This document shows, piece after piece, positions 1 to 64,000 of a DNA stretch of 64,000 bases. The stretch covers positions 6,907,501 to 6,971,500 of the forward strand of contig AP031355.1 of NCBI GenBank assembly GCA_037833965.1. Reading direction: 5' to 3'. A program made the translations under genes and the position numbers. Source of the DNA: Marchantia polymorpha subsp. ruderalis (Eukaryota > Streptophyta > Marchantiopsida > Marchantiales > Marchantiaceae). A model generated the notes under the pieces. That model searched no databases. It saw nothing but the letters and a program-made list of their open reading frames with translations, and had not been told where the DNA came from. How positions within the stretch are numbered: position 1 is the first letter of the stretch; every line of letters begins with the position of its first letter.

Positions 1-1030
1 ACGATGTCCACTGGGTAAAGACAGGACAGCAGCGACTGCGTGACGTCATCTCCTTGCATGCCATCAGGTGCTTACCAACCAACCGGTCGGTCGCGAACGA
101 AGGAGCTTCGGCGTCGGTTGCAAAGCCGCTACATTAAGAAGCCCGCTAAAGTAGCTGCTGCTGCTCGGACACACAACACCCTTCACGCCGCGGTCCAGTT
201 CGGCGACGGAGCGTGGCGTTCGTTGGAAGCGCCGCCAAAACTAGCAGTCGCTCAACGACCGCCGAAGTCCGATGTTGGTGGGACTGGCCCTCCGCAAAAG
301 CAGAATAAAGTAGCGGTGGCTGGGGAATTGGCTCCTGTGACAAGGCGTCGTAAGATCTGGACCCGTCCTCTTTGGACATTCCTCGACGATGTGGGCGCTC
401 CACCGCCACCCGCGGCTCGGAAGGCGTCCTCCCTTAACGTACACGACTGTAGTACCGCACCGAGTTGGTGAGTACAATACATTACCACGTGAGCCGCAGT
501 TGTCGTCGTGTTCGTCGTCGTCCGCCGCAGTCGCCATATAGCGGGCCGACCGGTGTCGGTTGGAGAGCCTCCGGGAGCGTCGCCAAAACATCGTACTTCT
601 CCAAATGTAGAGACAGCGGAAGGTGCTTCTCGCACCGCACACCAAGTTAGGTGGCTGTCTAGCCGGGTGGTGGCTGGAAGTCTGCTAACTAGAGCGGGAG
701 GAGAGGAGGGCGAACCGCCGCCGAATGTAGCGGTGGTTACAGAGTTGGTTGGCGGAACGAAATAAACGTGTTCCGCCAACTCTTCTGACAGCAAAGTGTA
801 CGCTGGGTGGGAACTCTGAACGAGCGAACGGTTCGAAACCCCTTTGACCAGAAGTCAGAAGGCGCTTTTGGGGGAATTCTGAGACCTCCTGACGGACGAG
901 GTAAACGTTGGCTTCCACTTCTGGCCACGACGTAATTCGTCGAGGAGGCGACGCCTCTTCGGGTGCTCGAGACATGCTCGAGCGATGGGCGATTCGCGAG
1001 CCCGAGTCCCATCATAACACCAGACGTCCA
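1..1030. other. GC- and CpG-rich stretch without a recognisable gene
   Basis: This block is clearly richer in GC and CpG than the DNA after it. Several overlapping open frames exist on both strands (for example minus 252-794), which is what high GC alone produces. None of the translations shows a domain I recognise. Short motifs recur in degenerate form, such as a sequence like ccgctacatt at three places, so an old repeat is possible. A perfect hairpin lies inside at 748-780. Confidence 0.5.
748..780. repeat. Perfect hairpin, 11-bp arms, 11-nt loop
   Basis: The arm gttggcggaac (748-758) is followed by an 11-nt spacer and its exact reverse complement (770-780). No T-tract follows, so it is not a simple terminator. 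It is one of the many short-spacer inverted repeats in this window. Confidence 0.85.
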
Positions 1031-3050
1031 GGTGAGTCTATCACTAACATGGGAGACTGTCGGAGTCTAGACAAGGGCCGCGAATAGTAGTAGTGCATCG
1101 GCTTTCGACGTTCTGAGAGAAGGCATGTCGTGGGTCACTTTAGTCTCGAGTGCTGCCGTCTATGGGACTTTTATCTGTTCCATCTTGTGTACCATGTTTG
1201 AGAGCTCGTATTCGTGTGGTTTATATCAATCATTGGCCAGCGTCATTGAGCAGATGATTGATTGATTGATTTCATAGGGCATGCTCGTTCATGTCTCTCC
1301 AATTCCATTGCTACCCTCGATCTGCCTGCTGCCCGGATGAGAGTTGCAGTGAGTGAGACGTTTATTTACTATATAACTCTTTGATACTTGCTTTGCATCC
1401 ATGGGCAAGGCAACTTGGGTCGAATTTGACCAAATCATTGTGATTGAAAAGGCCAACCTATGTTACTCATTCTTTCATCGCCTTAGTCTCTGAGCTGAAC
1501 GATACATATCTCCACCGATCCTCCATAATCAGTTTACGGCGAACTGAGAGATAAGATGAATAAATTAAAGTGTTTAGCTCAGTTACTCATCCAAATACCT
1601 TGAGCTATGGGTGAAAAGATCAAGGTCTTTGGAAGCACATATCGTTTCTTCCTCTTTAGGCATTGCTAAACCCATCTTTTTAAGCACATATCACCTTTTA
1701 CACACCAAGGAGCAAACATATTGCAACTCTGACTTCTTAGACGAGGTTCTTAATTTTTTTGGTTGGTGAGAAAGGTCACACAGTAATTTAGTTGATTCAA
1801 TGGCATACTTGCTTTTAATGATTGAAAATTGGGAAAATCGCTTCTTGCTTAAATGGGAGTGCGGATAGGGTAGGTCGTCACTCTCAAGCAGTCACTGCGA
1901 AGAGACACTTTTCACCTAAAACAATGTACGCAAGGTTTGTTGTTTACCGGGCAGAAGAAATTAAGCGATGCGATAAAGAGCTGTGCACAGATTGTCATCA
2001 AAATGTAAATTTTTTTTTCAGTAGAAATATATGTACATATCCAAATTTTAAATACTCATCAGAATCACAGACGGATGATCCCGTTCATTGATCGCTCTGT
2101 TGAATTCTGCCCATACAAACGCAAGGAGGCAGAAATCACATCCAGGATTAAGCTCTGCTATGACTAGGCGCAGTCGAATGTACTGTGGAGGGCCAGTCAC
2201 CTTTTAGTCAATGATTCTTTTGGTCAATAATGCGTTAGCTTTAGTGGAAGGACAAACGGCCGAGGAAATGTGTGAAAGCTTGCCGGAATTTCTCGGAGGT
2301 GAAATAGAAGGAAAGGACATGTAAGTGAATCGAGAGAAAGTGCTTCAGCTTGGATGAGCCCCAAGCTTTGACGGTGATCACTTCTGTTTTGTGCAAAGTT
2401 CGTTACAATGAAATGTACATCTAGTTTTACCAAAGTTGGTGGATGCCCCCACGTCACTGCAGTGCGAGGGGAGGGGGCTCATGTCCTGCACAGCATCAGG
2501 CGGTCTTGTTGTCCGTCCGGTGTGCACGGGCCTCACGTGACCGAGCACCGATCATATCCTGCCATAGCACAAAACGTGGGGTCATGCCTCTGATCTCGAA
2601 CTCCTGTTCTGGACCGAAGCGAATGCCGCAGCCCAAAGCCGCTCACGAAATGTGACAGCGCACCGCATCCATCGGAGACATGGGCGACAATGGGAGACAA
2701 TTCCCGGACCTTGGAAAGCAGCGCCCGGGAGTATAAAACTTGTATGCATCTCGTGAACCCAAGACCGAACTTATGGCTGCAAAAGCTATGAAGTCATCGA
2801 TTCGAGGTTCAGAGTTTGTTTCGAATGGACCTCTATATGGGGCTCTCGGCAAAGTTTCTTTCGAATCGGCTGCAGTTTTGCACGGGTCCTGAGATGAATG
2901 AACCTCAGGCATCTGAGTCCAATCGGATGTTGCAGCTCAGAGCTCCTGGAACGTGCAACGAATGTGCAGAGCAGGTTGTGGTGAAACATACTGCTCGACA
3001 CTTTCAGTCATCATATTCGCTCCCGCTTGACTTAAGTGGTAGAACCAGTC

Positions 3051-3116
3051 ATTCCTGGGCGACTTGCATAGATCCGCATTGAAGGAGGCCCGGATCTATG
3101 CAAGTCGCCCAGGAAT
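3051..3116. repeat. Perfect 26-bp inverted repeat with 14-nt spacer
   Basis: The left arm at 3,051-3,076 (beginning attcctgggcgac) is exactly matched by the reverse complement at 3,091-3,116. The spacer is 14 nt. A perfect 26-bp match in DNA that is otherwise unconstrained suggests recent formation. It could fold as an RNA hairpin, but nothing shows transcription. Confidence 0.9.
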
Positions 3117-4890
3117 CTTGCATGGTAAAGGTCGAGGCCGCTCGTTGAGCTGTTTTACGTGTGAAGCGATTCAACATCGGAGTCACCCTCGAGTCAAAGG
3201 CTCAAAGGCTCAATGGGCTTTTGAAGATTGCAACAGTATCTATTCCACGCTCAAAACAAAGATCATAGTCAAGCTTTCCACTTTTTTTATCCGAGAATCA
3301 AACTCCTCGTTTGATCCATGACGTTCGTCGTACGATTGGTTTCTTTACCATTGAACAGGAGGTCAATGTCTTTATGTGCTTGTTACTAACGAAGGGCGTG
3401 TGAGGGCTTACACGTCTCTGATATACAGTTGATATATCAAACATCACAGTGACGAGCGGTGGCTAGGCTTGGAATCAGAATTTGGGTATACATTCCGATT
3501 AAACTATGGGTTTACTTTCTTCAAGCATATAACGAAGATTGACAAAAGTGTACTTCTTCGAAGAATGTCCGGAAGGGAGCATCCACAGATCCACCCATGC
3601 TTCAAGAATACGGCACCTCTCCATCTTCGAAGTCGTCATGCTACTTAGTAGTTTGAGTCGCTAGACTAGCAGCGCAAGGTTTAAGGTTTAGGAATATGAT
3701 GAGTGTGCTAGATATATAACTGCACTACGTCAAGAACATGCTGTCCTCGAGTATGATACACTTGGCCTGCAATTCTTAGATCTCGCTCGCTGGCAACACC
3801 ATTTAGGACAAATTTTGCCAAAACCTGGACGAGTACAGCATATGAAGTGTAGAGCATATGAAGCAACTTCCGCTTGAAGAGTTGAGGTGTTATCATCAAT
3901 CTGGATCATATTGTCATTCTAGACCAAAAAGTAGAGCTGAACTGACAGCATGGGCGGAAGCCTGTCAAACAAGGGTAACCTGTGTTCCGGTTACGTGAAG
4001 CTAGAGAGAAGCACTCTCCCCCGCGTGAGCCAAAACCCTGAAGGCAGTCAATAATGCTAGAAGAAAAATCCAAACCTCTTCTGTCTTGTCTCTGATGCAC
4101 TGTTGACCTCAAAGACACGATATGGTGAAAGTGAAATTAGCGTGTACTTTTGATTCCTCACCGACCATGTTCGTTCAGTTATGAGGCACAAGTTCCAACA
4201 AGCCATACATTTTTTTCTACATTTTTAATTTAATGTATCAAAAGAGGCTGAAAATAAATTCTTGAAGGATTGGTCTTAGGTCCAGTGGCCCTTTCTTTGA
4301 ACTGCTTCTCTACTAGAAAAGTTATAAAGTCTGCTGAAGATGTCTATTCTCCACATGAAATTTTAAGAATCGAGATAGTGTACTCCGTTTCGAGCTCAGT
4401 TAGTGTTCCACATACCCCCTGATGTCCCTTCTATTCGGTACACGTAGGAAATTTTTTGTGAGTGTACATAATGTGAATAAAACTTATGTGGACCCGTAAC
4501 ATGTGACAGACCTGCTCTAAAAGAAACCTCAGGGTTTAACTGACAACATGTTGTGTTGTGTGCGTAGAAATTTTAGAGCCACAGTCGAAAATTTATGAAA
4601 CTGTCATGAAAATGATTGGTACTTACTACAGTCTAGTCTATGAAAATTCCTGCGTTTTTCGATATGTTCTCCATAATATACGAATTAACTTTAATAGCAA
4701 CTTTAAGTACTAGAAAGCATAACAGTAAAGACGTATATATCAAGATATCCTGCTCTCTAGAAGACCATTGGAACCATAGAATACTTAAGACTTGTTCCGT
4801 TTTTTCGTACCGTACAATGTCATTTTGCTGACAGTGATTCGGAAGTTCATATATTCGAATATTTGTACGATTATAATGATGAGGACCACA

Positions 4891-4979
4891 ACAGATATCC
4901 AAGGCACAGTAGATCAAACGTTCCAAGGGGATCAAATGATGGTGCTGGTCAGTTGATAAACTGTGCCTTGGATATCTGT
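4891..4979. repeat. Perfect 20-bp inverted repeat with 49-nt spacer
   Basis: The arms are 4,891-4,910 and 4,960-4,979 and include the sequence agatatccaaggcacag and its exact complement. The spacer is longer than in most of the other hairpins here. Confidence 0.88.
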
Positions 4980-6499
4980 AGCTTGAACTTCGGAGGTGAT
5001 CAATGACCATGGAAACCAAGGACGAAAGATTACACAGACAGCTGATGAACGCCATTGTCTGTGGTCATATTTCACTTGCAAGAACTATTGTTATGCCTTG
5101 TAATCTTGGCTCAAAAGTCTACCATATAAGCCTCGATTTGTTTCTAGACGTATAGTGTGGCTCAGTTGTGGTGTGATGTACCGCATATACTTGGCAGGCA
5201 TACGTGGCGAAAAAGGGGTTCGTGCACTGAAGCTTCCGACCGGTACATCGCCCCATCATATTCGGTCACTATGCTGTACATGAGTGGATTGAATGAATCC
5301 CCTCACACTTGTAAAGGGTTTTTGACACCTAGCTGTGGAGAGCTTGAATGATCAACAAAAGCCTGTAGACTTAGTGTTCAACTAGAAATGGAAGGTGACC
5401 GCCTCACCATATGGGACCGTTTGGTTTCATGCATGTGGACTCGGTGTACCCAATAAGCTGACTGCAGAGCCCTTCCCAGATCTGCTTCCCTGGCCTCGCT
5501 GTGAATATGAGTAAATTGGAAAACATGATCAGTCAAATGGGTTCAAGTTATTGATCTCCCAATCACGTAATGAACGTGTAGACATTTTCAGAAAGTTTTT
5601 CTCCGTGCTCGAGTCAAAACCCTACTCAGTGCCTCGAGCAGGAGTGCAAACGTGTGGAATCATGGCGCGAGAAGGTCCGTAGTGGAGACTATTAGCATCA
5701 CATGGCATCAGAATTGCTACCGTAGAGAAAGTAGAGGTATAAGCTTGAGTCGGGTAGAGTTTCCTCCTGCCTGACGTCCACGAAGAGGAGTGACCCATCA
5801 TTACGTCATTCTGGTTGACATGGTTCCAGCAGCCGCTCTTTATGTGTACTACTACGCTGAATTCAGCACTTGACAATCGAGATCAGTTAGTGGAGAGTGA
5901 GCTGTCACTGATTGGAGATCTTCGTGCTCATCGTTGCGTCCCCCCTGCACGTGGGAAATCTTTTTAGAGTCTATAAGTGTTCAATACATTTTTTCACAGA
6001 AACCTTGCTTTTCCTCCCGCATCGAGCTCAGAGCCGAAACTATGTACGCAACGTCAGCGACTCCTTCGTAGTGCTAAAATATGCCACGTCGTTGCCATGG
6101 CGCTAGAGAAATCCTTGCCAGTGCTGTCCGCGTAGACAGGTATGCTTGAAATCTGAGAACACTGCTACTAGATCTGTTCTGATTCACTTTGCAGGGATGT
6201 GATGATGTAAGTCTGTTTCGTCGGCAATTTTTTCCAGCATTCTCGCGGCTATCTAAAGTATGACGATCACAACACTGATTCCAGAAGCTCGAATGACGTG
6301 GTCGGCATACACAGGCAGCTCTAAGACACAGGCAGGATTATTGAAATGGGCTTGTTGAAATCTACATCGGAAATATCACTGAACGTAAAGCCGGTTATGT
6401 TCTCGAGATACAGAGGGCGATCACAGAAAAGCAGGCAGCGACATTGTGAAGTTCGACCGGCTTACTCCTCTTTGCTCAGAAATTCTGCTTCACAAGAAA

Positions 6500-6599
6500 G
6501 ATGAGTGCAAAGATTGCTTAGCAATGCACAAAATCAGAAAGATTTGTGGAATTTCTAATTTCTGAGCAAGATTAGTGTAAAGATTGCTTAGCAATGCAC
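6500..6599 (+). repeat. Short direct repeat of about 31 bp
   Basis: A segment ending in aaagattgcttagcaatgcac occurs at about 6,500-6,531 and again at 6,569-6,599, differing at a few bases near its start. The segment between them is flanked by an 11-bp inverted pair (gctcagaaatt at 6,474 and its complement near 6,557). Confidence 0.7.
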
Positions 6600-6618
6600 T
6601 CGCATCCATTCTTAGTAA

Positions 6619-6659
6619 GAAGTTTGATCATCCATTTCGTAAGACGATGATCAAACTTC
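6619..6659. repeat. Perfect 13-bp inverted repeat, 15-nt spacer
   Basis: The arm gaagtttgatcat (6,619-6,631) is repeated as its reverse complement at 6,647-6,659. It lies in non-coding DNA. Confidence 0.8.
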
Positions 6660-7783
6660 ATAGATAGACTCTTGGTGTCCGGCTCATTGAAGCAAAATCT
6701 TTATTTACGTCGGCGCTTTGAAAAAAAAGACGTTTCTTTATTCAGCATTATTCGGGTTATTCGATATGTAAGCACTCACACGTCGTAAGACAAGAATTCA
6801 GAGAGTAGAATCATGGGCAAGAAAGGAACCGAGAATGCACTACCGTCCTACTTCCGCTAAATTCCGCTGGTGAGCACACCGTGACTACTGGTATAACTTC
6901 AGTGACAAACAATGAGACCAAATTATCAATCACAAGAGTCTTGCTATGAAAGCAGACTATTGTTCATATTCTACTCCAGCGTGTGCACTACACACTCCTG
7001 AGCTTGACCGCAGAACCTTTTCGCTTGAAAAAATCAAACGCGCTCGAAACCCTTTCTGGAACTCCAATGTGTATGGCGAGCAGTAATGAATGCAGTGTGG
7101 TTCGGAGTGACCCTTTCCCCTTTTACCGCTTTCATATACCTCTTATCGTAAGTGCAGAGCTCTGTACTCTGTGCACAATTTTACCTTACGATTGCAGTTA
7201 GTGGAAAGTTGTGCAGAGTCTGACAATCTCGAACTTGACAAATTAAAATATCTCATCTCTGTGAGCGGATGCTACTCACAGATGCTGCACCTACCTTCTC
7301 CAGCACTTGGCAGAAATCATACTAGCTCGCACGCAATAAGCGACAATGTGATCCACAGCCTATTCTGAGACGATAATCAGCCAAAAGGTACTCTATACGA
7401 GATACGGATATACGACCGATTTTTCAGGCTTGGATCAGGCGCAAAACAAGCATTCAATGTATCTTCACCCTTCTGAAGTTGGTGGTTCAAGGAACGAGTA
7501 AGTAACGGTAGGTAGCTGCAGAGCTGGAACACGAGGTAGCTAGACCGCCCGCCGACACAGATTGGACCTGTTCCAGTCGAGGTGGATTCAATCAAATGTT
7601 TCCTTCACATACATCGAAGACGAAGCATATCAACGTGGCGGCTCGTAGGCATGCTTTCACAGATTCTTTTGGCGAATACAGTTCGCAGGTTTAGGAAAAG
7701 CTGAGCAGCGAAAAGAGAAAGTAAGTACCTTGGAGTTGCTCTTTTGTCCTTTTCACAACGATCACTTCTTGCCAGAATTTTCT

Positions 7784-7820
7784 GATGCCTGGAAGTGTCC
7801 ATTGGACACTTCCAGGCATC
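7784..7820. repeat. Perfect 18-bp palindrome with 1-nt centre
   Basis: The arm gatgcctggaagtgtcca (7,784-7,801) and its exact complement (7,803-7,820) are separated by a single T. A near-zero spacer with perfect arms is unusual for old DNA and fits a recent snap-back event. Confidence 0.9.
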
Positions 7821-10800
7821 AACCTCTCTCCTTTGTGATGTGATTCATTCTTAGCTCCGCTTGAGATGCATAATGCTCTGTGGATAGGATCGTCATATAA
7901 TCGATGAGGTCCAAGAATTTGCCTCTGCGGTTATCAACTGCGTGTGACAACACATCATTTCATACTTTCGTCTTTTAAGTGATACAAGTTAGTCTTGATG
8001 CCGAATATTACACTATTGGCACGGATATCTCCCGAACAGCTTTACTCAGTTATGAGGTCACCAATCCACAAGGTACTGAACTCTAAATCCAGCATGTCTG
8101 CTAGAGATGAGCAGTGAATAAGAGGAGAACCTGCAGTAGTTACAAGTAGTGCATCATGTGTGCATTCGTGTATGAGAAGAAGTGGTTACAAGCAGTAGGT
8201 CAAACACGAATCTCAGCCCACGAGTGGCAGATGCAAGCTCAATTACAGAACTCTCGAGGCATCCAAGTGCTCCAGGTCTACAACGAATCCGCATTTTTTA
8301 GAGGAATCGTGGATCAAACTAGGCCAGTGCTCTTATGACCCACGATCGCTTCCTGCCTCCAGACAACATAGCCTTTTACTGACAGGAGCATGGTATCCAG
8401 GGCTCTGAAATTGAAAACACCTGGCTGTAATAACCTACTAGAGAAAAAAACCCGGAGAGTCAGACTCGTGCCGTTCAAAGGACTGAAGGTGACAGACAAA
8501 AGATCGTCTAAAAGTAGAACGATAGTCAAGGAATTTTTAAGTAGTCACGGATATGATTTTATGAACGGAAACTCATTTTTCTGTACGCATCTCATAATAT
8601 CGAAGGTCTGAAGACTCTTATGACAAGCCTTATGACACATTTGTACCACAAAAGAACTTACATTGGATATTTTCAGCAAGAAAAAGCACACTTTCGTGTT
8701 CAGATATCGTCCTCTACTTATAATAGTTACAGATAGAAAGCAGAAGACCGAGGGATGTATCTTGATATATCGAGGCTGCAGTTGTCGATCATCAACGGGG
8801 AAACGTGAGAATTTTTGGGGAATAACACTACAGCATATACAACAAATTATATGTCTGGGGTTTAAATGGGTTGAAACCGAAAAGCGTCATTTTGTAATTG
8901 AAAGTAGGAAATTTTTGCATTTGACGTTCTTCGAGAAGAACATTTTTTGGGGGTCTATGAAATCATTCCTTGCTCAGATTACTATCCCGATTGAATGGTC
9001 CACTAAAACTACACCATCAAGATCAATTTGTCCCAAATAAAACGGTCCGAATGGAACACACTGCTCGGTAGGAAAGCAAGTAATCTGTGAGTGGAGGTGG
9101 ATGTATCAGTGATTAAAGCAGTGACTCTTCGGACTGAATTCAAGTCTAGATCGAGTTGAAGGTTTATGGAACCGAAATAACTACCACTCACAAGAAGCAC
9201 ACTGCATTTAGTCGTCTAGAAGTTACCTTTGGCTGGTGTAAGCATGGTCGATATTTGGCTACCGGATAAGCTTGTTCGTTAGATCATTGGAAGGTTATTG
9301 TGCATGGGTCTAGCATCTTAGAAAGGAGATGAAAATTGAGCACGGCACGGTTCACATGTCTAATATTGCTGCAACGAGGCTAGCTGCCATGCAATCCAAA
9401 TTTTAGTCGTTATATAATTCTCCTTCATCGACTTAGTTTAGCCCACACCACTGCTATGCCTAAACCTTTAATGTGCCGATCTGTATGTAACCACTTCGTT
9501 CCTGAAAATCCTACAGGGGAGAGCACACAGAGTAGGAGAACGGATTAGACAATGAAAATCTAAGGTTAAATTAATGGAACCGCATTCGACGAATAGATAT
9601 TACTTGAAACGCTGTCTTCCGGTAAGATGTTAAACAAGATAAGCGAGTTAAAAGGCTTTGGCTGAAAAACTGGGTTGGACTGGGTAGTGACATCCGCAAT
9701 ATTCAGGAAAGTCAGTTCCAGCGTTTGAAGTACTACCTTTGGTTCGATCATCTCATATTGTACCCCTGTAACCTAGAGGCACGTCGTTGTGTTAACAGAG
9801 GTTAAGCTACTGAATTTTGAGCTACTGTATGGCACTGTGACTGGATCGGAGAAGCATAGTTTTGACACAAATTCTAGTAATAGACGGAGCAAGATAGGAA
9901 GCGTCCACATAAACTCATGCCTTTACAGTTGAAAGATTAGCATAACCACTGCAGGTCTGGTCGAAGGTTCATCAAGATCAGTTGTGATCTTGGTGCACAT
10001 GCTTGGACAATATGCTCAGGGGACCGATATTTTCCCACTTTCCACCTGCACCCAGATCGTGAGCTCATGAGATCAAGTGAAATAGCTTGATGTATATCTG
10101 TCTTCTCATAATTTCCTGTGGACTGAATATTGCTCATTCATATTTCATCATACACAGATTCTGAGCATGCATCGGATGTGGTCAGAAGATCTGATAAGGC
10201 GGCATTGACTTGATAAGAAGCCCTATGCACGCATGCAGCCCAAACACCATCCGATGACCCGTTGATTTCAGAAAAATATTTTCTGTGACATTGATGAATC
10301 TGACAATTGGGACATCATTCTTCACTTCGTGCAATCATCGTTACAAATAAAAACTGAAAAGCACCGTGATGCGTATACTACGTGAGAATGGAAGATCAGA
10401 ACTGCAGAGATTATCTTGAGTTTATCTTGGGGACTACAAAGGGTACTCGATGACAGCCATGATGACACGCGGTCTTGGATTGTGGAGCTTATGTAGGGAT
10501 ATTTTCACCATTGAAAGAGTAGCTTTAGGTAAATTATGCGACAAAAGTGAAATGATTGATGGGTAAAAAATTTACTATTAGACAAAGCTATTGATCGTGT
10601 AGCATTAAAGAAAAACGTTCAGTAGTTCGATAGGAAGGAAGAGAACCCATTCGTTTAAAAGTACTTGAATTTATAATAACTAATACTCAAAAGATGATTA
10701 TGGGAGAGAATATATTAGAGAAGAACGGATATAATAGTAATTTCATTGAAAATTTCATTAATATTGTCAAAGCGGAGTGGACGTAGGATGAGCAGATTAC

Positions 10801-11004
10801 AAGAATGCCCCAAAAGCATGTTTAGCATAAAAATAGACCTACATTTGTCGAGAGTTGTATGATACTAAGATACTTGATCTAAAGGTACCATTGGATTTCT
10901 TGGAATAGATTGTTATGCATAGAGTAACTAAAAATAGATGACATAAAGGAAAAAACCTAAACAAACAAACAAAAACGGTCAATTTCTCAATAGGAGCAAG
11001 CGTT

Positions 11005-11301
11005 AGTGGCGATGATCACAATGAAAGTACAGTGATTTTTTTAGAGCCAGAAACGTAAGTAGTTGCGACAATATCGCCTCAATTTTTTTTCGGGGCATTT
11101 TTTTCAATAGAAGCAAGCGTTACATAAAAACATCATGTAACATCAACAATGCTGGTACACATCAAAAAAATATCATTTTTTATGTAACATTTGCTCCTAT
11201 TGAAAAATTGACCCAAAAAAGTATTGATGCGATACTGTCACAAGTACTTACGGTTCTGGCTCTAAAAAAATCATCTTATTTACATTGTGCTCGATGCCAC
11301 T
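11005..11301. mobile_element. Foldback, MITE-like element
   Basis: The first and last roughly 130 bases are inverted copies of each other. The left side starts agtggcgatgatcacaatg and the right side ends with its imperfect complement (cattgtgctcgatgccact). Inside are matching blocks around an agagccagaa motif and around a ttacataaaaa motif. The element is about 300 bp and non-coding. Size and structure fit a miniature inverted-repeat transposable element. I see no convincing target-site duplication, so the superfamily is not assigned. Confidence 0.7.
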
Positions 11302-12419
11302 ATCGTCCATCATGACTGAATCTTCTCAGATTCTGCTTCAGAAACAGAACGGTGTCTGATATTGATAGTGAATGTTATGAACCATCTCTTTCTTGTCGTA
11401 CCAAATTGAGGCTTTGTTTCAAAGTTGTAGACTTCATTGTACTGCGGTATGGAAGAAATCGTCACCATACAGTAGTGGCGGAATTGGACTGTGCTGAAAT
11501 TAGATCTACGAGCCACCTGTGTTACAATGACCTAATGAGCAAAATTCAGATGTAGAACTACCTATCAATAGTTCAAAGACCAATCCTAGTAGACTTATGT
11601 GACATATAGACAGCTGGGATCCTTCACGTGGCAAAGAATCATGACTGGATGCTGATATGGTGATTCTGTTGTTCCTCAAACTGTGGCCAGCGTAGTGGAA
11701 CACTAAATTTCTTTATCCGACGTTCAACACTCTCAAATAGTGACATTACACGTTATCAACGATAGGCCTTGATTTGAGGAAACGTCACTCACGTAACTTA
11801 ATCCTTATACATTATCTAGAACATCACTGATATACTATTGTATTAAATATCATTAGTGTTTACTCCAATTCTCTTGTCTTAATAATCTCTTAATTAGAGA
11901 TTATCAATTCGGATTTAGATTAGAAAAGAAAAAACCTAAAATATTGAATCATGGGTTTTCATATTTTGTTTAGACATCTTAGAAATATTCCAAATTTGTG
12001 TGTTTACCAAATCCAAGAGTTTGGGATAAAAGTTACGTTAATATGTATCAAAACTTCATAAGAGCAGCCAAAAATGAACATATGTTTTGCAATTCCAACA
12101 TCTTAATCTATTCAAGAACCAACTAAGTTACCAGAAAAATACGAGGAGTATTGAAAAGTGTTTGAGAAGAAGAATGCTCATTCAACTCCTCAACATCTAA
12201 GTTATGATTGTGGCATAAAACTCTAAGAAAGTGCACAATCTAGCTTTGATCTAATCTACATCTTGATCTGATCTAAGCTTGCTACATTGCAAGATTAACT
12301 TGAAACAAATCTCACAAATAACTTCATTCAACATTTGAAGTAGTTGTTGGAGGTCTTATTTCATTTGTCGAGAAGAAAGAAAAATTTCTTTGGATATGAG
12401 TGAACTATTCTGGACTAAA
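11302..12419. other. AT-rich DNA, no recognisable gene
   Basis: The sequence becomes strongly AT-rich from about 11,850. I see no gene. The part after about 12,000 may be the 5' portion (gag/protease) of the decayed retrotransposon that follows, but no motif supports that. Confidence 0.4.
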
Positions 12420-14240
12420 CAAGGACACAATCAAGATATGCTATTCATTGTTTTTGATTTAAAAAATTCTTCATTAACTCAATCAAGCTTTTATTCACAT
12501 CAACATTGATTTTTGTGAAATGTACAATCTAATATGTATCAAGTAAAGTGACAAATATAAAATTTCCAACTAGATTTGGACATTTTGAATACAATGTCAT
12601 GCACTTTGATCTTACCAATGCGACAGTCATCTTTCAATACTTATCTAATGTACAATTAAGATGAATTTTAATTTATAGATGAATTTTTTGTTCGTTATCT
12701 TGACAATATATTGATTCTCATCTTAGAATGAAAAATATCACATCAATCATGCACGTCTAGTATTGGAGAAATTGCGCACGGTTGGACTTCACGTCAAGAT
12801 AGAAAAGTGTATTTTTCATCATACCACGTCAAATTGTTTGGCTACATCATTTCTAGAGAGTATTAAGTTTTGAACATTTATCAATTGTAAAAATCGATTA
12901 CAATTTGATTCATACAATGCTTTACAAATTTTGCAAATGTTTACTAAATCTTCATTCAAAACTATTGCAATATTGCTGCTCCATTCACATGATTGATTTG
13001 CATAAACAAACTCAAGTGGAATGCAAAAGTAGATCAAACATTTGATACTTTACAATGTTGTTTATTTTGATTCATCTTGATTTATAGATGCCATCTAAAA
13101 TTAAATGCTTGTAGCTTTGATTTTAAAACGGTTCAAAAATCAATGAAGACACACATTTTCATCTTATTGCGTTTCACTTGTAAAAATTTACTGTTGCCAC
13201 GATCAATTTTGAAATGCACAAAAATTAGCTCTTATTTATTGTCAATTCGTTTTAAGAGTGGTGTCAATTTCCTGGAGTAGCTCAACATCTGATCACAATT
13301 TACATTGATCACAAAAAACTTAAGTTTTTCATATCTACCAAGATATTGAATTGACAACAAGACCTTTGGAATATATATTTTTCACGCTTCAACTTTGTCA
13401 TCACATATCGCTCCGCTTCTTAGCAAATGTAGTCCGCTGCTTTTTTTTGACAAGCAAAATCTTGGATCTATGGAATATGATGCACCTCACAAGTTCTCAT
13501 TGAGATGCTATAGATTTGAAATTGCCAAATCAAATTATTTTCAAATCTCATGATGTTGATCAAAATGGACTGTTATATTACCAGAATTACAATATATTCC
13601 TTAAGATCCATGCCAATTGCAAATGCTTCAGTCTCAACACCACTTTCTATTGGTGGAACATTTTGAACATACTGACATCTAAAAACTATTGATGTTCTTA
13701 GATATGAAAAATCATGAAGTATTATGTCATATGAAACATGATATAGATTCAAGATAACTTGTCATCTATCATACAAATTATTTCAACAATTAGCAATTTT
13801 TATAACTTTATGACCATTCATAAACATGAATTTCATTATGAACCTTCCAAAATTTAAATTTTTTAATTCAAATTCTATCATAGTGAACGCCTTGTCAAAG
13901 ATTTCACACTTTGTGACTTGCAACAAGATTATCATAGATAAAGTAACAACACTAATTCTTTTTAAACAATATGTACAATTATCAAAAAATTCTTGACTAC
14001 ATTATCTCTCATTGTGATATGCAATTCACACCCAAGTTTTCACCATATTCATTCAAAATATTACATGTGAAGATCAATCTATCATCAATGTATCATCCTT
14101 GTATATATGTATAAACTTAAAGAATAAATCAAGTATTAAGATGCTTCATGAACAAACATCAAAACAATTGGTTGGATCTATTTACAATTACAAACTTTGC
14201 CTACAAGAATACATTTCAAGCGTTTATCTATCAAATTTGA
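12420..14240 (+). mobile_element. Decayed Ty3/gypsy retrotransposon (pol remnants)
   Basis: Reading across frameshifts and stops on the plus strand gives the expected order of Ty3/gypsy pol domains. Reverse transcriptase lies at about 12,420-12,850: an NKDTIK block, then TRFGHFEYNVM and FDLTNA close to the usual RYGHYEF-VMPFGLTNAP signature, then a YLDN version of the YLDD active site, then VLEKLRTVGLHVK and a KC-F motif. RNase H follows at about 13,290-13,450 (an IDHKKLKFF block and an ITYRS block). Integrase follows at about 13,580-14,240 (an ALSKISHF block, a QFTPKF block, a YHP block and a NFAYKN block). All domains are interrupted, so the copy is dead. Flanking LTRs were not identified. 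The extreme AT content fits long exposure to C-to-T decay. Confidence 0.85.
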
Positions 14241-15971
14241 TTTTATGCAAACTATGGATATCATTCACAGCTTGAATTTTTAAACTTAAAATTTCCAAGA
14301 AACTTGGTTGTAATGATCTGATCACACAACTTTTGCAAATTCACAAAAACATGAAAAAAAAGTTAGCAAAAAATATTCAAAAGTAATAACAGAAAAATAG
14401 ATTCAACTCTTAACAACAAAAACTAAAAATTTTTGGTGAAAATATCGTCTGGCTTTTGCGTTGCAATTTGAAGATTTGTCAATGAAGCAAAAATTTGACT
14501 ATTGTTGTGTTGGATATTTTTTTGTGAATAAACATGTCAATGGGGTGGCATATAGTATGGATTTGCCATCATCTGTGAAATTTTATCTAGTGTTTAATGT
14601 TTTTTTGCTTGAATTGTGTGAAATATATTTTACTTTGACACGATAGTCAATATCTTTGTCATCAATCGAGATTAAAGAAGAAAAAGATCATTGACTCTTG
14701 TATCAATAAAAAATTTGAATATCTTGTACATTGACAAGACTATGAACTGAAGGAACATGGTGTTAATTTTGGTAAAAATTTTAAAATGATCAAAAAATTT
14801 CATCGTCAATATCAACAAAATCCTAGAACAAAAGTAATTTGAATCCAAGACGACTGAATCAACATCATCATCAAATCAAGCTATAACCATGTGATTTTCA
14901 TATGGAATTACATAGATTTAGTTTCTATTTTTGATAAGATAAATTTTTACTCATTGAACTCGTTGCTTGAAGGCAAAGTGATTCTCAGTACGTGTCATAT
15001 ATTAGCAATAACAATGAAGATGTGGTGCAACTTCTTTTTTTTTGTCCTTGGAGTCTATGTTAAATGTAAAACTTCCAACTTCAGAAGCGATGACAATTTT
15101 TTCCAACTTTGGAGACGTTGCCAACTTTGCAATTTTAGAGTTTCTAGTATTGTCCTAGCAGTACATATAAAGAATGTCGGGACATTGTCATTATTCGTCT
15201 CATTATCGTGAACACCAATCGAACATGTTTTCCAGTTATCAATACTATTTCCAATTCTTCCAATTCAATCTAATATTCTGTTCTATCATAGAGTTATAGT
15301 CCGCAATGCCTCACTTGAGAGAATTTGTATCAAAATCTAGATGCATTCTTTAAATGAGTTAAATGAATCTCTTGATGGGGAACGATGTATTCAAACTTCA
15401 TATCCTCGTTCAAAATTGTAATATATGTGAAAAAATTGGAAAAACCACAAGCAATTTACTAAATTTTGTACTAGAATTATTTTTTTTCCTCAATTTTGTT
15501 TTAAAATTCGCCAGGTTCAACTTTCAATACTGCAAAGACAGTGGATATTACGACCATTAAGAGAGATCCTGAAGCCAAAAGCCAAGTGATATACATGTTT
15601 TACTATCTTTGGAGCAAGTTGAGATAGACTGTTTAGATAAAAGTTTTGGAAATTATCTGATTATGTAAGTATATTTAAGTTTATTTTAGGAAGATCATCA
15701 AATTCATTTGAAAATTCCAAATAGATTGGATCAATAAAGAGTATCCGATGAAGTGTTGACTAAAATGCATACATCACTGTGTGCTCACTGAGCATCATAA
15801 TACATGTGAATATCAAACACTTAATGTTCAATTTATGAAATGCATTTTGCTAGTACATAGTGAAATCAATATTTTTTGTTAAAAAATCAAGGTCAGTCAC
15901 TGAAAATGAGGAAGTTATAATAAGATGTAGAAGACTTGTTTAACGAAATTCAAGCGGAGAGGAAACAACAT
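14241..15971. other. AT-rich DNA, possibly the 3' part of the decayed element
   Basis: This stretch is very AT-rich with no domain I recognise. Open frames at 14,461-14,646 and 14,891-15,211 (+) are low-complexity and unassigned. It may be the 3' end of the retrotransposon, but I found no LTR or polypurine tract to prove that. Confidence 0.4.
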
Positions 15972-16069
15972 CATGATGTATTTAATATCATGTAAATCGT
16001 TTCATTTGAGAATGTTTTATCATGATGTATTTAATATCATGTAAATCGTTTCATTTGAGAATGTTTTAT
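15972..16069 (+). repeat. Exact 49-bp tandem duplication
   Basis: The 49-bp unit beginning catgatgtatttaatatcat at 15,972 is repeated immediately from 16,021 to 16,069 with no difference that I can see. Exact identity in AT-rich, unconstrained DNA implies a recent slippage or template-switch event. Confidence 0.92.
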
Positions 16070-16159
16070 GATAGCGCAATAGGTACGTGATGCTTCTAGA
16101 GAAGGTACAGTCGTCGAATATGGGAAATCATCTTGTAGATGGAGTTCATCACAATGGAT

Positions 16160-16200
16160 TGTTTCAGTTGCAGGATTTGGAAAATCCTGCAACTGAAACA
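16160..16200. repeat. Perfect 19-bp hairpin with 3-nt loop
   Basis: The arm tgtttcagttgcaggattt (16,160-16,178) is matched exactly by its complement (16,182-16,200) across a gga loop. It is non-coding. Confidence 0.9.
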
Positions 16201-16690
16201 GTTGATATTGAGGAATGATGAAGGCAGGCCTATTGTTAGACTGGATCAGCTCTTATTATGATCTGCTTGGATGTGTATACATATACATCATGTTTCTGTG
16301 TCGAAGTGAAGGCAAATGTGGTAAAGAATTCAACGCATTGTCACTTCCTAGGACCGGATACCATACCTGTCATCAAGCTTGGACCTAAGGGCTTGTTCAG
16401 GCAGATAACTTCCAATTATGTGAACACCTTTTGCAGATATATGTTACGAATTTCGAGCTCTCCCTGTATGAACTACTGAAAGACGAGACGAGCAATCCAA
16501 TTCTACTGGATCAGTTCTTACAAACGATGAGATTCAAGCTATATAATGAATCTTGGTTTAGATATCATAAGATGTTGAATTTCTTTCTTCAGTTCGAGGA
16601 ATGCTCTGAAATCCTCAGCTGATTGGTAACAACTACTTGCCTGAAAGTAGGATCTTTGATAAGCGACGACATAAAGAATAAGGAGTTGCA
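16201..16690. other. No recognisable gene
   Basis: Short plus-strand open frames (16,258-16,479 and 16,431-16,622) carry no recognisable domain. Nothing else is visible. Confidence 0.4.
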
Positions 16691-17157
16691 GCCAAGGGTT
16701 AAGATCTAAACCTCCTCTGGACCACTCCTACACGTTGCTGAATGCTGATAATTTTCACAAGAGTTGGGCTGAATATAGATTCAGCCCAACTCTTGTGCAG
16801 ATGTTGATTGGAGTTCTTGCTATAATATAAAACTGGAGAATTATGTATGCTGTTCATGCTAGTTTCAGATAGACCTGCTGACATATCATGATTTTGATTC
16901 ATATCCAAATACTTGATACAGCCTAGCAATTCTATCTCCATTTGAACTAAAGATCTAAATCTTGACTTCATTCGATCAGCAGATTTTACCAATTTTGACA
17001 ACACTGACAGTCCTCATTTACACCACAAAATCATGTTCAGGGAATCAATGGTTATTGGATTTAATACACAGGGAAGAGTCTTATCAAGCTTGGCCTGGGA
17101 TCAATGAAAGAATGAGATTCATCTAATTCAATTGTATCTACACCCACCGCTAGTGCT
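16690..17157 (-). repeat. Inverted copy of the 3' flank of the peroxidase gene
   Basis: Read on the minus strand, this segment matches the plus-strand DNA downstream of the intact peroxidase (about 26,900-27,330). For example, the complement of the block around 17,080-17,155 matches 26,904-26,975, and the block next to ggtccagaggaggttt is shared. It belongs to the same inverted duplication as the peroxidase pseudogene. It contains one change not shared by the other copy: a new hairpin at 16,756-16,797. Confidence 0.85.
16756..16797. repeat. Perfect 19-bp hairpin, present in one duplicate only
   Basis: The arm cacaagagttgggctgaat (16,756-16,774) and its exact complement (16,779-16,797) flank a 4-nt loop. 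The homologous site in the other copy (about 27,262-27,293) has only one arm, followed by an unrelated 12-nt stretch before the shared flank resumes. The second arm therefore appears to be a new, inverted copy of the first. Confidence 0.92.
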
Positions 17158-18391
<1,234 letters not shown>

Positions 18392-19139
18392 TGGTGCTAG
18401 AGCGATACCGACCAGACTTCCACCGGGGGTCCGGGCCTTTCAGCAAGTCGACGATCTCGTCCTCGTACCCAGTCGAAGGCAGTCCGATCACGCAAGTTGA
18501 TCAGACTCACCTTCCGGCACAATGCCATCATCATACCATGGGATTGCAGAGAACAAAAGATTATCTCCCATCTATGCTTGACAGAAACTCGCAAAAGACG
18601 AGATACGTGCGTAAATGTGAACTTAGAAGTCATGATACTTTTAGACATGTTGAGTTAAGAGTATCCAAGAACCAAGCTATGTTTTCAAGGAAAGCAACAA
18701 GATAAAACTTACAAGCTGAATTGAGTTCGAAGATCCCGAAGGAAAGTTTCCAGCTTGTGATAAGTCGTTCATCTCAGCGGCCTTTTATATCTGAGTTTTT
18801 GGCTTCCAAGTGGTCAAAGCAATATTTTCCAAACTGTGATTTTCAGTCCGATGGGGGCCAATGCCACACATGCTATGGGGACTTCACGTCCATGCATTTC
18901 TAGCCTGAATGAATTTCATGACAATCAGCTTTTCTAGGTATCAGGTCAATCGTGATTACAATTGTGGTTCAAAAAGGTATAATTGCACCACGAAACTCTC
19001 CGATTGACTATACCATTTTTCCAAAATTCAAAAGATAAATGTTTTCTTGTATCTACACAAATAGTTAGTTCTGACTTCTGGTGCAAAGATTAGAATCCTT
19101 AGATGGCCCGACTACACCTCCCACTCAAACGCATCCACG
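18392..19139. other. 5' flank of the peroxidase pseudogene, then unassigned DNA
   Basis: From 18,392 to about 18,560 the minus strand matches the 5' flank of the intact peroxidase (24,980-25,123), including a shared gaaggtgagtctgatcaac block. Beyond that the similarity fades. I see no gene between about 18,600 and 19,139. Confidence 0.6.
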
Positions 19140-20035
19140 CTCTGTTGAAGTTTTTAGATATCCTCTCTCCTTGGGAATGTAAATAGATTCCGGTCATTTC
19201 TGACTCATGGCAATTTGATAAGATTGGCTCTTCGCATTTCTTAATGATAACACATTCTCAACTCCTCAAACTTCTACTTCGCCCTTTTGACGTTACATAT
19301 CTAGTCATAGTCTTTCTTCAATTTTATGCATTTTCTTTGATAGCTTCTTCTTTGTACGTTTGATTCAGTTGCAATGTGCTTTGGATCTTGGACTTCTTTC
19401 CTTGAGCAAAGCTGTGCATGACATGGATGAAAAAATGTTTCCATCCTCTTCTGACTTACACCCTTTAGTATACTAAGTACCCATTTCGTTTCAGCTTTAT
19501 GACGACTCACAGAACTTCAATTTTTGTTTTGACAAAGCTGCAGCTTACAAATTTGGCTCTCCTTTATAAACTTTCCATGATTTTGTTGTATGTCTCAGAA
19601 AGTTTTGTCACAAAAGTCAAGGATAATAGTATCTAAAAGGTCTTAATAATTTTGGAGCTATTATCTTAAGCTTGGCATCACCTATTTTTTTGTATCTTAA
19701 ACGAGAATTCGTGATCACAATGGGTTCACATAGGTGCAGCTGGGATATTAGATTCTGTTAATTTTCAGCTGTAACTTCGTAGAGGCGCTTGTTTTAATGG
19801 AAAACAGCTGTTTTTAAGCTTGGTCTATATTGTTGAGAAAGTATTTGGCACGTTTTAGTCATATCGTGAACTACAAGCTGCAGGCTGCAATAGTCCTTCA
19901 TACTTTTCAGAATATTGTCATTCTTACAATAGACCTGCTTTTAAATGTGTTGTTTCTTGCGCTGATATATTGGCTGTGGTCCCGCACGATAAACGCTACT
20001 GATTTGGCATTTTCACTCGGGCGATCTCAATCTTA
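19140..20035 (+). pseudogene. Partial IDD zinc-finger gene copy (copy A)
   Basis: This segment is a diverged direct copy of the palindrome arm at about 21,420-22,260. It lacks the first zinc finger but keeps traces of later IDD parts, in different frames. One is an agcaaagctgtgca block that corresponds to the CSKKYA region of IDD finger 3. Another is a reading RFSFMTTHRT near 19,488-19,520, comparable to the RRDSFITHRAF block of IDD proteins. Stops and frameshifts are numerous. The last 450 bp are shared with the other copies but have no assigned function. Confidence 0.65.
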
Positions 20036-20445
20036 GTGCAAGAGATACCGAGAAGTGTCATCTCCGACTAGCTAAAACAAGATTCCAGCAGTTGAAAAGG
20101 AAGTGTTGCATACTCGAGGCAGCGTTCCATACATAGTTAATGAGCAATTTCAATAGAAGGAGCAAGAAAAACTGAAACGGTGGAAGTCATGAAAAGCATT
20201 TTGACCGGTGTTTACTTGTTAAAAAGGTAAATTCTGTCATCAAACTCCACCTCTCGCGGTACCGACATTCTTTCTGGCTCGTGCTCGATGGTAGTGGCGC
20301 ACGCTGGCCCAGACAGTCATTAACATCTGGTATCCTCACGGAATCCTAAGACTTTGGTGTGCCCTATCTGTTCGGTATTTTTGCACCATTACTTTTCCGC
20401 TGGAGACGAGCGTTGCGCTGCAGTGTGGCGCGGATAGCGGTCTCA
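20036..20445. other. No recognisable gene
   Basis: I see no gene. A short block near 20,068 (tgtcatctccgacta) weakly resembles sequence just before the peroxidase fragment at 28,334, which hints at a shared repeat boundary but is not conclusive. Confidence 0.35.
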
Positions 20446-20612
20446 ACATTTCAAATCTTCAGATCTTCCCAAGCTTCGAACATACACAGAACATTTCAAA
20501 TCTTCACAAGCTTCGAACACACTCTGAACATTTCAAATCTTCCCAAGCTTCGACTATGCTCTGAATATTTCAAATATTCAAATCTTCCTCAGCTTCAACT
20601 ATGCCCTGAATA
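20446..20612 (+). repeat. Minisatellite, four units of 37-44 bp
   Basis: Units starting acatttcaaatcttc (or atatttcaaat) begin at 20,446, 20,490, 20,528 and 20,565, each followed by an aagcttcga or agcttcaac block and a ctgaa block. Unit length varies from 37 to 44 bp. The frame through it is open by chance (20,359-20,625), so a coding role is doubtful. Confidence 0.88.
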
Positions 20613-20975
20613 TATATGCAACTAGCCCGTAGAGACCGACCAGTAAGCAGATGCCATTCAACGGCCACATCACTTTTGAATCTCAAGTCGGAGACATGGA
20701 GCGTGTGCATGCTCAGTGAAGTTGTTGGATCAGAGAAAGTCTTGAAGGCAGCATGTGGCCAGCAGTCGCTAAGCTTACAATCAATCCCTTACCATCAATC
20801 CCTTCGTGGTTGTGGAAATCGCGGGGTGCAAGGCACTTTACTAAGCCCTGGTCTTCAACATGTTGATGCTCTAGACAGGCGCACACAAATTCGTTATTTT
20901 GCACGGCGAAGAGCAAAATGCTTTTCAAAACATCAAAGGTTGACGAAGATTCGGAGATTCTGAACATGGTGGAGC

Positions 20976-23449
20976 ATGATTAGTATGTTTACGTGAAATC
21001 CACAATCTTGTACATTATTATTGTTGAATCTTCTGTTCAAATATTCATCCGTAAGTCAAGGATGCCTGGCTGATGTTTGGATATGTTCTCTGAAGCTAGG
21101 TTTTTTTTTGTCAATTTGGCTAGAGACAATAGGAAGAATGTAAAAATTTGCCATCAGGGACTTATACCAACTGTTGTACAAAGCATTAACTACTCATTAT
21201 GGCAGTTTTTTGGTATGCGCAGATCCAGATGCTGAAGTAGTCGCACTTTAGTTTAAGACGGTGCTCATTACTGACAGAGGTGTAATGTGTGAAGTTTGTG
21301 ATAGAGCTTTTCAGACAGAACATAACCTACATTTACGCAAGCGCGCACAATTTTCCCGGAAGCCTGAAACCTAGAGCTAATAAAGAGGAGGAGATTCGAA
21401 ACAAAGTCTATGTCCGCATCTCTTCTTGGGAATGTACATAGCTTCCTGTCATTTCTAACTCATGGCAATTTGGTAAGATTGCCGCTTCGCATTTCATAAT
21501 AATAACGCATCCTCACATTCTCAACTTCTCAAACTTCTACTTTGCTCTTTTGAACTAACATATCTAGTCATAATCTTTTTTTAATTTCATGCATTTTCCT
21601 TTATAATTTCCTCTTTGTAGGTTTGATTCAGCTGCAATGTGGTTGGGGCCTCGAACTTCTTCCCTTGAGCAAAGCTATGCATGACATGGATGAAAAATGT
21701 TTTTTATCCTTTTCTGGCTACCACCCTTTAGTATACTAAGTCCCCATTTCGTTTCAGCTTTATGATGACTCATAAAACTACACTTTCTGTTTTGACAAAG
21801 CTGCAACTTACAAATTTGGCTCTCCTTCAGGAACTTTCCATGACTTTGTTTTATGTCTCAGAAAGTTATGTCAAAAAAGTCAAGGATTGAGGGTTTCATA
21901 TGATATGCACTAAAAGGTCTAAATAATTTTAGAGCTCTTAAGCTTGCCATCACCCTATCTTTTTGTATGCTGCTTTGGTGATCACAATGGGTTCACATTG
22001 CTGCAGCTGGGATATTGGATTCTGTTAATTTTTAGCTGTAATTTTGGTAGAGACGCAAGTTTTAAGTAAAATAGCTTTTGTAAAGCTTGATGTATATATT
22101 TGAGAAAGTATTTGGCACCTTTCAGTCATATCGTGAACTACAAGCCGCATGCTCCACTACTCCTTCATACTTTTCAGAATATTGTCATTCTTACAATAGA
22201 CCTGCTTTAAATATGTTATTTCTTGCGCTGATATATTGGTTGTGGTCCCGTAGGGTAAACGCGTGTGATCGGACGCGTTTACCCTGATCGTGAACAACAA
22301 GTTCACGATATGATTGAAAAGTGCCAAATACTTTCTCAACAATATAGACCAAGCTTAGAAACAGTTGTTTTTTATTAAAACTTGCTTCTCTTCCAAAATT
22401 ACAGCTGAAAATTAACAGAATCTAATATCTCAGCTGCATCTATGTGAAGCCATTGTTATCAGCAAAGCTGGTTTAAGATACAAAAAGATAGGGTGATGGC
22501 AAGGTTAAGAGCTCTAAAATTATTTATACCTTTTAGTGAATATCATATAAAACCCTCAATCCTTGACTTTTTTGACAAAACTTTCTGAGACATAAAACAA
22601 AGGCATGGAAAGTTCCTAAAGGAGAGCCAAATTTGTAAGTTGCAGCTTTGTCAAAACAGAAAGTGTAGTTTTACGAATCGTCATACAGCTGAAACAAAAT
22701 GGGGACTTAGTATACTAAAGGGTGTAAGCCTGCAGAGGATGAAAATACTTTTTCATCTATGTCATGCATAGCTTTGCTCAATGAAAGAAGTTCGAGATCC
22801 ATTGCTGCTGAATCAAATGTTTAAAGAGTAAACTATAAAGTAAAAGGCATGAAATTGAAGAAAGACCATGAAGAGATATGTAAGTTCAAAAGAGCAAAGT
22901 AGAAGTTTGAGAAGTTGAGAATGTGAGGATGAGTTATCATTATGAAGAGTCAATCTTATTTAATTGCCATGAGTCAGAAATGACAAGAAACTATGTACAT
23001 TCTCAAGAAGAGATGCGGACATGGACTTTCTTTCAAATCTCTTTCTCTTTATTACCTCTAGGTTTCAGGCTTCCGGGAAAATCGTGCGCGCTTGTGTAAA
23101 TGTAGGTTCTGTTCTGTTTGAAAAGCTCTACCACAAACTTCGCAGATTATCCCTCTGTCAGTAATGAGCAACGTCTTAAACGAAAGTGCGACTACTTCAG
23201 AATCTGGATCTGCGCATATCAAAAAACTGCTTATAATGAGTAGTTAATGCTTCATATAAGAGTTACCCTGATGGCAAATTTTTTCATTCCTCCTACTCTC
23301 TCAAGCCAAATTGACAAACAAAACCGTAGCTTCGGAGAACATATATAAACATCAGCCAGACATCTTTAATTTACGGATGGATAATCGAATTGTAGATTCA
23401 ACAATAAATCTGTACAAAATTGTGGATTTCAAGTAAACATACTAATCAT
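20976..23449. repeat. Large palindrome: 1.2-kb inverted arms, minimal centre
   Basis: The outer ends pair exactly in sense: atgattagtatgtttac near 20,976 is the complement of the end at 23,449. Matching continues inward to a central hairpin at 22,253-22,283 (arm gggtaaacgcg, about 9-nt loop). Sampled stretches agree at roughly nine of ten bases by eye. The right arm lacks about 120 bp near the centre. Both arms carry the same IDD zinc-finger exon in opposite orientation, so the structure is an inverted duplication of a gene fragment. The outer boundary falls inside IDD intron 1. Confidence 0.92.
21223..21870 (+). pseudogene. IDD-type C2H2 zinc-finger pseudogene, left arm (copy B)
   Basis: After a conserved acceptor (gcgcag at 21,217-21,222) the frame reads DPDAEVVAL, then after one stop VLITDRG and CEVCDRAFQTEHNLHL. 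This is close to the IDD signature DPDAEVIALSPKTL-ATNRF-CEVC-KGFQR-QNLQLHRRGH. After a frameshift it continues with SLKPRANKEEEIRNKVYV, matching the IDD linker before finger 2. Later blocks around 21,670 and 21,760 correspond to the CSKKYA and RRDSFITH regions. Finger 1 keeps both cysteines but has lost the last zinc-binding histidine. IDD proteins are plant nuclear transcription factors. No exon 1 is attached on this side. Confidence 0.87.
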
Positions 23450-23822
23450 AAAAGTACAAACGTTTCTTCTTAGGAGTACCAGATGATCCAAGCGTGGTCT
23501 TCAGTCACAAACCACACCTTACCTGGGGTTCCAGGAAGATTTCATTTCCTCTTAACGCCCTGTTGTTTCTCATTGTTCTGCACATCGAGGGTTGCAGACG
23601 TGGTAGTCGTGTTAATGGCTGGTAACTGTACTGATACTAGCTCGGTACAGGAGGGAGCCTGGGTTGTCTCAAGTATAATTGGTTTTACATCCAATGAATG
23701 CTCCTCTTCCGAAACCCGATCTGCTGAGGTTGGCTCGTTCCTGACATAGGCTTGTTAGCTGAAGGTGACATACAACTTGAAGACGCCATCTTATCAGTAT
23801 CACTCTCCACTTGGCCTAGCAT
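22600..23822 (-). pseudogene. IDD-type C2H2 zinc-finger pseudogene with exon 1 (copy C)
   Basis: Exon 1 runs 23,822-23,523. It opens at an ATG (23,822; another, MASSSCMSPSANKP, at 23,789), shifts frame near 23,720, and ends with NEKQQGVKRK, a stop, then NLPGTP. The donor CAG|GTAAGG at 23,523/23,522 and the acceptor gcgcag before 23,209 are intact. They join in phase to give NLPGTP-DPDSEVVAL, exactly the exon 1/exon 2 junction known in IDD genes. Exon 2 continues with SFKTLLITDRG and CEVCGRAFQTEQNLHLHKRAR. The last His of finger 1 is Arg, so the finger would not bind zinc normally. Later fingers survive only as traces. The stop in KRK*NLPGTP replaces the usual Arg codon. Exon 1 lies outside the palindrome, so this is the longer of the two arms. 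Confidence 0.88.
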
Positions 23823-25123
23823 GTTTCTCTGTTAACTCCACCTTACTTTTCCAAAGAGAAAAAAAGTTTCTGTTCAGACAACTTATCCACATGTACGGTG
23901 GACAACTGTTGATTTCTTCCTCTCAATCCTCTCTATTGCAACAAAAGTCTATCTCATAGACTTCGAGAATATACCATAATTTCATTTTGAGTGAGAAGTT
24001 CCTGTCATGATGTTGCTAAGTACAGGACTGAGGGGACAGAAATGAGTTATTTGGAAACAGAGAGGACTGTGTTGAAGTCTCACACTCTCAGATGGTACAC
24101 CACTAGTCCATGTACGTACTTATTCAGCTGTAGGAAAAATCCAAAACATGCATGCCAATGAAAGCAGAAAACAGAAGGCGCTTGCACTTCAGATCAAAAA
24201 AATCCCAAATCCCAACCTTCATCGAAGTCTCGTAAACAAAAGTTTACCTTACTCTGCAGTCACATTAAGAAGACTTTGGACGTTTCTGATATTATTCGCT
24301 CCATTATATGATATGTCTGCAGTCTCCGACGTCATTTTTTACTACTCGTGATCTGTATTGATTGGCCATTAGAACGCTTGGTCTCGTAGGTTCTGAATCA
24401 TTCCTTGAATGAAGGAATGAACTTCATTAAATCTCACTATTGCATTACTGAAAGATCATGCGCTCCTTCCTAAAGAGGGACCGAGGAAGGTGGTAAAATC
24501 TACTACTAACTATGGATCTGAAGGACACAAGCGTGTGAAGTGTGATCAGATCTACTTCTCCGTGGGACATCCATTGCTGCACTACTGATATAATATGCAG
24601 TTCCGATAGAATATGTAGAGCGTGATTTCACATAGTCATGGCCAGCTTGCAGTATTAAAATAGTTCATGTAATGTATTATCAAGAAAGACAAGCACAGCG
24701 TGGAGGATATCATTGTGATCATGGATCCTAATCTCAAGTATAAAAGACCATAGAATGGTATGTCTTATCACAAGTTGGAAGAGCTTCATCTGATCTTTGA
24801 CCTCAATTCAGCTCGTGAGTTTTATCTCAATGCTTTGCACAGGCGTTTAGGCTGCTCTTGGATCCTCTTGGCTTAGGAAGTGTCAAAGTTTCAGTTCGCT
24901 TAGTTCGTCATTTGAATCTAGTGTTCGCGATCTCATGTATGGCATGCGTATCGGATTGTCTATCTTTCTCTGAAATTGCAAATGATGGCACTGTGCAGGA
25001 AGGTGAGTCTGATCAACTTGCGTGATCGGACTGCCTTCGACTGGGTACGAGGTCGAGATCGTCCACTTGTTGGAAGGCCCTGGACTGCCTGGTGGGAGTC
25101 TGGTGGGTATCGTTCCAGCACCA
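23823..25123. other. No recognisable gene; 5' flank of the peroxidase at the right end
   Basis: I see no coding sequence. A tataaaag motif at 24,739-24,746 could be a TATA box for the peroxidase 378 bp downstream, which is far unless the 5' leader is long. The last 140 bp match the flank of the inverted pseudogene. Confidence 0.35.
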
Positions 25124-26698
<1,575 letters not shown>

Positions 26699-27499
26699 AC
26701 GAGTGATGCATTGTTTTGAATTTTCCATTGTTTGTAAGTAATTAAGTCTATCGGATCTCACTCCCGGCAGCCTTCAATAAGATGCTTGTGTCTTTCAGGA
26801 CAGTGAGAGTTGTAGATTCAAGTAGATTAGTCAAAAAAGTGGGAATCTATGGCGCACCTTGGCTTATGTCCTATGTCACATTTGCAACTATAGGATAACA
26901 TAGCACTAGTGGTGGGTGTAGATACAATTGAATTATATGAATCTCATTCTTTGAATGATCCCAGGCCAAGCTTGTAACTACTCTTCCCCGTGTTATAAAT
27001 CCAATAACCATTCGTTCCCTGATCATGATTTTGTAGAGTAAAAATATAAGAATTGTTTGTGGTATCACAATTGCTCAAATGAGCTGATCGAATGAACTGA
27101 AGATGTAGATCTGTAGTTGAATTGGACGTAGGATTGCTAGTTTGTATCCTGTGATTGGGAATGATGCAAAAAAAATCATTTGTCAGCAGGTCTATCTGAG
27201 GCTTGCATGAACAGCAAACATAACTCTCAAGTTCTTGAATAGGAAGACCTGTAATGAACATCTGGACAAGATTTGGGCTGAACATGGACAGTGAAAATTA
27301 TCAGCAGTCAGCAACGTGTACAGTGGTCCAGAGGAGGTTTTGAACTGAATTCAAACCTGCAATTTCGTATTTTTATCGTCTTCGGCCGTTGAAGAGCCTA
27401 CTTTCAGGTAGTTGTGTAATCGAGTGAGAGGTTTTATAACGCTGTCTTCGAACTGACTAAAAAATTCTATCTGAAAATGCTTTCCAACTATCTTTGTAG
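26699..27499. other. 3' flank of the peroxidase, shared with the inverted copy
   Basis: There is no gene here. From about 26,900 to 27,330 the sequence is the partner of 16,690-17,157 on the opposite strand, so the duplication includes at least 600 bp of 3' flank. A minus-strand open frame (26,944-27,285) has no recognisable domain. Confidence 0.6.
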
Positions 27500-27531
27500 T
27501 TGTATTCAAATGCTGGAGCATTTGAATACAA
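27500..27531. repeat. Perfect 15-bp hairpin, 2-nt loop
   Basis: The arm ttgtattcaaatgct (27,500-27,514) is followed by gg and its exact complement (27,517-27,531). It is non-coding. Confidence 0.88.
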
Positions 27532-27949
27532 GGAACTCCTTTGGTGATTAATCATTTTCATATCTCTTCTTGGGAAATAATTGGCATTTCACTAAAACAG
27601 GCTAGGAGGTGAAATATCTGATATCAGAAGATATTCAGAGTAACCGAGAGTAGACTCACAAACAGATTTATGTCATCATAACGATCTCCAAGTCCTGCAA
27701 TCATGACGGATGATTCCTGTCGATGAAAATTCAAATGGTCGATACAACTTCATGGTGTTATGACTCTCTTACGCCTTAGTTTGCACTTATACACTTAGAC
27801 ATCAAATGAAAATCGTGATCATTGTGTGTTCTGTGCATCTCTGGAATCTGAAGTTCATGATTGGATCTGGATAAATCTGAAGGTTGTCCAAATCGGAGAA
27901 AGTTCTTGGTAAAACTCAAGCCTAAAGAGTTTGGCAGTTTGGCATCATA

Positions 27950-28270
27950 ATATCCTATTTATTATTTGAATAAGTTCTCCCGCTCGCAATGGGTTCAGAT
28001 GGCTCCGACTGCAATGGCAGATTTCGTAGATTTTCAGGTGTAAGCTCGGAAGGAGCGCAAATTTGAAAGAATCTTGCTGTTCTTCAGCTTCATATATAAT
28101 CTCGGAAAGCGTTGTTTCAGTCTAAGCGCGGGTAGGAAGCTGCTCTTCCGCATCTTACAATCTGCTGCATCCTCCAATTCAGACGATTGTCATCCTTACC
28201 ATGAACCTTCACATGCATGGTTTCACGTGCTGAGGTCTTGGCTTTGGTATCGCACGATTTTCCGCTACTA
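27950..28270 (+). repeat. Diverged copy of the distal part of the IDD-derived repeat
   Basis: Blocks such as caatgggttcagatggctcc, attgtcatccttacc and ttggtatcgcacga match, in the same order, the distal 450 bp of copies A (about 19,715-19,990) and B. Similarity further upstream is weak (a short tctcttcttggga block near 27,562). It lies directly before a peroxidase exon fragment. Confidence 0.6.
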
Positions 28271-28333
28271 CTGAGGTTGCGAACTCATTATTGGATGAAT
28301 CGAAATCCTTATGCAGTAGATGCTCATACATGT

Positions 28334-28500
28334 CATCTCGGACTATCGACGACAAATCGAACTTTCGACCGCACTTACTCTTCAGACAGATTTTGTGATA
28401 ACATGGGACACTTATGTTGCATTACTGAGCGATCCTCTGAGAGTGGAATATACCTTTGAAGCTTCCCTTTGTACAATCCCGAAGAAAATCCGAGCGAGAT
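28334..28500 (+). pseudogene. Peroxidase last-exon fragment
   Basis: Across one frameshift this reads LSTTNRTFDRTY and then VALLSDPLRVEYTFEAS, matching ALDATNGTFDSAYY and VALLSDPLGVEYAIRA in exon 4 of the intact gene. The start and end of the exon are missing or unrecognisable. Nothing suggests it is expressed. It directly follows a diverged copy of the IDD-derived repeat. Confidence 0.8.
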
Positions 28501-29390
28501 TGGTGTGCCGTGAGGATCAGGCAGAAATTTTTTTTATATACTGATCAGCAGTTCTCCAAATATAATTAATGGCTACAATTTTATATTCATAAAGTATTTT
28601 TTAAAAATTAATTAAAATTTTATATATATATATAAGAAGTTATATTTAATTTGAATGCATGATTTATAAATTTTAAGATTTTTTAATATAATTTTTTTAT
28701 ATATAACAAAATGGCCTGATAACATCTGTAACATATTGATGCTTAACCAAAAAGTAATTAACAATGACTTCAATTTCTTGAATCGATGATGTTTATTGTT
28801 GATGATTTCAAACAGAATATAGATAGAAATTATACAAATCTCATTGAATTTCATGGAATGGATAATTAAAAAAATATTTTGACGGAATTGATTTTTATTT
28901 AAATTCCGTTAAATCCAAATAAATCCAATACATTCTAAAATTTGTTATGAATTGAGAAAAATTATATATCATAAATAACACACATTTTCTCCCAAAACTA
29001 CTGGAGATTATAGCCTATTGAACAAGGGAGGTTGATAATTGAAGAAAAGTTGACAAGCACGATCTTCGAGTTTTCCAAGAATAAACACTAGAACATATTC
29101 ATGAACTTTTAAGTGATCGATTAACCTCAAATATACTCTCTCATGAATTTTGTTATTAAGACTTCCAAAACTTACATATTCACGCATACACTTAAGAGCG
29201 ACCAGCAGATGTCGGCATCGAAGATCAAGGAGGATCGTGTTTTGTGCATCTTTCGAATCTGCATATTCACTATAAGATATACATATACTGAGAGGTGGAC
29301 ACTTCTGGAAAGAGTTCCTCGTGCAACTTGGAAGCCGACACAGCGCAGCAATTTGGCAACATGATATTATCATATTTTCTAATCGAGCAC
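28501..29390. other. AT-rich DNA, no recognisable gene
   Basis: From about 28,540 to 28,990 the sequence is almost entirely A and T with long poly-A/T runs. I see no gene or structured repeat. Confidence 0.5.
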
Positions 29391-29392
29391 TC

Positions 29393-29735
29393 GTGATCAC
29401 ATTGCTGCCAATGTGTCCATCACTGCAGTCGCATCGGTTCACGGCGTTGGCCTAAACATCGACAGACCATGAGCTTCCGCGAAAGGTTCGAGCATGACTG
29501 TTGGGACCCGAAAGATGTGAACTATGCCTGCTCAGGGCGAAATGGTGGACTTTCAACTTTCGACTCCACTTACGACTTGGACTTCTGACCAGAAAGGGGA
29601 ACTCTGCAATCCGATGAGGCACGACTGAGCGATCCTCTGGGAAGGGATCGTGCGTTAAAACCGTCCAGGATCCCATTTCTGTTCGAGTTCGTGATGGCAA
29701 CCATTAAGGTGGGTAATATTCGAAGTGCTGATACT
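29393..29735 (+). pseudogene. Second peroxidase last-exon fragment, different paralogue
   Basis: With stops and a frameshift this covers nearly a whole exon 4. A GLNIDRP block is followed by SFRERFEHDCWDPKDVNYAC, GGLSTFDSTYDLDF, a stop, LQSDEARLSDPLGRD and FEFVMATIKVGNI. The pattern (H-C near the end of a helix, TFDS-Y, LQSDE-LLSDPLG, F-M--IK-G-I) is the peroxidase C-terminal half. It differs enough from the intact gene's exon 4 to come from a separate paralogue. No upstream exons are visible nearby. Confidence 0.82.
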
Positions 29736-30898
29736 TACGGCTGAGAAAAGCTTAAAATCCGTGATTTAATTCGATTACATATCTTTCATTCATAATCATC
29801 TGATGAAGAGAAAAACGACATCCATAATTCCATTGGATTCATAATGGTAAATTCGTCAGGAGCCGAGACATGTTTTTGAATGTATGAATGATGTCATTTT
29901 TTAGTTGTACAAGCATTATACTATCAAAAGTGTATTTCGATTAATATTGGAACGTGGTATTATGAACTAAGTGAGAGAAATATGTAATAGTCATTTCAAT
30001 TTTGATTGCAACTGAACTTGTAGAGAAGGTATGAAAATTCTACACTTCTGTTGTTGCGATAATAACTGTTTACTTAAACTTGTAATTCACCGACGTCGTT
30101 CGCGTGAATGAAGAATATAGAATAAAATACATTACTTTTGGCAATTATTGATTGAGCAGTCACTTCACATCTTCACAGCTCCGAAGTAAAGGATGATAAA
30201 TTCCGAGTGATCTGTTGCAGCTCGTACTTTTGGTTGATCTGTAGTGTGAGACGACATAGATCCACCATATATCCACGAGTGATTGACTGGATCATTCTTA
30301 CAAAGTCCCTGGAGGGCTTTATTGATTCTTTCGCTTTCGAATATTTCTCTTTTGCTATCCACTTGATCTCTTTCTCTGACCAAAAGCAATAGTAAGCAAA
30401 TCCATTTTAGAATATCTGACGCGCACTCAACCAGAAAGGAAATCGAATGGCATCACTCACTCAAGTTGCCTTCGTATTCAAAATGCTGCAATAAAAACAT
30501 GAAGACTCGAGGAAGTGCCGTTTATTCTGAACAGTGTTCAGGTCTGTGAAAGGTGGAAGAGAAAGCTTCGTACTTCCATAGCTTGATTCCAAACACTCCA
30601 ATCGTCTTCTGCATTGAAGATCCAAGTGCACACTAACGAACCAACATGCGTAGAAACATCATCTTCGTAAGCTGCTATTCACATGTGGCCAGCCCAGCAG
30701 TGCATGCGGCCATCAAGCGTCACGACGCTTCACACATCTCCGAAGCGCACACAGTGTGGTTGACGTTTGAGCGCTTCGGTGGACCTTCGCCGTGGTCAGT
30801 CGACCATGGGAAGCATGGCTACGGCTGCTGCTGCGAAGAATATATTGTTTTGACTGTCGTCTGTTCGTCGCATATTGGATCGACATTGGACAGTCGAA
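29736..30898. other. No recognisable gene; upstream region of the FCP1-like gene
   Basis: I see no coding sequence that I recognise. The base composition becomes more GC-rich from about 30,640, consistent with the promoter and leader of the gene that follows. No clear TATA box is visible. Confidence 0.4.
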
Positions 30899-32254
30899 AT
30901 GGCTGGAGTGGCTGGATCGTCGAAAGATAAGTACCGTGTGAATGAGTATGCCACCGAATACTCGTCCAACTATTGCATCCACAAGGAATTGTCGCTCAAA
31001 GATCTGGACAAGTACATGACCTATACGGCCCCGAAAGCTCATCCAGCTGATTGGAACGTCGTTCGAAGGAAGCTCGTCGTGCTCGATCTGAACGGCATTC
31101 TGTGTCGAATTTCTGGCGTCAAGAACAGACAGACAGATTTTGATAAGGTTAACGTGAAAGAGGACTGGAAAAATCAGACTCTGGCGCTCAAAGTGCGACC
31201 GGACTTGTACCAGTTCCTCTCGCTCATGCTCGATACCTGTGACATTGGCATCTGGACGAGTAGGAAGTTATACAACTTCGACCAGTTGTGGACAGCTCTG
31301 AGGGATCTCAAATGTGTCCCCGACAGATGGGCATTTGAGGTAATCCTAGTTTCTCGAGTTGTCATCCAATGTCGAATGCTACCAAAGCCATTCCACTTCC
31401 AGTATTAGAGTGGTCAAAATGCCATCACAACAGCCACACACCGACATCCGTCTGTGAAATTTCCCTTGTCTTATCGAGGAGTTGTCACTCCATGTCCTCT
31501 TGCTAGATAACCATGCAATCAGATTAGGATCGATAAGAAGCCGCTAAGTGGGCACTGACCAAAATTGTGGGAATCGTGACGTGCTGCTCGATGGATATGT
31601 GTCTGGGCTTCTTAAATTTTGGAGAATTGAGAAATTGATGCTAGTCTCGATCCGTGCTGCTCGATGGATATGTGTTTGGGCTTCTTAAATTTTGGATTAT
31701 TGAGAAATTGATGCTAGTCTCGATCCGTTCCGCAGGGTGAAAGGAACTTGAAAGAGATGCAAGCGTTTTCCAGAAACCCATTCAGGCTAACGCAAGAGAA
31801 CTGCGTTCCCATCGAGGTGGGAACTGGTGATGGAGGAGTGCTGTGGACGAAGCCGGTGAAGGAGCTGAGAGATATATGGCCCGGGAGCGAGAGGGACATA
31901 CTTTTCGTCGATGACTCGGTCGAGAAAATGAGTTTGAACCATCCATACCAGGCAATTTATCCACCCAAGTGGGAAGTCACGATGACAGAGGACAGATTTC
32001 TGCTCGGTGCTCTGTATCCGTTCATCAAGAAGTGGGTCGAGAGTATCGAACCCATTTACTCGTTCGTGGAGAAAAATCGTAAAATGGTTCAGAGTAAAGA
32101 CCATATTCCGGAATTGGCCAAGTTTTGGAGACCTGTAAACTCGAAATACCGAGACTACCTATTTCGTGATTGTCTCCACGTCGAACGACCCGTGTTCTTG
32201 AGATGGTTCGACGAAGAATGTCAGAAGCAAAAAACTGCGGCGTTGAAAGCTTAA
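30899..32254 (+). CDS. FCP1/SCP-like HAD-family protein (NLI-interacting-factor-like), two exons
   Basis: Exon 1 30,899-31,339 and exon 2 31,736-32,254 join at GAG|GTAATC and CGCAG|GGT to give 319 residues. The frame is open from upstream, and this is its first ATG. The fold shows the FCP1-homology blocks in order: KLVVLDLNGIL (residues 59-68), an IWTSR block about 50 residues later, a conserved-Lys region (WTKPVKELRDIW, 184-195) and ILFVDDS (202-208). FCP1/SCP enzymes dephosphorylate phosphoserine on proteins such as the RNA polymerase II tail, using a DxDxT/V motif. Here the second Asp is Asn65 (DLNGI), so the general acid/base is missing and activity may be lost or altered. The first Asp (Asp63) and the DD pair (206-207) remain. 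No membrane segment or signal peptide is seen. The substrate is unknown. Confidence 0.92.
31581..31726 (+). repeat. 73-bp tandem duplication inside the intron of the FCP1-like gene
   Basis: The unit gtgctgctcgatggatatgt... begins at 31,581 and again at 31,654; the two copies differ at about four positions. The second copy ends nine bases before the 3' splice site at 31,735/31,736. Both copies carry a pyrimidine-rich cttcttaaatttt block, so the possible branch region is duplicated. Confidence 0.9.
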
Positions 32255-35040
32255 GCTTCCTTCGCTCCGATTTTGATTCATCAACTTCCCTTCCATCGCC
32301 ATTATCATTCATCATTCATCATTCATCATCATCATGAGACTGACTAATTTTGTTATCATCTTCTACTGACTCAGTCTCACATTCACCTCTTAATCCATCG
32401 GATGGCAGACGATATTTTACGTATGTTCAGATGCACGCACGAATCCAGTCCAATAATTATCAAGCTCTGCCAATGAACAAGATGACTCGGCGAGCAGATA
32501 TATATGCACATGTGCTAGTATTGTGAACGTGTGAATAGGTGATAATGAGGAGCGCACAGCTGCTAACAATGTGCTCGAGTATGAGTTCCTTCCTCCTTTC
32601 TTTTATCAGTTTACCTCGGTCCCGGTCAAACGTGCAGCTCACACCGTTTTTGATCTCCATATCTACACTGACCTTGATTACGTGCCCAGTCAACTTTCTC
32701 CTCGATGATGCGATGGGTTGAAACTCTTTTGCTCTCACATTCAGATCGAAAATGTCGCCATAGTTCCGGCGCCAGCAGATTCTTCTATTCGTGTTACAGC
32801 TCAGATATGGAGAGTGAGTGTTCCCGACTTCTTGACTCTTGACTCTTGAATCCTGTGAACAACAATTCGCCACCGCCATCATCGATCGTTGCATGCTTAC
32901 AAATCGTTTAGCTAAACTACTTCTCAAGGACTTCCAGATTTTCATTCGGGTAGGACACCCTTCCACACTGTCCAAAGGAGGCCTGCGATTGCATCGGCTA
33001 CGATTAAGCGACTGCATGGAAATTTAGGCACGATATTATTGGAACATTCATTGGTCCAACCCAAAGAGGAAATTCTCCAGCTCTTGTAGATCCAAACGAC
33101 CAGTCCATGAAGATTCTTAATCACTACTAAAGGGCATCCGAGATGCGAGCAACCCTTCGGTTCTTGCTTTAGTATATGCCTTATAGTACCATCCAAATCT
33201 TAGCCTCATCTGGTAGCTCGTCACGTTACATTTTAATCCTTAAGTGATGAAGGGTTGTGAACATGGAAAATCGACGGACATTTGAAAAGTGATGCAAGAT
33301 TTTGTATTTCAATTTACGTTTCCTTTGTATTCAGATTGAACCGCAGTCAGAATTGCATGGTGTCATTCTTAGGGTGTTGATAGATTTGTTTGTGGTGGGA
33401 TGTTTTTGTCTTAACATCCATATTTTTTGATGGTATAGAAAACTGTTGTAAAATATATGGAGATTGCAATGGCACTCAAATGTGATAATGTCTCTGAAAA
33501 TTTAGATTTTGATAATCAAGAAATCTTTTAACGAAGTGGGATCCTTAAAAGTAAAAGTTTTGAAAGTGAGAGTAGATACATGATTCAACCTTATCCTTAT
33601 TGTTATTTTTATGCCAGCCTCCACTTCAATTCCTCTCATGTAAACGCTTAGTTTAATGTCTGATATGTCCTGTCTGAAATATGACTATTTCAATTTAAAA
33701 CGCAAAGAAACCTATTTAAGCATAAAATTTTAAAAACTTTAATATCACATGGAATAGAGTCAAAAATTAGGCTTGAATAACTCCCAAAGCAAATACACAA
33801 AATTGGATGATATAAGCATTTCTTGTGTTGAAAGTCACGTAATATATTTCAACTCTTGCTGTAAGCGTTGAGATTTCAACGCAAGTATAATACATTTATA
33901 ATTATAGTTAGCATATCAATCAAGTGATAATTTACAGACTTTTCACTAGATTTGAATTTATATATTTTCTCCATAGATTACATTGTGCAATCAATGATGA
34001 GACAAGATTTTTTTTAGCTTCATTTTTTATAGATTGAAGCAAGCAAATGAAATGATTAAAGACAATGTTCTAAATATTTTTCTTCTAAATACACTTAAGT
34101 GATTTAAGAAGCCATTAGAGTAAATATTCGCAATTTTTATCGTTGTGTTGATTAGTCGTACAATGTAACATCATAGTTACTTATGTTTGTTTAAATTTAG
34201 TCTCGCAAAGATGCGATTGATTTTCATTATATACACATTACAGTTTTCCCGATTTTCCATCTTTGCAAAAAAGAGACTTATTTTTAATATCTTAAAATTA
34301 AGAATACTGTTTGTTAGGAATGATTTTCACTCTTTCTTTATTTCAAATTTTTCACCATGAAATTATCAAATGAAAAGAAAAAAAATTTCATCAACCTAAA
34401 GCTAGGCGTAATTTAGTTTCTTCAAAAGTGAATTTTGCACAAAAATTTATTTAAAATTTTTTGAATGAATGTTTTTAAATATTTCATTTTATTCCACAAA
34501 TTTATATGTTAGCATTATTTTTATTCACATTAGTTTAAAATTAAAATATAAATAAATTGCAGTGGTATACTTAATTAAATTCAAGAGATTGAAAAAATTT
34601 TAATTTCAATATATTAAAATTAAAATTTTATTTTAATTGATTTACAAAATCGAAAAACGTAATCTTATTTAATCTTTATGTAATATATGTTATTTTAAAG
34701 TTTTATTCATATGAATTTAAGTATTTGCAATATTTTAATTTGAAGAAAATAAAGATTGAAAGGTTACAAAATTGCAACACTTATTCTAAAAAACTTCAAA
34801 TTTGAATTTTTAATAGCGTTTTGAAAGATTTTATACTTTGACATTTTATACTCTTTGTCATGCAACATAGTTTATGTTGCATGAGAATATTCATATTCCT
34901 TCAAAAAAAAATTTATCACATCTTTCAGATGAGCTTTTTTTTGTTTTTAATTACATAACCTAATTATCTGAGTCCAATTGTTGAAGTTTCATATTTTATT
35001 TAGTTATTAAATATCAAATGAAACATTGAGTTATTATTGT
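32255..35040. other. Downstream of the FCP1-like gene: UTR, then AT-rich DNA
   Basis: An imperfect catcattcat repeat at about 32,300-32,335 lies in the presumed 3' UTR. A 185-codon open frame on the minus strand (33,017-32,460) begins with ATG but resembles no family I know, and is probably fortuitous. From about 33,300 to 35,040 the DNA is very AT-rich without a visible gene. Confidence 0.45.
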
Positions 35041-35660
35041 TAGGGTTAACCCTTGTCAAGGATACTTGTAACCTGTTGTTAGGTTAGGTTACAATGGAAA
35101 ATTGTTGGGGACCAATAGTATAAGACAATTGTATATAATATTGTCTACTTAAGCCGTCGAGACGAAACTCACCGCCCTAAAACACTTAATCTATGTTCGT
35201 GTGCACTTAGTGAACTAAAGGTCTAACTTGATGAAAAAATTGAAATTACAATCCACTCCTTCTTTGTGTGTTTATTATTCATAGACGAGAGTCCACCTTG
35301 GTTGTGGTCTATCCATCCACATGTGTATTAGTGAACCTGTTGCAATGTTGGGATCAATGTGTTGTTCCAAATGACTTTCTGCCCATTCAAGTTCAAATGG
35401 CAATTACATATGAACAAGAGCTGTTGTGTTCGCCATTACATAAGAGTATAATGGCGAACATATACATATGGTTTGGTAATAGTAGGTCACCGTTTGTTCT
35501 TCGGGAGGATCAATAGTAAATAATGTCTCCAAGGATACATGGTTTAGATACACTAGACTTAAAACAATATATGATTCTCTTAGTGACTCTATTGGGACTA
35601 GCACCATACTAACCTTTGGTTTCATAGGCGTAAGACTTGATTCGGTCTTCCCATAGATTT
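35041..35660. other. Possible repeat-derived DNA
   Basis: Base composition becomes balanced again. Blocks such as tgttggggaccaatag near 35,104 look like a retrotransposon end, but no second copy or internal domain supports this. A 12-bp perfect hairpin (tgttcgccatta) lies at 35,427-35,460. No gene is seen. Confidence 0.3.
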
Positions 35661-35662
35661 TG

Positions 35663-35884
35663 CAATTTGAAAAGTCTTCAAACACAACTAGAAAATTGAA
35701 AAATACACCTCCATACGCCCACTTACTTTTGTTTATCCATAGATTTTACAATTTCAAAAGTCTTCAAACACAACTAGAAAATTGAGAAATACACCTCCAT
35801 ACTCCAACATCCTTTTGCAATTTGAAAAGTCTTCAAACACAACTAGAAAACTGAGAAATACACCTCCATACTCCAACATCTTTT
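35663..35884 (+). repeat. Three-copy tandem repeat of about 70-86 bp
   Basis: Units begin with caatttgaaaagtcttcaaa (or caatttcaaaag) at 35,663, 35,749 and 35,818 and contain cacaactagaaaattgagaa and atacacctccatac blocks. The first unit has about 17 extra bases. The copies are very similar, so the array is fairly young. Confidence 0.88.
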
Positions 35885-36029
35885 TGTTTTTCGAAGCGAA
35901 AGAGTGTCTATCCTAATGTCCCAAGTTACACGGTACAACGATACGATTGTGTTCGTCAACGCTGTGAAACTATGCACCTACTGCTCTTAGTCACGAGGGC
36001 GGAGTGGGTCAGCAGCACCTCCCGTCTTC

Positions 36030-36985
36030 CACAAATTTGTTGCTAAATTGGTTGTTTAAGCACGTGCACCGCATCGATTGCATTTCTGACAAACTCAGGT
36101 TAGTCTACGAACACTAAATCTCACACTAACCTTTTCGTCCTGATGATACTACTGCACTAAATACTTTTTAGTTGAGTATTTTATAGGCTCTCGAGACTCC
36201 TTTTGACCCTAAAACATCATCACATAATCGTACACGGTGCCACCCTGTTTGCTTGTGAACCATACACACAGTCCAAAGATTTGTTGCTAAATTGCTTGTT
36301 TAAGCATGTGCACCGCATCCATTGCACTTCTGACAAACTCGGGTTACTCTACGAACACTAAATCTCACACTAACCTTTTCGTCCTGATGATACTGATCCA
36401 ATATCTGATTAGTCTGTTTTTCCTCTCGAAACTCCTTCTGACCTTAAAACATCATCACATAATCGTACACGGTGCCACCCTGTTTGTTTGTGAACCATAC
36501 ACACAGTCCAAAGAATTGTTGCTAAATTGCTTGTTTAAGCATGTGCACCGCATCCATTGCACTTCTGACAAACTCGGGTTACTCTACGAACACTAAATCT
36601 CACAGTAACCTTTTCGTCCTGATGATACAGATGCAATATCTGCTTAGTCTTTTTTTCCCTCTCGAAGCTCCTTCTGAGCTTAAAACTTCATCACATAATC
36701 GTACATGGTGACACCCTGTTGTTTTGTGAACCATACACACAGTCCAAAAATTTGTCGCTAAATTGCTTGTTTAAGCACGTGCACCGCATCCATTGCACTT
36801 TTGACAAACTCGGGTTACTCTACGAACACTAAATTTCAAAGTAACCTTATCATGATGGTGATACTGCTCCAATAAATACTTAGAATTTTTCCCCTCTCCA
36901 AACTCCTTCTGACCTTAAAGCTTCATCACATAATCGAACATGGTGACACCGTGTTGTTTGTGAGCCATACACACAGTCGAACCTT
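36030..36985 (+). repeat. Satellite-like array, four units of about 236-244 bp
   Basis: Marker tgctaaattg occurs at 36,041, 36,285, 36,520 and, as cgctaaattg, at 36,756. Each is followed by a caccgcatc block, an acactaaatctca block, a cctgatgatac block and a catacacacagtc block. Spacing is 244, 235 and 236 bp. A fifth unit breaks off near 36,980. Adjacent units share more than nine bases in ten by eye. The frame through it (36,306-36,596, +) is a by-product of the repeat. Confidence 0.9.
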
Positions 36986-39900
36986 TGCTTTTCGCAAGCT
37001 GGGTCTGAAGATCAGACCACGCTACCGCCAAGCGCAGGCCCCCAAATTCCATGCGTGCGATTGTGGACCGTCGGTGATGGGGTTAGTGAGTTTGCTTTCA
37101 TTTTTGGCCCATACACTTCGAAGGAATATAGCAGGGAAAATGACACGATGCACTGGGGGGCGTGGGTCCAGCCAGACAAGGACTTGCTGACTCGTCAGAG
37201 ATTGCAAGGTCGACGTCATGAGGCGCTTTTCCCTCGATGGCAGTGCTGTTGACGAACGTGACGACTTTCTGTCTCTGAGAGATTCCTTCACTCGAGTGGA
37301 TAGAAACGGAATGTATTTGGAAAGTTTGTCATGATGTCATACAGACTGCTTTTAATCCCATGCCGATGAGAGGGACGCGTAATAACTGCTGCAGCATGGG
37401 CTGTTGGCCTAATATTTCCCACACGTGATTTCCATGTATGAGCTAAAGCTCCCGAACAAAATAGGTTGACTCTCTCCTCGACTGAAATTCTCATTCGTCT
37501 CTAGGCTACATCTGCTTTGATTGTGCAAAAGCTCAGTGTTCTAACTCTCAGGGCTTCCTACATCTCCGCACGTGGTCCATGCCATGCCATGCCTTTGTCT
37601 TTCCCTGTCGCTTGCCGCCTTTGTTGACGCCTTTCTGCTCTTCACGCACAATTCAGCTCACTCCCTCCAGCCTCCTAATCTCGGCTTCGATGAACCCAGA
37701 TCCATTCGTTTCTCCGCAGAGGTGCCCGCCTTCAAAATGTTCCATCATTCAGTGCGCTTTCGTCGACGTTTCCCGGATGGCCTACTGTATCGCAATTTGG
37801 TCCTCTTCGGTCTTCCATCGCGGGTGAGTCAAGCTTTCTGGCGTGAAAATAATCCTCCTCCTCCTCCTCTTCTTCGTCTCTGGGTCAGTCAGTATCTGGT
37901 TAACTGTATCGGTGCAAAATTTTGAGAAAGCAGGTCTCGAGATCTCCTCGTTCTGGCCGTCCTGCTTCCTTGTCCCACGGTATCTTCTTGGGTCCACGTG
38001 ATTGCATCATCTCGGGCTCTGTGGTCTGTTCCACCGTCATCGTTGCATCAATTGCATTAATATCAATAAGCTCTCTCTGACTGGGACTGGCTACTTCACA
38101 CCTCGGGGCAGTCGCCTGCTCGTACAAAACTGACCCTTTGTCAGACCTTTTGCTGTAAAGTATATACTCGATTAACACTTGATTTCGTCTCTCTCGGCGA
38201 ATGTCCTCACTTCATTGCTGTCGACGAATTCCGAAAAGGTATGATGGCAACGGTGCCCGGCACTCACTAGCAGCAGCTCCTTCACCAACACTGGAAACAG
38301 AGAAATTCTATTCCAAAACAGTATCATCTTTGCATCCGGTGAATGTCAGCTCCTGGTGCATCTCCCTGCGTTTTCTGCCGGGCCACATCACGCTCTGTAA
38401 ATCGTCTCTCGCACAACCTTTCAAGCCCCGCGTGATGTGGTGTGCTCGCTCGTCGAATTTTTCCCGTGCGGATCTCCTCGTTCATGTAATGAATAGACGG
38501 CGAGCTGTTGCGTTACTTCGTCGATCGGAAAATCACTTCTTCTCTAACCCTGACCTTCGCTCTAAACTTGAGACTCTGCAGCTAATTTCGTATCAAGACT
38601 TATGAGGGTTCCAGTTCCTCCGTACATTTCTATCTCTAAATCTGCTTCTGCATCCGTGGTCCCCTGCATAAAATTCGAGACTCATACTGACATCTGGAGA
38701 CATATATGTAAGCAGACACAGTGCTCTCTACACGTAGAGCAGAATTGAATGCCCGATAGAATATATGAGATGGGCGAACCACAGCGAGACTGTGCCGCTG
38801 TACTGCCATCGGACCGACTGATTACGAGCAGTGGCCATCATGCTCTCCCAAAGAGACACGGTCTCCGTGCAGAATAGGACATCATTCTCGTTTCTCAGCA
38901 GAGTACAAGCTGCAATTGCAGACATTCGTGTTCTCTCCATGTGCTCTTCCGTAGGATCGGAGTAAAGGAGACAGGTCCACATCTCGAACGACGACCGACC
39001 GAGTCCTCCACGTCCCAGCTCATAAAATGACACAGAGGAATGTAACAATTGTAGAAAGTTGCGGTCGTCAAATCTGGATTCCGTCCGTGCTAGGACCTGT
39101 CGAGCAAGAGGAAGAGCAAAAAGTCGGCAAGAGTCATCTCGATTTCCTGGTACCAAGCCATCTTCACTTCACATAGACTGCTCTGATTCTTCGAGCTCGA
39201 GAATCGTGAATGCTTGCGCAGTTCAAGAATAGCACTGGCCACAGAGAATGCTTTTGCAGGCCTACGTCGCTACGTTTTATGCCTAGAGGGTTATTGCCGG
39301 GAGGTTATTGAGGGCTTCAGGTATGGCAAAGGGTGGGGACAGGCTGTGATTCTTCTATCCTCTTATTCAGGAACGCCTGCCTCCATGCCTGTTCAGCTTC
39401 TCCAACAGCGATCTCTTCCGAGGCTATTCTGCACCCCGGTGGATGAAGATGCAGAGAGCTTCAGCTTTATTAGCCTTAGCCTTTGCCTCCTCCTCCAGCC
39501 AGATTCGGAAGGCAGCCCGCAACATCTAGAGGTGGAAAAGCGCATGGCCTCTTTCCTCACCAGCTCACTGCGCATTCAGATGTTCTGAATCTCGGCTCTG
39601 AAACTGGACTTGGCGTTTGCTGAGCCCGGCACACGCAAGAAGAAGGCGAAAGTGCTTTCGGAGGTCCAAAGCCGAAATCCAGAGGGCGGGAGCTTCAAGC
39701 CACGGCTCGACGAGTCTCGAATGAGCATTCAACGATCCGAGCTTCATACGCTTCACACGGTTCATGCGACCTCACGTACGCATCGCAGCCATCGGTTCAG
39801 AGTCTTCTTCTGTGCAAGTAGCGCAAATAGACAAGCGCCTTGTGATTCCCACCCATCCCCCGTTCATGCCGGGCCTAAATCGGGCTCCGACTTTTCAGCT

Positions 39901-42900
39901 GAAAGTGGCGATCTGCAGTTGTCACTGCGTCAACTCTGCTGTCACGTGAATCTACTCATCATTGAACTCGCTCGAGAATCGCCCTTTCCAGCGTCTTTTG
40001 CTTTTCTGACTTCCTGGTCTAGGCCAGGAAGCGACCACAGTGGTGCTTACTGACCTCTGGCGTCCCAGCATCGCATCAGGGCAAGGCCCTGCGCCCCCTG
40101 CTTGCGCAAGCTACAGGCCAGACAAAATTCCCTTCGCCTTTTCCAGAGCCCTAGATATTCGTCGTTACCAGCAAAAATCAGTCATCGCTCCCGCACCGCT
40201 TTTAAATGGGCTCATGTGCCTTCTGAATGACTATCGTGTCTTGTATATAATCACATCCTGGAGAGTTATTTCACGTACCAAATCCACAAATCCACAACGC
40301 AAATAAAGTGAACCGATGAGCAATCATTTGGAAGGGCAATCTTGAGTCGTTCACATGTCATGACTACAGAGCGCCTGGATACAGTCTGGCGATCACTTTG
40401 TCAATCAGGGGCGTCGGAGGTGCGAGCTTTTCTCTCACAGTTGCCCGAAGAGCTGATCACCTTGTGGATGCGCCTCATCTCTGGTGACCTTTGTGATTTC
40501 CAGTGGGGCAGCTGAACCACCTGAAGGCTCAGCAGTGAGCTTCCCTTGCCACAACAGACAATAGAATATGGTGGGAATGTTGAGCCGAAAAGTGAATATG
40601 GCTCACTGAACAGGAGCACGACCGGAATACAGCACAGCGTGATCCACTGGTCGATTCCAGGGCCAGAATTTCATCCATTGAGGGAACGCAATTCCCTCTA
40701 TGGCCTGTACTGCACTGTGCTCCACCCTGAAGCACTAGCGGCCTGCTTCACCTCCCTCCTGCCTCTTCGTCTTCGTCGGCCCCACCCACCAAATAGACGG
40801 CCATCTCTGCCTGAGGATATTTCGAAGAGCTTCACAGTTGTGTTCTAACCTAGATCGTCGACAAGCAGGCTCACCCCCTCCCATTCCATCGCATCCCATC
40901 AGGAGGGCAACTGGAACCCGTAGTAATTTTACAGAACAGAATGTCTTTCTGCGAGTGATTCAGAAGCTGTTCGATGTTCATTTTCTTCGACATTCCACTG
41001 CCTTTCACCGTTTGTGGACTCTGATTCATGGTCACCCTAAATCAGGCTAGACATTCGAGATACAGCGTGTGCACACGAGGCGACCACAAGAGCATCCTTC
41101 GAGAGGAGATGAGCGTGAGGGTAAGAACCTCTGGGTCAGGAACGGGCACCTTTTACATATCCCCCTTGGAGAATCTGTTCACAGAGAAGTTAGATCCCAT
41201 GCTAATCCCGCACACTTGCCAGAAAGCATGAGCTCCATTCTTGCGTACAGAAAATTCCTGCTTCCTTCGGATCCTTCTTAAATTGGTGACAGCATGAACC
41301 TTGTCCTTCTTCTAAACGCTTTCCTCCAAGCCCTGCCCTTCTCCGATGTTATAGACTATAATTTCTCGGGGTTTTCTGAACGTGCAGGGGAGAAACCAAA
41401 TTGGCAAACACGAATGTAATCTGATCATAGATGTAGCCTACGTTGGACACCAGAGGGTTTCAAGACCAAGATTCTTAAATAAGAAATGCAGCTGATACAG
41501 GCTGAACATTATAACGAGTGTGCTGATGAGAGTTCTGCTCTCGTGCCGCAGAACACCAGTTCGTTTCTCGAGAGGGTTTCTTTTCTCCCGCTCTCATCAA
41601 GTGCTGGGCGTGTCTACCGTGAACAAATCAGTGATTCCGAACCTCACCTGCGCATAATTTTGGGCAGAAGATGGTACAAGCAAATAAAATGTCGGCCATG
41701 ACTCTTCCGTCTCTGTTGAACGAATAGTCCACGCATCGAACGCTTCGTACAGTCCGCGGGTTTGTGCGGTCGGCCATAATAATCTCTATTCACAGCTGGA
41801 ATAGAATTTAGTAAATGCAACAGTTGCACCATTACTGTAGGTTTCAGTTCATCATCGGAAGTAGATAAGCATCGAGAGTTCGCTGGCAACATCATAATGC
41901 ACGGATAATGTGCTGAGTTACGACATTGGAGCTCCTTTAAGAGTCCAGATGAGTTTTGGAACTGTCGGCGTTTCATGAAGATCAATTACAGCACAGAGGG
42001 AGAGAGATATACTTTCTAATTTTGCAACTCCCGAATCGTAATCGTACGGTGACAATGGTAGCTCGCATGGCAGCAAGTCATATGTCGCGCTAATTCAAAC
42101 GGCCACGATTCTGCTCCGCATGGCTTGTACAGTGTGTATGTTCATATATAGCAGCTGACGACTGTTCCTGAGAATTTTTGGACTGCTTGATGTCGAAACA
42201 GCCTAAGGCTTGGACAGGACGCTGACCGTACACAAAACAGGTGAAAACTGTTTCGAGCAGAGCGATTAGATGAACAATTGTTGTGCATGACATGATAAGA
42301 AAGCTGCACACCGTCGATATGGCATCTGCCTGAGAGGATTCGGAAAAAGAGGGTGGAACTAGTACAAGATTATGGACATAAGATCCAACAGGACTGGAAT
42401 GAACATCATCAATCAAGCGAGCAAATCAAGAGTGGCACTCTGATCCACGAGGAGTCAAACAAGGTCCGGCGAATCAGATGGCGATGAGAAGACTGAAAGC
42501 GTCGACGTGCACTCACTGCTCATGATCGCAGTGAGTGAAGTTCTTCGGAAGTCCGGACGCAGCATCATTGTCATGCACGTCCCGGACCCATGGCGAACAA
42601 CAAGAGACAAATCAACGCCGCCGAAAACGTGGCGGAAATGCAAAGGAACTTTCTCTCGACTGAACAGAGCCTCAAGTCGGACTCAGGTAACCCAGAACAC
42701 CGAGCCCGTCCATATACGCGCACATGAAACTCGTTACCTCACAAAAGCATCCGGAAAAGTCAATCCGGGAAAGGGGAATCAAAGAGCCCAACCAATCACT
42801 GACCGGTTGGGCTCTTTGATTCCCCTTTCCTCGACACGAGAACTGCTAAGAGAGTGCTCCCCCACAACTTGCTCTGGGATTATGTACGATCTTTTCTTTG

Positions 42901-43330
42901 GACATTTTAGTTTCCATCTTCCTCTCAGAATCAAACCAAACAAGGGCATCTCGTGTTTTTGACCAGTATAGCTTGGGCTCCGTCCGTCACTCTCTATTTC
43001 CACACAGAATGTCTTTACAAATCCTTCAGGAGCACATGAGAATACTGTTGGCCACGAAACATTTTCACATGAAACATCGAAATGGCGAGTCTTCGGCGGC
43101 CACGCAGAGTCAGAATACGACTTTCCACCGACTCTTCCGCTTCCACCTCGGGCTTCGAAACAACACATCGAGTCCTTGCCAAAATGCTTGCTTGCTTGCT
43201 GGCTCAGCCCGTCGTTGAGCCCGGAGTCGAAGGCCCAATTGTTTCCAATTCATCGCATAGTATAGTCTAATTATTTTGGATGGAAATGTGCAGGGAATGT
43301 AAAGTTGGTAAGTTCGTATCACCTTCGAGT
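36986..43330. other. Moderately GC-rich stretch with no recognisable protein gene
   Basis: Open frames of 100-150 codons lie on both strands (37,572-37,925 +, 38,728-39,156 -, 39,214-39,588 +, 39,610-40,053 +, 42,507-42,962 +, 42,779-43,168 -) and often overlap. None shows a known domain, clear splice-linked partner or coding-like conservation that I can judge. The composition is that of the gene-bearing parts of this window, so an untranslated RNA or an unfamiliar gene is possible. A perfect 26-bp hairpin lies at 42,768-42,830. Confidence 0.35.
42768..42830. repeat. Perfect 26-bp hairpin, 11-nt loop
   Basis: The arm beginning ggaaaggggaatcaaagagc (42,768-42,793) is matched exactly by 42,805-42,830. 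It is one of the two longest perfect short-spacer stems in the window. The stem length would suit a small-RNA precursor, but there is no evidence of transcription. Confidence 0.92.
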
Positions 43331-43866
43331 GCACCTTGATGTGAATTTATGCCACCTACTATACAAGACTTTGCTCACCAGAGTCGCATAAGACATGTCA
43401 GTGGACGTGGTTCTCGTTGGAATGATAATATTGCCACTCCCAAGTTATGATCTGCACTAATGAAGTGTTAGCAGTTTTGCGATTGATGTGGTTAGGAGTG
43501 ATGAAGGTTTGTGTTGAGACTTTATACGCTTTTCTCCACTTATCTTTGCCCTTTGCAGCTTTGTTCCGTCATCTTTTCAGTAAAGGTGGTTTTCGATTCT
43601 CTCGTTTATGGACCTTTAGTCATCATTCCCATCATAAATTATAATCACGACTGTGCCTGCAGTCATGGAACAGTGGTATACGTTTTGACGAAAGAGCATC
43701 GTCATTTTTCCCTTTATTCGTCGCTCATGTTTGACAACGAAAGGCTTGAGGTCACTAAGCATCATTCAAAATGGCAAAAGTGTATCAGAGATGCAAAAGT
43801 GCACAGATCTCAAATCACCCCAAAGAAGGGCGAGACATGGAAACAATAGTACACTAGAAGCAAGAT
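43331..43866. other. No recognisable gene
   Basis: A plus-strand frame at 43,511-43,849 is open but unrecognised. Nothing else is visible. Confidence 0.35.
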
Positions 43867-43981
43867 CATGGCAAAGGGTTCTTAACTCATAAGTCCTTTG
43901 CCATGAGGCATCATGGCATCATATATATATGGTGATGAATCCGTGCTCTTTTATCCACGCTAAAGAGCATGGATAAAAGAG
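43867..43981. repeat. Two adjacent perfect hairpins (11 and 12 bp)
   Basis: The first has arms catggcaaagg (43,867-43,877) and its complement (43,895-43,905). The second has arms ctcttttatcca (43,946-43,957) and its complement (43,970-43,981). A short AT repeat lies between them. Confidence 0.8.
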
Positions 43982-44250
43982 AAAGGGGGGAAGGGGGAGA
44001 ATTGGTGGACAATATAGATACATTGGAAAGTTAAGAGCAGAGTCTTCTCGATACATAAAGCGTGTAACACATAGTTCGAGGAAAAGCAAGAGATTCAAGT
44101 TGCAACAACGTTCAACTTAGCGCTTTTATGTTTAGTTCAAACGAGGGGGCAAACATGCTTTGCTTTTCATAAGCAAAAGTACAAACGGTGGCTTTTTGTA
44201 CAGCTCAAATCAACTCGGTGAACTCAAGGAAAATCACATTCCAGCCAGTG

Positions 44251-44355
44251 AATGAAGTGATTCTTAAATTTCAAAACAAGTTAAAGTCATAAATTTTTAC
44301 GATGTACAAAAATCTATGACCTTAACTTCTTTTGAAATTTAAGAATCATTTCATA
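44251..44355. repeat. Near-perfect 41-bp inverted repeat
   Basis: The left arm 44,251-44,291 (with gattcttaaatttcaaaa) and the right arm 44,315-44,355 match at all but about three positions, with a spacer of roughly 23 nt. It is followed by an (AT)n microsatellite at about 44,352-44,375. Confidence 0.85.
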
Positions 44356-44996
44356 TATATATATATATATATATCTATTGAAATTGTGATAGATTATACA
44401 ATTATGTCCATCATGATGTGCAATAATTTTGAACAGGAGGAATATAAATCACGCTTTTTCACACTGACACATATTATATATAAAATAACTGCGACAGTTG
44501 CAAGGAATAATATCAAAATAGGAAATTTCTGGATAATTCAACTCAAACGGTTAAGTTTTATATATAACAAAAAACTTGGAGAATAGGGGCTTGTAGCAAA
44601 ATATGCCAAAATCTTAAATATCTATGTGAAAAAGTTTGATGATTTTTAGCTTGTGAATCTGAATTCCAAATTTAGTTACACATGTATCATATATTGACTT
44701 ATTAGACTTCTAAACTGCTCAGAAACAAAAAATTTCAAAATTGACGGATTTTTGTTCATGTACAACTGTAATCTTATCTCAAAATATTTGGATTGAAGAT
44801 GATCAGAATAAAAAACTACTGAAGAAAATCACTTAATGATATCAATAACTAAATGTGATCAACAAAATTGTGATGATGATGAATATGTTCAATTACATGA
44901 ATGAGATAAAATATGAAATAAATTCAAATACATTTGATTTCAAAATTTTCACATAAGTAACAAAAGAATCATAATTACTTAGAAGATCAAAAAATT

Positions 44997-45039
44997 AGAC
45001 AAGAAATAAATGCCAAATTTTGGCATTTATTTCTTGTCT
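44997..45039. repeat. Perfect 21-bp palindrome with 1-nt centre
   Basis: The arm agacaagaaataaatgccaaa (44,997-45,017) is followed by one T and its exact complement (45,019-45,039). A one-base spacer is very hard to maintain in DNA and suggests recent origin. Confidence 0.92.
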
Positions 45040-47023
45040 AACATGATCATAAAATTTATATTATTACAGCACAATAGTTTATGAATCCTGAACTTTTGAA
45101 CATCATAGATGAAAAATGAAATGAATCAACTTTTACATCATTTTGAGATTAAGAATTCATAAAAAAATTCTCATTTTGTGCTTTGAAGAATATACTATGT
45201 AACTAATGTATATGAAAAGAAATTAAATATCAGACAAGTGTATCATTCGGATTGGATCACTCAATACAAGAATCAACTCTTGAAATGCAATGAAAAAATA
45301 AGACTTGACTATATTATATAGTTTAAAACATGGATGAAGTTCAAATACCTAGAGTATCTGCAGATTTTTAGATTTCTTGACTTCCTCTCTCTTGTGGAAA
45401 TATCTCCTTTTTATCACAAACATAAGTAAATATTCAGTTTTCAAAATGAGTTTAAATACTGAACAGTCGGAAAAACGGTGGGATATTCTTGTGGGAGAAA
45501 TTTATCCAATTTAATTGAAGAAAAAAAAGGTGAATCTTTTGAGCTCCTCTCACACAAAATTATATTGAATGTATATGTTGATCTTCTGAAATTTCAAAGT
45601 ATAATTGACGCAAACGAAATTTGGCAGCTACAAAAACATCATCATCGAAGTAAGGAGGTCATAACTTGAAGGATAAGATGTTGCGAGAAGGCTATTAATT
45701 AGAATTTAAACATGTTACAAAACTCTATGTACTATACAAAAGCTAGATACAATCATATACTAAGAATTCCATACTAGATTGATGAAATCTGAAAGAATTC
45801 TTCCAGTTTGCACATGTAATAATGTATGTGTGGTTTTTTTAAAAGCATTAGTATCTTCAAGCAATTTTTTTTATTATAGTCTCTTAAGTTGAGCAATTAA
45901 AGTGTTTTGACTATCAAACGTTGGCATAATATTGAGGGAGGTCCAAAATTAATTTATTACTGAAAAAAACATCAATGATCATGTTTCAGTATAATTTATA
46001 TCCTATATATTCAAGTCTTGAAAGCATACATTTGTTTAAGTTGAATGTTTATTGAAAAAAAAAATCTAGTCTATGATCATATATTTTTTCAGATACTCAC
46101 TTGATAAGTTTTTAAAGTAAAATGCTTGATTGAGAGTAGATGATAGGATTAGAAAAATCTATGAATACTATTCCTTGTTTTATACAAAATTGACACATGT
46201 TGATGCTTCACATGAGAAACATTATCTTTTCTGCAATCTAGAACTGTTAGTATACATATTGTAATAGCATTTATTGCTATTACTAGTTTTGAAGTACAAA
46301 GTAAACCTTTAATAATATTACATAACATAAAAATCTAATTTTTTGTGACAAGTATAATGCTGTAAGTACTATCATTAAAATTAATAAATAGTAAATTATG
46401 AATATCCAATATAATTCAAGATTTCATGATTTAATATCAATTACCAAAATATTCAAATTGATATTTCCAAGTTTATGTGTAAATCTTAGCATGAATTTAC
46501 CTCAGCTACATTCTCATCATGCTTGATCTTATTTTCTAAATAAGATGTGTTTGATGACATAAAAAAAAAGCAACTTTCAAATGTGTGACAAGAACTTTTG
46601 ACGGTGACATAAATCTTTGACAAGGTCATGTTCATAATTACATACGGAAGATAAGTCATCGAAATTACTTTTGACATGAATCATTATTCTTAAGACGTTT
46701 ATTATCACCTCATTTATTGATGACAGATATATTTCAATTTATCATGTCAATACAGGGTTATATTTTTAAGTATGCTTGAGAAATCTGAATCATTAAAGAA
46801 AGAAAATGAGATTTTCTTTTGACTCTCTAATTCAGCTATAGATTTACACACATCTTAATATACCTAGATTTTTAGTATACTCTACATACTGAATCTATTT
46901 TTCTACACAAATTTTTCCTTGTGCTTGATCAGTTGGAACCTTGTGAATATTGGCTGTACTGACTTCATTTATTTCTTTCCATGAAATAGATTAAGCATTT
47001 TCTTGATCTATAGCATAGATCTA

Positions 47024-47048
47024 GAGGGGTATAGACTCTATACCCCTC
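47024..47048. repeat. Perfect 11-bp hairpin, 3-nt loop
   Basis: The arm gaggggtatag (47,024-47,034) is followed by act and its exact complement (47,038-47,048). It is non-coding. Confidence 0.8.
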
Positions 47049-47353
47049 CACATCTTCTTTGCTCGCATGTACAAAGTGATAAAACTGTAAATAAGAAGCT
47101 AATAATTTATCTGAAACTCACTTGGAGGATGCTAATGTCCAATACTTATGATTCTCATCCCTTGCTATGTACTCCAAACGTTGCAAAGATTTTTTCCAAG
47201 AAAAAAAAAAGTTCTAATTATCTCTCAGTTATGCTAATTATTATATAAATTATTTAAGAATTAAGATCTCTGATTGGTTGGAGTTATCTCATATCAAAAT
47301 GAACACGCGCACAAGAGGTTTCTCATGCAACAGTGAACGTTGTGCTATCTGCA

Positions 47354-47547
47354 GTGCAGGGTTACACGTCGAGTTCGGTAACGATGACGTGATTAAACGC
47401 AGAATCAAAGTTGGTAACAAGAAAGATCAAAAAACTTATCAAAATATCTTGTGCAGGGTTACACGTCGAGTTAGGTAACGATGACGTGATTAAACGCAGA
47501 ATCAAAGTTGGTAACAAGAAAGATCAAAAAAATTATCAAAATATCTT
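47354..47547 (+). repeat. 97-bp tandem duplication
   Basis: The unit starting gtgcagggttacacgtcgag at 47,354 is repeated from 47,451 to 47,547 with about two differences. The unit is much more GC-rich than the AT-rich DNA around it, so it may derive from an inserted sequence. The frame through it (47,278-47,478, +) has no known domain. Confidence 0.9.
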
Positions 47548-48757
47548 GTGTGTTCCCACGGGAACAAACTAGTTGTGAAATATAATTAACATAAATTGAG
47601 TGATAATTAGCCGCACCCCACCAAATATATCAAAGAATCACCTTGTATCCACCATGACTGACTACTATTCATTGGTATCAATAGTGCGAAACATTGTTAA
47701 AGGCCCTGAAGAAACCTTCACACATGGAAAATATATTACAAATATATTCTAGGTCACTTGAAGTTACCCGTGGATAATACATAAAAGGAGGTATACCTTA
47801 CAAAGGTATGCTTTCACATTTTAGAATATCACGAATATTCGCTTGTCATTCTCTAACACCAAACACGAGTTCCATGGCGAAGGCAAAATGTGGTATCGAA
47901 TGCGCCACAACTAAAGAAGCCGAATACTTTCTTCTAGAAATCTCAACAAAGTTACATCAATGGAGCGCGACACCAATAAATCATCACTGTGATAGTTGAA
48001 CAAACGAGACAGGGAAATGTGACATTTCTCGTATGACCAAACATTTCAAATGTTTGGTCATAAACACGGAGGGCTATCAGTAAGTACACGGACGAAAGGA
48101 TGCAGTGAAGATAATCTGGAGCATTCGTCGTGCGAAGATACCGTGCTTGGATACCGTGAGATTACGGACAAACAACAACCGACAGTCAGTGACCTGGGGT
48201 TTACTGACTGGGATCAGGTGTGGTCTGGTGGGGGAGAGTCGTCGAGTCAGAGGTCTAGGTTGCTAGCTGCCGGTCAGAGCGACAGGTTCCCTGGGTCCGG
48301 ACGAGAAATTCAAGCATAAAGTGCTGCGCATTCGACCATAGACCTCGGAGCCCAGTGCAGTCAGGATTTCAGAGTCGGCAGTGTGTCTGCCGGGAACAGT
48401 TCACACGGAGGCTGCACACTGGAAGCAGATTCGATTTCTCGTCGAAGAAATCGAGTGTCCTCGCTGCTTTGTGAAGCTCGAGCAGGGGCTCGAGAGCTCG
48501 CAGCTCCCGATAGAGGGACCTGGACCTTCGAGTGGCTCCTCTGGTTTGGAGTCTCTTATGACTGAAAAACTGAAAAACTGCTCCGATTGACGAAGAAAAA
48601 CTGTTCGAGTGAAGGAGAGGGAGGAAAGCACTTTCATCATCGCCAGTCGAGACCCGAATGAACAGACGACGATAAAGTCTGCGGAGGGTACTGTGAAGCT
48701 CGTGCCTGCCTGGGTCATCCATCCGTCGGAACACTGTGTTTGTCGTGGGCTGAGATC
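47548..48757. other. Upstream region of the POT transporter gene
   Basis: No other gene is recognised. The composition turns GC-rich at about 48,060. A perfect 14-bp hairpin with a 1-nt centre (atgaccaaacattt) lies at 48,033-48,061. Open frames on both strands between 48,369 and 49,075 are shadows of GC-rich leader and exon 1. No clear TATA box is visible. Confidence 0.4.
48033..48061. repeat. Perfect 14-bp palindrome with 1-nt centre
   Basis: The arm atgaccaaacattt (48,033-48,046) and its complement (48,048-48,061) flank a single C. It lies at the transition from AT-rich to GC-rich DNA upstream of the transporter gene. Confidence 0.88.
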
Positions 48758-51700
48758 ATGGATAACGCGAAAGAGGAGGAGATGGCTCAACCGCTGATCC
48801 AGCCGAAGCCGAAGCGGCAGCATGTGATGCACGAAGGTTTTATGAAGTATTTGGTGGCGTTCGAGTTCTTGGAGAGAATAGCTCTGAGAGGAGTACAGAC
48901 GATCCTGGCTCTGTTTTTGCTCGAGAGCTTGCACTTCAGCGAGGTGGCGGCCACAGAGATCGTGCACTTCTTCCTCATCGGATCGTTCGTCAGCCCGTTC
49001 ATCGGCTCCTTTGTCAGCGATGGCTTCCTGGTGAGTCTCCTCCTCCTCCTCCTCCCGTAGCGTAGTCCTTCTCAAACTGGCAATTAAAGAGATGCACGAA
49101 ACAGATCAGACTATTCGATTGGCGTGCATCTAACGATCACAGCCATATCTCCCATGCCACCTCAACATCACAACTTGTGATCTCGAGCTTCCACGGACCT
49201 TATCGATGACGAAATCTCCGCACTGTAAATGCACATCGGAGTTCGTTTCCTGCACAACGGGGATGAGAAACTTCATTCCGAGACTATACTTTATCTGGAG
49301 CATATATATATATCCACATATATCCTGGCTGAAGTACCAAGTGTGTCTGATTGAAGGCGAGTATAGAACTGGGTCCTGGTGGACGTGATTATATCGCGTT
49401 TGCCCATTTTATTCGAGGCCCGGCCCGATTCTTGTGTGTGAGAGAAGGATAGCTTGCGAGGGAAATGGATCGCTGATGAAGGGATCGGTGTGTGATGATT
49501 TGCAGGGCAATTACGTGGCCTGCTACATTTTCTCCTACTGTGAACTTGTGGGACATATACTGCTCAGTGTGGCGGCCATACCAATCGTCAGTTGGCAGAC
49601 CTCTGCAGTGAACCACGTTATGGTGCCGATGGCGCTGGGACTGGTGGTGCTGGGAACTGGAGCTCTGAAGCCGTGTCAGGTCACATTCGGAGGCGACCAA
49701 ATGAGCCACAGCTTCGACCAGAAAAATGGCCCCAACACCTCGGACGCCACGAAGAAGGAGGCGAGTCATGAGTTCTTCTCCGCGTACTACATGGCCATGA
49801 ATTTGGGCACGCTCTTCAGTGCCGTCGTTGCGCCCATCATCCGAGCTCAAGGCCACGGCAACTACTTCTACGCCTTCCTCATGCCTGCGTGCTCGATGGC
49901 CTTGGCCATCACATCCTTCTGGCTCGGAAGAAAGACTTACTACTATCGACCGATTCCGTCATTAATTCGCGAGAGTGGTGGTGACAACGAGCCAACGAAG
50001 CGCGATGGAGATTCGTCGTGGGGCACGGCGGAAGAGAGCGCCAAGCTCGTGGCTGCTGTGGAAACTTCGTACATGGAGGATTTGAAGGATACGCTGTTAG
50101 TGCTTCTCATCGTCACGCCCTGTCCTTTCTTCACGGCCATGTTCTTCCAAACGAGCTCCACTTGGGTGTTCCAGGCTCGGACCATGGACGGTCACGTGCC
50201 CCTCTTCGGCGGCTTCACCATCGAGCCCGACCAACTGCCGGTGAGTAAGATCGGCACCTCTGATGCTCGTTCAGTCATCGAGTGCCCAATCGCATCCACT
50301 CTTCTCTCTCCCGTCGTGCTTGGAATCTGTCCTCGAATTTCATCCTCGGCAACTCTTGCAGTGCACCATATAATCGGATGATAATCAATCGTCCAGTGAA
50401 CTCGACGAGCACTGAAGTCGTCGAATACCTGACCGTGAAATCGTCGAGGAATGTCTGGGTCGTGGACCTCGGTCGAGACTCGAGCGAGCGAGATTTCGGA
50501 ATTGACAGGTCGGTTCGTGCCGAGAAGCGAGGAGCAGTGGTTTGGATCCAGGTCAAGGATTTGATATTTTCGTCAATCGAGTCATCGTCCATAGCTGCCT
50601 GTCTCGTCTCGTCTCGTCCACGCTGCGCACTGTTCGACGATTCCTCTCCCAGACGAATCACTCCTTGCCCGGGTCCTTCGTGTTGCGCATTCCGACCGAG
50701 GAGTGAGTAGAAGGAGGGACCCTCCTCCTCCTCCTCCTCCTCCTCCATCTCCCAATCGCCGATTCGCGATGCCGTCGTGCCGACCGCGGGCCCTTCTCGT
50801 TGATTCTGACGGCACCCGCTCTTCCTCCCCCCTCCCGACATCCGCGGTGGCCCGAGAGGGCGCCAAGACCGTTAGGAGCCGTTGGGTCAGCGAGCCTTGA
50901 CATGGCTGCTGACCCAGTCAGTGACTACGGGCAAGGACGTCCCCGTCCACTGTCTTCGAGCTGATGTCTTCCGATGGAGACTTGAATTAGTACAGTAGTG
51001 GCTTCTGACACGATTCCTTCTCAGAGAACGAACGTTTGTAGTCGTCAGGGCAATCACAGTACTGTGAATGCAGGGACATGGAGGAGGAAATGTCGGAAGT
51101 AATGCTCTGAGAATCTCCCGGCGAAATGGTGCATGTCTTTATTGTAATTTGACCGAGTTGTTGTTGCACATCTTCATTCACTTCATCCGGCTGCTGTTTC
51201 CTGGTGTACCCTTGGAACAGATACCGTTAATCGACGAAAACATCGTCTGACTTTCATGGCATGATTTCACTAGCTTTGAGATTACGCATAACTCGTGGTA
51301 TTCTGATGACGACTTGATTCCACTCCATTGTCATCATTCATAACTGTGACTGGATCTGAGTGTCAGCTTGAGGTAATTATTTATCTACCAACGTAAGAAT
51401 GTCAAGGAGAAAACCTCTGACGGGTCTGTCAGACAATCGCAGCTGCTCCTGCGGGATCGTTGGGGTTACTGATGATGCTTGCTTTGCGTTTCTGATTGAC
51501 AGGCGTTGAATCCGATTATGGTTTTCGCGATCATCCCTCTGATGGACCAAATCGTGTATCCCTTCATTGAGAAGTACATTTGCCCGCTGCCAAATTTGAC
51601 ACGTATGGTGTGGGCACTGGTCGCGGCCTCGTTATCTTTCACTGCATCGGGTATTCTTCAAATGTATATCAACGCGAGTTTACAAGAGCAAGAAGGGAAC

Positions 51701-52419
51701 GGGCTTCATGCTGAGCAGGCAGATGTTTCCCTTCTTTGGCAGATTCCACAGTACTTCTTCATCAGTTTGGCCGAGACACTCATGTTCATTCCTGCCATCG
51801 ATTGGGCCTACCAAGAGGCTCCTGCATCCATGAAGACCGTGGTTCAGGCTGCACTTCACTTCTATTCTGCCATAGGTACTACATTTTCCTCTCTTCAGCG
51901 ACAGTATTCTACAAACGCGCTTTCATCATTGTCTTGTGTCTGATCATGATCTAGTAGGACCTAACGATGTTGCATCGAGGGTTATGAACACACCAGTGTC
52001 AGTTTCGGAACATGTGTCCTCTGAAGGGAATCCCGAGCATGAATGATTTTGTTCCTGCTATGATTGACGCACATGGAACTCAATATTTCCGCCCGTCCAT
52101 GGTCTCTGTACGTTTCGAGCACGTTTACTTCTAGTAGTCAAACAGGACGAGGAATCTGTTGAGAATGTAGATAGTGCTTGAAACGTCAGCCTAAATTGCT
52201 TAAATATTGGTGTGTGCAGGGAATGTCATTACCATCGCAGTCGTTGCCATCATTGGAAGTGGTGGGTCGAAGGTCACCGAGTCTTTCGCCTTCGTGGTTT
52301 TGGGTTTGTTCGGAACTGCCGTAATGGCTGTTTTCAGCTACACGTACGTCCCCCGACAGAGGAGACTCGCGAAAAGACGAGAAAGCACGGGCACCGAAGC
52401 TCTTGAGTGGCGATCTTGA
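48758..52419 (+). CDS. Proton-coupled oligopeptide transporter (POT/SLC15/NPF superfamily), four exons
   Basis: Exons 48,758-49,030, 49,506-50,240, 51,503-51,875 and 52,220-52,419 join at GT-AG introns into 526 residues with about 12 membrane segments. The first ATG in frame of exon 1 is used. The family motif ExxER is at 36-40 (EFLER). The POT signature region TGALKPCQVTFGGDQ lies at 142-156, followed by YYMAMNLGTLF. The second half (STWVFQA, then IEPDQLPALNPIMV, IIPLMDQIVYPFI, and LLWQIPQYFF near the end) resembles the SLC15A1/A2 peptide-transporter branch rather than typical plant NPF proteins, but lacks the large extracellular loop of animal PEPT1. The family imports di- and tripeptides, nitrate or other solutes with protons; the substrate here cannot be read. 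Intron 2 (1,262 bp) holds a (CTC)n run. It is a single gene with no cluster context. Confidence 0.93.
50718..50747 (+). repeat. (CTC)n microsatellite in POT intron 2
   Basis: About nine CTC units lie within intron 2 of the transporter gene. They create a false minus-strand open frame with a run of Glu or Gly residues. Confidence 0.9.
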
Positions 52420-52750
52420 AGGCGAGAGTTCATTAAAAAATCCTCCAGTGCAGATATGGAAATCTTCAGTTGCGATCACCAAGCAGACAATCCAGGGCAA
52501 GCTCGGGTAATGAGAAGGAATCCGGTATTGTAGCTCGGGAAGCTCTCGAAATTTTGATGGTCATGTATAATATTCAGTACCAAAACTGGATCTAGTGTTA
52601 AGCTCATTGTATTATAGGATGATTCAAATGCTTCTTCGGGTAAGTAGGGTTTAAGCCCACGTATATTATAGTGACTCATGCCCGGGCGATTTCGCATGTT
52701 GGCTCGCCTGTGAGCATTATTCAGACCGAGTGAGGTCGAATCTGGATCGA
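52420..52750. other. 3' flank of the POT gene
   Basis: This is the presumed 3' UTR and flank. No gene is seen. Confidence 0.4.
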
Positions 52751-52932
52751 CTGTACTTTTAGTAGACAGAGAATACTTGTTCACCCATTAGTTTTGTTAA
52801 CCAAGTGAACTTGTACTTTTGGTAGACAGAGAGAATACTTGTTCACCCAAAAGTTTTGTTAAGCAAGTGAACCTGTACTTTTAGTAGACATAGAGAATAC
52901 TTGTTCACCCATGAGTTTTGTTAACCAAGTGA
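52751..52932 (+). repeat. Three-copy tandem repeat of 60-62 bp
   Basis: Units with tgtacttttagtagacagag begin at 52,752, 52,812 and 52,874 and end in a gttttgttaaccaagtgaa block. The copies differ at only a few positions. The array lies about 330 bp beyond the transporter stop codon. Confidence 0.9.
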
Positions 52933-55900
52933 AATAATCTTCTAATTGCAGTGCGTCTGTTCGGATTCTGGTGAGCGTTTGCAAAGATGTATTGCGACGA
53001 GAGAATGCACTCTCGATATGTTGTCTTCCCTGCAAATAGCTCAGACATATTTGAAGGTGAGATCGTCAGATAAACCAAAGCAGCTGAATGAAGAGCAAGA
53101 AATCACTCTTTGTACTCACTCCAAATGTTACGCCTTCTTGTTCAGAGAGAATTCTGTCTTTGAGCTGAGGGGGCCAGCAGTGCCTCCTTCATCCTGCTCA
53201 ACGCACTGTCAACTATCTGGGATGTGACAATCAACTCTTGATGTTGGAGGGCACTCTTGATACTTTGAGTATGTGTATAAAATGCCCTGCTTCGTTTACT
53301 TGACCCTGAACCTCTCAAAGGTAGAAGACGGCAAAACACTCCTTCGACAGGATACAAATCCACATTGCTGGACATATATCTGTCTGTAGAATGCTTAAGA
53401 AGAGTACTGGACAGTGGAACATGCGAGGAACAGCCGAGGGCATGGTAGGATACAGCCCATCATCAAGTTAGCATTGGGTTATTTGGTTCATACCATATAT
53501 CCAGGAAAATTGGATATTCACCAAACGAAGGTGGGGTAAATCAAACCCACGCCACAACCTTCATATATGAGTAAGGTTCCAGCATTCCTTGGAATTGCAA
53601 AACGAGCAAAAATTTACCACTATTACTAGAGCTTTGATAAAGTTGACAAAGCTAGAACAAGAGAGTGGCATTGAAGAAGTCAACTGGAAAATACTTTTGT
53701 TGAAGTCAAGGTTAAATTATATCTGCCGCTCTTTTTGAGGAGACCTGCGAGAACTGATCACTTTCAGTTACATCCAGATTGAAATAATTTAGGGTTTGGC
53801 AGCAGTGATTACTAAACATGATGACGAAGTATACTTATTTGTTTCAGGTGCTGTAAGAGGCTCCAACCATGAAACAGAGTCAAAAATCATTTTCATGAAA
53901 AAGGACGTTTGGTAAATATCTGGGAGGTGTCATATATCAAAAGTTATTACTTGTAAACGTTTTTACTCTCATCGTTCATCGTCGATCATTAAAATGATTG
54001 ACAAATCAATTAAGTTTACTGTAATGCTTGCAGGATAGGTCCTGATTAGAGGCCAACAATTTACTTCAAATCTGCACCCAGACCAGAATATAACTCAGCA
54101 GCTACCTATGCCCACCCATGATACTCAAATTAGGCAAAATCTTGGTTGGATCGTGACAAACACTGCCCTTAGCATTACTTGTGCGCACCCATGGAAAAAT
54201 AATGTCATCCGAAACTCACCCGTAACCACGGTCATGGGCACCGAATGTTGGGCTCTGGTCCTGATTATACATGACTATGATTTTGCGGTGATGCATAGAC
54301 ATATAACAATAAACTGTGCTGCAAATGATTTTTTACGAAACCAATGTACAAGATGACCAAACTAGAGCTTGATGCTATGATGATGTAAATGATGGGATGA
54401 CTCTGGATCGGCAGAGCTCAGTTGGTAAACTAGTCGGCAGGATGTTGGCGCTTATGAGCTAATTCCATTCTTTTCAGGTCAAAGATTCAACAGATCATCG
54501 TGGACACCCAAGATGAGAATGGTTTGGTGGCAAATTGAGACATACGTGTTCGCCATGTGACAATGTGCCGGTGTTATATTTAATGACAAGGAGCCGGATT
54601 ATTTTCCATAAAGAATTCATCGGTTTGGATAAGAACGTTTACTCCTTCAACGAGTATGAGATGATGATTGTACTACTTTTATCTCAAAGAGCTCAGTTGG
54701 TGAGACATGCTCAATGAGTTACGTCACTTTGGAGCAAAGCAAATGTATAGTCTGCTTTAGAATCACTCTTAGTGGAAAGACTTGCAAACAATGCTTCAAC
54801 CGTAGTGTATAGATGCATGGCATGTTACTGTGTGCGAGCATCATTCAATTCTTCTAAATCATATATTTATCATGGAACTTGCTATTGTTGAACTTTGGAT
54901 TTTGCAAGAGCATTATCTTTCATTATATAGGATAACCAATAAGTGATGGTCATGGCGTATTATTTTGTAAAATCACTATATATATATTAGTTATATTTGT
55001 AAGTATATTTCGCGCGCAAATCGAGACAAAATAATTAGTGCCCACAGCAATAAATTATATTTAAAAGTGTTGGTAGGAGACCTAGGGCTTAAGGAGTAGA
55101 GTAGATTTAGGGATTTTGAGTATCAAGATTGCAGCTTTGATGGAGATTAGCTAGTGCAAGAATTTAGAATCTTTGAGTCACACAATGGATTTGTTTTAAC
55201 TCAAACATTCGAATATGATTTTTACACGATGATTGGCATTCGCATGTCCTTGGACTAGTATAATATACTTATGTTTGTGTATGAATGTATATGTAATATA
55301 AGTTTCGTTATGATATAATTAGGGTGGATCTAGTTATATATTATTTAGGGCTAATCAGTACTCACACTGCTGGGTTTTATTTGATTGGTCAAATGTCCTA
55401 TAGTTGCTATTGCGTGGACCATAAAAGAAATTGATTTTCTTGCATCGACCAATCAGAGTATTACGTATTGTAGAGCTAGGACGGGTTAACCCTAAGTGAA
55501 AGATAACTAGTCGCTCCCTCAAATTATATTGTATGTTAGGACATATGAATCTAATCTGCATAATTGAAGTAGTGTTGAATGAAAACCATGATATAGCATA
55601 TTGAATATGAAACATGACTGAAAATAAACTTTCCAACCTCAACGCCTCATGATTTCAGAAGTGTTTTATAGTTCATGAGCGGAAGTCACGTAGGTTACGC
55701 AGCCCACTCAGCAGTGTTCCACAGATTGGTCACTCTATTGAAACTAGTCAGCCTTTGATTTGTCTCGGTCCAAACATCACAGTTTGCAACTGTGATGCTG
55801 TTGCTGAAAGCTAACTTGGGCTAAAGAGTAAGCCTTCTCGTGCTAGAAAGTGAAAAGCGTATTTGCTCACATTAAATGAGATATGTTGAGTGGAAGAAGT

Positions 55901-57839
55901 GTGTGTTTCTGACTTGGTTTCAAAACTCCTTTTAATTGAAAACGATTGCTTCATCTTGGGACTGCAGCAAAGAGTTGATCTGAGAGTAAATAATTGGTCT
56001 GGATCTGAAATCGGACCCTTGAGACTTTTCACTGTGGAAACAACGAAGAAGTATCATTCATGGCAGGGAGTATTGAGCGCGTCTTTTTCAAAGAAGAAAT
56101 CTTATATTGAATTTCCTCGTGACATAGCTACACACACACAGCGAGTTGTGACAAGTTGTGCTTGCCTAATCTATCATGATCCTCCTGTTTCCGCACACAG
56201 CGGACTCAAAGCTGCGGAACTCGAGTCCATTCATAAAAGACCTTGTCCGCATAAGAATTATACAGCTCAAATTCTATAGCTCGCGTAGAACTGGACCTGA
56301 ACAGTGAAGAAATGGGAGATATCAGTTTCGGGAATCTCTGCTGTCTTCGTTTTTTTAGTAGCAAACAAACTTTCCATTTATTTGTATGAAGAAAGACTTG
56401 GTGCTTGTGGCTTTCCATAGAACTGCTGCTGGTTCTAAGTTCTCTCACCAAACTTCTTGTCACTTTCTGACACATCATTCTCGTTAAATGAGACTATCGG
56501 CTCTCCTCCAATTCGAGGTTTAGTGAGGTTCTTGCATTCCGTCGTTTGACTTCGTCCACAAAAACTCTTTGGGCGACATCAAGGACAAACACTGGAACAT
56601 CACACTCGATGCCATCTTGTGTATCACGGGGACAACCAGCTCTCATTCATGAAGGTCATCCTTTATTTGATTTTCTATGCAGCTTATGCTGGACTCGGAT
56701 TCTCCTGACCATTCCCGTATTGTGTCTACTCTTGAGATCACTTCAGTTCTTCGTGAGCACAAGAAAACAGTTGTACCCATTCATCTACTCGTACATTTCA
56801 GTAGCTCCCAATAGAATGAATGTCATTCTTTAAATGTGTACAATTCGAATGTGCTGAGTTCTCATGGGATTGCGCGAGGTCAGACGCTTGTGCTAATTGG
56901 CAATTTGGATGATGAGCTATTCTGTCCCTCGCATGCTCATTCATCACACTTTCTCCATCAATATCCAGGTGCGTGGATCTTGGTCGTACAGCTCGGTTCC
57001 CAGCAGGTAAAATTCTACAAAGAGCGTATCAGTGTCAGATCGATCCTATCAGATAATCAGCGATGCCGATGAAAGGTCTCGTCGTTTCCTTCTTCATCTC
57101 TCTCGTTGCCTCTGGAGCTCGCCTCTGTCCGCCTTGCATGTCATCGCTGCTGGAGATCTCCTCTTTCAGTGGTATCTGTCTGTCTGTCTGTCTGCGATCA
57201 TTAACTGCGCACCGACTACGCTCCTGGCTGGATTCCTCCCGAGTCACATGAACCTCTAAAATCTCTAAAATCTGATCGCTGTACAGGGTCTCTTTCATTT
57301 TGAACCAAAGCTCCGCGTTGTCTTGAGAACTCTGTTTCTACACCCGTCCTCTGCTCTCTGGAATGAATGAATGAATGGCCATGATTTTCTCCCGTCGACC
57401 GCATGCCTTTTCTCAAAAGACAGTCTCTCTCTCTCTCTCTCTCTCACTCATCGATTTCACTGAATTTGTTCCTTGATGCCCGTCGACAACATCCACATCT
57501 TCTCTTCTCGACAGAAGCGGCAGCAGGGCGATGGATTGAGCTCAATATCCTGCTGCTTGAGGGCATATTTTACTCTGCATATGATTCGAGAGCGGCGCAA
57601 ACTTTTTCTCCGATAGAGTCGTAGGACCATGTCCCCGTGCATTTTGGTGCTCCGCGCGCAGCAGGAAGATGTGGAATGGAGCTGTCATCTGAGTTTCCTT
57701 CGGCGCTCGGTCCACCCGTGGAATTGTATCGAGCAGCTAAGCATTACGAGCATCGACTTCCGAGATGAGTGGGGGTTTAGGTGATTGACGACCGTGCTGG
57801 CATGGGCCATTGAAGGAGGCCGAGCGAGGTCGGTAGCTG
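52933..57839. other. No recognisable gene
   Basis: Open frames are short or unassigned (for example 55,890-56,279 + and 56,546-56,833 +). A weak tRNA-like promoter pair lies at about 54,417-54,495. A (CT)n microsatellite lies at about 57,422-57,447 and TCTG repeats near 57,175-57,195. AT-rich DNA occupies about 54,840-55,400. Confidence 0.4.
54411..54500 (+). other. Weak tRNA-like (SINE-like) promoter pair
   Basis: A box A-like agctcagttggtaaac (54,417) is followed about 60 bp later by a box B-like ggtcaaagattcaac. No full cloverleaf can be drawn. It may be a decayed tRNA-derived SINE or chance. Confidence 0.2.
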
Positions 57840-58508
57840 CTACAGAAAGTACTCGCGCTTTTCCAGCTTATCGACAACGCGCGAGACGAATTGCAAGAGC
57901 GCTTCGCCGAGCGTGCTGATCAAGCAGCCAGCCCACAGGGCCATGCCGCAGTTGTAGTCGGCCGGAGAAATGGCAGCGGGGCTGATCGCTCGGCGGCCGC
58001 CAATTTCATTCACCAGATTATCCGATACACCGTCGCCGCTCATGCGCGTGCGCAGCAGAGCTCGCGCAGCCAGCAGAGAGTCGATGTCGTCGTTGTTCTT
58101 CTTGAGCATCACTCGAGCCGCGACCAGTGCCGCTCGGTTCTTCTCGAACTCTCCCACGAAATCATAATCGTCCGAGCACAGCTGCAGGCAGTTCCTCATT
58201 GCGTTCCGATTGTTGGCAGCTTCCGGTGCCTTCCTCAGACACAGTTCGTCGACAATCCTGGGCGAGCTTTTTTCAACCTGCACGCTGCAGTCAGAGCATA
58301 ATTGAGCGGCTGGTAATCGAAATGATGGAATCAGAATGATGATCTTCTCGTGCAGAGCTTTTAATCCCGGGTGACGCTGCGAGAAGTCGGAAGGATGCGC
58401 GAGAATCGCTGTCGAGAGAATGAGAATGAGAATTAGAAGAAAGCACGTCCCGAGTCTTTCAAGACACGGAGCCAGCGGATGAGGAAAGAGTCGTGAAAAG
58501 CTTGCGTG
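57840..58508 (-). CDS. Possible secreted helical Cys-containing protein (PMEI/invertase-inhibitor-like), start unclear
   Basis: The minus strand is open for 222 codons from just after a stop at 58,511-58,509 to a stop at 57,842-57,840. Near its start it reads TCFLLLILILILSTAILA, which would make a good signal peptide. It then has several cysteines and a helical part: CLQLCSDDYDFVGEFEKNRA, LKKNNDDIDSLLAARALL and DYNCGMALWAGC. The spacing (C-xx-C-x-DY---helix---dd---LL-AA---C) resembles pectin methylesterase or invertase inhibitors, small secreted four-helix proteins. There is no in-frame ATG. The pyrimidine-rich hydrophobic segment could instead be the end of an intron, with an acceptor ctcgacag near 58,420. 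A degraded or multi-exon gene is possible. High GC also favours chance open frames. Confidence 0.35.
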   Translation of the reverse strand, partial: HASFSRLFPHPLAPCLERLGTCFLLILILILSTAILAHPSDFSQRHPGLKALHEKIIILIPSFRLPAAQLCSDCSVQVEKSSPRIVDELCLRKAPEAANNRNAMRNCLQLCSDDYDFVGEFEKNRAALVAARVMLKKNNDDIDSLLAARALLRTRMSGDGVSDNLVNEIGGRRAISPAAISPADYNCGMALWAGCLISTLGEALLQFVSRVVDKLEKREYFL

Positions 58509-60893
58509 CTACGAATATGCCTCTGCGCTGCATGAAACGAAGTCAGGGAGCCCGATTGGTGGCACGATTGCACATTTCCCCTGGCCTCGAAGCTTGCCCC
58601 GCAAGCAGCCCGTCTACGTCTCTACGCACCCGGGGGTCCGGGGCACCGGACGAAGCCGTCGTCGCCTTCGTCGCCTTCGTCCCCCTTCCTTTTCTTCCAC
58701 AGCGGCTCTCTCAACCCTTTGACCGAGAAAGCGGGTCCACGATACGAAAGACAGCTCTCGTTGCAGGGCCGGCTAAATTTCGAAGTCTCCACAGGAAGTT
58801 TATTGTTTCGTCTCTCGTCTCTCCCTCGTCCAATCCTTTTGTGTAGAAGTAGAAGCCATGGAGTGTGCTAACCTGACCTGTGACCAAACCTTTAGGAACC
58901 CGGAAAGGGTTGGGTCACATTGATTGAGGTTTAATGTGACCCAACCCTTTGCGGGTTCCTAATGTTTAACAGCGGTTTAATGATTAAACCTCTCTGAGGT
59001 CAGGGAATCTCCGGCATGAGAATGACATGATTAACGATTCCAGAGAAGCATATTTTCTAGCAGAAAATTGGATCCATGGTGGCGAACCGCTTAAGTAGCC
59101 TCCAAGGGTCGTCATTAGAAGAGAGCTGACGGCTCATGGACACCAGCAACAACAACACCAGCCAGTCTACCTCCAGCTCCAGGGTCCATGTCTACTCGGC
59201 TTCTAAAAGGGGATGATGTTAAACCCGCAGGTTCCTCCCTAATTTTTCCCTGGTTTATGTTTAGGCCATGAGAATGCCCACCCAAATTCATGCCTCGACC
59301 AATCATGAAGCAGTAAGGTCAGGTTAGCTAGCATGGCAGGCTGAGTAAGTGGCCATCTGGCCCTTGACCCCCAAGAGGTCTCGAGATATAATCCCTCTCT
59401 CGATTCACTCGCTGCTCCAGCGGTCAAAATATTCTCTTCCTCGAGCTTGGCCCTCTCCATAGAGTAAAGTAACCCATCTGTTATAGATTTAGACTTGATC
59501 CAATAAACTCAGCAATTTCAATTTCGATTTTCTGAGGGAGAAATGGCCGAACGCCGCCCTGTGGCTGAATGAAGCTGGCTCGGCCTGCAGCAAGCGACAG
59601 CGATGGCGACGAGCACCTTTCTCACACGGGAGCTCGAAGCTGAACACGTTGAAATCACTGTGCTTGACTTGCATGGCGCAGACAACGCGCTCGCTCGCTC
59701 GCTCGCTCGCTCGCTGGACTGGACTGGGCTCCGAGATTAGGAAGGAGGAGCTAGGTCCAAAGTCTCGCTGCTGCGCGCTCTGGTCCGATTCAGGAGCTGG
59801 CGGAGCGATTGGAGTGACACTAGGCTTGGAGCAAATCATACGACATCGTCGAGCGGTTGCTTTCGAGTGGGCCAGACGTAAGGACACATGTCACGCAGTG
59901 TTTGAGTCGGGTTGCTTCTTAAAGCGAATAAGATTTCGGTCGTTGCTACGGCCAATCAATCCTCATGGCCCCCACATTCGACGCCATCGATGACCATTCA
60001 CTGTGACTGATGAGCGGGCCGGAGGCAGGGCATGCTCGTGCTCGTGCTCCTCTGGCCACGAGTTGACAGCGACGGCTCTATTGGATGTTTTCTATTTCGG
60101 CAGCAGACCTCATCGGACGCGAACTGTCCTGCATGCCTAATTTCTCGACCCTCAAGAATCCACCGACCGCAACTTTGGGGCAGACCAAGATTGTGTCCGT
60201 GCTCGTTCTCTCGTACAAACGTGGCTCACCAGCACTTGATCTACAGCTTTCAGGACCTGATCGGTGAGCTTTGTAACTGGCACGCGAAGCTATTACCGAT
60301 TATCGAAACGACTTTGGAGATATGTAAGATTAGTCTTGTGGACGTGCTTAGATCTGTCGTGATGTTGCTGACGAGCCATTTCTGGAGAAAAGATACAAAT
60401 TCTGCGCGTATGCTGCAAAGGATCTATAAGCCATTTCATCGGAGACGATCGTCCGATGGATCACGGCCTCATGCTTGACAGGAATCATCATCCCTGGGCC
60501 TTACAGCATCATTTCGACGAAACTTGACCGAAGCTGGTTGGGATTTCCCAAACAGACCTGCAGCACTGAGGAAAACTTTTAAGAATCCGATCCGCGGTAT
60601 TTTGTAAAGTCAGCAGTAATCGATGACATTGAACTTCCAAACTGCGTTTACGATGACGTGTGAGCATGGCGGCAGATCAAGTGCAGATAAGATAGACTGA
60701 TAAGATGGGTTTCTCTACTCGGTTACAGCACATCCAGAGCCCTGTATGATTTCTCCAAGTTCCATCAGGAAAACGGTCGAATTCTGAAACTTACGAGTTA
60801 ACCCTAAACCACCAAATGTTCTCATCCGCTCTACTCTGGACAACCCTGCTTCCAGTCTGCGATCCGAAGTCGAATTCGATTTGATTCAAATTG
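58509..60893. other. GC-rich, no recognisable gene
   Basis: Overlapping open frames on both strands (58,493-58,846 +, 59,489-59,887 -, 59,649-59,993 +, 60,032-60,478 +) show no known domain. A GCTC microsatellite lies at about 59,691-59,716. A long hairpin lies at 58,894-58,960. Confidence 0.4.
58894..58960. repeat. Near-perfect 28-bp hairpin, 11-nt loop
   Basis: The left arm 58,894-58,921 (with aaagggttgggtcacatt) and the right arm 58,933-58,960 pair with one mismatch near the outer end. Confidence 0.9.
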
Positions 60894-60966
60894 CCTGGAT
60901 TTGAACATGTAATTTTCCACCCTCAAGCCAGGCTCGCTAACAGATTGCGCTACACCTTCGCTATAT
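60889..60966 (-). other. tRNA-like pseudogene or SINE head
   Basis: On the minus strand a box A-like tagcgcaatctgttagcg is followed about 40 bases later by a box B-like gttcaaatcc. The D-arm is convincing, but the anticodon and T stems do not pair well, so it is not a functional tRNA. A tRNA-derived SINE or old tRNA pseudogene is the likeliest reading. Confidence 0.35.
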
Positions 60967-62463
60967 CTCTCATGTCGCTCTACTTCTTCTCACTTGTAAG
61001 GACTTGGCGATGAGCAAAATGATGTTTAGAAGGAAAGATATTGGAGTGCGGACCAGTCCTGCCGATCCGCATACCTTCCGGACTGGTCAATAGGAGTGCG
61101 TCTCCTCGTGCGAAGGAGATCGACCTGTCCAACAGAGAGGATCTTGAAGTGGGTTTGCTCCCCTCTAGATCCTGAAAATCATCGACTCCTGATACTTGTA
61201 CCCAACACTTCAATCTTTCATTCTAAGCATAACAAGAGGAGCAGTACAAAATTAGGAGATGGGAGACCATCATCAAATGTACGATGTCCGCAGGAGCCAT
61301 TCTACTTTAATTTCACACCCATCGCACTCATCGAGCTCAATGTCTCCATCCATGCATACATTCAATGCTAAGACACTCTCGAGAGCACGCCCCAGACTTC
61401 GATCTGCCAAGAGCTAGTTTTTTAACAACCAGATGCCAACAGATCTGAGTGTCGAAAAGAGGCAGAAGACGGCTAATCCGACACGGATGTTAGCATTTCG
61501 CCCATTGCACAGCAGATTTTGATATCTGCGGCTATTGTTCGGGCAAGAAATGAGTAGTTAACCTCATGGAAGGTAAAATTTTGAAACTGCACCCATAACT
61601 CGTCAATCCTTTCATCGGGTCCAAATATTCGGTGTGATTCTTCTCGAACCAAAACCTTTCCCAAAGCTACCGTAATGCTAAACGTAATTGACGATTACAG
61701 ACATTCAGTGTGAGACCAGGACCAGCGGGAGCGACAAGAATTTGAAATTTTACACGCGCATGTAAGCCGATCCAATCGAGCGGCAGCAGAACACAATGCG
61801 AGTGCGAGGGAACACACAATCCAGAAACACAGGGCGACACATGTGAAACTTGTCGGCTATGAGGAGCAACTCCTTCGAGAACTGCAACCAATCCGAAACT
61901 CGGTTCCGATCATCCGAATCCACCGGCAGTCCATTTGCACAATCGACGTCAGGGAGAATCAGAAATTTTCATCACAGAGCTTTAAAGAGGCTGATCAGAT
62001 TTGCCCTGCTTTCTGAAGCGCACGAAAGTGATCACGTGTTTCTATTCTTTCGAAGGAAAATCGGAATGTTTGAATTAATTATCCACCTCACACATGTCTG
62101 AAATTCCCTCATATCTTTAACCGACAAGAGCGATGACCGATCTTAGCTCCCAGATTCCAACAAAGTAATTATCTATTCCAAACTGCAAATGCTTCCTCTT
62201 CTATCTTCGTCGAATCAAACGAGCGGCCTCAACAGCCTTAGCACGACGAAGGTGGCAACACGCGAGATAGAAGCAAGTTGCTGAAGCTATGAAATATGTT
62301 GAATAAACTATCAGAGACAGAATATATCGTTCCTATTGTTAACCGTTCACTAAATTTTAATCAAATTAATAATTTCACTAAAGTCTTCTGTCCGAAGAGA
62401 TAGATATCTGTTTATTGTATTGCATCTTCTTAGGTCTATCTTGGCTGATGAAGTCTACTGAGC
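60967..62463. other. No recognisable gene
   Basis: Small open frames only. A short inverted pair (gaccagtcc at 61,051 and its complement at 61,080) lies here. Nothing else is supported. Confidence 0.4.
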
Positions 62464-62465
62464 CT

Positions 62466-62493
62466 AAACTCTAAAGTAGGTACTTTAGAGTTT
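62466..62493. repeat. Perfect 13-bp hairpin, 2-nt loop
   Basis: The arm aaactctaaagta (62,466-62,478) is followed by gg and its exact complement (62,481-62,493). Confidence 0.85.
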
Positions 62494-64000
62494 GATTACA
62501 TGAAAAGTATCAAAGTTGAACGGAAAATTGAATGTAATGTTTCTTGCTCTTAGCAGAATTATAGGGCAAGATTCACAATTTGTCAATAATCATTTCATAC
62601 TCTTCAGTTGTGGATTGATGTGAAGTGAGGGGTGAGTGAGAATTCCAGCAGATTTCTAAACTCAAATTGTGGGGATTGCTATTCTGAGTCATCTAATATT
62701 GATCAGTTTTTTTTTATTTTTCACCTTAGGAAATAAAAAGTAATGGTTTTCAGAATGTTCAAGTCTTTCTATAGGTACTGTTGTTTTAAAAACATCATCT
62801 AGTATGATACTTATGAATTGAACTCTAATAATGATGTTCTCACATTGAATTAAAGACATGGATAGAATTCAGAAGCTCAGCACACTCAACTATAGAAGAT
62901 GTTAAGAAACAAAGAAGTGATTTTCAAAATATTTGGCTATTGAAAAATCTACTCATCTCTTCCTATAACATTGAAGAGAGCTTTGGTTACGAGATTTTCC
63001 AGCACAATCATCTTGTCACTTTGAGGCTTTTCAATGTTTAAAATGAGTTGTTTTACAATTTTTGGAATGAGTTGGAATATCTTTCTTCAACAATACCTAC
63101 TTGAAGATGGTGAAGAATACTCCACATGCATAAGATATCTTAATCTTACTCTTCATTTTGTGAGCAAGAGTTGCAAATGTTAGACGGAATTGAGCAAAAA
63201 TACTAAGGTTAAAAGCTTGATGATGAAAGTTTGTATGTTACAGTTCACATGCCACTCTTGCTTCACTTGAATTTAAGAATCAAGTCTGATAAAACCTTGG
63301 CTGGTGAAAAACACATTTAATTATAAGTCTATTTTTCAAACATGTATACATTCCTTGTTATTCCTTAGTAAGAATCTATTTCAATTATTAATATTTTTTA
63401 ATGATGAAAAAGTATAAAGTTATTATAATTTGAAAGATGTGATTAATTTAGTTAAAGTATTCAGTAAAAGTTAGAAAAAATATGACTGTATTCGCTTAAA
63501 AAGGAAAAAGAATTAGACAAAAAGTTATTGCATGGATTAAACATAAATTCATGGATTTTGTATTCATATGGTGAAAAAGCAGATGTCGTTACCAATGCAA
63601 AAAGACAAAGACACTGGTCGTAAATGCAGTTAAGTCTAATCTCAAACTTGAAAAACACAAAAGATTGATGAGAAAAAAGAAAAGAGCCAATTTAATAGAT
63701 GAAGAAAACAATGCTTGCAAGGCGAATGTTGAACAATTTTTTGTAAAATTGAAATATTGTGATTGATACTTATACTTAACATGCATCTCTCATATGAACT
63801 ATAAGATTGACATGTTTCGAAGTATCAAAAAGATGTCAAATAATTTATGTTATAATACTAATGATTTTAGAAATGAATTATTTCCAATTTTTGGAATGAG
63901 AATAGTGATTATTGTTTTGAATAAATTTACATTCATTTAGAAACAAATGATTTGTAAGTGATTTTGATAGATACTTCTTATATGAGAGAACGCTGACAAC
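62494..64000. other. AT-rich DNA, no recognisable gene
   Basis: The sequence is strongly AT-rich to the end of the window. I checked for retrotransposon motifs on both strands and found none I could support. It may be old transposon DNA like the 12-14 kb block. Confidence 0.4.

Follow-up and report, generated by a model that had tools for sequence, protein, structure and literature searches.

The palindrome at 20976..23449 of the window, the 64,000-nucleotide stretch of the Marchantia polymorpha genome analysed here (C6:6907501-6971500), contains two inverted pieces of an IDD zinc-finger gene. It therefore raises the question of whether such a locus is a source of hairpin RNA matching IDD transcription-factor mRNAs, as the original prediction proposed, or the remnant of a copying event with no present role. 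We compared the arms with one another, with the surrounding sequence and with the genome, which comprises 241,466,482 bases in nine contigs (eight of them 24-33 Mb long, the ninth 5.6 Mb). The account that we favor, and consider likely, is that of a decayed composite pseudogene with an inverted duplication, formed by fold-back copying in place between a peroxidase-upstream sequence, called X below, and a peroxidase gene.

Structure and composition of the palindrome

The features of the locus are as follows, with identities to the relative named or, for the dispersed repeat, to its longest copies.

19164..19996 (+): copy A of X, probably the original, within the region upstream of peroxidase genes; 84% to the left arm and 82% to the right arm
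20140..20323 (+): piece from ~3.3 kb upstream of the ATG of the IDD gene on C3, in gene orientation; 87%
20320..20976 (+): dispersed-repeat fragment (657 bp), cut at both ends, forming the left edge of the palindrome; 83-89%
20976..21414 (+): frameshifted IDD part of the left arm (B), comprising the end of intron 1 and the exon 2 segment for finger 1
21415..22270 (+): X part of the left arm (B), continuing into the spacer
22140..22299: spacer of 160 bp without a counterpart in the right arm
22252..22285: perfect 13-bp hairpin with a loop of 8 (22252-22264/22273-22285), inside the spacer
22287..22309: 9-bp hairpin with a loop of 5 (22287-22295/22301-22309), across the right edge of the spacer
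22300..23013 (-): X part of the right arm (C)
23018..23449 (-): IDD part of the right arm (C), comprising the exon 2 segment for finger 1 and sequence of intron 1
23450..23932 (-): unpaired tail of the right arm, comprising the remainder of intron 1, exon 1 of the IDD gene and 5' flank; 93.0% to the C3 gene
24128..26698 (+): peroxidase locus, presumably class III, with upstream region and exons, on the right-hand side of the insert; Pfam peroxidase hits for three exons read separately

Alignment of the arms bears out the predicted inverted repeat, with 20976-22139 (+) pairing with 22300-23449 (-) at 86.3% identity over 1172 aligned columns, gaps counted. Without gaps the identity is 88.6% (130 of 1142 sites differ), so that an estimate by eye of nine bases in ten alike was roughly right but slightly high. 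The arms were also thought to meet at a tiny central hairpin, which is not the case because the spacer separates them. Each arm does carry the IDD finger-1 exon, in opposite orientations, but only the outer ~440 bp are IDD-derived. The inner ~720 bp, about 60% of each arm, are X. The IDD homology of the right arm does not stop at 23449 and runs on to 23932. Among the five inverted pairs of 300 bp or more in a scan of 156,314 bases of the same genome (the window plus 14 loci, a biased sample), the palindrome has the greatest length and the highest identity.

Palindromes are a known cause of assembly error, and a false head-to-head join would produce an apparent inverted repeat. However, the differences and gaps between the arms indicate that this is not one sequence read twice, and the center has a spacer and hairpins of its own. 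We regard an artefact of this kind as extremely improbable.

The nearest relative of the IDD part is an IDD gene on C3. A genome search with an IDD query gave 12 matches in all. Besides the two arms these include three IDD-like genes, at C6:25.70M (91%), C3:28.56M (79%) and C2:16.01M (71 and 68%, two exons), and another seven of those listed are C2H2-like (31-40%). Exon 2 of the C3 gene aligns with the two arms at 85% and 84% over about 208 bp, with intron 1 aligning in pieces, and the right arm as far as 23932 matches its intron start, exon 1 and 5' flank at 89% over 563 columns. As we model the C3 gene, its reading frame stays open across the first two exons and on into exon 3, and the BIRD-IDD fingers of Pfam are recognized in exon 2. 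The copy in the palindrome resembles IDD (BIRD) genes in that exon 1, intron 1 and the finger-1 exon follow one another in the order of the C3 gene, but it is truncated after finger 1 and frameshifted.

No open frame runs through the finger domain of the copy, which is truncated in exon 2 and frameshifted in both arms. Compared with the C3 gene, each arm has the same two indels, a 3-bp insertion and a 2-bp deletion. The 2-bp deletion is the frameshift that removes the second, last zinc-binding His of finger 1 in both arms, which confirms the predicted loss of this residue and identifies its cause. The fragment was also held to have been broken before it was inverted, and this conclusion stands for a different reason, namely that both the deletion and the insertion are shared. 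Exon 1 of the right arm (ATG at 23789) has a 1-bp deletion and stops in addition. At 17 shared exon-2 changes that can be compared with the C6 IDD gene, C3 agrees with C6 at 10, the arms agree with C6 at 2 and 5 favor neither side, indicating that most of the changes arose on the arm side.

Probable origin by fold-back copying

In both arms X begins where the IDD homology stops, in mid exon 2 at KVYV. Copy A is a third copy of X, in direct orientation, and has no IDD sequence. The end of copy A has 66-68% matches near peroxidase genes in all four peroxidase loci compared, and the homology of this region to other peroxidase loci continues to about 20131. Between the end of X and the peroxidase upstream region lie 0.9-1.7 kb in those four loci of the family and 4.0-4.3 kb in the window, which indicates that the IDD-X block is extra there. 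Polarizing X against other peroxidase loci gives few sites: 5 for copy A, 3 for the arms and 2 for neither.

Relatives of the peroxidase at 24128-26698 lie mostly on C6 at 2.9-6.9 Mb (at least 90 matches; best 40 of 88 candidates scored). Two peroxidase loci, at 17157-18849 (-) and 24128-26698 (+), diverge around X; the former looks broken by eye and the latter is open exon by exon. Elsewhere in the window there are a direct tandem repeat at 36028-36981, with units of about 240 bp that are 82-89% alike, an open frame of 330 aa at 49389-50378 (+) that matches the POT/PTR2 transporter family, and an open frame at 31718-32251 (+) with a weak match, slightly under the family cut-off, to NLI-interacting-factor-like phosphatases.

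The left edge of the palindrome has a history of its own. The longest copies of the dispersed repeat at 20320-20976 are on C5, C4 and C3, and they align with each other beyond the fragment, up to 2381 bp, so the piece in the window has been cut at both ends. This repeat family (L057-L061) is at least 2.4 kb long and has 37-bp minisatellite units at 20458-20613. To the left of the fragment, 20140-20323 matches positions 8478-8614 and 8653-8699 of the C3 locus (L007) and no other place among the matches listed. The left arm must therefore have carried additional IDD sequence in the past, and its replacement took place at what is now the left edge of the palindrome. This argues against the arms being transposon termini.

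A transposon with long terminal inverted repeats was considered and rejected, given that the left edge consists of a truncated repeat of another family and that, on the right, the arm continues through IDD exon 1. More broadly, some plant transposons capture gene fragments with introns, and the long inverted arms and short center would suit a foldback or long-terminal-repeat DNA transposon carrying an IDD fragment as cargo. The ends of the inverted repeat are nevertheless not the ends of an element, and X has a neighboring copy that lies outside the palindrome. No target-site duplication was seen by eye at the palindrome ends, and two whole-genome searches, in which the best candidates were scored, gave no second copy of the palindrome among the matches listed, only copy A and short pieces elsewhere. 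An origin as a mobile element is accordingly very improbable.

The sequence of the central spacer is shared by the left arm and copy A but is missing from the right arm. The segment 22287-22301 repeats 22130-22144 in the forward direction (14 of 15 positions), and the two hairpins lie in or across the edge of the spacer. When 22140-22330 was shuffled 500 times, the longest stem obtained was 8 bp, and none reached 9 bp. The locus thus has both features that we looked for in a fold-back inverted duplication, a one-copy spacer and a short inverted match at the turn (the 13-bp and 9-bp stems). The forward-reverse-forward-reverse order at the center may be the trace expected of repeated template switching.

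Human inverted duplications have a one-copy spacer and short inverted matches where the turn occurs (PMC3907307). The likeness to these human fold-back cases extends to the combination of direct and inverted copies, and foldback inversions in yeast share the spacer and the short inverted matches (PMC7467729). The human and yeast cases (PMC3907307, PMC7467729) are events at chromosome ends with spacers of 766 bp or more, whereas the palindrome has arms of 1.2 kb, is internal to the chromosome, has a 160-bp spacer and contains two successive turns.

The sequence itself shows an IDD piece, already out of frame, whose exon 2 breaks off midway and is fused there to a copy of X, and it shows the fused piece twice, head to head. 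In the account that we favor, the inverted copy would have arisen in place by fold-back synthesis, with the copied strand turning round at the short inverted matches, copying forward again briefly to give the repeat of 22130-22144, and then turning back a second time. The arm would next have been copied in reverse and joined to the peroxidase side, after which both arms would have gathered changes independently, with no sign of selection for pairing. This order is reconstructed from one genome. Most likely the palindrome does nothing now, and chance transcription would yield a long mismatched hairpin.

Divergence of the arms and the tail

The JC distance is 0.12 between the arms and 0.18 between the palindromic part and the C3 gene, values at odds with the suggestion that the locus is young. 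Over 683 sites of X, 35 changes are private to the left arm and 35 to the right, 49 are shared by the arms against copy A, and all three sequences differ at 7. The 343 sites of the IDD part give a similar picture, with 18 private changes on the left, 19 on the right, 33 shared and 2 where all differ. The equal numbers of private changes indicate equal ageing of the two arms. On the assumption of equal rates, the inversion (about 5%) and the separation from copy A (about 6% per lineage) would have been close in time.

The unpaired tail behaves differently from the palindromic part. Its similarity to the C3 gene is 93.0% (441 of 474 sites), compared with 84.3% (290 of 344) inside the palindrome (Fisher p = 8e-5). 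The change is best placed at 23505, which lies 56 bp beyond the palindrome, and 1 of 2000 shuffles gave one as strong; a change point placed exactly at the palindrome edge fits slightly worse (likelihood ratio 17.5 versus 21.1). The copy differs from C3 at 13 of 266 sites in exon 1 and at 26 of 190 in exon 2, which in C3 should be at least as constrained as exon 1. The changes in tail exon 1 look unconstrained (4 silent, 8 replacing and 1 stop). A single copying event from one pseudogene does not predict this contrast between tail and palindrome.

Most of the excess inside the palindrome is of one kind. Non-CG C-to-T or G-to-A changes relative to C3 are found at 23 of 119 C/G sites in the palindromic part of the right arm and at 4 of 177 in the tail (p = 1e-6, in a test chosen after the data were seen and with direction read by taking C3 as the reference). 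The left arm has such changes at 16 of 122 sites. CG sites that differ from C3 amount to 4 of 25 inside the palindrome versus 8 of 40 in the tail, and A/T sites to 16 of 200 versus 14 of 257 (p = 0.34). Simple neutral decay does not explain this non-CG C-to-T spectrum. Of the 23 changes in the right arm, 13 are common to both arms and so predate the inversion, unless the arms have exchanged sequence; the private ones number 10 on the right and 2 on the left.

One reading of the tail is that the locus is a mosaic, in which the IDD part of the palindrome represents an older pseudogene and the tail (23505-23932) either was copied from the C3 gene more recently or has since undergone conversion by it. 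The position of the change point outside the palindrome, the higher similarity of the tail to C3 and the unconstrained appearance of its exon 1 changes all fit this reading, to which we give about an even chance. Greater age of the palindromic part should, however, also raise the differences at A/T sites, which are close to those of the tail. A mosaic origin accounts for the contrast in amount, but not in spectrum, and it refines the fold-back account rather than replacing it.

Potential as a source of hairpin RNA

The claim that a transcript through the center would fold into a long duplex holds for either strand, almost from end to end. In the predicted folds, 1090 of 1093 and 1076 of 1086 pairs join the arms, compared with 11 to 97 of 735 to 786 pairs in four control stretches of the same length, and the MFE is -1625 and -1609 kcal/mol, compared with -589 to -755 for the controls. 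The extended foldback looked for in a proto-MIRNA or hairpin-siRNA locus is thus predicted here, and the similarity of the arms to a candidate target, exon 2 of the C3 gene, extends well beyond 21 nt.

The duplex was expected to match IDD mRNAs in general, and it matches those of one gene. Alignment of the arms to the IDD paralogues, the check that had been proposed, gave a match to 192 bp of exon 2 of the C3 gene. For the other two IDD genes, none of the 378 and 391 windows of 21 nt in the exon stretches compared matches either arm with three or fewer mismatches. Of 1262 such windows in the modelled C3 mRNA, the left arm matches 30 (16 exactly) and the right arm 36 (none exactly) with at most one mismatch. 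The tail matches 225 of the 1262, but it is not double-stranded. Perfect 21-nt duplex windows between the arms number 7 in the exon-2 part and 95 in X, with none in intron 1.

Our own mark of an established regulator was a target-matching duplex better preserved than the rest. No such difference is found, the exon-2 duplex being 90.7% identical and X 88.9% (p = 0.52). Differences between the arms that are compatible with G:U pairing number 36 on one strand and 29 on the other out of 130, with no clear lean to either transcript. A search of Rfam gave no family at E up to 1 in 19000-24500. The candidate target would be one gene only, over 192 bp, and nothing in these comparisons indicates selection for pairing with C3. 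We infer weakly, from this one pair of arms, that there has been no selection to keep the arms paired.

These observations bear on the possibility that the locus is an active hairpin-siRNA or proto-MIRNA locus, whose transcript is diced into small RNAs that repress or methylate the C3 IDD gene. The full-length predicted foldback and the C3 windows matched by the arms are consistent with this idea, as is the retention of IDD exon 1 and 5' flank in the right arm. Hairpin RNAs with mismatches can still function in plants (PMC9263138). RNA-directed non-CG methylation could, in addition, leave a C-to-T excess such as that seen inside the palindrome. Against this, pairing in the target part is no better than elsewhere and no Rfam family was found over the interval searched. 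A promoter may be missing because homology to the 5' side of the C3 gene stops at position 5347 of its locus, 139 bp before the ATG. The sharing of 13 of the 23 changes and the imbalance of private ones are a poor fit to two equally paired strands, unless the arms have been homogenized, and private non-CG C-to-T changes in X (20 in 444 site-arms) are far below the level of the IDD part. On balance an active locus is unlikely.

Known plant systems show where the palindrome fits and where it departs. In the inverted-duplication model of MIRNA origin of Allen and colleagues, as related in PMC3237417, such genes begin as inverted copies of a piece of a gene or pseudogene, and the palindrome likewise holds inverted pseudogene pieces similar to a candidate target. 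Its arms, however, are 84-85% like that target over part of one exon and otherwise mostly unrelated to it. The Arabidopsis PAI1-PAI4 locus is also a rearranged inverted repeat with an unlinked single-copy relative (PMC3203196). A fused promoter directs its transcription, and the locus produces 21-24-nt RNAs and induces methylation of its relatives (PMC3203196), whereas the arms of the palindrome are diverged fragments. Literature searches on Marchantia together with IDD genes, inverted duplication or hairpin RNA listed no paper on this locus.

A more specific version of the idea is that the palindrome is a past or present hairpin-siRNA source, in which non-CG methylation scarred the palindrome but not the tail, and that its small RNAs touched exon 2 of the C3 gene. 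We consider this quite improbable. If it were true, the shared part of the scar would reflect sequence exchange between the arms, the palindrome would be older than the private differences suggest, and the locus would be a liverwort gene-fragment palindrome that marks itself through its mutation spectrum. Because M. polymorpha is a model plant, this would be easy to check. With fold-back copying as the likely origin, the locus illustrates how, next to duplicated plant genes of one family, such copying can link a pseudogene to neighboring DNA and produce a palindrome, and palindromes of this kind are the raw material that has been proposed for hairpin-RNA genes.
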